From an uncultured Clostridia bacterium (lineage in GTDB: Bacteria > Bacillota > Clostridia > RUG12999), in the NCBI GenBank assembly GCA_946555455.1, contig CAMNSU010000011.1, positions 1-48,435 of the forward strand: a DNA stretch of 48,435 nucleotides. The letters run 5' to 3'. The notes beneath the pieces were generated by a model. The model searched no databases. It was not told where the DNA came from and worked only from the letters and a program-made list of their open reading frames with translations. Position numbers and translations under genes: made by a program. This document shows positions 1 through 48,435 of the stretch, one piece after another (positions within the stretch are counted from its first letter, which is position 1; each line of letters opens with the position of its first letter).

Positions 1-105
1 GTCCTCCGGATTTGGGCTATGCCCAAATCCTCCCCCTCTTACTTTTTCTGAGGGACGCGTGCCCCAGAGGGTAAATACCCTCCGCTTTTTGCCCCCCCGT
101 TCTCC
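1..105. repeat. Interspersed hairpin repeat, copy 1
   Basis: A non-coding stretch opens with GTCCTCC. A perfect hairpin follows (arms 8-17 and 21-30, loop TAT), then TCCCCCTCTTACTTTT. The same order, with the same spacing but a different stem sequence, is found at 8645-8690. Similarity continues loosely through GTAAATA and CCTCCGCT to a C-rich run near 105. The window edge may truncate it on the left. I see no gene in 1-179. Confidence 0.7.
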
Positions 106-179
106 CTTGATTTTTTCTCCGGTAATGAGTTGCGCAAATAGAGCGGGCATAAGACATTGTATATATGTTCCCTTTATTT

Positions 180-458
180 TTATAGTACGCCTAGAAGTTT
201 CAAAATACGAATACCGTCTTTGATGCCATATTGATAATAAAAAATGGATTCAGCTGACCGGTCACAGTCAAGGACATCTAAAAGCGTGTCTGCTTCTTGT
301 TGCTGTTTAGGTGGTATTAATTCAAGAATGCTTTTTTCGGTTTGGCGTCTGCGCAATTGAGCTTCTTGATATTGCGGCGAATTATGCCATGCGGCATAGG
401 GAAATTCCACAAGGTCTGTAAGATATTCTTGAAGCACATCTTCAAATGTTTGATACAT
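180..458 (-). CDS. Small acidic protein of unknown function (DUF6809-like), divergent from XRE regulator
   Basis: This encodes 92 residues with no signal peptide or membrane segment, mostly charged and helical. The C-terminal pattern (a Tyr-rich stretch, then Y-G-I-K-D-G-I-R-I-L-K-L-L-G) matches the end of the protein at 9295-9594 (Q-G-M-Q-A-G-A-R-I-L-L-G-M-L-G), so the two probably belong to one family. It resembles short proteins often annotated DUF6809, but that name is from memory. An AAAGGAATG ribosome site precedes the start. The gene is divergent from the tandem-XRE gene at 608, and a 10-bp palindrome lies inside its promoter. That arrangement suggests regulation by the neighbour. No biochemical function can be assigned. 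Confidence 0.7.
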   Translation of the reverse strand: MYQTFEDVLQEYLTDLVEFPYAAWHNSPQYQEAQLRRRQTEKSILELIPPKQQQEADTLLDVLDCDRSAESIFYYQYGIKDGIRILKLLGVL

Positions 459-490
459 ACTTGTTCATTCCTTTCAAATGTAGTAAAATT

Positions 491-518
491 AGTATATTAT
501 TTTAGAATCGATTCACAA
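491..518 (-). promoter_or_regulatory. Promoter of the 180-458 gene with internal palindrome
   Basis: Read on the minus strand, TTGTGA (513-518) and TATACT (491-496) are separated by 16 bp. The spacer overlaps the perfect palindrome GAATCGATTC (505-514), a plausible operator for the divergent XRE protein. The operator role is inferred from position. Confidence 0.55.
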
Positions 519-607
519 AATCGTTTGGACTCGTAATCTTTGATTTTATTATATTGTATCATAACTTTGAGGTAATGTCAACACTTTTTTTAAAAGAAGG
601 TGAAATA

Positions 608-1042
608 ATGGATAACATAGCAAAAAGATTAAAAAAATTACGAAAGCAGATTGGATTGAAACAAAAAGAAATAGCGGAAAAATTAAATATAACAGCGGGT
701 GGATACTCCAACTATGAAAGAAATTTTTCATTGCCATCTTACGAAAAACTAGTGCAATTAGCAAATATTTACCACACTACGCTTCAATATATTATAACAG
801 GGGAACAAGATACGCAATGCTATGATGAAAAGAATTTTTGTCCATTTCCGCAGCGTTTACGTGAGTTGCGGGAAAAAAGAAATATGACACAGCAGCAGGT
901 GGCGGATTATTTAGGAATCCGAAAGGTGACTTATCAACACTATGAATATGGCGCATACGAACCCAAACTGGACAAGCTGCTTCAACTGGCGGATTTATTT
1001 GACGTAACATTGGACGAGCTGTTGGGACGGAACCGAAAATAA
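608..1042 (+). CDS. XRE-family regulator with two tandem HTH domains
   Basis: The product is 144 residues, made almost entirely of two HTH_XRE domains. The first spans about 3-62 (K-Q-K-E-I-A-E-K-L-N-I recognition region) and the second about 79-140 (T-Q-Q-Q-V-A-D-Y-L-G-I). No effector domain is present. The start at 608 is chosen because AAGAAGGTG lies just upstream and the first HTH begins directly after it; an in-frame ATG at 554 has no such site. Base composition is clearly more AT-rich than addBA, which suggests acquired DNA. It is divergent from the small protein gene at 180-458. A second XRE gene paired divergently with a related small protein sits at 8920-9594. Likely a local repressor; the target is unknown. 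Confidence 0.88.
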   Translation: MDNIAKRLKKLRKQIGLKQKEIAEKLNITAGGYSNYERNFSLPSYEKLVQLANIYHTTLQYIITGEQDTQCYDEKNFCPFPQRLRELREKRNMTQQQVADYLGIRKVTYQHYEYGAYEPKLDKLLQLADLFDVTLDELLGRNRK

Positions 1043-1047
1043 AAAAA

Positions 1048-1084
1048 ATCTCCCAATCGAGGAAACGCGCCGCGATTGGGAGAT
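1048..1084. terminator. Intrinsic terminator hairpin
   Basis: A perfect 12-bp stem (ATCTCCCAATCG and its complement) encloses a 13-nt loop. It ends the XRE transcript. The A-run is on the left side, so the U-tract is better for transcription on the minus strand; it may act in both directions. Confidence 0.7.
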
Positions 1085-1116
1085 ATTACAATTATATTAC
1101 TTTTAAATAGAAAATA

Positions 1117-1145
1117 TTGAGCTTCTAGTTGAAGTGTGTTATACT
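1117..1145 (+). promoter_or_regulatory. Promoter of the hydrophobic-peptide mRNA
   Basis: TTGAGC (1117-1122) and TATACT (1140-1145) are separated by exactly 17 bp. Transcription would start near 1152, giving a leader of about 70 nt before the peptide start codon. Confidence 0.7.
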
Positions 1146-1220
1146 AGACGGTAAGCAGATATAGAGAGTATCGGAAGGCGGTTTGCTGCCCTTGATGTTA
1201 TCGGAAAGGGGGTGGCGCTT

Positions 1221-1292
1221 ATGAAATACATACTAAAGATTTTAACACTCATACTGATAATTTTAGTTGTTTTCAGCATAAAAGCACAATAA
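1221..1292 (+). CDS. 23-residue hydrophobic peptide, candidate type I toxin
   Basis: A short frame encodes 23 residues: a Lys-flanked N-terminus, a core of Ile, Leu and Val (about residues 4-18), and a short polar tail ending K-A-Q. It is a single membrane-spanning segment of the size seen in Fst/TxpA/BsrG-type toxins. AAAGGGGGTGG lies 7-8 nt before the ATG. The gene has its own promoter (1117-1145). A hairpin terminator overlaps its stop codon, and a consensus antisense promoter faces it from 1410. The mRNA 5' end (1155-1187) is complementary to the mRNA 3' region (1345-1377), the type of long-range pairing that hides ribosome sites in type I toxin mRNAs. I do not recognise the exact family; toxicity is inferred. 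Confidence 0.62.
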   Translation: MKYILKILTLILIILVVFSIKAQ

Positions 1293-1324
1293 CCGCCCTC
1301 CCAGCCAGAGTGTAGCGGTTATTG
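1287..1324. terminator. Bidirectional hairpin ending sense and antisense RNAs
   Basis: A 10-bp stem (CAATAACCGC with GCGGTTATTG) surrounds an 18-nt loop at the end of the peptide gene. On the minus strand it is followed by GTGCTTTT; on the plus strand a T-rich stretch follows at 1333-1341. It can end both convergent transcripts. Confidence 0.6.
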
Positions 1325-1375
1325 TTAATAACGTTATTTTTGGCAAACCGTCTTTGAAACGGTCTCTCCGTATCT
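1287..1375 (-). ncRNA. Candidate antisense antitoxin RNA
   Basis: The perfect-consensus promoter at 1382-1410 drives transcription leftward from about 1375, and the shared hairpin at 1287-1324 would end it. The product would be about 90 nt, complementary to the 3' region of the hydrophobic-peptide mRNA. Its own 5' end repeats the 5' end of that mRNA: GCAGATA, then GAGAG, then CGGTTTGC occur in the same order in both. The RNA itself is inferred; no transcript data are available. Confidence 0.55.
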
Positions 1376-1381
1376 GCTTTT

Positions 1382-1410
1382 ATTATACACGCTAAAAGTG
1401 TATTTGTCAA
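1382..1410 (-). promoter_or_regulatory. Consensus promoter for the antisense RNA
   Basis: Read on the minus strand this is TTGACA, 17 bp, TATAAT, a perfect match to the housekeeping sigma consensus. No protein gene starts to its left on that strand, so it most likely drives a non-coding RNA. Confidence 0.8.
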
Positions 1411-1437
1411 GTATAAATGAGAGAAGAAAATAAAATC

Positions 1438-1597
1438 ATTCAAATTGCGGACATGTGCCGCGATTTGAATACCTTGCAGCGTCCAGAGTGCCGAGGAACG
1501 AGGCGCGACACGCGAGTGTAGGACGCTGATAGGGGGATTCCAACAAGGGGGATAGTATGACAGCGAGTGAAACGAGCTGGAATAAGTCCCCTTTTTG
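1438..1597 (+). repeat. Three-hairpin structured repeat, copy A
   Basis: A 160-nt non-coding unit has three hairpins. P1 (1438-1470) has a 7-nt loop ACATGTG. P2 runs from GCGTCC at 1479 to GGACGC at 1527, with an inner GTGCC/GGCGC helix. P3 (about 1545-1594) is closed by AAGGGGGA/TCCCCTT and has an inner CAGC-GA...GA-GCTG helix. Copy B at 9684-9844 keeps loops, joints and length, but its stem bases differ in a compensatory way. It ends a few bases before the addB ribosome site. I do not recognise it as a named RNA family. Confidence 0.75.
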
Positions 1598-1618
1598 AAA
1601 AAGAGGGAGGTGAGCATC

Positions 1619-4600
1619 ATGCCATTGCAAATGATATTCGGAAAAAAATACAGCGGCAAAACGGAGCACTGTTTCCGTGAGATGGAGCGTATCTGCCGGC
1701 AGCAGCCAGAGCGGAAAGTACTGTACATCGTGCCGGAACAATATTCCTATCAGGCGGAAAAAAGCGTGGCGGCGCGTATCGGCGCGGTGAGTCCGTTGGC
1801 GGCGGAAGTGGTGTCGTTTCGGCGGCTGTATTTTCACGTGATGGGCAAAGTGGGGGGCGCGGCGGAAAAACGTCTGACCCGCGCGGGCAAAGCAGTGCTG
1901 CTGCGGCGTGCGGCGGCGCAGTTGAAACCGGAACTGAAAGCCCTGCAAAAAGCGATCCGATATCCCAGTTTTTTAGACCGAATGGGCGACTTGTTTTCCG
2001 AATTCAAACGCTATGGCGTGAATGCGGACATGCTGGCGGATACGTCGGCAAAACTGGACGGCGAAGATTTGCTGGGACGCAAAGTGCAGGAAATCGGCTG
2101 GCTGCTGGACGCGTTTGAAGTGATGGTGCAGGGCGCGTTCCAAAATCCCGAGGACGAACCTGCTATCCTTGCGCGGACGCTGCGTGCGCGCCCCGATTTA
2201 TTTTCCGGCGCAGCGATTTTCATTGATGAATTCGGCGGATTCACGCCGCAGGAGTTGGATATCATTTTGGCGCTGGCGGAAACTGCCGACGTAACGGTGA
2301 CGCTGTCCGGCGCGGAACAGGAAGAAATTTTCGTGTCGCAGCAAAAGGCGGCGGGACGGCTGGTGCGCCGGTGCCGCGCCGCGGAGATTTCTTTTGAAAC
2401 GCGGGAACTCACCCGCGCGAACCGTTTTGCAACCTTTCCGGAACTGGCGGCGCTGGAGGAAACGCTGCTGCAACACCCGATTCGTCCGTGGCGTGAAAAA
2501 ACGGGCAATGTGACGCTGGTCAGCGCGGCGGAACCATATGGCGAACTGGAATATATTGCGGGGGAAATTGTGCGTCTGGTGCGCGACGAAGGGCTGCACT
2601 GGAACGATATTACGATAGCGGCGCGCTCCCTGTCCCGTTATGACGGCATTTTGGAAAGCGTGCTGAGCGCGGCAGGCATTCCCTTTTTTCTGGACAAAAA
2701 AATCGGCGCACAGGACATGCCCGCGGCGGCGCTCGTGCTGGCGGCGCTGGACATTTTCGTGCGCGGCTGGACCTATGACAGCGTGTTTGCCTACCTGAAA
2801 TCGGGATTCGTGGATTTGCCGCAGGAGGACATAGACTTGCTGGAAAACTATATTTTGGCGACAGGTATCCGCGGCAGCAGTTGGACGCGGGAACGCCCTT
2901 GGCACTATCTGCCCAAGGCGGTTTGCGAAGGCTGGGAGGACGGCGCGTTTCTGGAGCATATCAACGCGCTGCGCGACCAGGTGGCAAGACCGCTGGTGCA
3001 GTTTCAGACGGCGCTGAAAGACGCGGAAAATGTGCGCGGCATGTGCGCGGCAGTATATGGATTCATGCTGGACATCGGGCTGGACGAAAAAACGCGGCAG
3101 TTCACAGAGCGATTCCGCGCGGAAGACCCTGCCATGGCGGAACAGTTCGCCCAGATTTGGAACGTGGTATGTACATCGCTGGACGAAATCGTGGCAGCGG
3201 CAGGGGATTTGAACGCGTCCGCCGCGGAATTCACAGAACTGCTGCAAGCGGCGTTTTCGGCGCATGAAATCGGCATTATTCCGCCCATGAGCGACGCGGT
3301 ACAGATTGCGGAAATCGGGCGGTCGCGCGTGGAAGCGGTGGATACGCTGTTTTTGATTGGCGCGACGGATGACGTTTTGCCGCAGGTCAGCCAGTCGGAA
3401 GGACTGCTGGACGACCGTGACCGTGCGCTGCTGGGCGAATTGGGATTGGAACTTGCGCCCGATACCGTGGCGGCGGCAATGGAGGAAGATTTTCTGGTCT
3501 ATCACGCCCTGACCGCGCCCAAAAAACGGCTGACCGTAAGCTGGACGGTGGCGGACGCGGCGGGTACGGCATTATATCCGGCGCGCGTGGTGGGACGGCT
3601 GCGGCGCACATTTCCAAACTTGAAACAAATTTCGCTGGAAGCGGCGCAGGAGCCGGGCGGCATGGAAGGAATTCAATATCCCCATGCGGCGTTTGCACAC
3701 CTGTGTTTTGCCATGCGGCGGACGGCGGACGGCGAAAAAGTGGATGCGCTCTATGGCGATTTAAACCGCTGGTTTCGCGCGCAGGACGCATGGCAGGACG
3801 CGGCGGCGCGGCTGGACGCAGCGGCGGACTACCATAACCAAACGGTCAAACTGGACGCGGCATTGCTGCACGAAATGGGAAAAGACGATTGGTTCAGCAT
3901 TTCGCGCATGGAACGCTTCACCGGCTGTCCTTTTGCGCACTATGCAGGCTATCTGCTGGGCGCACAGCCGCGGGAGGAAGCGAAACTGGAGGTGACAGAC
4001 CGCGGCAGTTTTATTCACAGCGTGATAGAACAAATTGCGCGCTGGGTGGACAATACCTACGGCAGTTGGCAGCAGGTGGAGGAAAGCCGTCTGGAAACGG
4101 AACTGGAGCGCATTTTGCGCGCGGAAACAGAACGGCTGATTGCGGGCGTGGACGAACCGACGCAAAAAATGAAATGGTCGCTGGTACGGCTGCGGGAAGT
4201 GGCGCGCACGTCTATTTTGGCGATTTGCTACCATTTGCGGGCGGGACAGTTCGTGCCGCTGGGACATGAAATTGTGTTCGGCAAAGGCAAACTGCCGATT
4301 GAAGTGGATATCGGCGGTAAAAAAGTGCGCCTGACAGGAAAAATCGACCGCGCCGACATCTATGAAGACGCGCGCGGTAAATATATCCGTATCATTGATT
4401 ACAAAAGCTATGACAAAAAATTCGATATCGCAAAATTCTACTATGGGCTGGATTTGCAGCTTGCCGTCTATCTGGACAGCCTGTGCACGCAGGAAGGGGC
4501 GCAGCCGGCGGGTATGCTGTATTTCCGGCTCTGCGACCCCATTGTGCAAACGCCGCCCGACACCGGCGCGGAAAACGTGTCGGACAGTGTGCGTAAAGCG

Positions 4601-5014
4601 TTTCGCATGAACGGACTGGTGCTGTGGGACAAAGACATTATCCGCAGCATGGACGGCGGCATGGAATCCAAAAGCGACATTGTTCCGGTGGAAGTGAAAA
4701 AGGACGGGACGCTCAGCGCAAAATCCTCCGCGGCAAGCGCATTGCAATTGCAAAGTTTGCGCAAAACGCTGCAAAAAACGCTGCAAACGACATTGCGGGA
4801 TATTTTGGGCGGCGCGGCGGAGGTGCGTCCGGCGCGCTATAAAAAGGATAATGCCTGTACATGGTGCCGGTATCACGACATCTGCCGGTTTGACACCACT
4901 TGCGGCGACACGGCGCGGATTTTGAAACCGCTTGAGACGGCGGACGCGTGGGAGGAAATTGTGAAAGGGGGAGACGGACATGCGGTGGACAGCGGCGCAG
5001 CAACAGGCGATTGA
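1619..5014 (+). CDS. addB: ATP-dependent helicase/deoxyribonuclease subunit B (AddB)
   Basis: The product is 1131 residues, the normal size for AddB. AddB partners with AddA to resect double-strand breaks for RecA-dependent repair. The N-terminus carries a Walker A motif (G-K-K-Y-S-G-K-T, about residues 8-15). The C-terminal nuclease domain shows G-K-I-D-R-A-D, then I-D-Y-K-S (about residues 905-925). Four cysteines expected to bind an iron-sulfur cluster are visible: one in T-G-C-P-F near 769 and three in C-T-W-C-R-Y-H-D-I-C near 1080-1089. The start at 1619 is chosen because GGGAGGTGA sits 6 nt upstream. The gene overlaps addA by 35 bp, so the two are probably translationally coupled. It is rich in GCG codons, unlike the AT-rich genes to its left. 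Confidence 0.97.
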   Translation: MPLQMIFGKKYSGKTEHCFREMERICRQQPERKVLYIVPEQYSYQAEKSVAARIGAVSPLAAEVVSFRRLYFHVMGKVGGAAEKRLTRAGKAVLLRRAAAQLKPELKALQKAIRYPSFLDRMGDLFSEFKRYGVNADMLADTSAKLDGEDLLGRKVQEIGWLLDAFEVMVQGAFQNPEDEPAILARTLRARPDLFSGAAIFIDEFGGFTPQELDIILALAETADVTVTLSGAEQEEIFVSQQKAAGRLVRRCRAAEISFETRELTRANRFATFPELAALEETLLQHPIRPWREKTGNVTLVSAAEPYGELEYIAGEIVRLVRDEGLHWNDITIAARSLSRYDGILESVLSAAGIPFFLDKKIGAQDMPAAALVLAALDIFVRGWTYDSVFAYLKSGFVDLPQEDIDLLENYILATGIRGSSWTRERPWHYLPKAVCEGWEDGAFLEHINALRDQVARPLVQFQTALKDAENVRGMCAAVYGFMLDIGLDEKTRQFTERFRAEDPAMAEQFAQIWNVVCTSLDEIVAAAGDLNASAAEFTELLQAAFSAHEIGIIPPMSDAVQIAEIGRSRVEAVDTLFLIGATDDVLPQVSQSEGLLDDRDRALLGELGLELAPDTVAAAMEEDFLVYHALTAPKKRLTVSWTVADAAGTALYPARVVGRLRRTFPNLKQISLEAAQEPGGMEGIQYPHAAFAHLCFAMRRTADGEKVDALYGDLNRWFRAQDAWQDAAARLDAAADYHNQTVKLDAALLHEMGKDDWFSISRMERFTGCPFAHYAGYLLGAQPREEAKLEVTDRGSFIHSVIEQIARWVDNTYGSWQQVEESRLETELERILRAETERLIAGVDEPTQKMKWSLVRLREVARTSILAICYHLRAGQFVPLGHEIVFGKGKLPIEVDIGGKKVRLTGKIDRADIYEDARGKYIRIIDYKSYDKKFDIAKFYYGLDLQLAVYLDSLCTQEGAQPAGMLYFRLCDPIVQTPPDTGAENVSDSVRKAFRMNGLVLWDKDIIRSMDGGMESKSDIVPVEVKKDGTLSAKSSAASALQLQSLRKTLQKTLQTTLRDILGGAAEVRPARYKKDNACTWCRYHDICRFDTTCGDTARILKPLETADAWEEIVKGGDGHAVDSGAATGD

Positions 5015-8000
5015 CCTGTCGGGACGGGATTTGCTGGTCAGCGCGGCGGCGGGCAGCGGCAAAACGGCGGTGCTGAGCGAACGCGTGGCGGAACGCGTGA
5101 AAGCGGGCGCGGACGTCACCTCTTTTTTGATTATCACGTTCACCAAAGCGGCGGCGGCACAGATGCGCGATAAAATCGGGCGCAAAATCGCGGCGGCGCT
5201 GGAGGACGACCCTGAAAACGCGCATTTGCGGCGGCAGATGGCGCTGCTGGGCAAAGCGTCTGTCTGCACAATTGATTCTTTTTGTATCACGCTGGTGCAA
5301 AACTATTTTCATTTGCTGGACTTAGACCCTGATTTGAAACCGGGCGGCGCGGCGGAACTGGATTTGCTGGCGCTGCAAGTGATGGACGAGGTAATGGAAC
5401 AGCAGTATGCGGCGCACGGCGCGGCGTTTTCCCACCTGTGCAGCTGGCTGGGCGGCGGCAGGGAGGAACGGCTGGCGGAAAAACTGCTGGAACTCTATAA
5501 CGTCATGCAAAGTTTCGCGCACCCCATGGATTGGTTTCATGAATCGGTGGAAATGTATGCGCGGGCAGAGGACGGCGTGGACGCGCTGGCTTGGGTGAAA
5601 GAACTCAAAACGCAGTACCGCGCACGGCTGCACGGCATGATGGAACAACTGGAAGTGTTAGCGCAGCAGGCGGAAGCGGCGGGCGTGCCGGCGTATGCCA
5701 AAGCGTGCCGCGGTGATAGGCAGGCGATGGAGCAGCTTCAGGCGGCGCTGGCGGGCAGTTGGGCGGAAGCGGTGCACGCGGCGGAAATCAGTAAACTGCC
5801 GCGGTTCGCGAGCAAACCGAAAGAAGCGGACGCGGAGGTTTGCGAACAAATCAAAAAAGAACGGGACGCGGTGAAAAAAGCCTATGACGAAAAACAGCGG
5901 GGGCTGTGCAGCCGTATTGCGCAGACCACGCCGGAGCGTATCCGCGAGGGCTGCCGGCGGGTATATCCGCAATTACAGTGTTTGGAGGAAACGCTGCGTC
6001 TGTTTGACGAGCAGTTTTTGGCGGCAAAAAAAGAACAGGGAATGCTGTCTTTTTCCGATTTTGAGCATTTGGCGCTGGAATTGGTGGGACGGGAGGATTT
6101 ACCCGTGGCGGAACAATTGCGCGAAAAATATGCGGAGATTTTCATTGACGAATATCAGGACTGCAACGGCGTGCAGGAGGAACTGTTTTCCACCGTGGCG
6201 CGGCGGGAAAACGGCGTGACCTGCAATTTGTTTATGGTGGGCGACATCAAACAGAGCATTTATAAATTCCGGCAGGCTGACCCCGAAATTTTTCTTGCCA
6301 AAGACAGCGGATTCGGCACGCCGGAGACGGAAACCGGCGGCGCGAAAGTGGTGTTGAACCAAAATTTCCGCAGCCGGAAGGAGATTTTGGACTATACCAA
6401 CGCCGTGTTTGAACGGCTGATGAGCGAGCAATTGGGCGATATCCGCTACGACGCGTCGCATGAATTGCGCCCCGGCGCGGACTATCCGCCTTGCGACAGC
6501 GGGCCTTGCGGTGGACTGCCGGAACTGCTGCTGGCACAGGCGGAAAAAGAAGCGTTTTCCATGGAGGACGACGACTTGCCCGAAAGCGCGCAGGAACTGG
6601 AAATCCGTATGGCGGTCAACCGTTTGATGCAGCTCATGCAGGAGGGCTATCAGGTGTTTGACAGCGACACAGGCGCGTATCGGCACCTGCAATGGCAGGA
6701 CGTGGCGGTGCTGCTGCGTTCGCCTTCCGCTAGCGCGCATTTGTGGGAAAAGGAATTTCGGCGGCGGGAGATTCCGTTCTATTCCGACACGGGCGGCGGC
6801 TATTTTGACGCGCAGGAGGTACGGCTGTTGCTGTCGCTGCTGAAAGTGGTGGACAACCCCTTGCAGGATATCCCGCTGCTGGCGGTGCTGCGCAGCGCAT
6901 TGTTTGGGTTTGACGAAAACGAATTGCTCCGTATCCGCGCGGCAGGCGGCGGCTATTTCTACCACGCCATGGCGAAGGTGGAGGACGCGGCGCTGCAGGA
7001 AAAATGCGCGGCGGTGCGGGAGAAATTGTCGCGGTGGCGGCAGATGGCGGCGGCGCTGCCAACGGATACGTTTTTGCGCCGGTTGCTGGAGGAAACGGAT
7101 TTCTATGCGCACGTGCTGGCGCTGCCGGGCGGCGAAGCGCGGCGCGGCAACGTGCGGCTGATTTTTGAATATGCCAAGCAGTTTGAAAGCGCGAAATTCC
7201 GCGGGCTGTTTCATTTCACGCGGTTCATGGAACGCGTGAAACAGAAATCCGATTTCGGCGCAAGCAAAACGCTGTCGGAAAACTGTAACGTGGTGCGGCT
7301 GATGAGTATTCATAAATCCAAAGGACTGGAATTTCCGGTTGTGATTGTGGGACAGCTTGGCAAACGGTTTAATTTGCGCAGCGCACAGGAGAAATTTTTG
7401 ACGCATAAATCGCTGGGGCTGGGCTGTGAATTTCTGGACGGACAGCGCAAAATCCGTTATGACCTCGTGTCGCACACGGCAATTGCGGAGCGCATGGTGC
7501 AGGAAAGTTTGTCGGAGGAATTGCGGGTGTTATATGTGGCGTTCACGCGGGCGCGGGAAAAACTGATTTTGACCGCGGCAGACGCGAAAGCGGCGGAAAA
7601 ATTGGAACTGTGGCAGGCGAACAAGCGGGACGCGGTACCGCCCGCAGCGGTGCGCGGCGCATCCGGATTTTTGGCATGGGTCGGATTGAGTTTGAACACG
7701 GGTATCCGCACGCAAGTGCTGTCGGCGGCGCAGATACAGGAGGATTTCATGACCACGGCGGCGCGGCAGGAACAAGCGTCTCCGGCGCTGCCGCAGGGCG
7801 GCGGACAGTATGCGGAAATTGACAGGCGGCTGTCATTTCGGTACGAAGGCGCGCCGGGCGGCGCACTGCCGACCAAGTTTTCGGTTACGGAACTCAAAAA
7901 CGTTTACCGGCGGGAGCCGGACGGTGTGGCGTTGGTGGAGGAGGATATGCGACAGCCGGAATTTTTGCAGGACAGCAAAGGGCCGGACGCGCCGCAGCTT

Positions 8001-8492
8001 GGCAGTTTGATTCATTTGATGTTGCAGCATGTGGATTTATCGCTGCCGCCGGAGGAAGCGGCAGAAGAAACGGCTGCGCGGCTGCTGCGGCAGGGATTTA
8101 TCACCGAAGCGCAGGCGGCGGCAGTTCCGCGCGGACAGGTCACGCGGTTTTTGACCTCGCCGCTGTGCGAACGTATGCGGCAGGCAAAGCGCGTGTGGCG
8201 GGAGGTGCCGTTTAATATTGATGTATCCGCAGCAAAGCTGCTGAATAAGCCGGAATATGGGCAGCGGACGGTGCTGCTGCAAGGCGTGATTGACTGCATG
8301 TTTGAAGAAGACGGCGGTATTGTGCTGGTGGACTATAAGACGGATTCCGCGAAAAAAAGTTTGGAGGAACTCACGGCACGTTACCGGCTGCAATTGGAAT
8401 GCTACACACTGGCGGCACAGCGCATCACAGGCAAGCCGGTGCGCGCGCGGTATTTGGCGTTTTTGCGCCACGGCAAAACGGTACAGGTTTAA
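4980..8492 (+). CDS. addA: ATP-dependent helicase/nuclease subunit A (AddA)
   Basis: This encodes 1170 residues with a UvrD/Rep-type superfamily 1 helicase followed by a RecB-type nuclease. Walker A is A-A-A-G-S-G-K-T near residue 25. Walker B is F-I-D-E-Y-Q-D near 387. Further helicase motifs are G-D-I-K-Q-S-I-Y-K-F-R near 421, N-F-R-S-R near 461, S-I-H-K-S-K-G-L-E-F near 777 and Y-V-A-F-T-R-A-R-E-K near 850. The nuclease core appears as G-V-I-D-C then V-D-Y-K-T-D near 1103-1120. The start lies inside addB, in another frame. No intrinsic terminator follows at once; the strong hairpin at 8812-8847 is the first clear stop. Confidence 0.97.
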   Translation: MRWTAAQQQAIDLSGRDLLVSAAAGSGKTAVLSERVAERVKAGADVTSFLIITFTKAAAAQMRDKIGRKIAAALEDDPENAHLRRQMALLGKASVCTIDSFCITLVQNYFHLLDLDPDLKPGGAAELDLLALQVMDEVMEQQYAAHGAAFSHLCSWLGGGREERLAEKLLELYNVMQSFAHPMDWFHESVEMYARAEDGVDALAWVKELKTQYRARLHGMMEQLEVLAQQAEAAGVPAYAKACRGDRQAMEQLQAALAGSWAEAVHAAEISKLPRFASKPKEADAEVCEQIKKERDAVKKAYDEKQRGLCSRIAQTTPERIREGCRRVYPQLQCLEETLRLFDEQFLAAKKEQGMLSFSDFEHLALELVGREDLPVAEQLREKYAEIFIDEYQDCNGVQEELFSTVARRENGVTCNLFMVGDIKQSIYKFRQADPEIFLAKDSGFGTPETETGGAKVVLNQNFRSRKEILDYTNAVFERLMSEQLGDIRYDASHELRPGADYPPCDSGPCGGLPELLLAQAEKEAFSMEDDDLPESAQELEIRMAVNRLMQLMQEGYQVFDSDTGAYRHLQWQDVAVLLRSPSASAHLWEKEFRRREIPFYSDTGGGYFDAQEVRLLLSLLKVVDNPLQDIPLLAVLRSALFGFDENELLRIRAAGGGYFYHAMAKVEDAALQEKCAAVREKLSRWRQMAAALPTDTFLRRLLEETDFYAHVLALPGGEARRGNVRLIFEYAKQFESAKFRGLFHFTRFMERVKQKSDFGASKTLSENCNVVRLMSIHKSKGLEFPVVIVGQLGKRFNLRSAQEKFLTHKSLGLGCEFLDGQRKIRYDLVSHTAIAERMVQESLSEELRVLYVAFTRAREKLILTAADAKAAEKLELWQANKRDAVPPAAVRGASGFLAWVGLSLNTGIRTQVLSAAQIQEDFMTTAARQEQASPALPQGGGQYAEIDRRLSFRYEGAPGGALPTKFSVTELKNVYRREPDGVALVEEDMRQPEFLQDSKGPDAPQLGSLIHLMLQHVDLSLPPEEAAEETAARLLRQGFITEAQAAAVPRGQVTRFLTSPLCERMRQAKRVWREVPFNIDVSAAKLLNKPEYGQRTVLLQGVIDCMFEEDGGIVLVDYKTDSAKKSLEELTARYRLQLECYTLAAQRITGKPVRARYLAFLRHGKTVQV

Positions 8493-8644
8493 CGCGCTGT
8501 GCGCTGCTATCCGGCAGCAGGAGCGCGGTTATCCTTGTCGCTGCCGCGACGCGGATTGTACTTTTTGGAGCAATGTTACCCAAAAACGCTGGGGCGTTCC
8601 GCTTCGCCCCCAATTGTCGCTACGGATATTTACCCCTTGAAAAT

Positions 8645-8745
8645 GTCCTCCGACTTTGTGCTTTGCACAAAGTCTCCCCCTCTTACTTTTCTTGGGGTAA
8701 ATATCCTCCGCTCCTTTGCCCCCAGACCCCCAACCGGCTCCTGCG
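8645..8745. repeat. Interspersed hairpin repeat, copy 2
   Basis: GTCCTCC (8645-8651) is followed by a perfect 10-bp hairpin (8652-8674, loop TTT) and TCCCCCTCTTACTTTT, matching positions 1-46 in order and spacing. Three of the ten base pairs differ from copy 1, each time on both arms. The region 8493-8644 between addA and this copy holds further GC-rich inverted repeats and no convincing gene. Confidence 0.7.
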
Positions 8746-8811
8746 GAGAGCTGGATTCGCTGCATATATTGCAGCATTCTACGGTAAGTAATTAAAACCG
8801 GACTACTATAG

Positions 8812-8847
8812 CAAAAAGGAGATTTCGCTTTTGAAATCTCCTTTTTG
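8812..8847. terminator. Bidirectional intrinsic terminator
   Basis: A perfect 15-bp stem (CAAAAAGGAGATTTC and its complement) has a 6-nt loop, with T-runs on either strand. It separates the addBA side from the XRE gene read on the minus strand. Confidence 0.85.
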
Positions 8848-8919
8848 TTATTCATGCATTTTGTTCGTCCTGCCAAGAAGATAGTCCACACACATATTAT
8901 ATGGGGTGAGACAAATATA

Positions 8920-9144
8920 TTAATCCATATGTCTATACGGTTTTTGCTGATTGGTCAACCCTAAGATATAGTCGGCTGATGTTTTATAAAATTTTGCTAA
9001 AATGATAAGGTAGTCAAGTGGTATAGTATATTCACCTTTTTCGTATCGGGAATATTGTTGTTGACTAATACCTAATAATTGGCTAACAGTATCCTGTGTT
9101 AAATCGTGGTCCTCACGCAAATCTTTTAAACGAGATAAATACAT
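8920..9144 (-). CDS. Short XRE-family regulator
   Basis: The product is 74 residues, essentially one HTH_XRE domain (about residues 4-62). The recognition region T-Q-D-T-V-S-Q-L-L-G-I-S is followed by Q-Q-Q-Y-S-R-Y-E-K-G-E, typical of Cro/CI-like repressors. No second domain is present. A TTGGAGGTG ribosome site precedes the start. The gene is divergent from the small protein gene at 9295, and their shared control region holds two 13-bp direct repeats 31 bp apart, likely binding sites. The composition is AT-rich compared with addBA. This mirrors the XRE/small-protein pair at 180-1042. Confidence 0.88.
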   Translation of the reverse strand: MYLSRLKDLREDHDLTQDTVSQLLGISQQQYSRYEKGEYTIPLDYLIILAKFYKTSADYILGLTNQQKPYRHMD

Positions 9145-9166
9145 TGCTTACACCTCCAATTTCTAT

Positions 9167-9221
9167 TTTACAACAAAAAGGAGATAATACTATTGGCTTT
9201 ACAACAAAAATGATGTATTAT
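9167..9221 (+). promoter_or_regulatory. Promoter of the 9295 gene with 13-bp direct-repeat operators
   Basis: TTTACAACAAAAA occurs at 9167-9179 and again at 9198-9210, a 31-bp period (about three helical turns). The second copy lies inside the spacer of a good promoter, TTGGCT (9193-9198), 17 bp, TATTAT (9216-9221). Binding here by the divergent XRE protein would block the 9295 gene. The binding is inferred. Confidence 0.55.
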
Positions 9222-9294
9222 ATATCTATAGGATATATAATTAAGAATATTAAGAGGTAACACTAAACTGGGGAAAGAAAGGACGTGTAAAGTG

Positions 9295-9594
9295 ATGGAC
9301 AACATCAAGGAAGTGAGAAGGCGAATGAATGTGCAGCAGATACGGGAGTTTTTGCTGGACGGAACGGACGGAGACACAAAAAATCAGCCAACCGTGGAGC
9401 GGCTGGCTGATTTGCAGCGGGAACTGGGGAAATATCTCAAAAGCAATGTGCAGGGGGAAAAGACGAGATATCATATAGAAAGTCTGATATATAAATTATT
9501 GGACGAATGTGAAAACGTCTTTTTTGAGCAGGGAATGCAAGCGGGCGCCCGCATACTGCTGGGAATGCTCGGTCTTGAAAAACTTTCGGAATAA
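9295..9594 (+). CDS. Small acidic protein of unknown function, partner of divergent XRE regulator
   Basis: This encodes 99 residues, soluble, helical and charged, with no signal or membrane segment. The C-terminal block F-F-E-Q-G-M-Q-A-G-A-R-I-L-L-G-M-L-G resembles the C-terminus of the protein at 180-458 and of short DUF6809-like proteins. The ATG at 9295 is preferred over the GTG directly before it because it lies about 10 nt after AAAGGA. It is transcribed from the promoter at 9193-9221. Function is unknown; the recurring link to an XRE gene is the only clue. Confidence 0.72.
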   Translation: MDNIKEVRRRMNVQQIREFLLDGTDGDTKNQPTVERLADLQRELGKYLKSNVQGEKTRYHIESLIYKLLDECENVFFEQGMQAGARILLGMLGLEKLSE

Positions 9595-9683
9595 AATACG
9601 AAATCTGAAACAGCAAAAACTAACCGCAACCGAAACTTTTCAATCACCTAAAGTAGGGATCACCACCACCGCTTTTTAAAATA

Positions 9684-9844
9684 TGGAATGTCCGGACACG
9701 CGCCGGACATTCCATACCTCTCGCTGTTCGGAGTGCCGCGCCTAAGCGGCGCGACGCGCGAGCGCAGAACGGCGGTAGGGGGTGTTCACGAGGGGGATAG
9801 TATGACAGCGACCAAAGGGAGCTGGAAAAAATCCCCCTCGTGAA
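9684..9844 (+). repeat. Three-hairpin structured repeat, copy B
   Basis: This is a 161-nt unit with the same architecture as 1438-1597. P1 (9684-9714) has a 12-bp perfect stem and a 7-nt loop ACACGCG. P2 has outer pairs CTGTTC/GAACGG and inner GTGCCGC/GCGGCGC. P3 is closed by a 14-bp perfect stem (9785-9798 with 9831-9844) and has an inner CAGC-GA-CC-AAA-GG-GA-GCTG helix. It ends 9 bp before the -35 box of the thrS promoter, so it is not part of the thrS leader. The region 9595-9683 before it holds nothing I can identify. Confidence 0.75.
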
Positions 9845-9853
9845 ATGTTTGCC

Positions 9854-9882
9854 TTGACAAATGTAGAAAACTGTGATATAAA
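9854..9882 (+). promoter_or_regulatory. thrS promoter
   Basis: TTGACA (9854-9859), 17 bp, TATAAA (9877-9882). Transcription would start near 9889, at the beginning of the T-box leader. Confidence 0.8.
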
Positions 9883-9888
9883 TAGAAG

Positions 9889-10140
9889 AAAGGCATTGAC
9901 GGAACGAGTAGCCGGAGAAGAAGCAGACAGAGAGAGTGGGGAATAGGCTGGAACCCCAGTCCTGCGGATTTCGGTGAAAACCACTCCCGAGCCGCGTGTG
10001 ATGAGCACTGCCGCCCTCCGGCGTTACAGGAATAGGGTTCTTCAGAAAACCCGAAAGTGAAAAATCAAGGTGGAACCGTGCAAAAAAGAATTGTTTGCAC
10101 CCTTGAACAGGCGAAGCTTCGCTTGTTTAGGGGTGTTTTT
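9889..10140 (+). promoter_or_regulatory. T-box leader, threonine-specific
   Basis: The conserved T-box sequence AAGGTGGAACCGTG lies at 10067-10080. It is followed by an intrinsic terminator (10098-10140) built on GCGAAGCTTCGC with outer CACCC/GGGGTG pairing and a T-run. Stem I begins near 9890. A likely specifier loop, GTGAAAACCACTCCC (from about 9973), contains the threonine codon ACC. Uncharged tRNA-Thr should stabilise the antiterminator and allow thrS transcription. The specifier assignment rests on the downstream gene and on this one triplet. Confidence 0.9.
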
Positions 10141-10278
10141 TGTTTGATATTGTCTGTTTTTGTCGAACACATCTGCGGGTCGGCGAGAAGTCTGACCCCT
10201 GCTGTTCGCAAGAGACAGGCGGCGCCCCTATCCAAAAAATACGATTTAGATAAAACACAGAAGGAGGCTATTTTAATC

Positions 10279-12042
10279 ATGAAAGTAATTGTCAAAGACG
10301 GAAGCGTGCAGGAATGTACGTTTGAGGACGAACTGGGCAGAGACGCCCTGCGGCATACCGCGTCGCACATCTTGGCGCAGGCGGTCAAACGCCTGTATCC
10401 CGAAACAAAACTGGCAATCGGGCCTTCCATTGCGGACGGATTCTACTATGACTTTGACCGCGAAACGCCTTTCACAGAAGAAGAACTGGAAGGGCTGGAA
10501 GCAGAAATGGCGCGCATTGCCAAAGAAAATTTAAAACTGGAACGGTTCACCTTGCCGCGCGCGGAAGCAGTGAAATTGATGGAGGAACGGCGGGAACCTT
10601 ATAAATTGGAACTGATTGCAGACCTGCCGGAAGGGGAAGAATTGAGTTTCTTCAAACAAGGCGAATTTGTGGATTTGTGCGCAGGGCCGCATGTGACCTA
10701 TACTTCGGCGGTCAAAGCGTTCAAATTGACCAGCGTGGCGGGCGCATATTGGCGCGGCAGCGAGAAAAACAAAATGCTGACGCGTATCTATGGCACGGCG
10801 TTTGCGAATAAAACAGATTTAAACGAACATTTGGAACGGCTGGAGGAAGCCAAAAAACGCGACCACCGCAAGCTGGGACGCGAACTGGGATTGTTCCGTA
10901 TCATGGAAGAAGGCCCGGGATTTCCGTTCTTTCTGCCTAAGGGTATGGTGCTGAAAAACATTCTCACCGAATATTGGCGCGAGATTCACACGCGGGAGGG
11001 ATATGTGGAGATTTCCACGCCTATCATGCTCAACCGCGAACTGTGGGAGACCTCGGGACACTGGGATCACTACAAAGAAAATATGTATACCACGGAAATT
11101 GACGAAACGACGTTTGCTGTCAAACCCATGAACTGCCCGGGCGGTATGCTGGTCTACAAAAGCGAACCGCGGTCCTATCGTGACCTGCCCATGCGCATCG
11201 GCGAACTGGGGATTGTGCACCGGCACGAAAAATCCGGCGCGCTGCATGGTTTAATGCGTGTGCGCTGCTTCACGCAGGACGACGCGCACATCTTCATGAC
11301 GCCCGAACAAATCAAATCGGAAATCAAAGGCGTTGTGCGCATGATTGACGAAGTGTATAACCTGTTTGGATTCAAATATCATGTGGAACTGTCCACGCGT
11401 CCGGAGGACAGTATGGGCAGCGACGAGGATTGGAATAACGCAACGGACGCACTGCGGCAGGCGCTGGAGGAACTGGAGTTAGACTATGTGGTCAACGAAG
11501 GAGACGGCGCATTCTACGGTCCCAAGATTGACTTCCATCTGGAAGATTCCATCGGACGGACGTGGCAGTGCGGCACGATTCAGTTGGATTTCCAACTGCC
11601 GCAGCGGTTTGACGCGGAATATACCGGTGCGGACGGACAAAAACACCGTCCCATCATGATTCACCGCGTGGTATTCGGCTCCATTGAACGGTTCATTGGT
11701 ATTTTAACAGAACACTATGCAGGCAAATTCCCGACTTGGCTTGCGCCGGTACAGGTAAAAATTCTGCCTATCACAGACCGCAACAACGAATATGCGGAAA
11801 GCCTGTGCGAACAACTCAAAGAGTGGGGCGTGCGCTGCGAGGTGGACGAACGGCAGGAAAAAACAGGCTTCAAAGTCCGCGAAGCGCAGCTTGCTAAAAT
11901 TCCGTATATGCTGGTCGTAGGCGACCGCGAACAGGAGGAAAACACCGTTTCCGTCCGTCAGCGCGACAGCCAAAAGACGCAGGGCATGAAAGTGGCTGAA
12001 TTTGTGCAGCACATCACAGCGGAAATATATCAAAAAAGATAA
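10279..12042 (+). CDS. thrS: Threonyl-tRNA synthetase, lacking the TGS domain
   Basis: The product is 587 residues. It charges tRNA-Thr with threonine in the cytosol. The editing-domain start (R-H-T-A-S-H-I-L-A-Q-A-V) begins at about residue 26, where most ThrS proteins have a TGS domain of about 60 residues first. Class II core motifs are clear: N-C-P-G-G-M near 292, the motif 2 region G-I-V-H-R-H-E-K-S-G-A-L-H-G near 313, D-D-A-H-I-F near 334, and motif 3 M-I-H-R-V-V-F-G-S-I-E-R near 460. The anticodon-binding domain follows to the end. The start at 10279 is set by AAGGAGG 11 nt upstream; a longer frame would run back into the T-box terminator. It is controlled by the T-box leader. Confidence 0.96.
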   Translation: MKVIVKDGSVQECTFEDELGRDALRHTASHILAQAVKRLYPETKLAIGPSIADGFYYDFDRETPFTEEELEGLEAEMARIAKENLKLERFTLPRAEAVKLMEERREPYKLELIADLPEGEELSFFKQGEFVDLCAGPHVTYTSAVKAFKLTSVAGAYWRGSEKNKMLTRIYGTAFANKTDLNEHLERLEEAKKRDHRKLGRELGLFRIMEEGPGFPFFLPKGMVLKNILTEYWREIHTREGYVEISTPIMLNRELWETSGHWDHYKENMYTTEIDETTFAVKPMNCPGGMLVYKSEPRSYRDLPMRIGELGIVHRHEKSGALHGLMRVRCFTQDDAHIFMTPEQIKSEIKGVVRMIDEVYNLFGFKYHVELSTRPEDSMGSDEDWNNATDALRQALEELELDYVVNEGDGAFYGPKIDFHLEDSIGRTWQCGTIQLDFQLPQRFDAEYTGADGQKHRPIMIHRVVFGSIERFIGILTEHYAGKFPTWLAPVQVKILPITDRNNEYAESLCEQLKEWGVRCEVDERQEKTGFKVREAQLAKIPYMLVVGDREQEENTVSVRQRDSQKTQGMKVAEFVQHITAEIYQKR

Positions 12043-12052
12043 ATATATGAGC

Positions 12053-12096
12053 AAAAACCGCGCCCCCTCCGCTGTTGGCGGAGGGGACGCGGTTTT
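12053..12096. terminator. thrS terminator
   Basis: A long stem pairs AAAACCGCG and CCCCTCCGC with their complements, with one unpaired base per side, and ends in GGTTTTG. A second hairpin (AAACCCGAC/GTCGGGTTT, 12102-12136) follows and would serve the convergent MATE gene. Confidence 0.85.
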
Positions 12097-12168
12097 GTAT
12101 GAAACCCGACCTCATGCGTTACATGGAGTCGGGTTTTCCTATGTTCCTATTTTTGCGCGCCCTACGGC

Positions 12169-13554
12169 TTATGCTGCTGCGCCGGTTGGTTCATCTTTCA
12201 GCGGGAACTGTTTCCATTTGCCTGATTTCATGCGCCATGTGAACAGCGTCACGCGGAACAGCCAATCCATCACCATGGCAATCCATACGCCCACAGCGCC
12301 CCAGCTGCAAAAGACGCACAATACATAGCTGAACGCAATGCGGAACGCCGCCATGGAAAAAATGGAGACGACCATGGTGAAACGTACGTCGTTTGCCGCG
12401 CGCAGGGCGTTTGGCAGCGTAAAAGACAGCGGCCACAGCAGCATGGCGCAGCCGTTGTGAATGAAAATGAGGATATATGCCAGGTGCAGCGTCTCGCCGG
12501 AAAGCTGGTAGATGTTCAGCAGCAGCGGCAGCGAAAGCAGCAAGGTGGTGTTGAGAAGAATGGTGCAAAGGTAGGTGATTCTCAGCAGTTTTTTGATGTA
12601 GTAAACTGCTTGCCGCCAGTCACCCGCGCCCACACAGCGCCCCACCACCGTGATAATAGCAAGATTCATAGCCTGCCCCGGAATGCAGCCCAGTGCGTCA
12701 ATGTTGTTGGCAACCGCATTTGCGGCGATTTGGACAGTGCCAAACAGCGCAATCATGCTCACCACCAGCACGCGCCCAAGCTGGAAAAAACTGTTTTCCA
12801 GTCCGCTGGGGACGCCAATACGTAAGATGCGGCGCATAAGCCTGAAATCGGGACGTGGGAATTTGCGTTCCACATAGAGCGTGTCGGTGGGACGTGTCAC
12901 CAGCACCAGCATCAAACCTGCCGCGACAATGCGCGAAACCAGCGTGGAAATTGCCGCGCCCGCCACGCCCAAATGAAACACGAAAATCAGTAGTGCGTTG
13001 CCCGCAAGATTTAGGAGATTCATCAGCGCCGACACCTGCATGGAGATTTTGGAATTGCCTTTGGAACGGAACAACGCCGCGCAGGCATTATAGACCGCCA
13101 AAAACGGAAATGAAAGCGCGGAATAGAATAAATAGGTCAAAGCATTGTCCATAACGTCCTGTTCAATGCTGCCGAAGAACAGCCGCAAAAGAGGACGTTT
13201 GAACAGCAAAGTCAGCCCCATGACAGCCAGCGCCAACGCCGCGCATAGCAGCAAAAGCTGTCCCGCCGAAGCGCGTGCCTCGTCCTGCCGCCGCGCGCCG
13301 ATAAGCTGTGAAGTGACAACCGCGCCGCCCGTTGCCATGGCGGCAAAGATATTGATAATGACGACGTTTATCATATCCACCAGCGATACGCCGGAGACCG
13401 CGGCTTCTCCCACGGAAGAAATCATCATGGTATCCGCCATGCCGACGGTAATCGCAAGAATTTGTTCAATGACAAGCGGAAGAATGAGCCGCCGTAAATC
13501 TATGCCGGAAAACAATGGATTGGCGGGAAGATACCGCGTAGCTGTGCGTTTCAT
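12169..13554 (-). CDS. MATE-family efflux transporter
   Basis: This encodes 461 residues with about twelve hydrophobic segments in two similar halves, the normal MATE size. The N-terminal half has the typical stretch I-L-P-L-V-I-E-Q-I-L-A-I-T-V-G-M-A-D-T, and T-S-Q-L-I-G-A-R-R follows near residue 84. Such proteins export drugs or metabolites with Na+ or H+ exchange across the cytoplasmic membrane. Substrate specificity cannot be read from the sequence. It lies 129 bp downstream of the AraC-type regulator on the same strand and convergent to thrS. It could be cotranscribed with the regulator, but a hairpin-forming spacer separates them. Confidence 0.93.
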   Translation of the reverse strand: MKRTATRYLPANPLFSGIDLRRLILPLVIEQILAITVGMADTMMISSVGEAAVSGVSLVDMINVVIINIFAAMATGGAVVTSQLIGARRQDEARASAGQLLLLCAALALAVMGLTLLFKRPLLRLFFGSIEQDVMDNALTYLFYSALSFPFLAVYNACAALFRSKGNSKISMQVSALMNLLNLAGNALLIFVFHLGVAGAAISTLVSRIVAAGLMLVLVTRPTDTLYVERKFPRPDFRLMRRILRIGVPSGLENSFFQLGRVLVVSMIALFGTVQIAANAVANNIDALGCIPGQAMNLAIITVVGRCVGAGDWRQAVYYIKKLLRITYLCTILLNTTLLLSLPLLLNIYQLSGETLHLAYILIFIHNGCAMLLWPLSFTLPNALRAANDVRFTMVVSIFSMAAFRIAFSYVLCVFCSWGAVGVWIAMVMDWLFRVTLFTWRMKSGKWKQFPLKDEPTGAAA

Positions 13555-13591
13555 GTTTTTAGAACCTCTTTTCTAAACGGATAAGGGCGGG

Positions 13592-13620
13592 CATTCGATT
13601 TTCTTATGCCTAGGGAACCC
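13592..13620. repeat. Short recurring intergenic motif
   Basis: CATTCGATTTTCTTATGCCTAGG lies between the regulator and MATE genes. Related sequences occur at 32612-32667 (with both halves, forming a hairpin), 48046-48066 and 38905-38921. All are intergenic. Function unknown. Confidence 0.4.
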
Positions 13621-13683
13621 TTATTTTTTATCAATATTAGCATATATGGAAGAAAAAATCATTTTTTTATAAAAGGGACTCTT

Positions 13684-15879
13684 TCAATTCTCCGGCGGGA
13701 ACATTTTATGCGCTTGCCGGAACCGTCCGGGCGTCATAGCAGTGTAGGATTTAAACTGTCTGGAAAACGTGACGGTGTTGGTATAGCCGCAGTGTTCGCT
13801 GATTTGTTCAATAGACCAGTCTGTTTCCAGCAGTTTCTGTTTGGCGGCGTCCAGCCGCGTGCTGGCAAGATAGTCTAAAATCCCTACGCCGAAATGTTCT
13901 TTAAACTTGCGCGACAGATACGCCGGTGTTTTATAAAATTTATCTGCTAAAATCTTCAGATTCAAATTGCTGTCGTCATAGTGCGTGCGGATATAGTTTG
14001 CAATCCGCTCTTCCAGCGGCGCATGGCTGCCGGCTGCATCGGGCAGTGTGGTGACCAATGTTAAAAATTCATCGGTGATGCCCAGCAGCAGTGAAGTGGA
14101 TTTTGCTTCAATCACTTTGTAAGCAATGTTGGATTCATAGAATTTACTTTTGATATCTGCCTGTGCGCGCCGTTCCAACTCCTGCGCCGCGTCATTCATC
14201 ATGGTGAGCAGGTTAAACTTGACGTCGTTCATGTTTTTGCGGTTTTCCGCACAAAACTGAATCATGCTGCGTACCACGTCTTGTGCCTGTGCAGGTTTGC
14301 CGTCTGCCACAGCGGCGGAAAACAGATTAATATATTTTTGATACCCGCCGCCTGTCGGAGCAGGAGCGGTGTTTTGCTGCTGCACAACGCCGGGCGTTCC
14401 GCGCATTTCCGCGCTGTCCAGTTGTCGGCTTGCCTCCTGCCAAAGTTCCTGTATTTCGCCCGGAGACGAGCAGACGCCGCTGAGCGCTACATATCCGTCA
14501 ATACCCAGATAATCTTGCAGTTGGCTGTATGCATGTTCAACGTCATCTATCCGTACCTCGGTATCCGTATTGAGCAAAAACACAATCGTTTCACTCTGCA
14601 CAGAGTGATAGATGTTGCCGGAGCTGCCCAGCAATTCATCAAAAATGTTTGTCACTGCCGTATGCATTAAATCCCGCAAGGATTTTGCGTCATCGCCTTC
14701 CTCCGGCGCATAGATACCCATGTTACCGACGCGCAGCAAAACCAATTGAAACTTCGCATAGGAAAACTCCAGCGGATGCGCTGCGCGTACATCGCCGCGA
14801 ATGATATGGGTAATAAAACTGTCTGCCAAAAAGGAACGGCTTTGCATGATATAGTGGAGATTGCGCGAAATGTTTTGCTGAATCAGTTCAAATTCGTTTC
14901 CTTCACTATCGGCAGTGCCAAGCAAATCCAAAATCTCCTGAACCGGTCGGATTTGGTTGAGCACAAAGCGGCGAATCACAAATCCGCCAATGAAAAATGC
15001 CGCCAGCGTCACCATGAAAATGATTAGCAGCAACAATTTCATGCGGGAAACAATACTATCTTCCTTTATTAAAAGAAGATAACCAAAATGATAGAAAGAA
15101 GAATGCGCGGCAATATAACGCACGCCGCCGCGTGTGATTTTTTGCGGCGTTTGTTCCGGCAGCGTATCCAGTAATGTGTTCAGATCAAACGTTTTGGGTA
15201 GTTCGCCGTTGGAGGTGAAAAGCAGATTGCCACCTTCATCATATAACAACAAATTGGTTTCTCCAAAGAGCCGGACAGAATCATTGAGCGTTGCAAGGCG
15301 TGCAGCGGGAATGGTAATACATAGCGTGACGGCGCGTTGATCTGCATTGCTTTGCAGACTTTTCAGATACAGAATGCCGTCCGCGGTAGTAACAAGGTCG
15401 CCTGTGTGAAAGGCGCGCAGCAGAGATTGCCATTCGCCGGCAGACTGTAGATAGAGCGACGCATATGCTTCATAAGTGTTGATAGCGGTGTCGCCGCCCC
15501 ATGTACCCATGACAAAATCTGCATTTTCAAAATAGACATAAGCGCTGCTGAATAATCCATCGTTGCGCGAAGTGGCAAGACTTAAATGGTCTTTTAACGT
15601 ATTATATTGTGACGAAGAAAGCGACTCGCCCGCCATGGCGGCACGAATACTGGCATGGCTTTCTGTAGTGATATAAACATTGAGCAAATCGTTCAATAAA
15701 TTTTCCACAAAAGACTTGTTGCTGCGCAGTTCGTTCTCCAGCATGTTTTCCGAATATTGATGGAGATAGGAAACCGCGGTGGTGTAAACCACGACGCTCA
15801 GCAACAGCGGAATGAGAAACACAACAATATAGCTTGATGTCAGTTTTTTGGAAAAACTATTTTTGGCATACAGTTTCAT
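13684..15879 (-). CDS. Two-TM AraC-family sensor-regulator (YesN/glycan-locus type)
   Basis: The product is 731 residues. One membrane segment lies at about 18-40 and a second at about 280-305, bracketing an extracellular sensor region of roughly 240 residues. A cytosolic linker follows. The C-terminal 105 residues are an AraC HTH domain: N-L-K-I-L-A-D-K-F-Y as first helix pair, then S-I-E-Q-I-S-E-H-C-G-Y and F-S-R-Q-F-K. This layout is typical of regulators that sense an extracellular sugar and activate neighbouring uptake and degradation genes. The start at 15879 follows GAGGTGAA; an upstream in-frame ATG has no such site. It is divergent from the LplABC-type genes and is the likely activator of the 16-32 kb locus. 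Confidence 0.9.
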   Translation of the reverse strand: MKLYAKNSFSKKLTSSYIVVFLIPLLLSVVVYTTAVSYLHQYSENMLENELRSNKSFVENLLNDLLNVYITTESHASIRAAMAGESLSSSQYNTLKDHLSLATSRNDGLFSSAYVYFENADFVMGTWGGDTAINTYEAYASLYLQSAGEWQSLLRAFHTGDLVTTADGILYLKSLQSNADQRAVTLCITIPAARLATLNDSVRLFGETNLLLYDEGGNLLFTSNGELPKTFDLNTLLDTLPEQTPQKITRGGVRYIAAHSSFYHFGYLLLIKEDSIVSRMKLLLLIIFMVTLAAFFIGGFVIRRFVLNQIRPVQEILDLLGTADSEGNEFELIQQNISRNLHYIMQSRSFLADSFITHIIRGDVRAAHPLEFSYAKFQLVLLRVGNMGIYAPEEGDDAKSLRDLMHTAVTNIFDELLGSSGNIYHSVQSETIVFLLNTDTEVRIDDVEHAYSQLQDYLGIDGYVALSGVCSSPGEIQELWQEASRQLDSAEMRGTPGVVQQQNTAPAPTGGGYQKYINLFSAAVADGKPAQAQDVVRSMIQFCAENRKNMNDVKFNLLTMMNDAAQELERRAQADIKSKFYESNIAYKVIEAKSTSLLLGITDEFLTLVTTLPDAAGSHAPLEERIANYIRTHYDDSNLNLKILADKFYKTPAYLSRKFKEHFGVGILDYLASTRLDAAKQKLLETDWSIEQISEHCGYTNTVTFSRQFKSYTAMTPGRFRQAHKMFPPEN

Positions 15880-15948
15880 GAACCGATTCACCTCGTTTTT
15901 TGCAATATACATGTGCGCATGACAGAGGAAAATAAAGTAACTATCCAC

Positions 15949-15977
15949 AGTATATCATACAACATATAAAATGGCAA
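15949..15977 (-). promoter_or_regulatory. Promoter of the AraC-type regulator gene
   Basis: Read on the minus strand: TTGCCA (15972-15977), 17 bp, TATACT (15949-15954), about 70 bp before the regulator start. Confidence 0.6.
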
Positions 15978-16079
15978 TATCTAAAATGGCGCAAAAAAGA
16001 TACAAAAACGAAACAAACCAACAAAAACTAAAAAAACGTCAAAAAGTGCGATTCTGTACGGCGTTTTTTCTTTTGTTTG

Positions 16080-16108
16080 TTGAAAATTTGTATGTTTTGC
16101 GTTATGAT
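16080..16108 (+). promoter_or_regulatory. Promoter of the solute-binding protein operon
   Basis: TTGAAA (16080-16085), 17 bp, TATGAT (16103-16108), about 100 bp before the lipoprotein start. The spacer includes TTTGTATGTTTTGCG, loosely like the 26-nt repeats at 19728 and 19876. An A-rich/T-rich inverted repeat lies just upstream (about 16020-16080). Confidence 0.55.
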
Positions 16109-16205
16109 GATGCTACAACCAAAAGGCTTTCAGTGCCTATTGCGGCATTGGCAGCAGCTAATAAAAAAGTAAAATGAATGAAAAAAGAATAAGGAGGAAC
16201 AACAC

Positions 16206-17828
16206 ATGAAACGAAATTTATTTTTATCTGCGCTGGCAGGTATGCTGGCATTGACTTTGCTGGCAGGCTGCGGCGGAGGCGGAACGAATCAAGCGGAAAG
16301 CAAAGAAGAATTGGAAAAATTGAAAACGAGCAGTTATCCGATTGAAACAGACGTTACCTTAAAAATTTGGTCTTACCGCGGCGGCGCGGCAATCGGTCCC
16401 TACAGTGACCCGCTGACCTATCCGTCTCTGAAAAATTATGAAGAAAAGCTGGGCGTGAAATTCGACTGGACATTCCCGACGGCGGGACAGGAAAAACAAC
16501 AGTTTAACTTGCTTTTGGCAGCAGGTGAACTGCCGGATTTGGTGGGCTGGTATTGGACAACAGATATGCCGGGCGGCGCGGAACGTGCCATTGCCGACGG
16601 ATACATTGCTTCTTTAAACGAATATGTGGACGATTACGCACCGAATTTCAAAGCATATTTGGAAGCAAACGGACAGGCAGCGCGGGATTTGCGTACGAAT
16701 AATGGAAATTATTATTATGTACCGTCCTATGTGACGGATGCGGAGGCAGGTTACGTTTCGGCAGGTTACATATTCCGGCAGGATTGGCTGGACGAACTGG
16801 AATTGGAAAAACCGGAAACCATTGCAGAATGGGAAAACGTATTGCGTGCATTCCGTGACAAAAAAGGTGCGGAAGCGCCGCTGACGCTGAACACGCCCTA
16901 CTTAAACCGCGGAATCACCAGCGCGTTTGATATGAAACTCGGTTGGTACACAGACGGAGAAGGCAATGCGAAATACGGCTATGCGGAGCCGGAATATAAA
17001 GCTTTCTTGGAAACCATGCACCGCTGGTATGAAGAAGGGCTGATAGACCGTAATCTGGCAACTATTGATACTAAGGGTATGGACGCGAAGATGCTGAATG
17101 GAAAATCCGGCGCAAGTTTTGGATGGAACGGCGCGAATTTGGGTAAATGGCTGAAAGCAGGAAAAGAGCTTGACCCGAACTATGATTTGACGGCAGTTCG
17201 TTTTCCGGTTGCAAACAAAGGCGACGTGCCGAAATTCGGAACCAAAGACGCTATGGTATATATGGCGGGTTACGCTATCAGCGGCAAAAGCGTGCATAAG
17301 GCGTTGGCAATGAAAGTGCTGGATTTTGGATTCACAGAAGAGGGCAGTGCGTTTTTGAAATATGGTGAAGAAGGTAAAACCTATGACGTTGTAGATGGAA
17401 AAGTGGAATATACGGATTTGATTCGGAAAAACCCTGACGGACTCAGCCAAACGGAAGCAATGAACTATTATGTGCGTAACACAGAAAACTTCCCGGTCTA
17501 TAATCGTCAGACATTCAAAGCACCGTCCGGCGCAGAATTTGTGGAAGAAAAGAAATTTGACTATACGCAGCAAAAAGAAGCGCTGGAAATCTGGGGCGTG
17601 AACCAGGCACCGAAATTTGACATGCCGACGCTTGCGCCGTCTGACAGCAGCTACGGCAGACTGAGCACAGATATTTCTTCCTATGCAGAAGAAATGATGC
17701 TGAAATTTATCACGGGTGAAGAACCGCTTTCTAATTGGGATACCTATCTGCAAACACTTTCCAGCCGTGGTTATGACCAGCTGAAGGAAATCATGCAGAA
17801 AGAATATGATGCATATCTGAAACGCTAA
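16206..17828 (+). CDS. Extracellular solute-binding lipoprotein (LplA/YtcQ type)
   Basis: This encodes 540 residues with a lipoprotein signal peptide. The hydrophobic stretch ends in L-L-A-G-C with Cys22 as lipidation site, followed by a Gly-rich tether. The mature part is a large ABC binding protein of the LplA/YtcQ class used for oligosaccharides, with the feature L-L-A-A-G-E-L-P-D-L near residue 100. It sits outside the membrane and delivers ligand to the two permeases directly downstream (12-bp gap). AAGGAGGAA is a strong ribosome site. The ligand is probably an oligosaccharide released by the lyases of this locus; the exact sugar is unknown. Confidence 0.92.
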   Translation: MKRNLFLSALAGMLALTLLAGCGGGGTNQAESKEELEKLKTSSYPIETDVTLKIWSYRGGAAIGPYSDPLTYPSLKNYEEKLGVKFDWTFPTAGQEKQQFNLLLAAGELPDLVGWYWTTDMPGGAERAIADGYIASLNEYVDDYAPNFKAYLEANGQAARDLRTNNGNYYYVPSYVTDAEAGYVSAGYIFRQDWLDELELEKPETIAEWENVLRAFRDKKGAEAPLTLNTPYLNRGITSAFDMKLGWYTDGEGNAKYGYAEPEYKAFLETMHRWYEEGLIDRNLATIDTKGMDAKMLNGKSGASFGWNGANLGKWLKAGKELDPNYDLTAVRFPVANKGDVPKFGTKDAMVYMAGYAISGKSVHKALAMKVLDFGFTEEGSAFLKYGEEGKTYDVVDGKVEYTDLIRKNPDGLSQTEAMNYYVRNTENFPVYNRQTFKAPSGAEFVEEKKFDYTQQKEALEIWGVNQAPKFDMPTLAPSDSSYGRLSTDISSYAEEMMLKFITGEEPLSNWDTYLQTLSSRGYDQLKEIMQKEYDAYLKR

Positions 17829-17840
17829 GGAGGAGCGAAT

Positions 17841-18818
17841 ATGGCAAACACGGCAAGCAGCGCAGCAGTGAACAGCAAACCGCAGGTTTTGAAAGAAAGC
17901 TATGGCGCCCGCTGCAAAAAAGATTTTTTCATAAACTGGAAACTATATCTGATATTTCTGCCCATTTTGGCGTTTTATATCATTTTTAGCTACATACCCA
18001 TGTATGGCGCAATGATTGCGTTTAAGAATTTTTCGCCGCAATATGGGATTTGGGGCAGCCATTGGGCAAACTTTTACGGACTGGAACATTTTGTTGACTT
18101 TTTCACCAGTCCGGACTTTGGGCGCATTTTGAGCAATACTCTGACGATTAGTTTTTCAACGCTGATTTTCGGATTTCCGGCGCCGATTATTTTGGCGCTG
18201 ATGTTGAACGAAGTGAAACATAGCATTTTTAAACGTACCATTCAGACCATTACCTATATGCCGCATTTTGTGTCATTGGTGGTTGTCTGCGGTATCATTA
18301 AAAATTTTGTAGCGGATACCGGACTGATTACAAGCCTGCTCAGTTCTGTTGGATTGGTGGAAAAGACAGACTTGCTGGGCAAAAAAGAATTGTTTGTGCC
18401 CATCTATGTCATCACCGGCATTTGGCAGGAAATCGGCTGGGGTTCCATTATTTATTTGGCAGCGCTCTCCGGCATTAATATGGATTTATATGAAGCGGCG
18501 TCCATTGACGGCGCGGGGCGGTGGCGGCAGCTTTTTGCCGTCACGCTGCCCGGTATCATGCCGACTATCGTCATCATGCTGATTCTGCGTGTCGGACATA
18601 TCATGGGCGTTGGATTTGAAAAAATTATTTTGCTGTATAACCCGTTGACCTATGAAACAGCGGACGTTATTTCCAGCTATGTGTACCGGCGTGGTTTGAT
18701 GGAGTTTAACTTCAGCTATTCTTCGGCAGTAGGACTGTTTAATTCCGTCATTAACTATGCACTTATTATTTTCACAAACTGGTTTAGCCGGCGCGCCGGT
18801 GAATCAAGTATTTGGTAA
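17841..18818 (+). CDS. ABC sugar transporter permease (LplB/YteP type)
   Basis: The product is 325 residues with six predicted membrane segments, beginning with L-I-F-L-P-I-L-A-F-Y-I-I-F. The EAA loop that contacts the ATPase is clear: E-A-A-S-I-D-G-A-G-R-W near residue 217, then L-P-G-I. The N-terminal sequence P-M-Y-G-A-M-I-A-F-K-N-F is typical of the LplB family. It forms a heterodimer channel with the next gene product. No ATP-binding gene is in the cluster, so a shared MsmX-like ATPase elsewhere is expected. Confidence 0.94.
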   Translation: MANTASSAAVNSKPQVLKESYGARCKKDFFINWKLYLIFLPILAFYIIFSYIPMYGAMIAFKNFSPQYGIWGSHWANFYGLEHFVDFFTSPDFGRILSNTLTISFSTLIFGFPAPIILALMLNEVKHSIFKRTIQTITYMPHFVSLVVVCGIIKNFVADTGLITSLLSSVGLVEKTDLLGKKELFVPIYVITGIWQEIGWGSIIYLAALSGINMDLYEAASIDGAGRWRQLFAVTLPGIMPTIVIMLILRVGHIMGVGFEKIILLYNPLTYETADVISSYVYRRGLMEFNFSYSSAVGLFNSVINYALIIFTNWFSRRAGESSIW

Positions 18819-18832
18819 AGGAGGAAGAATAC

Positions 18833-19714
18833 ATGCAAATCAAAGAAAGTATGGGACGAAAAGTGTTTTTGGGAATCAATGCTTTGATTTTGCTGGCAGT
18901 GGCAATCGCGGCATTTTACCCATTGCTCTATGTCACGCTTGCGTCTTTTTCCAATGCCAGCCGGCTGATGGCGCACGACGGGGTGTTGCTGCGTCCGCTG
19001 GGAACGAACATTGAGGCATATAAAGCGACGTTTAGAAATTCGTTTATTTTAACAGGTTACAGAAACTCTGTTTTTATTTTGGTAATCGGAACTGTTATCA
19101 GCGTTGTTGCAACAACGCTGGCGGCATATTTTTTCAGTCGTAAAAACGTGATGCACCAAAAAGCGTTGATGAAAATTGTGATGTTCACCATGTTTTTCAA
19201 CGGCGGTCTGGTGCCTACCTATTTATGGATGAAACAACTTGGTATGATGGATAATTTGCTGGTGTTGATTTTGCCGACCTGTTTGAACGTGACAAATATT
19301 CTGATTATGCGCACGGCAATGTACGGCATACCGGAAAGTCTGGAGGAAAACGCGCGGCTGGACGGCGCGGGACATCTTGTGGTGCTGAGCAAAATCATTG
19401 TGCCGCTGGTAATGCCGACCATGGCGGTTATCGCGCTCTACAGCGCAGTAGGATACTGGAACGCATGGTTTAATGCTTCCATTTATATTACCAAACGGTC
19501 GCTTTATCCGTTGCAGCTCGTGCTGCGTGAAATCCTGATTCAAAACGACACAACAAAGATGATTGACGACGTAACGATTGCGGAACAGGCGCAGGTCAGT
19601 GAAACCATTAAATATGCAGTCATTGTTGTATCGACAGTACCGATTTTGTGTTTGTATCCGTTCCTGCAAAAATATTTTGTCAACGGCGTCATGATTGGAG
19701 CAGTCAAAGAGTAA
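18833..19714 (+). CDS. ABC sugar transporter permease (LplC/YtcP type)
   Basis: This encodes 293 residues with six membrane segments, the second permease of the importer. The EAA-like loop reads E-E-N-A-R-L-D-G-A-G near residue 166 and is followed by I-I-V-P-L-V-M-P. The C-terminus F-V-N-G-V-M-I-G-A-V-K-E is the usual ending of LplC-type permeases. The start at 18833 is chosen because AAAGGAGG lies 8 nt upstream; an ATG at 18812 would overlap the preceding gene and lacks a ribosome site. It is in one operon with the lipoprotein and first permease. Confidence 0.94.
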   Translation: MQIKESMGRKVFLGINALILLAVAIAAFYPLLYVTLASFSNASRLMAHDGVLLRPLGTNIEAYKATFRNSFILTGYRNSVFILVIGTVISVVATTLAAYFFSRKNVMHQKALMKIVMFTMFFNGGLVPTYLWMKQLGMMDNLLVLILPTCLNVTNILIMRTAMYGIPESLEENARLDGAGHLVVLSKIIVPLVMPTMAVIALYSAVGYWNAWFNASIYITKRSLYPLQLVLREILIQNDTTKMIDDVTIAEQAQVSETIKYAVIVVSTVPILCLYPFLQKYFVNGVMIGAVKE

Positions 19715-19727
19715 AGAACTTTTGTGG

Positions 19728-19901
19728 CAAAATGTATACGTTTTGCAAAACCTGACATTTTGTTTGTTATAAAGTAAAAAACAGGAAAAAAGCAGAAAAC
19801 GGCAAGGAAAATCGAACAAACATTGGCTATGGGGGAGTGCAAAAATGAGAGGATATACACAGAAAAAAGATGAAACAAAACGTATGCGTTTTACAAAACC
19901 T
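19728..19901. repeat. Pair of 26-nt palindromic direct repeats
   Basis: CAAAA(T/C)GTAT(A/G)CGTTTT(G/A)CAAAACCT occurs at 19728-19753 and 19876-19901 with three differences. The first 18 bases of each form an imperfect palindrome centred on GTATAC or GTATGC, and both are followed by T-rich sequence. They lie in the 250-bp gap between the permease operon and the SLH gene, and may be operator sites or an attenuator pair. Confidence 0.5.
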
Positions 19902-19928
19902 TTTTTTGTTGCAGAGAAACCGGTTTGA
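19845..19928 (+). CDS. Possible 27-residue leader or small protein
   Basis: An ATG 9 nt after GGGGGAG opens a 27-codon frame rich in Lys, Arg and Phe, with no signal peptide. It ends 36 bp before the SLH gene, and the second 26-nt repeat lies inside it. The good ribosome site is the main support. It may be a leader peptide or chance. Confidence 0.25.
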   Translation: MRGYTQKKDETKRMRFTKPFFVAEKPV

Positions 19929-19964
19929 AAACGCGTGTGAAACAAAAGGGAGAGGTGTCGGAAC

Positions 19965-22685
19965 ATGAAAAAGTTAACTGCTCTGCTATTGGCATTGTGT
20001 CTTGCGCTGCCGTCAGCAGTGTGCGCCGCGCCGTCTTATAGCGACACGGCGGGCAGCAGCTATGAAAAATATGTTTCCTTTGCAACCGCACTGGGGTTCA
20101 TGGAAGGATATCCGGACGGAACTTTTCAGGCGGAGGAAACGATGACGCGCGCGGAATTTGCAGCATTGGCAGTTCGGCTGCGCGGCATAGACGGCGGAAG
20201 TGCAGAAGTACAAACGCCGTTTCCGGACGTGAGCGCCGGACATTGGGCAAGCGGCGTGATTAGCAGCGCCGTTGGTTCCGGAATTTTGAAGGGATATCCG
20301 GACGGATATTTCTATCCGGAAGAAAAAATCACAGTAGGCGAAGCAATTTGCGTCATGATTGGTATGCTGGGCTACCAGTATTTTGCAGAGAACCAAGGCG
20401 GATATCCGCAGGGATATTTGGCGCAGGCTTCGTCGCTGGGGATTTGGCGCACGGCGGCAAATGCGGATTCTGTTATCACGCGCGGCATGATTGCAGAACT
20501 GATTTATCGGGCGTCCGAAGTGGATATTCTGCGACAGGTATCTTACGGACAGACCGCCGAACTAGAGAAAAAACGCGGCGTGACCTATCTGACGGAATAT
20601 CATGATATTTATAAAGACCGCGGTATTGTTACGGCGGACAGATATACCAAAATCAACGGCGATACCACGCTGCAAGCGGGTGAAGTGGAAATTGACGGCG
20701 TGGCATATGACGCAGGCGACAGCGGTGCGCAGGCATATTTGGGACAGAGCGTTGAGTTCTACTATCAAAAGGACGACACGGCGGACCGCAATATGCTCCT
20801 GTTTGTAACGCCGCGCTCCAACCGTATTATTGAGGTGAAAAGCACAGACTTGGCGCAGGATACGACAAACAGCCGGCTGAGTTATTATGAAGGCGGACGC
20901 AGACAGCATGAAACCATTGAAAACAATGCGGACGTGATTTATAACCTTGGATATGAAGGAAAAGCAATCAATTTGGAAGCGCAGACGCTGCTGGATTTGC
21001 ACGGAACGATTACAGGAATTGATAACGATAACGACGGCGGTATTGACGTATTGATTTTGACAGATTGGGATACCGTGGTGGTGGAAAGCGTCAGTGCGCA
21101 GGACCAGAGAATCAGTTTGAAATTCGGTGAAGCGCCCATTGATTTGGACGACTCCAGCATCCGCTATTCCATTCGCAAAGGCGGACAGGAAATTGCGTTA
21201 AATGATATTATGGCAAAAGATGTGTTGTCTGTTGCAGCATCGCGTAATTTCGGCGATACCGGTGCGGCAAAAAGAAGCATACAAATGGTTGTTTGCACGG
21301 ATATCGTGTCGGGCAGCGTGACGGCAGTGTCCGAAGAAGGCGTGACGATTGGCGCGGCGGACGGACAGGGGACGGAATACCGTGTATCCGACCGGTTTAT
21401 CAGTGAAAACGGTACGGAAATTACCAACGATTTTAAAGGCGCGTTCTATCTGGACGTGTTGGGCGAAATTGCATACTATGAACAGGGAGGTTCCTCCGGC
21501 AAACGTTTTGGATATATTCTGGAAGCAGCGTCCGAAGGTGGTATCAGCACGGATTATAGTACGAAAATGTTGACGCAGTCGGGCGAAGTGAGTATCATTC
21601 CGTTTGCCAGCCGTTTGAATGTGGACGGAACAGGACGTACGGCGGCGGAGGCATACCAGATTTTGGCGGCGAACACGGAACTGGCAGGAAAAGTGCGCGC
21701 AATGGTGCGCTATAGCCTGAACAGCGAAGGGAAAATCAATTTCCTTGATACAAAAGCGCCCAACAGCGACCATGACATAGATGAACTCACGGAATCTAAA
21801 ATTACATTCAGCAACGGTATGCGTTATCAGAGTCAGTCGCATATGCTGGTGAGTTATCAAGACCCGCAGCGTTATATCATCGGAGACGACTGCGTTGTGT
21901 TTGTCATACCCGAAACGGTGAGTTCTGACGATGAATATAAAATTTACGGCAGCAACTATTTCATCAATGAACAATACTACGGCGCAGCGTCGTCAGGAGC
22001 GTCTTTCTCCATGTGGAACGTGAAAGACGGCGTTCCGGGCGCAATTAGCATGACGGTGGCGGCAGCGTCGGTGGGCTTAGGCAGCATTGACCTCAGTAAC
22101 GGCAACGTCGGTGTTGTGAGCAAAATCAGTAAGAGTGCAACGGAAGACGGCGATACAGGTTATTCCATTTCCATTTGGCTTGCCGGTACAGAAACGAAAT
22201 ATAGCTATGTAGAAAAAAGTAAACTGGTGCGCGACGCGGGCGGCACAACGGATCAGAAACCGGATGGCAGCGGGAAAATGACGCCGGCGGAGGATTTAAA
22301 ATTTGGTGATGTTGTCATGGTGGATGCAGACGCGCAAAGCCGCATTAACGTGCTCTATCGTCTTGCCGACTTCAATCCGTTTGACATGACAAAGGACATT
22401 GCGCCGAAATATCAGGTAAAAGGCATGAGCGGCTATCAGGAATGGATTTTCGGCAGCGTACGCAGAAAGAAAGACAATTCGCTTGCCATTGACGTGAACC
22501 TGAGCACGGAATTGATGATTAACTCTTTGCAGACGCCGAGAGTTTGCATTGTAGATAAAGAACTGAAAACAGTAACGCCCGCAGAGTTTGGCAGCATTCA
22601 GGCTTCGGAGGACGACGCTATTGCGGACAAAGTGTTTGTGCGCGTGCGGTTCGGCTCTGTGCGTGAAATCTTTATCTATCGTTAA
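19965..22685 (+). CDS. Secreted SLH-domain surface protein
   Basis: The product is 906 residues with a signal peptide (cleavage near A-V-C-A-A, residues 18-22). Three S-layer homology domains lie at about 30-190. Two show the typical G-Y-P-D-G-T-F or G-Y-P-D-G-Y-F motif followed by T-R-A-E or equivalent, so the protein should bind secondary cell-wall polymer. The remaining 700 residues are Asp- and Ser-rich, probably beta-rich, and match no domain I know. It follows the importer operon and precedes the giant modular protein by 21 bp with a good ribosome site (AAAGGGGAG), so the two are probably cotranscribed. A scaffold or glycan-binding role is inferred from context. Confidence 0.85.
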   Translation: MKKLTALLLALCLALPSAVCAAPSYSDTAGSSYEKYVSFATALGFMEGYPDGTFQAEETMTRAEFAALAVRLRGIDGGSAEVQTPFPDVSAGHWASGVISSAVGSGILKGYPDGYFYPEEKITVGEAICVMIGMLGYQYFAENQGGYPQGYLAQASSLGIWRTAANADSVITRGMIAELIYRASEVDILRQVSYGQTAELEKKRGVTYLTEYHDIYKDRGIVTADRYTKINGDTTLQAGEVEIDGVAYDAGDSGAQAYLGQSVEFYYQKDDTADRNMLLFVTPRSNRIIEVKSTDLAQDTTNSRLSYYEGGRRQHETIENNADVIYNLGYEGKAINLEAQTLLDLHGTITGIDNDNDGGIDVLILTDWDTVVVESVSAQDQRISLKFGEAPIDLDDSSIRYSIRKGGQEIALNDIMAKDVLSVAASRNFGDTGAAKRSIQMVVCTDIVSGSVTAVSEEGVTIGAADGQGTEYRVSDRFISENGTEITNDFKGAFYLDVLGEIAYYEQGGSSGKRFGYILEAASEGGISTDYSTKMLTQSGEVSIIPFASRLNVDGTGRTAAEAYQILAANTELAGKVRAMVRYSLNSEGKINFLDTKAPNSDHDIDELTESKITFSNGMRYQSQSHMLVSYQDPQRYIIGDDCVVFVIPETVSSDDEYKIYGSNYFINEQYYGAASSGASFSMWNVKDGVPGAISMTVAAASVGLGSIDLSNGNVGVVSKISKSATEDGDTGYSISIWLAGTETKYSYVEKSKLVRDAGGTTDQKPDGSGKMTPAEDLKFGDVVMVDADAQSRINVLYRLADFNPFDMTKDIAPKYQVKGMSGYQEWIFGSVRRKKDNSLAIDVNLSTELMINSLQTPRVCIVDKELKTVTPAEFGSIQASEDDAIADKVFVRVRFGSVREIFIYR

Positions 22686-22706
22686 GAGAAAGGGGAGAAA
22701 CCCATC

Positions 22707-25700
22707 ATGAAGAATCGAATCAAAAGATGCCTGCCGTTTTTGCTGGCAGTGATGATGACCATGACCTTGTTCACGGTTCCAGTGGGTGCGGATTCCACGG
22801 TGGATTCCTATCCGTCCGTATTTCACATGAAAATAGACGGAACACCTGTTGTAGGTGAAACATTAACGTTTTCCTATGATTTATATAATCCTGATAATCA
22901 GGCGGATGCGTTGGATGAAAGTAAATTGGAATGGCAGGTGCAAGATACACAATATATAGGGGCGACATCAGGTGGTTATACAGAGATTGTTCGGAAAACA
23001 GGCGGAACAAGCTATACGATTACAGCCGACGATGTAGATAAATATATTGCTGTCAGGGTACCGGTTAAGACTGTAACCGGAAACGGACGAATGCGTACGA
23101 TTGGTGTGGGACCTATTCTTGCAGCAACACCGGCGGCGCCGGCAGCGTCAAGTGTGACAATTGAAAATGACGCTATAGCAGCAGGTGTAACAGTGGGCGA
23201 ACCGGTGGAAGGACACTATCTATATGCAGGACAGAATGCAGAGGGAAATAGTGAATATAGCTGGGCGCTGGCTGCCAGCGGAGAAAACGGAACCTATACA
23301 CCAATTGCCGGCGCAACAGAAAAAACCTATATTCCCAAAGCAGAAGATATGAAAAAATGGCTGCGATTTACAGTAACACCGGTAGATAGTGAAGGAAACA
23401 AAGGCGAACCGGTACATTCTGTAACACGTCCTATTGTGGGCAGCGCGTCCTACGGTGCACATGTATCGGGAAATGGAAATTGCTACAAAGGTATGATGGT
23501 CAATGGTATTACAAATGGGTTGGAGAGCAATCCGACCGGCGCCATTTATACATATGGTGCAGACAATGACCCGGATGTTGTAGTGGATTTGGGGGAAACG
23601 CGTGTATTAAGCGGAGTGCGTATTGCTTCTAACGGAGCGAACCCTGCGGACGGAATCAGAATGTTTTCCTCCCTCACCGGCGGAAAAACAGAATTTACAC
23701 CTTTACATACAAAAGAATATGCAGGAGATGCAGGTACAGAAGAACTAGTGTTGTTTGGTGACGGCGGCAGACAGACTGTAGATTTTAGCAAACCGACACA
23801 AGCAAGATTTGTTCAGGTAAACATTCAAAAAACAAAATCAATATCTCTTCAAGAACTAACATTATATGAAGCGCTGCCGACCGGCTTGAGTGCAGCGGCA
23901 AAATCAGGCGAAACGCTTTCGGTGGCACAGGACGCGACAGAAGCGGAAGTGCGCGAAGTAGTGGCGGAAAAACTGACAATCACCGCCACCTATGACGGTG
24001 ATGTGACTGCTGAAATTCCGCTGGATAAAGCGGCGATTGAACTGGACACTACGGGCGGCGGAACAAAAGATATGAAAATATCTTATAAAGAACTGGAAAC
24101 AACGGTTTCGGTTCAAGTGGACGGCAATGTGGAACTGCAAAGTCTCACGGCAGAAAAAGCCAAAAACTATACAAAAGATGTGACGGTATTTACCGGCGCA
24201 ACGGAAGCGGAACTCCGTACCGTATTGAATGATGCGGGCGTCAGTCTCACGGCGGCCTATAGCGACGGCAGCACAAAAACACCGACGCTGGATGATGAAA
24301 ATGTGACGATTGCGCTGAATGAAACCGACCAAAAATGCACCATTACCTATCGCGGCGCAACCGCAGAATTGACGGTGAAAGTGGCGGATAAAAAACAGCC
24401 GCCCAACGTCTATGGGCTTTGGATAGAAGGCGCACCGGTAGAGGGCGAAACGCTTACCTTGCACTATACGCTGGACGACCCGAACGGTGTGGCAGGAAAC
24501 GTGGTGGACAATATCAACTGGCACATGCTTGACGTGCCTTATAACAATACGAAAGGTCAAATATCGGATTATACCGGTGTTCGTTTAAAGGCAGTCGGAA
24601 CACAGACCTATACCATACCGGCAGACGGTTCGCTGCAAGGAAAATATATCCACGCGGCAATTACTATGCCGGAAAAAATAGATAATGATGTTCTGTATAG
24701 ATGCGGCTGGGACCGAAAAGCAACGATTGCAATCGGACCGATTCAGGCGGCAAAATCAGCCACGCCGGCGGTAAGTACCGTTACCATTTCCTCCATGGGC
24801 ATGGACGGCGGACGCGGCGTTGGCGCAAATGTCGGTCAGACGCTGCGCGGCGACTACTATTATATCGGTGCGGAAGCAGAGGGAGAAAGCACTTATCAGT
24901 GGTGGTCTTCCAGCGATGAGACAACGGGATTTGCGGCAATTGACGGCGCAACGCAGCGGGAATATACGGTGACAGAAGCAGACCGCGGTAAATATCTGAA
25001 ATTTACTGTCACACCCAAAGATAAAACAGGTGCGGCAGGAACAGCGGAAGATTCCATCAACAGACCCATGGCGGGAAACGCTGCCTATTTGGCAATGGCA
25101 ACCGAGGCATTGTTTGGCGCGGCAAGCGGAAACAATAACGGATATAGAGGAAATAATACGCAGGTATTAACCAACGGAATCAGTGATTGGGACAAAGGCG
25201 GTCTGGTGATGACTACCATGGATTCCAAAACAGAAGATGCAATCAACTATCCCGGCATGGTTACCGTTGACCTCGGCAAAACGCAGACGCTGACCGGCGC
25301 GCGTTTAGCGATGGAAAACGCGACAAATCAGGATACCGTATCCTTCTATACTTCACCGGACGGTCTCTATTGGTATCCGGCGGAGACCGCGGAGGGCTTA
25401 GAACTGCTTAGCAGCGGATTTCTGCTTAAGACCAATGCGCTGGGGAAGGGAGTAACTTTTAAGACGCCGGTGCAGGCACGGTATCTGCAAATGCGGCATA
25501 CACGTAAAACGAATAACAGAATCACCGAGCTTCAGGCATTCGTGCAGGAAACGGAACCGGCGCTAAGTTCCATTGCGGCGGCGAAATCCGGCGCGGCTTT
25601 AAAAGTAAAACAGGGTACAGACGCAGCAGCAGTGCAGGCATATCTGGCGGAAAATGTGACGGTTACAGCAACCTATGCGGGTGTAACCAATCCAATTACG

Positions 25701-28700
25701 CTCGTACCGGAAGCAGCAACCTATACGCTGGACACAGCAGAAGCGGGTGCGGCAGTGAATGCAACTGTTTCCTTCCGCGGACAGACCACAACCATTCCGG
25801 TGGAGGTGGAAGCGCTGGAACTGAAAAGCATTGCAGTAGCAAAAGCAGCGGGCGTGACGGACATCAAAGTGCCGCTGAACACAAACGCGGCAGGACTCAA
25901 AGACTTGCTGGCGGATAAAATTGTGATTACGGCAACCTATGAAGACGATTCCACGAAAACCATTGACGGCGCGGACGCAGAATACAGCGCGACTACTTCG
26001 GCGGCGGGAACGGTGGACGCCACCGTATCCTATGGTGGGAAAACAGCAACAGTTCCCATCACCGTGGAAGCAAAAGAACTGACCGGCATCGCAGTAGCAA
26101 AAGCGTCCGGCGTGACGGATATCAATGTATGGCAGAACACGGACGCGGCAGGACTGAAAACCGCTCTGGCGGACAAAATTGTGATTACAGCGACCTATTC
26201 CGACAGTTCTACAGAGACGGTTGCCAATGAGGAGGCGGCGTATAGCGCAGATACATCTGCAACCGGCGCGGTGAATGTGACGGTTTCCTATGGCGGAAAA
26301 ACAGCGACGGTTTCTATCAATGTGCAGGCAGTTACGCTGAGTGCAATTACAGTAGCAAAAGTGTCCGGTGTGACAGACATCAAAGTGCCGCAGAACACGG
26401 GCGCGGACGACCTGAAAACGTTGCTGGCAGATAAAATTGTGATTACCGGAACCTATTCCGACGGTTCCACAAAAACCATTGCAAATGCGGACGTAAACTA
26501 CAGCGGCAATACTGCAGCAGAAGGTGCGGCGACTGTAACAGTTTCCTATGGCGGTCAAACAGCCACCATTTCCGTCACCGTGGAAGCGGTGGTAACGCTA
26601 ACCGGTATTACTGTGGCAAACGCGCCCGGCGTAAATACCATTGAAGTAGTACAGGGAACTGATGCAGCAGGACTCAAAAACTTGCTGGCAAACAAAATTG
26701 TGATTACAGCGCACTATTCTAACGGCACGACCGAAACGATTGCCAATGCGGACGCAGCATATAGTGCGGACACTGCGGCAGTGGGTGCGGCGACTGTGAC
26801 GGTGACCTATCAGGGACAGACGGCAACGCTCCCCATCATTGTTGCGGCGCCGGTGACAGCAGCAGACGTAAATCCGTCCCTGTTTGGTATGCGCATCACC
26901 GGAACGCCGGTAGCGGGCGAAACCCTGACGTTTGAATATGATTTATACGACCCGAAAAACAAAGAACCCAATTTGCTTAGTAAGATAAGTTGGCGGCAGC
27001 AGGATAAACCAGATTTTGAACTGACGCCCGGTAATCTTACGGAAAAAACTTTGCAAACAGGAACCTTGACCTATACGATTCCGAATGATAGCAGCCTTGT
27101 TGGAAAATATATTTCTGTGAATGTGCAGATTGAAGGGCTTGCAAACGGTGTGCGCTGCCGCACAATGGGCATAGGTCCCATTCTGGCGGCTGTGCCGGAA
27201 ACGCCGGAGGCGTCCTCTGTTGTGATTATTCCTGCGCCGGGTGGCGCAAAGGCGGGCTGCGACAGTTCACAAACAATGATGGGAGACTATCTCTATACCG
27301 GTGCGCAGCCGGAGGGGGCAAGTACATATCAATGGTATATTGCAACCAATCCGAACGGACCGTTCACTGCTATTGAGGGCGCAACAGAGCGTTATTATAC
27401 GCCGCGCAGCGCGGACTATAAAAAATATTTGCAATTCCGTGTTACACCTGCAGATACGGCGGGTACGGCAGGCAAAGAAGCTGCGAGCTATAACTTGCCG
27501 CGCATTGGTAATGTGGCATATCGTGCTTATGTAAACGGTTCACCTAACAGCTACCAAGGACGGTCTTTGATTGCGCTTACCAACGGCGTCTACGACAATA
27601 AAGGCGGCGGTGTATGTACCTATATGAACAAAGACAGAAAAGACCGTACTTCTGTGATATTGGATATCGGTGCTGTACGCACGCTGGTTGGTATAACGGC
27701 AACGGCCACAAACTCTAATGCAGATGACGGCGTAGCGTTGGAAGTCTCTGTGACAGGGGATAAAGACAGTTTTATACCGGTTCATACGGCTGATTTTGAG
27801 GGAACGGAAGAGGAAGTTATTTATTATAGTGCAGGAGATGTTACCTTTGCGCAGCCGGTGCAAGCGCGGTATGTTAAGGTGAAACTCACCCAGCAGACCA
27901 ATGTGCGGCTGACGGAGGTAGAACTGTTCGCGGCGCAGGACAAGGAACCGGTGATTACACTGACCGGCGGCGATGAACTGAAACTGCTGCGCGGTGAAAC
28001 ATTTGTAGAACCAGGATTCACAGCAATAGATGAAGAAGATGGCGATTTAACGAAAAACGTGACGGTGACAGGAACCGTTGACACCAATACAGTAGGAACC
28101 TATGAACTGACGTATACCGTAACGGACAGCAAGCCGCAGACAGTACGTGTGGTACGCCGCGTAACGGTAGCGGACGGTTATCATGCGGACGGCGACTTGG
28201 CATATGGTAAAACCGTTACTGCGGACGGCGAAAATGCGGCGTCCTTAGTAGATGGTAACAAATTTACCGATTGGCAGGCAGGCAGCACGACGTCCTCCGC
28301 GGTGATTGACCTAGGCGGTGAACAAACCGTGTCTAATGCTGTTTTGATGGAAAACGGCAGTGCGGTAACAGGGTATGTGATTGAAGTCAGCAAAGACGGC
28401 AGCGCATGGCAGACAGCGCATACCGGCGCTGCAATCGGCGCGCAGCAAAGCGTTGATTTTGAACCGGTCAGCGGGCGTTATGTGCGGCTTCGGTTCACAG
28501 GCGCTTCTGCCGCACCGAAGATGGCAACCTTTGAAATCCGATTTGACGATTTGGGAAAAGTGAAAGAAGCGTTGGCGGCATTGACGATTGGCGGAAACTT
28601 GGACGCGGTGACAGAAGATTTGGCGCTGCCAAACAAAGGGTTGCACGGCGCAGTGATTACATGGGAATCTGATAACGCGGCAGCGGTGACGGACAGAGGA

Positions 28701-29489
28701 ATTGTGCACCGCGGCAGAGACGACCAAAACGCTGTTCTGAGAGCGACTGTAACAATCGGCGAAATTTCTCTCACCAAAGAATTTCCGGTGAAAGTTTTGA
28801 AAAGCACCGGCGGAACCGGTGGCGGAATCGGCGGCGGAGGAGGAGCCGGCGGCGGTCGTGGCGACGCGACCAGTACCATTCAGGTGCCGAGCGTGCAGCC
28901 GAACATTCCGGTCACACCGCAGCCGAATGTGACAAGCGGAAAATTCAAAGATGTGGCGGACAGCCACTGGGCAAAAAACTATATTGAAAACCTCGGCAGC
29001 AGAGGCATTGTAAACGGAAAAGAAAACGGCGCGTTTGACGCGGAAGGCGTAGTGACGCGTGCGGAATTTTTGAAAATGATTGTAGAAATTTTCGGATTGC
29101 AAGCGGAGACGCCGTCGGCGGCATTCTCTGATGTGCAGGAAGGCGATTGGTACTATCACTATGTTGCAACAGCGTCCGCGCTGGGTGTGGCACAGGGCAT
29201 GGGAGACGGCAGCTTTGGCGCAGGTGCACCGATTACCCGTCAGGATATGGCGGTGCTGGTGGCGCGCGCGGCAACAGCGGCTGACAAGACGCTTGGAGAA
29301 GCGGGCGACTTAAGCCGGTTTACAGACGCGGCAGAGGTCGGTGATTATGCAGCCGAGGCATTGGCGCAGCTTGTCGGCGCGGGCATTGTGGGCGGCGACG
29401 ATAAAGGCGCACTGAACCCAATCAACAATGCAACGCGTGCAGAAGCAGCAAAAATCCTCTGTTTGGTATCAAATCAAGTGCAGGGATAA
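22707..29489 (+). CDS. Giant modular SLH-anchored surface protein (Ig-like and discoidin-like modules)
   Basis: This encodes 2260 residues with a signal peptide ending near A-D-S (about residue 29). Three related units of about 360 residues start near 36, 565 and 1388. Each has two Ig-like parts (G-x-P-V-x-G-E-T-L-T) and a discoidin-like part ending in Q-A-R-(F/Y)-(V/L). Two Ig-like repeats follow unit 1. Five repeats of about 85 residues follow unit 2, each with a K-I-V-I-T-A-T-Y-like core. A DUF5011-like domain (about 1747-1815), a further F5/8-type C domain (about 1825-1945) and an Ig-like domain come next. A Gly-rich linker (about 2037-2056) leads to three C-terminal SLH domains. No catalytic domain is recognised. 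It probably displays glycan-binding modules on the cell surface near the lyases. Confidence 0.88.
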   Translation: MKNRIKRCLPFLLAVMMTMTLFTVPVGADSTVDSYPSVFHMKIDGTPVVGETLTFSYDLYNPDNQADALDESKLEWQVQDTQYIGATSGGYTEIVRKTGGTSYTITADDVDKYIAVRVPVKTVTGNGRMRTIGVGPILAATPAAPAASSVTIENDAIAAGVTVGEPVEGHYLYAGQNAEGNSEYSWALAASGENGTYTPIAGATEKTYIPKAEDMKKWLRFTVTPVDSEGNKGEPVHSVTRPIVGSASYGAHVSGNGNCYKGMMVNGITNGLESNPTGAIYTYGADNDPDVVVDLGETRVLSGVRIASNGANPADGIRMFSSLTGGKTEFTPLHTKEYAGDAGTEELVLFGDGGRQTVDFSKPTQARFVQVNIQKTKSISLQELTLYEALPTGLSAAAKSGETLSVAQDATEAEVREVVAEKLTITATYDGDVTAEIPLDKAAIELDTTGGGTKDMKISYKELETTVSVQVDGNVELQSLTAEKAKNYTKDVTVFTGATEAELRTVLNDAGVSLTAAYSDGSTKTPTLDDENVTIALNETDQKCTITYRGATAELTVKVADKKQPPNVYGLWIEGAPVEGETLTLHYTLDDPNGVAGNVVDNINWHMLDVPYNNTKGQISDYTGVRLKAVGTQTYTIPADGSLQGKYIHAAITMPEKIDNDVLYRCGWDRKATIAIGPIQAAKSATPAVSTVTISSMGMDGGRGVGANVGQTLRGDYYYIGAEAEGESTYQWWSSSDETTGFAAIDGATQREYTVTEADRGKYLKFTVTPKDKTGAAGTAEDSINRPMAGNAAYLAMATEALFGAASGNNNGYRGNNTQVLTNGISDWDKGGLVMTTMDSKTEDAINYPGMVTVDLGKTQTLTGARLAMENATNQDTVSFYTSPDGLYWYPAETAEGLELLSSGFLLKTNALGKGVTFKTPVQARYLQMRHTRKTNNRITELQAFVQETEPALSSIAAAKSGAALKVKQGTDAAAVQAYLAENVTVTATYAGVTNPITLVPEAATYTLDTAEAGAAVNATVSFRGQTTTIPVEVEALELKSIAVAKAAGVTDIKVPLNTNAAGLKDLLADKIVITATYEDDSTKTIDGADAEYSATTSAAGTVDATVSYGGKTATVPITVEAKELTGIAVAKASGVTDINVWQNTDAAGLKTALADKIVITATYSDSSTETVANEEAAYSADTSATGAVNVTVSYGGKTATVSINVQAVTLSAITVAKVSGVTDIKVPQNTGADDLKTLLADKIVITGTYSDGSTKTIANADVNYSGNTAAEGAATVTVSYGGQTATISVTVEAVVTLTGITVANAPGVNTIEVVQGTDAAGLKNLLANKIVITAHYSNGTTETIANADAAYSADTAAVGAATVTVTYQGQTATLPIIVAAPVTAADVNPSLFGMRITGTPVAGETLTFEYDLYDPKNKEPNLLSKISWRQQDKPDFELTPGNLTEKTLQTGTLTYTIPNDSSLVGKYISVNVQIEGLANGVRCRTMGIGPILAAVPETPEASSVVIIPAPGGAKAGCDSSQTMMGDYLYTGAQPEGASTYQWYIATNPNGPFTAIEGATERYYTPRSADYKKYLQFRVTPADTAGTAGKEAASYNLPRIGNVAYRAYVNGSPNSYQGRSLIALTNGVYDNKGGGVCTYMNKDRKDRTSVILDIGAVRTLVGITATATNSNADDGVALEVSVTGDKDSFIPVHTADFEGTEEEVIYYSAGDVTFAQPVQARYVKVKLTQQTNVRLTEVELFAAQDKEPVITLTGGDELKLLRGETFVEPGFTAIDEEDGDLTKNVTVTGTVDTNTVGTYELTYTVTDSKPQTVRVVRRVTVADGYHADGDLAYGKTVTADGENAASLVDGNKFTDWQAGSTTSSAVIDLGGEQTVSNAVLMENGSAVTGYVIEVSKDGSAWQTAHTGAAIGAQQSVDFEPVSGRYVRLRFTGASAAPKMATFEIRFDDLGKVKEALAALTIGGNLDAVTEDLALPNKGLHGAVITWESDNAAAVTDRGIVHRGRDDQNAVLRATVTIGEISLTKEFPVKVLKSTGGTGGGIGGGGGAGGGRGDATSTIQVPSVQPNIPVTPQPNVTSGKFKDVADSHWAKNYIENLGSRGIVNGKENGAFDAEGVVTRAEFLKMIVEIFGLQAETPSAAFSDVQEGDWYYHYVATASALGVAQGMGDGSFGAGAPITRQDMAVLVARAATAADKTLGEAGDLSRFTDAAEVGDYAAEALAQLVGAGIVGGDDKGALNPINNATRAEAAKILCLVSNQVQG

Positions 29490-29557
29490 AATGGAAACAG
29501 GAGGCGGGCGCATTTGCGTCCGCCGGCCCTATCCCATGGAAAGGATGACAGATAACA

Positions 29558-32500
29558 ATGAAATGGAATAAATGGATGATATTTGCGCTCTGTCTTTGTA
29601 TGAGTATTCTGCCTGTAAACGCAGCGGAAGAACCGCAGCCGGAAACAGTGGAAAACACGCCGACTGTAGAAACCGCAGCAGAAGAAACAGCGCAGACTGT
29701 GGCGGCGGATTCTGTGCTGCTGCATATCGGACGCCCCCGCGCCTATGTGAGAGGGGAAGAAAAGCGGATTGACCCTGACAATGCGGCAGTGATGCCGTTT
29801 GAGGAGGACGACCGTACTTTTTTGCCGGTGCGTTTTTTGGCGGAAGCGTTGGGCGCGCAAGTAGACTGGAACGAAGCCGACCAGACGGCAACTGTGCGCA
29901 AAGACGGCAGCGTGGTGGAGGTCACCATCGGCAGCAACCAAATACGCGTTGACGGAAAGCCGCAGACAATCGATGCGGCGGCGCGTATCAAAGACGACCG
30001 CACATTTCTGCCGGTTCGCGCCGTTGCGGAAGCGCTGGGTCAAAAGGTGACGTGGGATCCGCGCGGACTGGTCACGCTGGGCAGCCGCGAAACCTTGCCA
30101 AAGGAAATCGCAGACGAGTTTGCTGAAGGTTATTTTAGACCGAACAGCAGCGATGTTGCACATCCTTATGAATTTGCCAGAATTCAACAGATGTTGGTGT
30201 CCAGTCACCGCACAATTGTCCGTCAAGATGCGGCGGCGCGGCAGACGGAAGCAGAACCTTATATGAAGATGGAATTGGAAGAAGTTGCGGCGCTGGTTGA
30301 CACGCAAATGGCAGGACTTGCCGATTATTCGGTGCGGCCTGCATACGAACGTGTCACGGCGGTTATGAGTTTAAACTATGATGAGTCGGGAGACGAAGAA
30401 ATTGCAAAACGTGTCATTACCATGCTGTATCATGGCGCGCTTGGTTATGATAAAATTCCGAATATCGTCCTCGAGGATTTCGGAAAACGGTCTACTGCTT
30501 TGCCCGGACTGTGTGTATTTGCCTATGACCGCGTTTATAATTCTCCCTATTGGGAGGAACTCAGCGCGCAAACGGGCACAGATGTGCGCGGGGCAGTGGA
30601 AGACTGGTTTTTGAAAGCGTTTGACTATATCATTAAACTTAATGCCGGCAGTTATTATGATAACCGCGGTGCTTACTGGCTGAAAAACGCGGCGGGGATT
30701 GCATTGATTCTCAACGACCCGGACCGTATGCGTCAGGTCATCAGTGCGCTGGATACTTGTATGACCAGCAATGAATGGCACGCAGACGGTATGTGGAGTG
30801 AAGGCACATTTTCCTATGGACAGCAGTTTGCAGGAAACGGTTCAGAAGCCGCTGATGTGATCAATCTCTATAGGGATCCCTATGGTTATACAGACACAAG
30901 TCTCGGTCTTGTGCTGGACGGCAGTATTAATATGCATGACCGCTGGCCGCTGCAGCAAAAAATGATAAATTTGAACAAGGCTTTTAAGTTCCCCAACGGC
31001 GCGAATGTTGCAATGCATGATACGCATTTTACGCAGGACGTTACGGTGGATATGCCGATTAAAGAAGAATATTTGGAAAATCAGGAAATGGGACATTTCG
31101 GATTTTATAATGTTAAACACGGTAATACCGAGGAAGCGCAGCAAATCAATTTGAAATTTCCGATTTTGAGCGAAGGTTTGCCCTATAGCGCAGGACACTA
31201 TCACGGCGATTTTCTGGGACTCTCTATGTGGAGCGCAGGCATGGAGGTTTTGCCGGACGGCGGCTACGTTTTCACACCCGCCGCAAACCGGTATATCCAT
31301 ATGAACGCCTATCTGCATAATTGTTCTTGGGTATCCTCGCCGCAAACCTCGAATTATACGGCGCGCGGCACACGTACCACACGACCCAATCTGCTAGGCT
31401 ATGACGATGGTTCGCGCAATGATAAACAAGTTCAGCTTGTGGAAGGTAGTCAACCTATGACGGCGCAGGACGGCATTGATTTCAAACGCCGTCTGGTGAT
31501 GATGATTGCAACGGACGAAAACCATTCCTATACGCTGGATATTCAGCGCATGAAGGGCGGCACGGTGCATGAAAACTTCCTGCGCCAGGTAGAGGAAGAG
31601 GACGTGGATTTCACAACAGACTTGAATCTTCCGACGGAAATGGAAGGAAAATTGAGCGGCTGGCTGACCTCTATCGGACGTTCCGGTGGGGTAGGCGCGA
31701 TTGCCGATGCATTGACGTCGCCGCGCGGCATAGAAACAAATGACGATTATTCCTTTAGCTGGCACGGAAAGGTCAGCGGCACAACCTTGAATGTGTTTCT
31801 GAAAGGGAATTCGGGTACTGCTGTGGCATTTTCGCAGTTCCCGACCATGCGGCGCGTGAAAAACGTAGTAGCCGACAAGGATAAATATCCGGGTATGCAC
31901 ATGTATCAGCGTGTAGATGTATCACCCAGCGATACTACCATGTTCGGCGGTGTCTACGAAGCATTCCGAAACGGAGAAACCGCACGCGTGAAAGGAATTG
32001 AATGGCTGCAGCCGGAGGATAAAGACCCCATGTGTGTTCTGGCAAAAGTGGATTTGGGCGACAGTGTGGACTATGTCTATGTCAGCGGCGACAACAAACC
32101 GCGGCAGTTTGAAGGCATGACTTTTTCCGGTAACTATGCCGCGCTGCGCAAAGAAAAAGGCAGTGGCAAGACGGTCTGGAGCTATCTGTATGGACAGGGC
32201 AGTATTACAGCGGATGGCGTCAACGTACAAGGCGAAAAAGATTATTTGTTTAAGGTACTGGAAGCACGTGGCAGCGATGACGACGTAAGCATACCGAATC
32301 AAATGAAGGTGCGCGGCAGTCTGCCGGAATCGGTGAAAGGTCTGTGGGGGCACTCCATTTTTGGAGACACCTCCGGCTTTGGCTATCAGATTTTGGACGT
32401 AGACCAAAGCACCATCACAGTGCAGATGCCGCCGGGATTTATTGTGACGGAGAAGGGCGCGGAAATGACGCATTTCCCCAAATATGAAGACCCGAAAACA

Positions 32501-32608
32501 GGGCAGATTCAAAACAAAGAAGGTTTGTATAGCACGTTTACACCTCGTGTTATTGCAGGTGATGCGTGGTTTGAACTGAAAGTACCGACATTCAAGAGAT
32601 ATCAATAG
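29558..32608 (+). CDS. Secreted heparinase II/III-like polysaccharide lyase with stalk domain
   Basis: The product is 1016 residues with a signal peptide cleaved near V-N-A-A (about residue 23). An acidic linker leads to a copper-amine-oxidase-N-type stalk (about 50-170) with two copies of D-D-R-T-F-L-P-V-R. An alpha-helical toroid follows, including D-N-R-G-A-Y-W near 369 and D-G-M-W-S-E-G near 410. The C-terminal part resembles the heparinase II/III fold: G-H-Y-H-G-D-F-L near 548 and P-D-G-G-Y near 567. The paralog at 38926-41682 aligns from about residue 230 to the end. Lyases of this fold cleave uronate-containing glycans by beta-elimination; the substrate here is unknown. It follows the giant SLH gene by 68 bp and probably belongs to the same operon. 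Confidence 0.8.
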   Translation: MKWNKWMIFALCLCMSILPVNAAEEPQPETVENTPTVETAAEETAQTVAADSVLLHIGRPRAYVRGEEKRIDPDNAAVMPFEEDDRTFLPVRFLAEALGAQVDWNEADQTATVRKDGSVVEVTIGSNQIRVDGKPQTIDAAARIKDDRTFLPVRAVAEALGQKVTWDPRGLVTLGSRETLPKEIADEFAEGYFRPNSSDVAHPYEFARIQQMLVSSHRTIVRQDAAARQTEAEPYMKMELEEVAALVDTQMAGLADYSVRPAYERVTAVMSLNYDESGDEEIAKRVITMLYHGALGYDKIPNIVLEDFGKRSTALPGLCVFAYDRVYNSPYWEELSAQTGTDVRGAVEDWFLKAFDYIIKLNAGSYYDNRGAYWLKNAAGIALILNDPDRMRQVISALDTCMTSNEWHADGMWSEGTFSYGQQFAGNGSEAADVINLYRDPYGYTDTSLGLVLDGSINMHDRWPLQQKMINLNKAFKFPNGANVAMHDTHFTQDVTVDMPIKEEYLENQEMGHFGFYNVKHGNTEEAQQINLKFPILSEGLPYSAGHYHGDFLGLSMWSAGMEVLPDGGYVFTPAANRYIHMNAYLHNCSWVSSPQTSNYTARGTRTTRPNLLGYDDGSRNDKQVQLVEGSQPMTAQDGIDFKRRLVMMIATDENHSYTLDIQRMKGGTVHENFLRQVEEEDVDFTTDLNLPTEMEGKLSGWLTSIGRSGGVGAIADALTSPRGIETNDDYSFSWHGKVSGTTLNVFLKGNSGTAVAFSQFPTMRRVKNVVADKDKYPGMHMYQRVDVSPSDTTMFGGVYEAFRNGETARVKGIEWLQPEDKDPMCVLAKVDLGDSVDYVYVSGDNKPRQFEGMTFSGNYAALRKEKGSGKTVWSYLYGQGSITADGVNVQGEKDYLFKVLEARGSDDDVSIPNQMKVRGSLPESVKGLWGHSIFGDTSGFGYQILDVDQSTITVQMPPGFIVTEKGAEMTHFPKYEDPKTGQIQNKEGLYSTFTPRVIAGDAWFELKVPTFKRYQ

Positions 32609-32686
32609 GCACATTCGACTTTTGTTCGCCTAGGCATGAGATTCAATTCTCTTATGCCTAAGGGAACGAATCGCATGAATGCGAAT

Positions 32687-32721
32687 AAAAAAGGGCGCCG
32701 CATAGTGCGGCGTCCTTTTTT
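32687..32721 (+). terminator. Terminator after the lyase gene
   Basis: A 15-bp stem (AAAAAAGGGCGCCGC with GCGGCGTCCTTTTTT, one mismatch) with a 5-nt loop ends the glycan locus. It also faces the convergent DtxR-type gene. Confidence 0.85.
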
Positions 32722-32765
32722 GCTGCATGGTGCAGGGTCCGTTCCAAAATAAATATTAGTTTATG

Positions 32766-33137
32766 TTATTGCTCCTGCTGCGCGGCATGACGCTTGATAG
32801 CGGCGAAACTTTCCGCGCTAATGACATGTTCCATGCGACAGGCGTCCTGCACGGCAGTTTTTTCATCTACGCCGAGACGTATCAGCCAGTCGGAGAGCAG
32901 CGTGTGGCGTTCATAGATGGTTTCGGCAATGTCCCGCCCTTTGTCGGTGAGCGAAATCAACCCACTTTCGTCTACTGTGATATATCCATTTTCCCGCAAA
33001 TTTTTCATCGCAATACTCACGCTGGGCTTGGAAAATCCCAACTCGTTTGCCACGTCAATGGAACGAACAGTGCCGTTTCGCTGTCCTAAAATTAAAATAG
33101 CTTCCAAATAATTTTCAGCCGATTCCTGAATTTTCAT
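32766..33137 (-). CDS. DtxR/IdeR-like iron-dependent repressor, short form
   Basis: The product is 123 residues. The N-terminal winged HTH (about 1-62, with A-N-E-L-G-F-S-K-P-S-V-S recognition region) is followed by the metal-binding dimerisation domain; the SH3-like third domain is absent, as in MntR. The site D-A-C-R-M-E-H-V-I-S (Cys100, Glu103, His104) has the Cys found in iron-sensing DtxR rather than the Glu of manganese-sensing MntR. With the divergent feo genes, this points to Fe(II). The start at 33137 is set by GGGAGGAA upstream and by homology. Three GTTAG-N6-CTAAC-like operators between the gene and feoA are its probable targets. Confidence 0.9.
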   Translation of the reverse strand: MKIQESAENYLEAILILGQRNGTVRSIDVANELGFSKPSVSIAMKNLRENGYITVDESGLISLTDKGRDIAETIYERHTLLSDWLIRLGVDEKTAVQDACRMEHVISAESFAAIKRHAAQQEQ

Positions 33138-33215
33138 ATTCGCGTTCCTCCCTGTGGTTGCGCCTATCCTGTTTCTGTGGTAACATATCGTGATTTGCAC
33201 ATTGTTCTGCCTTTT

Positions 33216-33244
33216 ATCATATCATATTTTGAGATGGATTTCAA
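33216..33244 (-). promoter_or_regulatory. Promoter of the DtxR-type gene
   Basis: Read on the minus strand: TTGAAA (33239-33244), 17 bp, TATGAT (33216-33221). Confidence 0.65.
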
Positions 33245-33283
33245 ATTCTTTTGTAAAATTTCCATTTTTGTGTAAAAAAATAC

Positions 33284-33371
33284 TTGACAAATTGGTTAGT
33301 TTGTGCTAACTTATATAGTGGTTAGGAAATACTAACCAAAAATACTGCACATTGGTTTGTAATAACTAACT
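33284..33371 (+). promoter_or_regulatory. feo promoter with three inverted-repeat operators
   Basis: A -35 box TTGACA lies at 33284-33289; the -10 is weaker (TAACTT at 33307-33312). Three inverted repeats with identical 6-bp spacing overlap or follow it: GTTAG-N6-CTAAC (33295-33310), GGTTAG-N6-CTAACC (33320-33337) and GGTTTG-N6-CTAACT (33354-33371). The half-sites match those of DtxR-family proteins. Iron-loaded repressor would block transcription of feo. Confidence 0.75.
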
Positions 33372-33396
33372 TGATAGAAACAGTGGGGAGGGAATT

Positions 33397-33615
33397 ATGA
33401 TGCCTTTAACGATGATGGCAGTGGGAACAGCGGCTTCGGTGAAAAAAGTGGGCGGCAGAGAAGAAACCAAGCGGTTTTTGGAAAATCTGGGATTTGTGCA
33501 GGGCGCAGTGGTGAGTGTTGTCTCAGAGATGGGCGGAAATGTTATTGTGAATGTGAAAGATTCACGTGTGGCAATCAGCCGCGCCATGGCAAACAAGATT
33601 ATCATTTCGATGTGA
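33397..33615 (+). CDS. feoA: FeoA-type ferrous iron transport protein
   Basis: This encodes 72 residues with an SH3-like FeoA fold. The pattern R-F-L-E-N-L-G-F-V-Q-G-A-V-V-S-V-V-S-E then N-V-I-V-N-V-K-D-S-R-V-A-I-S is the standard FeoA core. FeoA proteins bind the cytosolic side of FeoB and are needed for Fe(II) uptake. GGGGAGGG precedes the first of two adjacent ATG codons. It is the first gene of the feo operon; a second, different FeoA follows 47 bp downstream. Confidence 0.92.
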   Translation: MMPLTMMAVGTAASVKKVGGREETKRFLENLGFVQGAVVSVVSEMGGNVIVNVKDSRVAISRAMANKIIISM

Positions 33616-33662
33616 AAACAGTTTGGAGTGGAACAATACAGATATAAAAGGAGGGTGAAACA

Positions 33663-33884
33663 ATGAAAACATTAAAAGAAGTCAGGTGCGGACAGACGGT
33701 AAAAGTCGCACGGCTGCATGGAGAGGGCGCAGTCAAACGCCGCATTATGGACATGGGTATCACGCGCGGCTGCGAGATATATGTCCGTAAAGTGGCGCCG
33801 CTGGGAGACCCGGTAGAAGTGACGGTGCGCGGCTATGAACTGTCGCTGCGCAAAGCGGATGCGGAAATGATTGAAATATGCTAA
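33663..33884 (+). CDS. feoA: Second FeoA-type protein
   Basis: This encodes 73 residues with the FeoA core R-I-M-D-M-G-I-T-R-G-C-E-I-Y-V then D-P-V-E-V-T-V-R-G-Y-E-L-S-L-R. It differs clearly from the first FeoA, so this is an old duplication or two subtypes rather than a recent copy. Two FeoA proteins before FeoB are common in Clostridia. AAAGGAGGGTG is a strong ribosome site. It probably modulates FeoB together with the first FeoA. Confidence 0.93.
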   Translation: MKTLKEVRCGQTVKVARLHGEGAVKRRIMDMGITRGCEIYVRKVAPLGDPVEVTVRGYELSLRKADAEMIEIC

Positions 33885-34015
33885 CGCAAAAAATTTTTAT
33901 GCCCTGCGGTTAGTGGAAACAAACTGAAAATATTGGGGAGAAACAACGCTTATACAATATTTTTTAGTATACCGCAGGAGATTTTGGACAAAACAGAAAG
34001 ATTGGAGGAAGAACA

Positions 34016-36190
34016 ATGTCAGTCAAAATAGCGCTTGCCGGAAACCCAAACAGCGGCAAGACCACGTTGTTTAACGCCCTGACGGGCAGCAGCCAGCATG
34101 TTGGCAACTGGCCGGGCGTGACGGTGGAGAAAAAAGAAGGAAAAATCAAAGGACAAGCGGACGTCCGGCTGGTAGACTTGCCGGGCATATATTCCCTGTC
34201 GCCCTATACCTTAGAGGAGGTAGTCGCGCGCGACTACTTGACGAAAGAGCGTCCGGATGCTATCATTAATATTGTAGACGGCAGCAACATTGAACGGAAC
34301 TTGTATTTAACCACGCAGGTCATGGAGCTGGGGATTCCGGTGATTGTTGCGCTGAACATGATGGATGTGGTGCGGAAAAACGGAGATATCATTGATGTGA
34401 AAAAACTGTCCGCCGCGCTGGGCTGTGAAGTTGTGGAAATTTCCGCGCTCCGCGGCACAGGCGTGGCAGAAATTGCGAAAAAGGCAGCGGCACTGGCAAG
34501 CAGCGGTAAACAAACGCCGCCGCAGCATACATTCAATGAAGTGGTGGAAGCGGCGTTACATACCCTTGCGGATTTGCTTCCGGCGGATATCAAGCCGGAG
34601 CAAAAACGTTGGTATGCCGTGAAACTGTTTGAACGGGACAAAAAAGTGCTGCAAAGCGTTTCGTTGACCGCGAAAATGGAAGAAATTATCGGGTGTACCG
34701 AAGAAACGCTGGAGGACGATGCGGAAAGTATTATCACAAACGAACGGTATGAATATATCAGCGGACTGGTGCGCGGGTGTGTGCGCAAAAAACGCAAAGG
34801 GCTAAGCGTGTCCGACAAAATTGACCGCGTGGTAACCAACCGTTTTTTGGCGCTGCCGATTTTTGCGGTCGTGATGTTTCTTGTGTACTATGTATCCGTC
34901 ACGACAGTAGGCGGCTGGGCGACAGACTGGGCAAACGACGGTCTGTTCGGCGACGGATTCCATCTGTTTGGCGTTTGGATACCAGGTATTCCGGTGCTGC
35001 TGGGAAATGTGCTGGAGAAACTCGGCACGGCGGAATGGCTGAACAGCCTGATACTGGACGGTATCGTGGGCGGCGTTGGCGCGGTGCTGGGATTTGTGCC
35101 GCAAATGCTGGTGCTGTTCATTTTCCTTGCATTTTTGGAAGCCTGTGGATATATGGCACGAATCGCGTTCATTATGGATCGAATTTTCAGAAAATTCGGG
35201 CTGTCAGGTAAATCCTTTATTCCGATTCTAATCGGGACAGGGTGCGGCGTGCCAGGGGTGATGGCGTCGCGGACGATAGAAAACGACCGCGACCGGAAAA
35301 TGACCATCATCACCACCACCTTCATTCCCTGCGGCGCAAAACTGCCCATCATTGCGCTGATTGCGGGCGCATTGTTTGACGGCGCATGGTGGGTGTCGCC
35401 AAGCGCCTATTTCGTAGGCATTGCCGCGATTATCGTTTCAGGTATCATGTTGAAAAAAACAAAACTGTTTGCGGGCGACCCTGCACCGTTTGTGATGGAG
35501 CTTCCCGCATACCACTTGCCGACGGCCGGCAACGTGCTGCGCAGCATGTGGGAACGCGGCTGGTCGTTCATCAAAAAAGCAGGTACCATCATTTTGCTTT
35601 CCACCATTGTGCTGTGGTTCTTGCAAGGCTTTGGATTCGAGGATGGCGCGTTTGGCATGGTAGAGGATTTGAACAACTCTGTTTTGGCGAACGTTGGCAG
35701 CGTGATTGCCTTCCTGTTTGCGCCGCTGGGCTGGGGCGACTGGAAAGCGGCGGTTGCGGCAGTCACCGGACTGATTGCAAAAGAAAATGTCGTTGGCACG
35801 TTTGGTATCCTGTTTGGATTTGCGGAAGTTGCCGAGGACGGCGCAGAGGTTTGGGGCACATTGGCGGCAAGCTATTCCGCATTGGCGGCATATTCCTTCC
35901 TTGTGTTCAATCTGCTTTGTGCACCATGTTTTGCGGCAATTGGCGCGATAAAACGGGAGATGAACAGCGCGAAATGGACATGGTTCGCCATTGGATACCA
36001 GTGCATATTCGCCTATGTCATTTCACTTTGTATCTACCAGATTGGAAGCGTGTTTGCGGGCGGCGCGTTCGGTATTGGCACAGTCGTTGCAATTGTGTTG
36101 GCGGCAGTTTTAATCTATCTGATTTTCCGTCCCAATCCATATAAAGAAACGCTGAGCCGACGTACACAGGTGCGCAGCGTACAGGCGTGA
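34016..36190 (+). CDS. feoB: Ferrous iron transporter FeoB
   Basis: The product is 724 residues, the main Fe(II) permease of the cytoplasmic membrane. The N-terminal G domain has G1 G-N-P-N-S-G-K-T-T (about 8-16), G3 D-L-P-G-I-Y-S (about 54-60) and G4 N-M-M-D (about 113-116). A helical GDI-like region reaches about residue 265. The membrane part has two Gate motifs, with G-T-G-C-G-V-P-G near 406 and F-I-P-C-G-A-K-L-P near 437. AAGATTGGAGGAAG precedes the start. The 131-bp gap before it holds an AT-rich inverted repeat but no gene. It is regulated with feoA by the DtxR-type protein. Confidence 0.97.
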   Translation: MSVKIALAGNPNSGKTTLFNALTGSSQHVGNWPGVTVEKKEGKIKGQADVRLVDLPGIYSLSPYTLEEVVARDYLTKERPDAIINIVDGSNIERNLYLTTQVMELGIPVIVALNMMDVVRKNGDIIDVKKLSAALGCEVVEISALRGTGVAEIAKKAAALASSGKQTPPQHTFNEVVEAALHTLADLLPADIKPEQKRWYAVKLFERDKKVLQSVSLTAKMEEIIGCTEETLEDDAESIITNERYEYISGLVRGCVRKKRKGLSVSDKIDRVVTNRFLALPIFAVVMFLVYYVSVTTVGGWATDWANDGLFGDGFHLFGVWIPGIPVLLGNVLEKLGTAEWLNSLILDGIVGGVGAVLGFVPQMLVLFIFLAFLEACGYMARIAFIMDRIFRKFGLSGKSFIPILIGTGCGVPGVMASRTIENDRDRKMTIITTTFIPCGAKLPIIALIAGALFDGAWWVSPSAYFVGIAAIIVSGIMLKKTKLFAGDPAPFVMELPAYHLPTAGNVLRSMWERGWSFIKKAGTIILLSTIVLWFLQGFGFEDGAFGMVEDLNNSVLANVGSVIAFLFAPLGWGDWKAAVAAVTGLIAKENVVGTFGILFGFAEVAEDGAEVWGTLAASYSALAAYSFLVFNLLCAPCFAAIGAIKREMNSAKWTWFAIGYQCIFAYVISLCIYQIGSVFAGGAFGIGTVVAIVLAAVLIYLIFRPNPYKETLSRRTQVRSVQA

Positions 36191-36362
36191 TAAACCAGAA
36201 AGAAGGAATTAACGTGGAAAATCACGTTCATTGATTTGATTGTCCCTGCAATATTTTCGTCTTTGGCGAAAATGCAGATGGACAGTAATATCCATTATAC
36301 GCCTTATCCGCCCACGATAAGGACGTTGGGATGTTTCATTTCAATTTGTGGGCGGAAAGGCT

Positions 36363-36548
36363 ATGGATATTGCTATGTTTGCATGGTTGTCTGCCAATTT
36401 GGCAACGATTGTGATTGTGTTGCTGCTTGCAGCGGCGGTCTTTTTTGCAGCGCGGCATGTGCTGCGGACGCGCAAAGCAGGCGGATGCAGCGGGTGCAGC
36501 AGTCGGGGAAACTGCCCCCATTGCAAATCACCAAAAGACCCTGAATAA
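36363..36548 (+). CDS. FeoB-associated Cys-rich membrane protein
   Basis: This encodes 61 residues with one membrane segment (about 10-32), then a basic stretch and a cysteine cluster C-S-G-C-S-S-R-G-N-C-P-H-C. This matches the small FeoB-associated Cys-rich protein found after feoB in many Firmicutes. The role is not settled; a metal-handling partner of FeoB is usually assumed. The start at 36363 gives the membrane segment directly; GTG at 36348 is an alternative. A 172-bp spacer after feoB holds short hairpins. Confidence 0.85.
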   Translation: MDIAMFAWLSANLATIVIVLLLAAAVFFAARHVLRTRKAGGCSGCSSRGNCPHCKSPKDPE

Positions 36549-36596
36549 AGGTCGGCAGGTTAGACCTATCGTGCTCCTCTTTTATCTCTCATATAT

Positions 36597-36638
36597 AAAG
36601 AAGGCTTTTCTAACGAAAAGCCTTCTTTGTGTTTTTTT
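36597..36638 (+). terminator. feo operon terminator
   Basis: A perfect 14-bp stem (AAAGAAGGCTTTTC and complement) with a 4-nt loop is followed by GTGTTTTTTT. Confidence 0.9.
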
Positions 36639-36665
36639 GGAAATCGTCTGAGCAAACAAAAATAT

Positions 36666-37508
36666 TTATGCGTAGAGTCCCGCACGGTCGTTAATCACCA
36701 GCAAACGTAACATAGTGTCGTTCAAACCAAGCTGTCCATCGCCGTTTCCTTTGAGCCAGCCTTTATCCACCAACATTTGAATGGTCGGACGCGCCCAGTC
36801 GGGCACTTCATCAATGGTATTATAAATCATACCGGAATCACCCCCTCCACCGGCAGGGTCAGGTTTTGGATAACCATTTAGTCCGGCGGCTTTGATAATC
36901 GTAGGATAATCTTTGTATGCAACGTCGGAATCAGTGCCGGCACTTGCAATTCCGGCAATTTGCGCACTGTCTCCTGTCTGTTGTATGCCGCAGGGAATGT
37001 CCGCGGAACCGCTATAATCCGCCAACCATAAGTCGAAGTTTGTCAAACGGTTCATTTGAAATTTATTGTAGTAATAATCCAGATTGGAATAGTTCATTGC
37101 ATACCAGCCACCCTGTTCCAATTCCGTCATAAATGCGATTGCCATGTCGGTAATCAGTTCGTTGGAGGGATTCACGCCTTGCTGCTGTGCATAGGTGTCA
37201 CTGGCATATTCCCAATCAAAACTGAGCGGATAGTCAATGCGTCCTTTGTATGGTGCGGCGGCTTCCAGCAAGCACTGTGCTTCAATTCTTGCCATTTCTA
37301 CAGTGTAGGCATAGCTGAACCAATATAACCCCACATGAACGCCCGCTGCAAGTGCGCCTTCCACATTCTGTCGGAAGGTGGGGTCTAAATTTTCCAGACT
37401 TTCACCAAACCCTGCATGAATCATGGCAAAGGAAACACCGCTGTTTGCCACTTGGTTCCAATCAATGCTGCCGTCATAGTGGGATACATCAATCCCTTTG
37501 CTTGCCAT
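36666..37508 (-). CDS. GH25-family lysozyme with C-terminal binding domain
   Basis: The product is 280 residues. The GH25 muramidase domain begins at once with G-I-D-V-S-H-Y-D-G-S-I-D-W. It contains the catalytic-strand motif S-F-D-W-E-Y near 110 and spans about residues 3-210. It hydrolyses N-acetylmuramic acid linkages in peptidoglycan. The C-terminal 50 residues (V-P-D-W-A-R-P-T-I-Q then V-I-N-D-R-A-G-L-Y) resemble a short domain at the end of phage-type endolysins. No signal peptide is present with the start at 37508, which follows AAAGGAGG; a longer frame to 37691 has no ribosome site. It may be of phage origin and need a holin or lysis for release. Confidence 0.92.
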   Translation of the reverse strand: MASKGIDVSHYDGSIDWNQVANSGVSFAMIHAGFGESLENLDPTFRQNVEGALAAGVHVGLYWFSYAYTVEMARIEAQCLLEAAAPYKGRIDYPLSFDWEYASDTYAQQQGVNPSNELITDMAIAFMTELEQGGWYAMNYSNLDYYYNKFQMNRLTNFDLWLADYSGSADIPCGIQQTGDSAQIAGIASAGTDSDVAYKDYPTIIKAAGLNGYPKPDPAGGGGDSGMIYNTIDEVPDWARPTIQMLVDKGWLKGNGDGQLGLNDTMLRLLVINDRAGLYA

Positions 37509-37667
37509 TTGGATTGCCTCCTTTAGATAAAATCTCCATATGCCCGTCCATGGGACAAAAGGCTTCATTCCGATTCTAGTATATGCAGAGGGATGGGTGC
37601 GTGTGCAGACGATAGAAATGGGCAGAAATAAAGAAAAAACGAGACGGACAAAACAGTTGCTATAAAA

Positions 37668-37701
37668 AAACACCACTATGCACTTTTGCATAGTGGTGTT
37701 T
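37668..37701 (-). terminator. Terminator of the aldolase-like gene
   Basis: A perfect 15-bp stem (AAACACCACTATGCA and complement) with a 4-nt loop is followed by a T-run on the minus strand. Confidence 0.9.
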
Positions 37702-37711
37702 GGGTATCGGC

Positions 37712-38689
37712 TTAAAAGTTGTCCAGTAATGATTTATAAAATTCGCAGTAGTCGCTGCGTCCGTCTGCTGTAAAGGACATTGCTTCGCGGGGGTGGAGAT
37801 TTAGCTGACCGGTGAACATATATTGCAAATCATATCCCCAAACAACGCCTTGTTCTTTCAACGGCAGCATATATTTTTCAATAAACGTCAAAAGACTGTA
37901 GAGATTATATTTTGGATTTTTTAGGAATCCGAGCAATAGTTCCATTGCACAGTTTCCAGCGCCGCGTCCCATGCCCTGCGCTGTTGCGTCCAGATAGGAA
38001 ACACCGTAGGACAGTGTTTCAATGGTATTTGCAAACGCCAGATTTTGATTGTTATGCGCATGGAACCCAATTTTTTTGTCTGTTTTTTCCGCTGCGGCAA
38101 TATAGGTTTTGGCGAGCGTTGAAGCATTCTCAGGGTATAACGACCCATAGCTGTCCACCAGATAAATGACGTCAACACTGGAATTGCACAACATTTCCAA
38201 CGCCTGTTCCACCTGATCCAAGTTTGCACCGGAAATTGCCATGATATTACATGTGGTTTCATAACCCAATTCATGGAAATATTCAATCATTTCAATTGCC
38301 GCAGGTATCTGGTGAATATAGCAGGCAACGCGTATCATGTCAATAACGCTTTCGCTTCTGGGCAGAAAATCCGTTTTAAAATCGCATCTGCCAACGTCTG
38401 CCATAACGGCGATTTTCATATCGGAAATGTTGTCGCCCACAATCGCGCGGATATCTTCTTCATCACAAAATTTCCATTTCCCGAAATCTTCTACATTGAA
38501 CAGGTTTTTGCTCGCTTTATAGCCAAATTCCATATAGTCTACGCCGCTTTTGATGTTTGTTTTATAAAGCTCTGTCACAAATTCATCTGTAAACTCAAAA
38601 TTGTTACAAAGTCCACCGTCTCTGATGGTTGCGTCAAGAACCTTGACATCGTCCCTGACCTCCATTAAATTTCCTTTTCTAGCTTCCAT
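37712..38689 (-). CDS. DRE-TIM metallolyase, 4-hydroxy-2-oxovalerate aldolase-like
   Basis: This encodes 325 residues with a TIM barrel of the HMG-CoA lyase/aldolase family. The first strand carries L-D-A-T-I-R-D-G-G (about 19-27), the Arg-Asp signature of this group. The metal-binding G-F-H-A-H-N-N appears near 205, and G-x-G-x-G-A-G-N follows near 235. Relatives cleave or form C-C bonds of 2-oxo acids using Mg2+ or Mn2+. The substrate cannot be told. AAAGGAGTC precedes the start, and a perfect-consensus promoter lies 90 bp upstream. No partner dehydrogenase is adjacent. It sits between a lysozyme and a polysaccharide lyase, so a role in sugar-acid breakdown is possible but unproven. Confidence 0.85.
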   Translation of the reverse strand: MEARKGNLMEVRDDVKVLDATIRDGGLCNNFEFTDEFVTELYKTNIKSGVDYMEFGYKASKNLFNVEDFGKWKFCDEEDIRAIVGDNISDMKIAVMADVGRCDFKTDFLPRSESVIDMIRVACYIHQIPAAIEMIEYFHELGYETTCNIMAISGANLDQVEQALEMLCNSSVDVIYLVDSYGSLYPENASTLAKTYIAAAEKTDKKIGFHAHNNQNLAFANTIETLSYGVSYLDATAQGMGRGAGNCAMELLLGFLKNPKYNLYSLLTFIEKYMLPLKEQGVVWGYDLQYMFTGQLNLHPREAMSFTADGRSDYCEFYKSLLDNF

Positions 38690-38777
38690 TTGCCTGACTC
38701 CTTTGGTTAAAGCAAAAAATCAGCGAACACCACATGGGATTTCGTTTTTATTTGCTTATGCGTTTTTTTGTTTTTCT

Positions 38778-38806
38778 ATTATAGCACCATTGGGCCGTTT
38801 TGTCAA
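38778..38806 (-). promoter_or_regulatory. Consensus promoter of the aldolase-like gene
   Basis: Read on the minus strand: TTGACA (38801-38806), 17 bp, TATAAT (38778-38783), a perfect housekeeping promoter. Confidence 0.85.
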
Positions 38807-38855
38807 ATCAGCCGCGGCGCGTCCTCACTGAATTTAATTCCCTCAGCCGATAAAT

Positions 38856-38895
38856 AAAAAAGAATGCTGCCCGAAAAAATGGCGCATTCTTTTTT
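38856..38895 (-). terminator. Terminator of the second lyase gene
   Basis: A 12-bp stem (AAAAAAGAATGC and complement) with a 16-nt loop and T-runs lies 30 bp after the lyase stop codon. Confidence 0.8.
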
Positions 38896-38925
38896 ATTTC
38901 TATTGGATTCCCTTATGCCTATGCT

Positions 38926-41682
38926 TCATTGCTGGTGCACCGTTTCTGTCCACTGCGCAGCCGGCAAAATGGGAACCATATTTTCATCCCATAGATATGA
39001 TTTAATAGTTACACGATCGGTTGTTTGCGGCAGCATCACCTCTGCCTGCGCCATACTGAATTCTGCACCTGCCGGCACAAGCGGTGTCACAACCATTTTT
39101 AAAAGTGTTGGTCTTTTAGAAATGGTTTGTGTATTTTTTGTAGTATCCTGTTGTACTACTGTGATAAGCTGTGCATTTTCTGTCCTTGGCGCAAAGACTG
39201 ATACGGTATAGGATTTTCCAGGAGTAAGCTCTGTTTCGTCATTGGAAATGCGTATAGCAAACGGTTTCAGTTCTCCAAAGGCAATCTGTGGAACGCGCAG
39301 TGTCACCTCGCCCGGCATTTCAAAAGTCGGATGGAAATTACGTACTGCACTGCCGTTTTGCAGTATATAACCTGCATCGTTGTTCAAGCGTACTTCTTTT
39401 CCTTGTATTTCTGTCAATTTATGCCCCACATTTGTTCCGTCTCCGAATGTTTCCATGCACCAACATCCCTGTAAGCTTTGCGATAATTCTTTTTCAAGTG
39501 TAAGTGTATCTCCCTGTACAGCGGTCACTCCTGTTACAACATCCGGTGCAGCAACAATTGCTGCATCAACCGTAGAAATACTGCCTTCACCGTATACATA
39601 ACCCCACAGAATTTTACCGCTCGCCTTCTCCCGTCGGAGCGCTGCTGTTCCCGCACTGAATTTTATCCCCTGCCACTGCTGTGTTGCCAAGCTGTCCGAC
39701 ACATAAATCCAGTCCTCCATATCTCCTAAATCCACAATTGCCAATGCCGCAGCAGGATTTGAATCAAATGTTTTCCACTGCACATTTTGCACCTTTGCTG
39801 TTTGGTCTCTGCGCGTTCCTTCATAGACTGCCCCGAATACCGTGATATCGTCAGGATTTACGCTGCGCCGCTGATATAAGTGCGGCGGCTGCACATCGCT
39901 ATGACGCATACCTGGCATACTTGATAGTGCATACTCGCTCTTCGGCACACCTTTGAGAAACATTTGCAAACTGCTGCCGCTTGTCTGTCCCATCCAAACC
40001 ATATGCGCGCCGTTTTCAAAGCTTCCTCTTTTTGCTTCGGTAAACAGCTTTTGTCCCGGCATCAGTCCTTGTTTCCCCTCCGACTGCAGCGCTGTCCCTA
40101 GATCCTGCGCCTCACGGTCAACAGGTGCGTCTGATATTACTTCCATCGCTTCATCTTCACTGCCGCGCAAAAAATTCTCATGCACAGCGCCGCCCTGCAG
40201 CCGCTGGACATCCAACATATAAGAACGTTCCTCGTCTAGCTTCACGGTCATTAACAAACGGCGGTTTTCTTCATTTTCCTGTTCCAGCGGCATTAGCTGC
40301 CGTGTCTCTATCAGTTGTATCATACCATCAGATGCTGTTCCATCGTCATAAGCGATCAGCGCCGGTCTGGTATATTTCCCTGTTAAGGTGTTATAGTTTG
40401 GTGTGTTCTGTGCCGTAATCCATGCATTATTATGTGCCACCACACTCATATGAAAAAATCGGTTGGGCTCCTTTCCTGCTACCGGATAACCGCCATCCGG
40501 AAGCAATTCCACGCCGCCCGCCCAATAGGTCATTGCCAAATAATTTCCGTGTCCGTGACCGCCGCTATACGGCAAACCGGCTGCCACAGGCGGAAACAAA
40601 AGCGCTGTCTGCTGTGCATCTCTTGTTGTTCCATGTACCATCGTATACAACCCAAAATGGTTTAGCTCCACATTGTTTAAATACTGTGCCTGAATTGCTC
40701 TATCCGGATCGGCTGTGCCGCTGGGATGGGTATCATGCATTGCCATAACAGTCCCGTTTGGATATTTGGTGTTTTCAATGACACTTTGCGCTTTCACAAT
40801 AATCGGCCAACGTTCCCGTAAATTTTTTTGCGGCAGCTTCAAACCGAGCAGTTCGTCAACATATTCCTCTGAATCTCTCCATGTTTCAATTAACTGCACT
40901 GCCTCCAAACAATTCCCCAGCAGCTGTTGTCCATAGGAGGTGGTACCCTCACTCCACATACCGTCGGCATACCATTGACTTGGGGCAAGTGCACTGTCCG
41001 TTAACATAATCGCATACCGTATCAGTTCAGGATCCTGCAAAATATATGCAGTCCCTGCCAGATGTTTAATGGCATATCCCCCCAAATTATTGATGTATTT
41101 CCCATTATTTTCGTCATACATTCTCTGACAAACTTTTCTAAAATAAGTCTCTGCCAATGCACGGGTATCCGCTGCATATTCCACGTTCAGTGTTTTAAAT
41201 ACATTGCTGTTATAAATCAAGTCATATGCCATCACTAAGTAAGCCGGAATAAGATTTGACATATCGCCAAACCCGCCCTGATTTTCCATGACAGAGATTT
41301 TCTCATAGTTTTTCGCACTTAGCACAATGACATGCGCTGCTTTCTGGGCGATATCCGCGCCGCCTTCCGCTGCATATATCTGTGCCAGCCGCGCCACATC
41401 CTTTTCATAGGCGGGACGGCTGTATGGCGTCGCCGGAAGCATCATCTGCACAGACTGTGCATACTGCTCCACAGTCATATCTAAAGCGCCCTGTACAGCC
41501 GCGCGCTTCACTGCCATATCTCTTTCACGAATAATATCGCGTGCACTGTAGGGTAACATACCATTATAGACCGTCTCTCCCATCGGATGCTGTACAGCCG
41601 TTTGTACTTGTAATTCCGCTGCAGCCGGCAGACAAGCGCAAAGTACCGCCGTCGCACATAATAAACAAATCCATTTTTTCAT
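38926..41682 (-). CDS. Second heparinase II/III-like polysaccharide lyase, paralog of 29558-32608
   Basis: The product is 918 residues with a signal peptide (cleavage near P-A-A-A, about residue 22). It aligns along almost its whole length with the C-terminal three quarters of the lyase at 29558-32608. Shared blocks include A-D-G-M-W-S-E-G-T, M-A-M-H-D-T-H or its equivalent, H-F-G-(L/F)-Y and L-L-P-D-G-G-Y. It lacks the stalk domain, so it may be freely secreted. The central motif reads G-H-G-H-G-N-Y-L where the paralog has G-H-Y-H-G-D-F-L, a D-to-N change at a conserved position. It is transcribed alone from the promoter at 41777-41805. A uronate-containing glycan is the likely substrate class. 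Confidence 0.8.
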   Translation of the reverse strand: MKKWICLLCATAVLCACLPAAAELQVQTAVQHPMGETVYNGMLPYSARDIIRERDMAVKRAAVQGALDMTVEQYAQSVQMMLPATPYSRPAYEKDVARLAQIYAAEGGADIAQKAAHVIVLSAKNYEKISVMENQGGFGDMSNLIPAYLVMAYDLIYNSNVFKTLNVEYAADTRALAETYFRKVCQRMYDENNGKYINNLGGYAIKHLAGTAYILQDPELIRYAIMLTDSALAPSQWYADGMWSEGTTSYGQQLLGNCLEAVQLIETWRDSEEYVDELLGLKLPQKNLRERWPIIVKAQSVIENTKYPNGTVMAMHDTHPSGTADPDRAIQAQYLNNVELNHFGLYTMVHGTTRDAQQTALLFPPVAAGLPYSGGHGHGNYLAMTYWAGGVELLPDGGYPVAGKEPNRFFHMSVVAHNNAWITAQNTPNYNTLTGKYTRPALIAYDDGTASDGMIQLIETRQLMPLEQENEENRRLLMTVKLDEERSYMLDVQRLQGGAVHENFLRGSEDEAMEVISDAPVDREAQDLGTALQSEGKQGLMPGQKLFTEAKRGSFENGAHMVWMGQTSGSSLQMFLKGVPKSEYALSSMPGMRHSDVQPPHLYQRRSVNPDDITVFGAVYEGTRRDQTAKVQNVQWKTFDSNPAAALAIVDLGDMEDWIYVSDSLATQQWQGIKFSAGTAALRREKASGKILWGYVYGEGSISTVDAAIVAAPDVVTGVTAVQGDTLTLEKELSQSLQGCWCMETFGDGTNVGHKLTEIQGKEVRLNNDAGYILQNGSAVRNFHPTFEMPGEVTLRVPQIAFGELKPFAIRISNDETELTPGKSYTVSVFAPRTENAQLITVVQQDTTKNTQTISKRPTLLKMVVTPLVPAGAEFSMAQAEVMLPQTTDRVTIKSYLWDENMVPILPAAQWTETVHQQ

Positions 41683-41776
41683 TGTATTCCTCCACTCATT
41701 GCAAACTATTGTTGCCCCTGCTCCCCAGAGTCACTATCTGCTATACGCTGGTGTTCCATTTTATTTTTACATATTT

Positions 41777-41805
41777 ATTATAAGGCAATTATGATGCACG
41801 TGCAA
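41777..41805 (-). promoter_or_regulatory. Promoter of the second lyase gene with palindrome
   Basis: Read on the minus strand: TTGCAC (41800-41805), 17 bp, TATAAT (41777-41782). The perfect palindrome TGCACGTGCA (41795-41804) overlaps the -35 box and is a possible operator. The rest of 41683-42005 is AT-rich, with a short hairpin near 41895-41915 and no gene. Confidence 0.65.
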
Positions 41806-42005
41806 CCTACAAAAAAGCAACATAACCAACAAATTTAACACTAAATTTTGTCTATACGGTATTGATAACAACCTGAAAAGGGCATTTCAACGGCACACCT
41901 CTAAAAAGGTGTAACCGGCGCTAAAGCTGCCTACTGCTTTAATTTTCGCACAGCAATATATTCTACCTGTATTACCGGTCGCAGTAAAATTTTTAAGATA
42001 CCCCC

Positions 42006-42034
42006 TTGACTATTTTCTCATGTTGTGCTATTAT
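42006..42034 (+). promoter_or_regulatory. tRNA-Ala promoter
   Basis: TTGACT (42006-42011), 17 bp, TATTAT (42029-42034), 13 bp before the mature tRNA 5' end. Confidence 0.75.
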
Positions 42035-42046
42035 AAATATTGATAT

Positions 42047-42122
42047 GGGGATATAGCTCAGCTGGGAGAGCGCGTGGTTCGCAATCACGAGGTCAGGGGT
42101 TCGATCCCCCTTATCTCCACCA
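42047..42122 (+). tRNA. tRNA-Ala (anticodon CGC), CCA encoded
   Basis: The 76-nt sequence folds as a complete cloverleaf. The acceptor stem GGGGATA/TATCTCC has the G3-U70 wobble pair that identifies alanine tRNAs. The D arm is GCTC...GAGC. The anticodon arm CGTGG-TTCGCAA-TCACG gives anticodon CGC for codon GCG. The T arm holds GGTTCGATCC, and CCA is encoded. GCG codons are frequent in the neighbouring genes such as addBA. Confidence 0.96.
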
Positions 42123-42125
42123 AAT

Positions 42126-42166
42126 AAAAAAGAATGTACCAAAAAAGTGGTACATTCTTTTTTTAT
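42126..42166 (+). terminator. tRNA terminator
   Basis: A perfect 15-bp stem (AAAAAAGAATGTACC and complement) is followed by a T-run. Almost the same hairpin occurs again at 42528-42564. Confidence 0.9.
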
Positions 42167-42310
42167 TAATCGAATAAGGGGGGACGAACCCTGTGAGGGT
42201 ACGCCGCGGTATAAAAAAGCCGCCAGTGGCGGTTTTTTCGCGGCGTGGTGCGACGCCCGGTACCGGAGCGCAGCGAACGGTGGGCTAGCACGCAGACGCA
42301 ACAGCGGCTG

Positions 42311-42328
42311 TCCCCCTTATCTCCACCA
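42311..42328 (+). repeat. Displaced copy of the tRNA-Ala 3' end
   Basis: TCCCCCTTATCTCCACCA is identical to the last 18 nt of the tRNA (42105-42122), 206 bp downstream in the same orientation. No tRNA body precedes it. It is either the outer site of a nearly lost integrated element or the remnant of a second tRNA gene. The surrounding 42167-42410 holds GC-rich inverted repeats and no gene. Confidence 0.7.
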
Positions 42329-42410
42329 CGTCGGAGCAAAGGAAAGCTTTGCTCCGTTTTTCTTTATCAAGAAAAACATCCGCCCGCATCCTTGCTCCTC
42401 CTTTTTCCCA

Positions 42411-42482
42411 CAAAAGCTTTGCTTTTGCGGGAGCCTGTCCCCCCTCTGTCGGCAAAGCCGACATCTCCCCCCAAGGGGAGAA
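42411..42482. repeat. Interspersed hairpin repeat, copy 3
   Basis: A CAAAAGC-TTT-GCTTTTG hairpin (42411-42427) is followed by CCTCTGTCGGC-AAA-GCCGAC (hairpin 42448-42462) and then TCTCCCC...GGGGAGA (42464-42482). The CCTCYGT-hairpin-CTCCC order is shared with 44951-44994 and, more loosely, with 1-46 and 8645-8690. Confidence 0.55.
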
Positions 42483-42527
42483 TGCAGATGTGGTAGTTGG
42501 CGTCTAAACCGTTCGGCTCTTAGAAAT

Positions 42528-42564
42528 AAAAAGAATGTACCCAAAATGGTACATTCTTTTTTTA
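42528..42564. terminator. Terminator of the histidine kinase gene
   Basis: A 14-bp stem (AAAAAGAATGTACC and complement) with a 6-nt loop and T-runs on both sides. It serves the kinase gene read on the minus strand and nearly duplicates the tRNA terminator. Confidence 0.85.
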
Positions 42565-42587
42565 TTTTAGTGGACAACATAAAGCCC

Positions 42588-44855
42588 TCACATTTCACGA
42601 GAGGAGGAATCTTCCTGCGACATGCTGTGCATATGTATCGTTCTTGCGATTGTTTCTAGCAGCTGTGGGATATTGATTGGTTTTGCAAGATGCGCATTCA
42701 TACCGCTTTCCATGGACAATTGTTTATCGCTTTCAAAGGCATTGGCGGATAAGGCAATCATCGGAATCCTTGCCTGCGCCGGATTGTCAAGCGCGCGAAT
42801 AGCTCTTGCTGCCTGTGGCCCGTCCATAACCGGCATTTGAATATCCATCAGAATCAGCGCATATTCGCCGTCACGTGAGGCTTTCACTTTTTCAACAGCA
42901 ACACTGCCGTTTTCGGCAGATTCTATGCAAAATCCAAGTTCCTCCAGAATTGCTGTTTCCATTTCCAAATTGATTTCATTATCCTCTACCAGCAGAATTT
43001 TTTTGTCTCGCAGACCGGCGATAATATCCTCAGGCGTGGCAGAAGGCGATTGCGGATGATTTTGCAGTCGCAAATGAAGCGTTACGGTGAAAGTGCTGCC
43101 TTTGCCGACGGTGCTGTCCACGGATATTGTCCCGCCCAGCCGTTCCACAATGTTCTTCGTGATAGTCAGTCCAAGACCTGTTCCGTGAATGCCGCTGCTG
43201 GTGGTGTTTTTTTCTCGTTCAAACGGTTCAAAAATACGTTCTAAGGCGTCTTCGTGGATACCAATACCGGTATCTTTTATGACAAACTGATAGCTGCCAT
43301 AATTGTTGGGAAGTTTTTCACGTTTTGTCATCACCATATCGACTTTACCGCCGCTTGGGGTATACTGCAAAGCGTTGGCGCTCAGATAGAGAAAAATTTG
43401 CTTTAATTTATCTTTGTCGGCATAGATATTACACCGCTCCGGCGCGGCGCATTGCAGGGATAAAGAGATGTTTTTTTTCGCCGCCTGCGGAAGCTGCAGC
43501 GAATACACCTCTTGCATAATATCATGTAAATTGCATTCGGTTTCCATGACAGGCATATCCTGAGATTCCATATGAGATAATTCCAATACCTTGTCAATTA
43601 AATCCAGCAGCTGTTTGCCGGAGGACTCAATTTTATGAAAATACTGCTGCATAGCGTCGGCGTCATGCGCATGTTTTTTGGAAAGTTCCGTAAACCCTAA
43701 AATAGCGTTTAGCGGCGTCCGCATGTCGTGAGACATATTAGCAAGGAAGGTGTTCTTGGCGACGTTTGACAATTCTGCTTTATGCAACGCATCTTCTAAG
43801 AGACGCTTTTTCTCCATTTCCAGCAAAATTTCTTCATCAACGTTTCGATATCCTATTACAATTTGAGAGATGTGTTCTCCTTTACTAACGTCTACAATGC
43901 GGAGTTGCAAATACCGTATTTCATTGTTTTCAATCACGCGGAAGTTTACGTAATAGGTTTTTTCGATTGACAGTTTCTTGTAAATATAATCCGGTGAAGT
44001 CATTTCCAAAACCATTGCTTTGTCTTCGGAATGAACCCATACATTGACATAATCAGTAACATACCAAAGAAAACTGCGCGTTTGGAATCGTTCTCCAAAC
44101 TGCTGTTTGGTACGGCTGCTCAAACGGTAGGGGAACACTTCGTCCGCGTCTAAATCAACATATAAAATAGATTCATAATTTACACTGAGTCCCTCTATGA
44201 CTTCCAGCCGCCGTAAATGTTCCTGACTGATTAACTTTCGTTCTGCGTCATATTCTTCAATCAGACTTTGGATTTTCTGCTCTTTTTCTATTTTTTCATT
44301 CATCAATGCCGTTTTTTCACGCAGCAGTTGTTCCCGTTTTTCAGTTGCATCGCTGAGAAACACATAGAAAATATCGCCGATAGATTCACTGTGAATGAAA
44401 TGTCCATAATCTTCAATCCAGCGTATTGTCCCGTCTTTGCAAATAATTCTGTATTCCACATAATCTAAATCATAATGACTGGCGGCGATTTGCTCCGTGA
44501 TACTCTGTTCCACTGCGTCTAAATCTTCAGGATGCACAATACCTTTAAAAGAATTACCGGTCAGCGTTTGAAATTCGCTTAAGGTATCGCAGCGAAAAAT
44601 ACGCAGCAACGCTGTATTTGCATAGATGATTTTTTCAGTATCATCTGCATGATAGATAAGGAATCCGCCCGGCATTTCGTCCATAAACTTTATCAATTCA
44701 TATGCCATATCAATATGTTGCGGATTTGTAAAATCCGCTTGGGTTGCCCACCCGCGCCGCTGCGAATGTTCCATGACGCTATTGATATTAGCAGAACGAT
44801 TTAACAGCATTAGTATGGATTCTATTAAATTATGATTCATTTGATGTTCGGTCAT
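42588..44855 (-). CDS. Hybrid sensor histidine kinase with PAS domains and receiver
   Basis: The product is 755 residues with no membrane segment, so it is probably cytosolic. A PAS domain spans about 60-175 (typical ending F-L-S-D-A-T-E-K-R-E). A coiled coil (about 175-215) follows, then a second PAS-like region (about 225-345). The HisKA domain has N-M-S-H-D-M-R-T-P-L with phosphoacceptor His376. The ATPase domain shows D-T-G-I-G-I near 528, F-E-P-F-E-R near 542 and G-T-G-L-G-L near 558. A C-terminal receiver (about 618-740) has the acidic pair near 624 and phosphoacceptor Asp671 in L-M-D-I-Q-M-P-V-M-D-G. No Hpt domain or output regulator is adjacent. GGAGGATTC precedes the start. The signal is unknown. 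Confidence 0.94.
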   Translation of the reverse strand: MTEHQMNHNLIESILMLLNRSANINSVMEHSQRRGWATQADFTNPQHIDMAYELIKFMDEMPGGFLIYHADDTEKIIYANTALLRIFRCDTLSEFQTLTGNSFKGIVHPEDLDAVEQSITEQIAASHYDLDYVEYRIICKDGTIRWIEDYGHFIHSESIGDIFYVFLSDATEKREQLLREKTALMNEKIEKEQKIQSLIEEYDAERKLISQEHLRRLEVIEGLSVNYESILYVDLDADEVFPYRLSSRTKQQFGERFQTRSFLWYVTDYVNVWVHSEDKAMVLEMTSPDYIYKKLSIEKTYYVNFRVIENNEIRYLQLRIVDVSKGEHISQIVIGYRNVDEEILLEMEKKRLLEDALHKAELSNVAKNTFLANMSHDMRTPLNAILGFTELSKKHAHDADAMQQYFHKIESSGKQLLDLIDKVLELSHMESQDMPVMETECNLHDIMQEVYSLQLPQAAKKNISLSLQCAAPERCNIYADKDKLKQIFLYLSANALQYTPSGGKVDMVMTKREKLPNNYGSYQFVIKDTGIGIHEDALERIFEPFEREKNTTSSGIHGTGLGLTITKNIVERLGGTISVDSTVGKGSTFTVTLHLRLQNHPQSPSATPEDIIAGLRDKKILLVEDNEINLEMETAILEELGFCIESAENGSVAVEKVKASRDGEYALILMDIQMPVMDGPQAARAIRALDNPAQARIPMIALSANAFESDKQLSMESGMNAHLAKPINIPQLLETIARTIHMHSMSQEDSSSREM

Positions 44856-44910
44856 GGTGTGAATCCTCCGTCATTTCATGCATCTTTGCCGTTCTTATGC
44901 ACGGCAAAAT

Positions 44911-44995
44911 CCCTCCGCCGCTTGCGGCGGTTCCCCCATTTCTTCATATCCCTCCGTCAGCCTTCGGCTGTCACCTCCCTTTAGGCAAGGGAGAC
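44911..44995. repeat. Interspersed hairpin repeat, copy 4
   Basis: A CCGCCGC-TT-GCGGCGG hairpin comes first. CCTCCGT, the hairpin CAGCC-TTC-GGCTG (44958-44970) and TCACCTCCC...GGGAG follow, matching the order seen at 42441-42482. It lies between the histidine kinase and PdxR genes, in a 271-bp gap without a gene. Confidence 0.55.
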
Positions 44996-45027
44996 AAAGC
45001 GGAGACGCCAGAATGGAGGCGCTTCTT

Positions 45028-45068
45028 AATATGATACAATATATGCTTTGCATATATTGTATCATATT
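45028..45068. repeat. Perfect 19-bp inverted repeat with TTT loop
   Basis: The arms 45028-45046 and 45050-45068 are perfectly complementary and the loop is TTT, closed by GC pairs. No T-run follows, so it is not a standard terminator. It directly follows repeat copy 4. Confidence 0.85.
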
Positions 45069-45126
45069 GGTAATCGTTGGTCAATGTTTTTCATATATAG
45101 TGATTACAACACAAAGCAGACAAATA

Positions 45127-46551
45127 TCAGATGATAAATGGACTGACAATATTGCGCTCCGGCTGCCGAAGTGTGCGGATTGCCGCTGCCATTTGCTTTG
45201 CGCAGGCGGAAAACTGTTCCGGCGGCAGAGACGCATAGCAAACGCGTAGGTGACAGCTTTCGCCGGACAGGGTATAGAGGTCGCCGGGCGCGGTTACAAT
45301 GTCCTGCGCCAGCAGTTTATGATAGAGTGCGATATGTCCTACATCGCGCGGAATGGACAGCCAAAACGCCAGTCCGCCGTTCGGCTTGTGATAGGTCACA
45401 CCAAGCGGTTCCAACTGCGCGAGGGCATGTAATGCGCTTGTATAGCGTTTTTGGTAGCAGGGAATCACTGTTTCCAAATGGCGCGCAAATTCGCCGCCGG
45501 TGAGAAATAAATGCAGTGCGCGGGAAAACAGTCCGGGCGAGGTGACGTCCGCTGTGAATTTGGATTCCGACACCTGCGGCACAAGCGTCTGCGGCACGAT
45601 TAAAAATCCGCTGCGCACACCGGGCATAAGGATTTTGGAAAAACTTTTGATGTAGACGACATTGTCCTGCACATCCATGGACTTGAGGGACACGTTGCGG
45701 CGTCCGGTAAAGCGGATATCGGACACGGAATCCTCTTCCACAATGGTGCAGTCATATTGCTGCGCCAAAGTGAGCAATTGTTTTTTGTTTGCCTGACTGT
45801 AGCAAATGGTGGTGGGCGTTTGATAGTTTGGCGATACATAGAGCAGCTTGGGACGGTGCAGCCGCAGCAGCCGTTCCAGTTCGTCAAGGTCCATGCCGTC
45901 CGCTGTCAGCGGTACGCCGTAACTATGCGCGCCGCGGCTTTCAAACACCAGCTTCGCACCGTTATAACAAGGGTTTTCCAGCAGTACCGTATCGCCGCTG
46001 TGCAACAGACAGCGGGCGATAACATCTAAACCTTGTTGCGCGCCCGAAACAATCATAATTTGTTCCGGCGGCGCGGTAATACCATAAGAGGATTGACAGA
46101 GTGCGGACAAGGTTTCGCGCAGCGGATAATAGCCCCAGGTTTCCCCATAGGAAAACGCCTCTGCCGCCCCCTGTGCCAATGTTTCATTGATACATGCGCT
46201 AAACGCCGCGGCAGGAAAAAACTGCTCCGGCGGCGTGGTGCTAGCAAGATTGCAGGTCTGCGCAGTGATAACCGGTTTTTCAAAAGCGGGCACGGCAGCG
46301 CGTTGGTAAGTGACATAGTAACCGCTGCCGGGTGTGGCGCGTACCAGATTTTCTTCCAGCAGCAGCCGGAACGCGTGAGTTACAGTCGCGTTGTTAATGT
46401 GCAGCGTCTGAATCAACTTGCGCACAGAAGGAAGCCGCCCGCCGTGCGGCAATGCGCCGGAAACAATGGCGTCCCGCAGGGCGTTGAACAGTTGTAGGTA
46501 TAATGGCTCAGTGCTATCTTTCTCTAATTGTATCGAAACAGTTTTAAACAT
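45127..46551 (-). CDS. pdxR: PdxR/MocR-type GntR regulator with aminotransferase domain
   Basis: The product is 474 residues. A GntR winged HTH lies at about 10-80 (G-G-R-L-P-S-V-R-K-L, then T-V-T-H-A-F-R-L-L). A fold-type I aminotransferase domain follows, with the PLP lysine in S-F-S-K at residue 306, S-G-A-Q-Q-G-L-D near 169 and P-N-Y-Q-T-P near 241. In PdxR proteins this domain senses PLP and does not catalyse a full reaction. The gene is divergent from pyridoxal kinase and a vitamin transporter, which supports a B6 role. The start at 46551 follows GGAGGTG with 7-nt spacing. AATTGTATCGA occurs near its start and in the palindrome upstream; both are probable binding sites. Confidence 0.9.
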   Translation of the reverse strand: MFKTVSIQLEKDSTEPLYLQLFNALRDAIVSGALPHGGRLPSVRKLIQTLHINNATVTHAFRLLLEENLVRATPGSGYYVTYQRAAVPAFEKPVITAQTCNLASTTPPEQFFPAAAFSACINETLAQGAAEAFSYGETWGYYPLRETLSALCQSSYGITAPPEQIMIVSGAQQGLDVIARCLLHSGDTVLLENPCYNGAKLVFESRGAHSYGVPLTADGMDLDELERLLRLHRPKLLYVSPNYQTPTTICYSQANKKQLLTLAQQYDCTIVEEDSVSDIRFTGRRNVSLKSMDVQDNVVYIKSFSKILMPGVRSGFLIVPQTLVPQVSESKFTADVTSPGLFSRALHLFLTGGEFARHLETVIPCYQKRYTSALHALAQLEPLGVTYHKPNGGLAFWLSIPRDVGHIALYHKLLAQDIVTAPGDLYTLSGESCHLRVCYASLPPEQFSACAKQMAAAIRTLRQPERNIVSPFII

Positions 46552-46650
46552 AAAATGCACCTCCGGTATTGACAAAATAATAGATATCATGTAAAATTCT
46601 GAATGAATTAGAAAGTGTTATCATAATTGTATCGATACGATTATGATAAC
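46526..46650 (+). promoter_or_regulatory. pdxK promoter and PdxR operator palindrome
   Basis: TTGACA (46569-46574), 17 bp, TAAAAT (46592-46597) drives pdxK. Downstream lies a 34-bp palindrome (46617-46650, centred on GTATCGATAC) with one mismatched pair. Its core AATTGTATCGA recurs in the same orientation at about 46526-46536, beside the regulator start. Binding by PdxR at both sites is inferred. Confidence 0.75.
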
Positions 46651-46684
46651 ATATGAGAAAGAACTTGTCAAGGGGGTGACAGAT

Positions 46685-47509
46685 GTGAGGGAAATACCCA
46701 AGATTGCATGTATCAATGATTTGTCGGGATTTGGACGTTGTTCGCTGGTGGTAGCGTCTACTATATTGAGTGTGATGGGATTACAGCCCTGTCTCATGCC
46801 GACGGCGGTGCTGTCCAACCACACGGGCTATGACAGCTATACCTTTTTGGATTTCACGCAGTATATGAAACCATTTTATGAACAGTGGGAAAAGCTAAAC
46901 CTGAAATTTGCCACGATATATACAGGATTTTTGGGCAGTGAACAGCAGATTGACACCGTGGCGGCGTTTATCGGACTGCATCCCGAAGCTAACATTTTAG
47001 TGGATCCGGTGATGGGAGACGATGGCAAGCCCTATGCGACTTACACGCCGCAGATGTGCGAAAAAATGCGTCACCTCACAGCGGGCGCAGACATGGCAAC
47101 GCCCAACGTGACAGAGGCGTGCATTTTGACGGATGAGCCGTATCAGGGGGACGACATTTCTTTTGAAACAGCAATTTCTCTGTGCCGGCGCATTTGCGCG
47201 CAGGGAACGCGCAAGGTCGTGCTGACAGGTGTGCATGTGGAAGCGGATATCATGGCAAACGTATTCTATAACAGGGAAACGGGAGAAAACTTCATGGTGC
47301 GGCAAAAGAAAGTTGCCAAAAAATATCCGGGTACGGGCGACATGTTTGCTTCCGTGTTATGCGGCGAATTGACGCGCGGCGCGGACGATCTTGCAGCGGT
47401 CAGCAGTGCGGCAAAGTTCGTGCGTAAAGTGGCGGCATATACGGCGGAGACGGAAACGCGCATCAATGACAGTGTGATTTACGAACCTTTTTTGAAGGAA
47501 TTAGGATAG
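46685..47509 (+). CDS. pdxK: Pyridoxal/pyridoxine kinase
   Basis: The product is 274 residues with a ribokinase-like fold. It phosphorylates B6 vitamers at the 5' position with ATP. The N-terminal C-I-N-D-L-S-G-F-G-R-C-S-L is the typical PdxK/PdxY start. V-D-P-V-M-G-D is near 112, T-P-N-V-T-E near 138, and G-T-G-D with the catalytic Asp near 220. GTG at 46685 is chosen as the start because GGGGGTGA lies 5 nt before it. ATG at 46643 would sit inside the operator palindrome and has no ribosome site. It is transcribed together with the ECF S component 12 bp downstream. Confidence 0.93.
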   Translation: MREIPKIACINDLSGFGRCSLVVASTILSVMGLQPCLMPTAVLSNHTGYDSYTFLDFTQYMKPFYEQWEKLNLKFATIYTGFLGSEQQIDTVAAFIGLHPEANILVDPVMGDDGKPYATYTPQMCEKMRHLTAGADMATPNVTEACILTDEPYQGDDISFETAISLCRRICAQGTRKVVLTGVHVEADIMANVFYNRETGENFMVRQKKVAKKYPGTGDMFASVLCGELTRGADDLAAVSSAAKFVRKVAAYTAETETRINDSVIYEPFLKELG

Positions 47510-47521
47510 GAGTGGGGAACT

Positions 47522-48022
47522 ATGAAAAACACAACAAAAAATCTGGTATTGGCGGCGCTGTTCGCAGCATTGACGTTTGTTCTGACGGCATATTTTTTCC
47601 ATGTGCCGGTGGGCGTAAACGGCGGGTACATTCATTTTGGGGACAGCATGATTTATCTTGCGGCAAGCATACTGCCGTTGCCCTATGCCATGGCGGCGGG
47701 GGCAATCGGCGCGGGTCTCAGCGATTTGATGAGCGGCGGCGCAATGTGGGTGGTGCCGACAATCATCATCAAAGCGCTGATGGCGGCAATGTTTTCGGCA
47801 AAACAGGATAAAGTACTCGGCAAACGCAACGCGCTGGCGCTGATTCCGGCGGCGTTGATTTGTCTGGTGGGATATTATCTGGCGGAAAGCATTATCATGG
47901 GAAATTTTTTGGTCGGTCTGCCGTCTGCGCCGCTGACATTGATTCAATCGGCGGGCAGTTCCGCACTGTATGTCCTGCTGGCGCTGGCGTTTGACAAGGC
48001 GAAGTTGAAACAAAAGATATAA
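47522..48022 (+). CDS. ECF transporter S component, probably for a B6 vitamer
   Basis: The product is 166 residues with five or six membrane segments. The motif G-G-Y-I-H-F-G-D-S near residue 34 and S-D-L-M-S-G near 67 are typical of small ECF-type substrate-binding (S) subunits. Such a subunit binds the vitamin in the membrane and uses a shared energy-coupling module encoded elsewhere. Position in the pdxK operon points to pyridoxine or pyridoxal as substrate. It resembles the family I remember as TIGR04002, which is itself of unproven substrate. GATAGGAGTG precedes the start. Confidence 0.85.
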   Translation: MKNTTKNLVLAALFAALTFVLTAYFFHVPVGVNGGYIHFGDSMIYLAASILPLPYAMAAGAIGAGLSDLMSGGAMWVVPTIIIKALMAAMFSAKQDKVLGKRNALALIPAALICLVGYYLAESIIMGNFLVGLPSAPLTLIQSAGSSALYVLLALAFDKAKLKQKI

Positions 48023-48205
48023 CCTGTGTTTGTTTGCGTGTATGGGATTCGACCTTTGTTTGCCTAGCGGAAGATGTGGTTTATCTCCCGGAAAATGTTA
48101 CAACCTGCAAAGGGTTGAAACATACAGGGCGCTGTGTTGATGCTGAGTCACAAATGAAAAATGGACGAAATAATATGAAAAAACGATGCATTTTTGGTTT
48201 TCAGA

Positions 48206-48252
48206 TATTACAATGCGGGAAGGTTCAATGTGAACCTTCCCGCATTGTAATA
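48206..48252. repeat. Perfect 22-bp inverted repeat
   Basis: Arms 48206-48227 and 48231-48252 are perfectly complementary around the loop ATG. No T-run follows. It lies after the pdxK operon and may act as a transcript-end hairpin or be an interspersed palindrome. The region 48023-48205 has no convincing gene. Confidence 0.85.
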
Positions 48253-48299
48253 TAAAACAACAGGTACAACAGTACCACGCAAAATGACGTCTTTAGAAA

Positions 48300-48410
48300 T
48301 CAAATGTCTTTCTGGATACGCTGCCGATATTCTGTTGGTGACATATAAAAATTTTGTTTAAACAGTCGGTTAAAATAAATAAAATTTTTAAATAAAGTTT
48401 TTGCGGTTAT
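48300..48410 (-). pseudogene. Degraded C-terminal fragment of an AraC-family regulator
   Basis: On the minus strand, 36 codons end at 48300 and include Y-F-N-R-L-F-K-Q-N-F-Y-M-S-P-T-E-Y-R-Q-R, the standard last helix of AraC HTH domains. An in-frame stop (48411-48413) lies directly upstream, and the normal Gly-Phe turn before the helix is missing. The gene is either frameshifted near 48400 or a decayed remnant. The window end prevents a full check. Confidence 0.55.
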
Positions 48411-48435
48411 TTATGTAATTTGAATGGACGTATAG

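What the first reader, a model, noticed from the sequence alone, without database searches (positions are those of the whole stretch)
1438..1597. Three-hairpin structured repeat with compensatory changes (copies at 1438-1597 and 9684-9844)
The two copies are 160 and 161 nt long and keep the same joints and loops (ACAYGYG loop in P1; GA/GA inner pairs and CAGC/GCTG in P3). Most helices change both partners: P1 stems share almost no bases; P2 outer GCGTCC/GGACGC becomes CTGTTC/GAACGG; the P3 inner pairs GT/AC become CC/GG; the P3 closing stem also changes. This pattern supports selection on structure. I do not recognise a named RNA. Copy B lies before the thrS promoter and copy A just before the addB ribosome site, so a shared cis-regulatory role is unlikely. 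A mobile palindromic element or a stand-alone RNA fits better.
Basis: seen in the sequence. Interest (0 to 1): 0.72.

Follow-up and report, generated by a model that had tools for sequence, protein, structure and literature searches.

The report
Terminator-invading structured mobile repeat family
The two hairpin clusters are copies of a roughly 160-letter mobile element, present about 50 times per genome and sparsely across other Clostridia, that keeps an elaborate RNA-like fold and inserts beside genes, often into transcription-stop hairpins that it duplicates, by machinery not yet identified.

Summary
Window 1439-1598 and 9684-9843 are two of 48 matches (full and partial) in the same genome, 53 and 23 in the two sister species. 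They share one fold: P1, then a three-way-junction P2 with a GNRA hairpin, then P3 with tandem G-A pairs. Covariation is overwhelming and Rfam has no match. A covariance model finds the same fold in other families of the class: 12 of 391 genomes sampled, up to 57 copies in one genome. The element is mobile. Three filled/empty site pairs show insertion, with target duplications of 18, about 44 and about 6 bp. In distant families 26 of 84 copies are flanked by direct repeats (about 0.1 expected by chance); 18 of those are hairpins, many with the A- or T-tracts of intrinsic terminators. In the home genus copies sit beside extended -10-like ATTATACCA. Y1 transposase, reverse transcriptase, TnpB and IS110 are each missing from several carriers. 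Best reading: a non-autonomous, BOX-like mobile repeat acting as a structured RNA or single strand, driven by an unidentified enzyme.

The parts
1439..1598 (+). copy A of the element, upstream of addB (start codon about 1619)
   Evidence: nhmmer and covariance-model hit, 161 bits; fold z -7.1
1439..1469 (+). copy A, helix P1 (12 bp, loop ACATGTG)
   Evidence: covariation; helix 1 98% paired
1471..1536 (+). copy A, P2 three-way junction: closing ACCTT/AGGGGG, CAGCGTCC/GGACGCTG, P2a GTGCC/GGCGC
1508..1519 (+). copy A, P2b hairpin ACAC-GCGA-GTGT with GNRA tetraloop
1541..1597 (+). copy A, P3 hairpin with UGA/GGA inner loop and tandem G-A pairs
9684..9843 (+). copy B of the element, before the promoter and T-box leader of thrS; same site occupied in both sister species
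   Evidence: covariance-model hit, 163 bits; fold z -8.2; L044 and L050 flanks
9684..9714 (+). copy B, helix P1 (loop ACACGCG)
9716..9782 (+). copy B, P2 three-way junction with closing ACCTCT/AGGGGG
9754..9765 (+). copy B, P2b hairpin ACGC-GCGA-GCGC
9786..9843 (+). copy B, P3 hairpin

Best explanation
This is a family of non-autonomous mobile elements. The core (P1, P2 three-way junction, P3) folds on one strand, with extra hairpins on the left and often on the right. SHOWN: it is dispersed, structure-conserving and inserted; insertion duplicates a target segment of variable length; in distant families many of the duplicated segments are terminator-like hairpins, and in the home genus the right flank is often an extended -10-like ATTATACCA. 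INFERRED: an enzyme acting in trans recognises the folded element, as RNA or single-stranded DNA. It opens targets that readily become single-stranded or extruded, such as palindromic terminators and perhaps melted promoters. It cuts the two strands at opposite edges of that segment, so repair leaves one copy on each side. Duplicating the whole terminator hairpin leaves a hairpin next to the T-tract, which would keep termination working and let the insertion be tolerated. Compensatory pairs persist because copies descend from, and are converted by, copies that still fold.
For: 48/53/23 matches in three sister genomes. Covariation. Relatives with the same fold in other families. Filled/empty pair at G002_C94 against G000_C2 with an exact 18-bp duplication. 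Filled/empty pair at purN, L139 against L248, with a ~44-bp duplication, and L299 against L150 with about 6 bp. Flanking repeats in 25 of 73 copies against 0.1 expected, and 26 of 84 in the wider set, 18 of them hairpins. Unit ends recur at about 67 nt before P1 and 21-29 nt after P3. ATTATACCA exact in 18 of 69 right flanks against 0.4% of AT-rich 60-mers. Four of 14 shared sites carry clearly different versions of the element.
Against: No mobilising gene was identified and no autonomous copy was found. Only three empty sites were seen, one of them with a very short duplication, and two other apparent empty sites proved ambiguous or partial deletions. In the home genus only two copies keep clear long duplications (18 and 26 bp), so the hairpin-target rule rests on the distant families. 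Eight of the 26 duplications are not hairpins. The folded molecule (RNA or DNA) is not proven.
Confidence: 0.74

Rival explanations
1. A retroelement-like repeat: the folded RNA is reverse-transcribed into DNA at nicked hairpins by a reverse transcriptase supplied in trans, which would naturally give duplications of variable length.
For: Variable duplication length, 13 to 67 bp, unlike the fixed length of most transposases. RNA-type motifs: G-U pairs outnumber A-C 126 to 35, and P2b loops GCGA/GAAA/GUAA/GAGA/GUGA/GCAA. Terminator hairpins are the known target of group IIC introns (PMC7161350).
Against: No RVT_1 reverse transcriptase was found in G041, G081, G215 or G376, although G215 and G376 carry 57 and 39 matches. 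The two in the own genome look phage- or defence-type and have no element nearby. Truncated copies seen in L333 lack the 3' part, not the 5' part.
Confidence: 0.13
2. A conventional DNA miniature element (MITE) moved by a resident transposase through terminal repeats; the fold is incidental.
For: Dispersed, intergenic, with flanking repeats. In one family the ends read CAGA...TCTG by eye.
Against: Target duplications are not of fixed length. Long terminal inverted repeats are absent and ends differ between families. The internal domains covary strongly, which terminal recognition alone does not explain.
Confidence: 0.12
3. A multi-copy trans-acting small RNA gene family.
For: Deep structural conservation across families and RNA-like motifs.
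Against: About 50 copies per genome in unrelated contexts, insertion polymorphism, different versions at the same site in sister species, and no built-in promoter seen.
Confidence: 0.06
4. A cis-regulatory leader or 3' UTR element; copy A would control addB.
For: Copy A ends about 20 nt before the addB start codon, beside its ribosome site.
Against: Gene neighbours are unrelated, and orientation is about half sense and half antisense. Copy B lies before the thrS promoter, whose T-box leader already provides control.
Confidence: 0.05

Closest known systems
BOX / RUP / SPRITE repeats of Streptococcus pneumoniae (PMC3049150)
   Same: Small interspersed intergenic repeats, modular, strongly folded when transcribed, and often inserted into one another. 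BOX, RUP and SPRITE are enriched between convergent genes there, as the distant-family copies appear to be here (19 convergent against 6 divergent).
   Different: BOX models were not compared directly. This family spans several families of Clostridia, has a three-way junction with GNRA loop, and duplicates terminator-like hairpins of variable length on insertion.
MITEs in general, including ERIC and Rickettsia palindromic elements (PMC10969869)
   Same: Non-autonomous, 100-250 bp, palindromic, dispersed, with target duplications.
   Different: No terminal inverted repeats of note, no fixed duplication length, no identified parent insertion sequence; internal helices conserved by compensation.
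Group IIC introns (PMC7161350)
   Same: Structured RNA mobile elements that use intrinsic-terminator stem-loops as targets.
   Different: No intron domains (Rfam negative), no reverse transcriptase in several carriers, and the target hairpin is duplicated, which reverse splicing would not do (own knowledge).
REP / REPIN elements with RAYT (Y1) transposases (PMC3116915)
   Same: Extragenic hairpin repeats recognised as single strands.
   Different: No Y1 transposase in the own genome, both sister species, G153 or G376, although these carry 8 to 53 matches.
IS200/IS605 and IscB omega-RNA (HEARO) and IS110 bridge RNA (PMC11208160)
   Same: Mobile elements with a structured non-coding RNA part.
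   Different: TnpB and IS110 proteins are absent from most carriers; no HEARO match in Rfam; target duplications are long and variable.

Membership tests
MITE-like interspersed repeat (broad class) | Many dispersed copies without a coding region | tested here: met
   48/53/23 matches of about 160 nt; no ORF specific to the element noted
MITE-like interspersed repeat (broad class) | Target-site duplication and empty sites | tested here: met
MITE-like interspersed repeat (broad class) | Terminal inverted repeats matching a resident insertion sequence | tested here: inconclusive
   Only CAGA...TCTG at the ends in one family, read by eye; no parent element looked for genome-wide
REP/RAYT | Y1 (RAYT) transposase in the genome | tested here: not met
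   PF01797 absent from G000, G001, G002, G153, G376 while control genomes ring
Group II intron | Intron ribozyme domains and a reverse transcriptase | tested here: not met
   No Rfam hit; RVT_1 absent from four carriers
IS605/IscB omega-RNA | TnpB present, or Rfam HEARO match | tested here: not met
   PF07282 above cut-off in 1 of 14 carriers; no Rfam match
IS110 bridge RNA | IS110 recombinase | tested here: not met
   PF01548 in 3 of 14 carriers and not in the own genus
BOX element | boxA-boxB-boxC sequence modules | not tested
   BOX models are not held; recalled sequences were not compared
Any Rfam family | Score above gathering threshold | tested here: not met
   E up to 5, no match; no match at the elements

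The most novel reading that the evidence does not exclude
A new class of mobile element: a structured RNA (or single strand) is inserted into DNA hairpins and melted promoters by an unknown enzyme that cuts at both edges of the opened segment, so that the target duplication equals the hairpin itself and the host terminator is preserved.
Probability: 0.25. Interest if true: 0.88.

Novelty: new variant of a known kind. Interest (0 to 1): 0.7.

Why it matters
Small interspersed repeats are common, but how most of them move is an open question. This family offers a deeply conserved fold, recognisable targets and empty sites in uncultured Clostridia, which makes the question testable. If the hairpin-duplication rule holds, it points to an insertion chemistry that I did not find described for bacteria and explains how repeats can invade terminators harmlessly. 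It would also add an unlisted structured family to Rfam.

Tried and rejected
Known RNA family: rejected, no Rfam match. Phage or plasmid origin: no match in 50,697 phages or 72,556 plasmids. A 21-base pattern scan of 84,980 genomes gave real matches only in the sister genome JAAWTG; the scattered others, and six viral contigs, do not match the model. Y1 transposase, reverse transcriptase, TnpB and IS110 as common driver: rejected by absence in several carriers. Autonomous copy: flanks of the few-copy genomes G042 and G017 show no shared ORF. Two apparent empty sites at G002_C55:3274 and 5373 were set aside as unclear or partial deletion. A uniform direct-repeat test in the home genus was mostly negative. 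Literature searches found no description of this element.

Full report
WHAT IS THERE. Searching the own genome with copy A gives 24 places by sequence alone. A covariance model built from 35 copies gives 48 matches, full and partial, in the own genome, 53 in one sister species and 23 in the other. The 53-copy sister appears in public records as JAAWTG, 'Clostridia bacterium isolate ABMPRH_312_1' (contig lengths agree). Copy A folds 7.1 and copy B 8.2 standard deviations better than shuffles.

THE FOLD. On the + strand there are three domains. P1 is a 12-bp hairpin whose stem sequence is almost free; its loop is conserved as ACNYGYG or, with first and last letters exchanged together, GCRUGYA. 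In 84 sequences I saw no mixed form. P2 is a three-way junction: an outer stem closed by ACCYT/AGGGG, a variable hairpin P2a, and a small hairpin P2b capped by a GNRA loop (GCGA, GAGA, GUGA, GAAA, GUAA, GCAA and others; two thirds of rows in an alignment that misplaces some). P3 is a long hairpin with a UGA/GGA inner loop and, in the longer forms, tandem G-A pairs. In 35 home-genus copies 92.5% of pair cells are standard, with 241 double changes against 73 in shuffles. In 84 copies from several families it is 94%, with 1023 against 304. G-U pairs outnumber A-C mismatches 126 to 35, so the + strand is the folded one.

DISTRIBUTION. In a class-wide sample 12 of 391 genomes match, in four families. 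In one order 18 of 28 genomes match, with up to 57 copies. In a phylum-wide sample only 2 of 398 match, the own genome and one more of the same class. There is no match to phages or plasmids. The pattern is patchy: many copies in some genera, none in near relatives. G003 to G008, the rest of the own family sampled, have none.

MOBILITY. (1) At G002_C94 an element with an 85-nt left module lies between two exact copies of CTGTATTTATTGTATCAT; the same site in the own genome has one copy of that sequence and no element. (2) In G215 an element sits in the start of purN between two 44-bp copies; G195 has one copy and no element (the gene name is read from the sequence by eye). (3) L299 against L150 is a third filled/empty pair, with about 6 bp duplicated. 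(4) At four of 14 sites shared by the sister species the element differs strongly (73-79% identity) between flanks that are mostly over 90% identical. So copies are also replaced or converted, in one case only P2 and P3 while P1 stays identical. Part of the compensatory change between copies may therefore come from swapping whole hairpins rather than point by point.

TARGETS. In the distant families 25 of 73 copies have flanking direct repeats (score 13 or more) against 0.1 expected from mismatched flanks. In the enlarged set it is 26 of 84, and 18 of these repeats are hairpins by a comparison with random segments. Many have an A-tract kept on the left and a T-tract on the right, as in L266, L142, L149, L274, L284 and L295. 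I read them as intrinsic terminators whose hairpin was duplicated. The unit ends recur at 66-70 nt before P1 and mostly 21-29 nt after P3. By eye, in at least four cases (L149, L279, L295, L311) the left hairpin has lost a pair while the right one is perfect, consistent with the right one being the working terminator; I did not test this formally. In the home genus the picture differs. Copies avoid convergent gene pairs (1 of 45; background 38 of 227). In 18 of 69 right flanks ATTATACCA, the complement of an extended -10 box, appears, with sites at +4 to +17 when one mismatch is allowed, against 0.4% of AT-rich 60-mers. Terminator hairpins and promoter melting regions can both become unpaired. 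That is my proposed common feature, and it is inference.

MACHINERY. No single known hairpin- or RNA-linked enzyme is shared by the carriers. Y1 transposase is absent from G000, G001, G002, G153 and G376. Reverse transcriptase is absent from G041, G081, G215 and G376. TnpB is above cut-off only in G195, and IS110 is present only in G041, G340 and G042. Draft genomes can miss genes, but the same absence across several genomes over 90% complete is unlikely to be chance. No autonomous copy was found in the loci read.

COMPARISON. It works most like the pneumococcal BOX repeats (PMC3049150) and other MITE-like repeats (PMC10969869). Its use of terminator hairpins recalls group IIC introns (PMC7161350). 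It is not a member of the intron, REP/RAYT, omega-RNA or bridge-RNA families by the features tested. I file it as a new variant of the small mobile repeat kind.

LIMITS. Gene calls in the context analysis are crude longest-ORF calls. Model E-values are rough by the tool's own statement. The three sister genomes and most others are draft metagenome assemblies, in which repeats often break contigs, so copy numbers are lower bounds. No expression data were available.

Noticed in passing
window 56-73 (minus strand); also L015, L019, L026, L031, L035, L043, L050, L057, L058: An 18-19 bp micro-element, TACCCTCTGGGGCACGCG or TACCACTCCGTGGCACACG, is inserted in either orientation with no visible duplication inside the P1 loop, in P3 and elsewhere; 19 plus 4 copies in 0.78 Mb of the own genome. 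It resembles the very small mobile repeats described in cyanobacteria (own knowledge).
   Followed up: partly
window 1-110; also inside copies at L029, L054, L059, L061: A different repeat of about 110 bp (GGACATTTTC...CTTACTTTTTCTGAG...GGAGGGTATTTAC type), itself palindromic, sits in intergenic regions and inside some elements at the P2/P3 joint.
   Followed up: no
window 9887-10107: A T-box leader before thrS scores 71.8 bits, below Rfam's gathering score of 93, but E is 7e-16; the routine scan misses it.
   Followed up: yes
home-genus copies, left flank of P1 (e.g. L014, L038, L019, L021): The left neighbour of P1 is one of several interchangeable palindromic modules of about 58-97 nt, each ending in ACTTTTCATTCA-like sequence; intergenic regions of this genus are mosaics of such modules.
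   Followed up: partly
L035 2032-2228 against window 1439-1598: In the sister species the addB-side copy has a hybrid P1 (left arm of one type, right arm like the neighbouring copy at L035 1442-1600) and two micro-inserts, suggesting conversion between neighbours.
   Followed up: partly
L254 1243-2382 and L260 (G000, G002): An uncharacterised reverse transcriptase of about 380 aa next to a ThiF-like protein is shared by the own genome and a sister species; no element copy lies near it.
   Followed up: no
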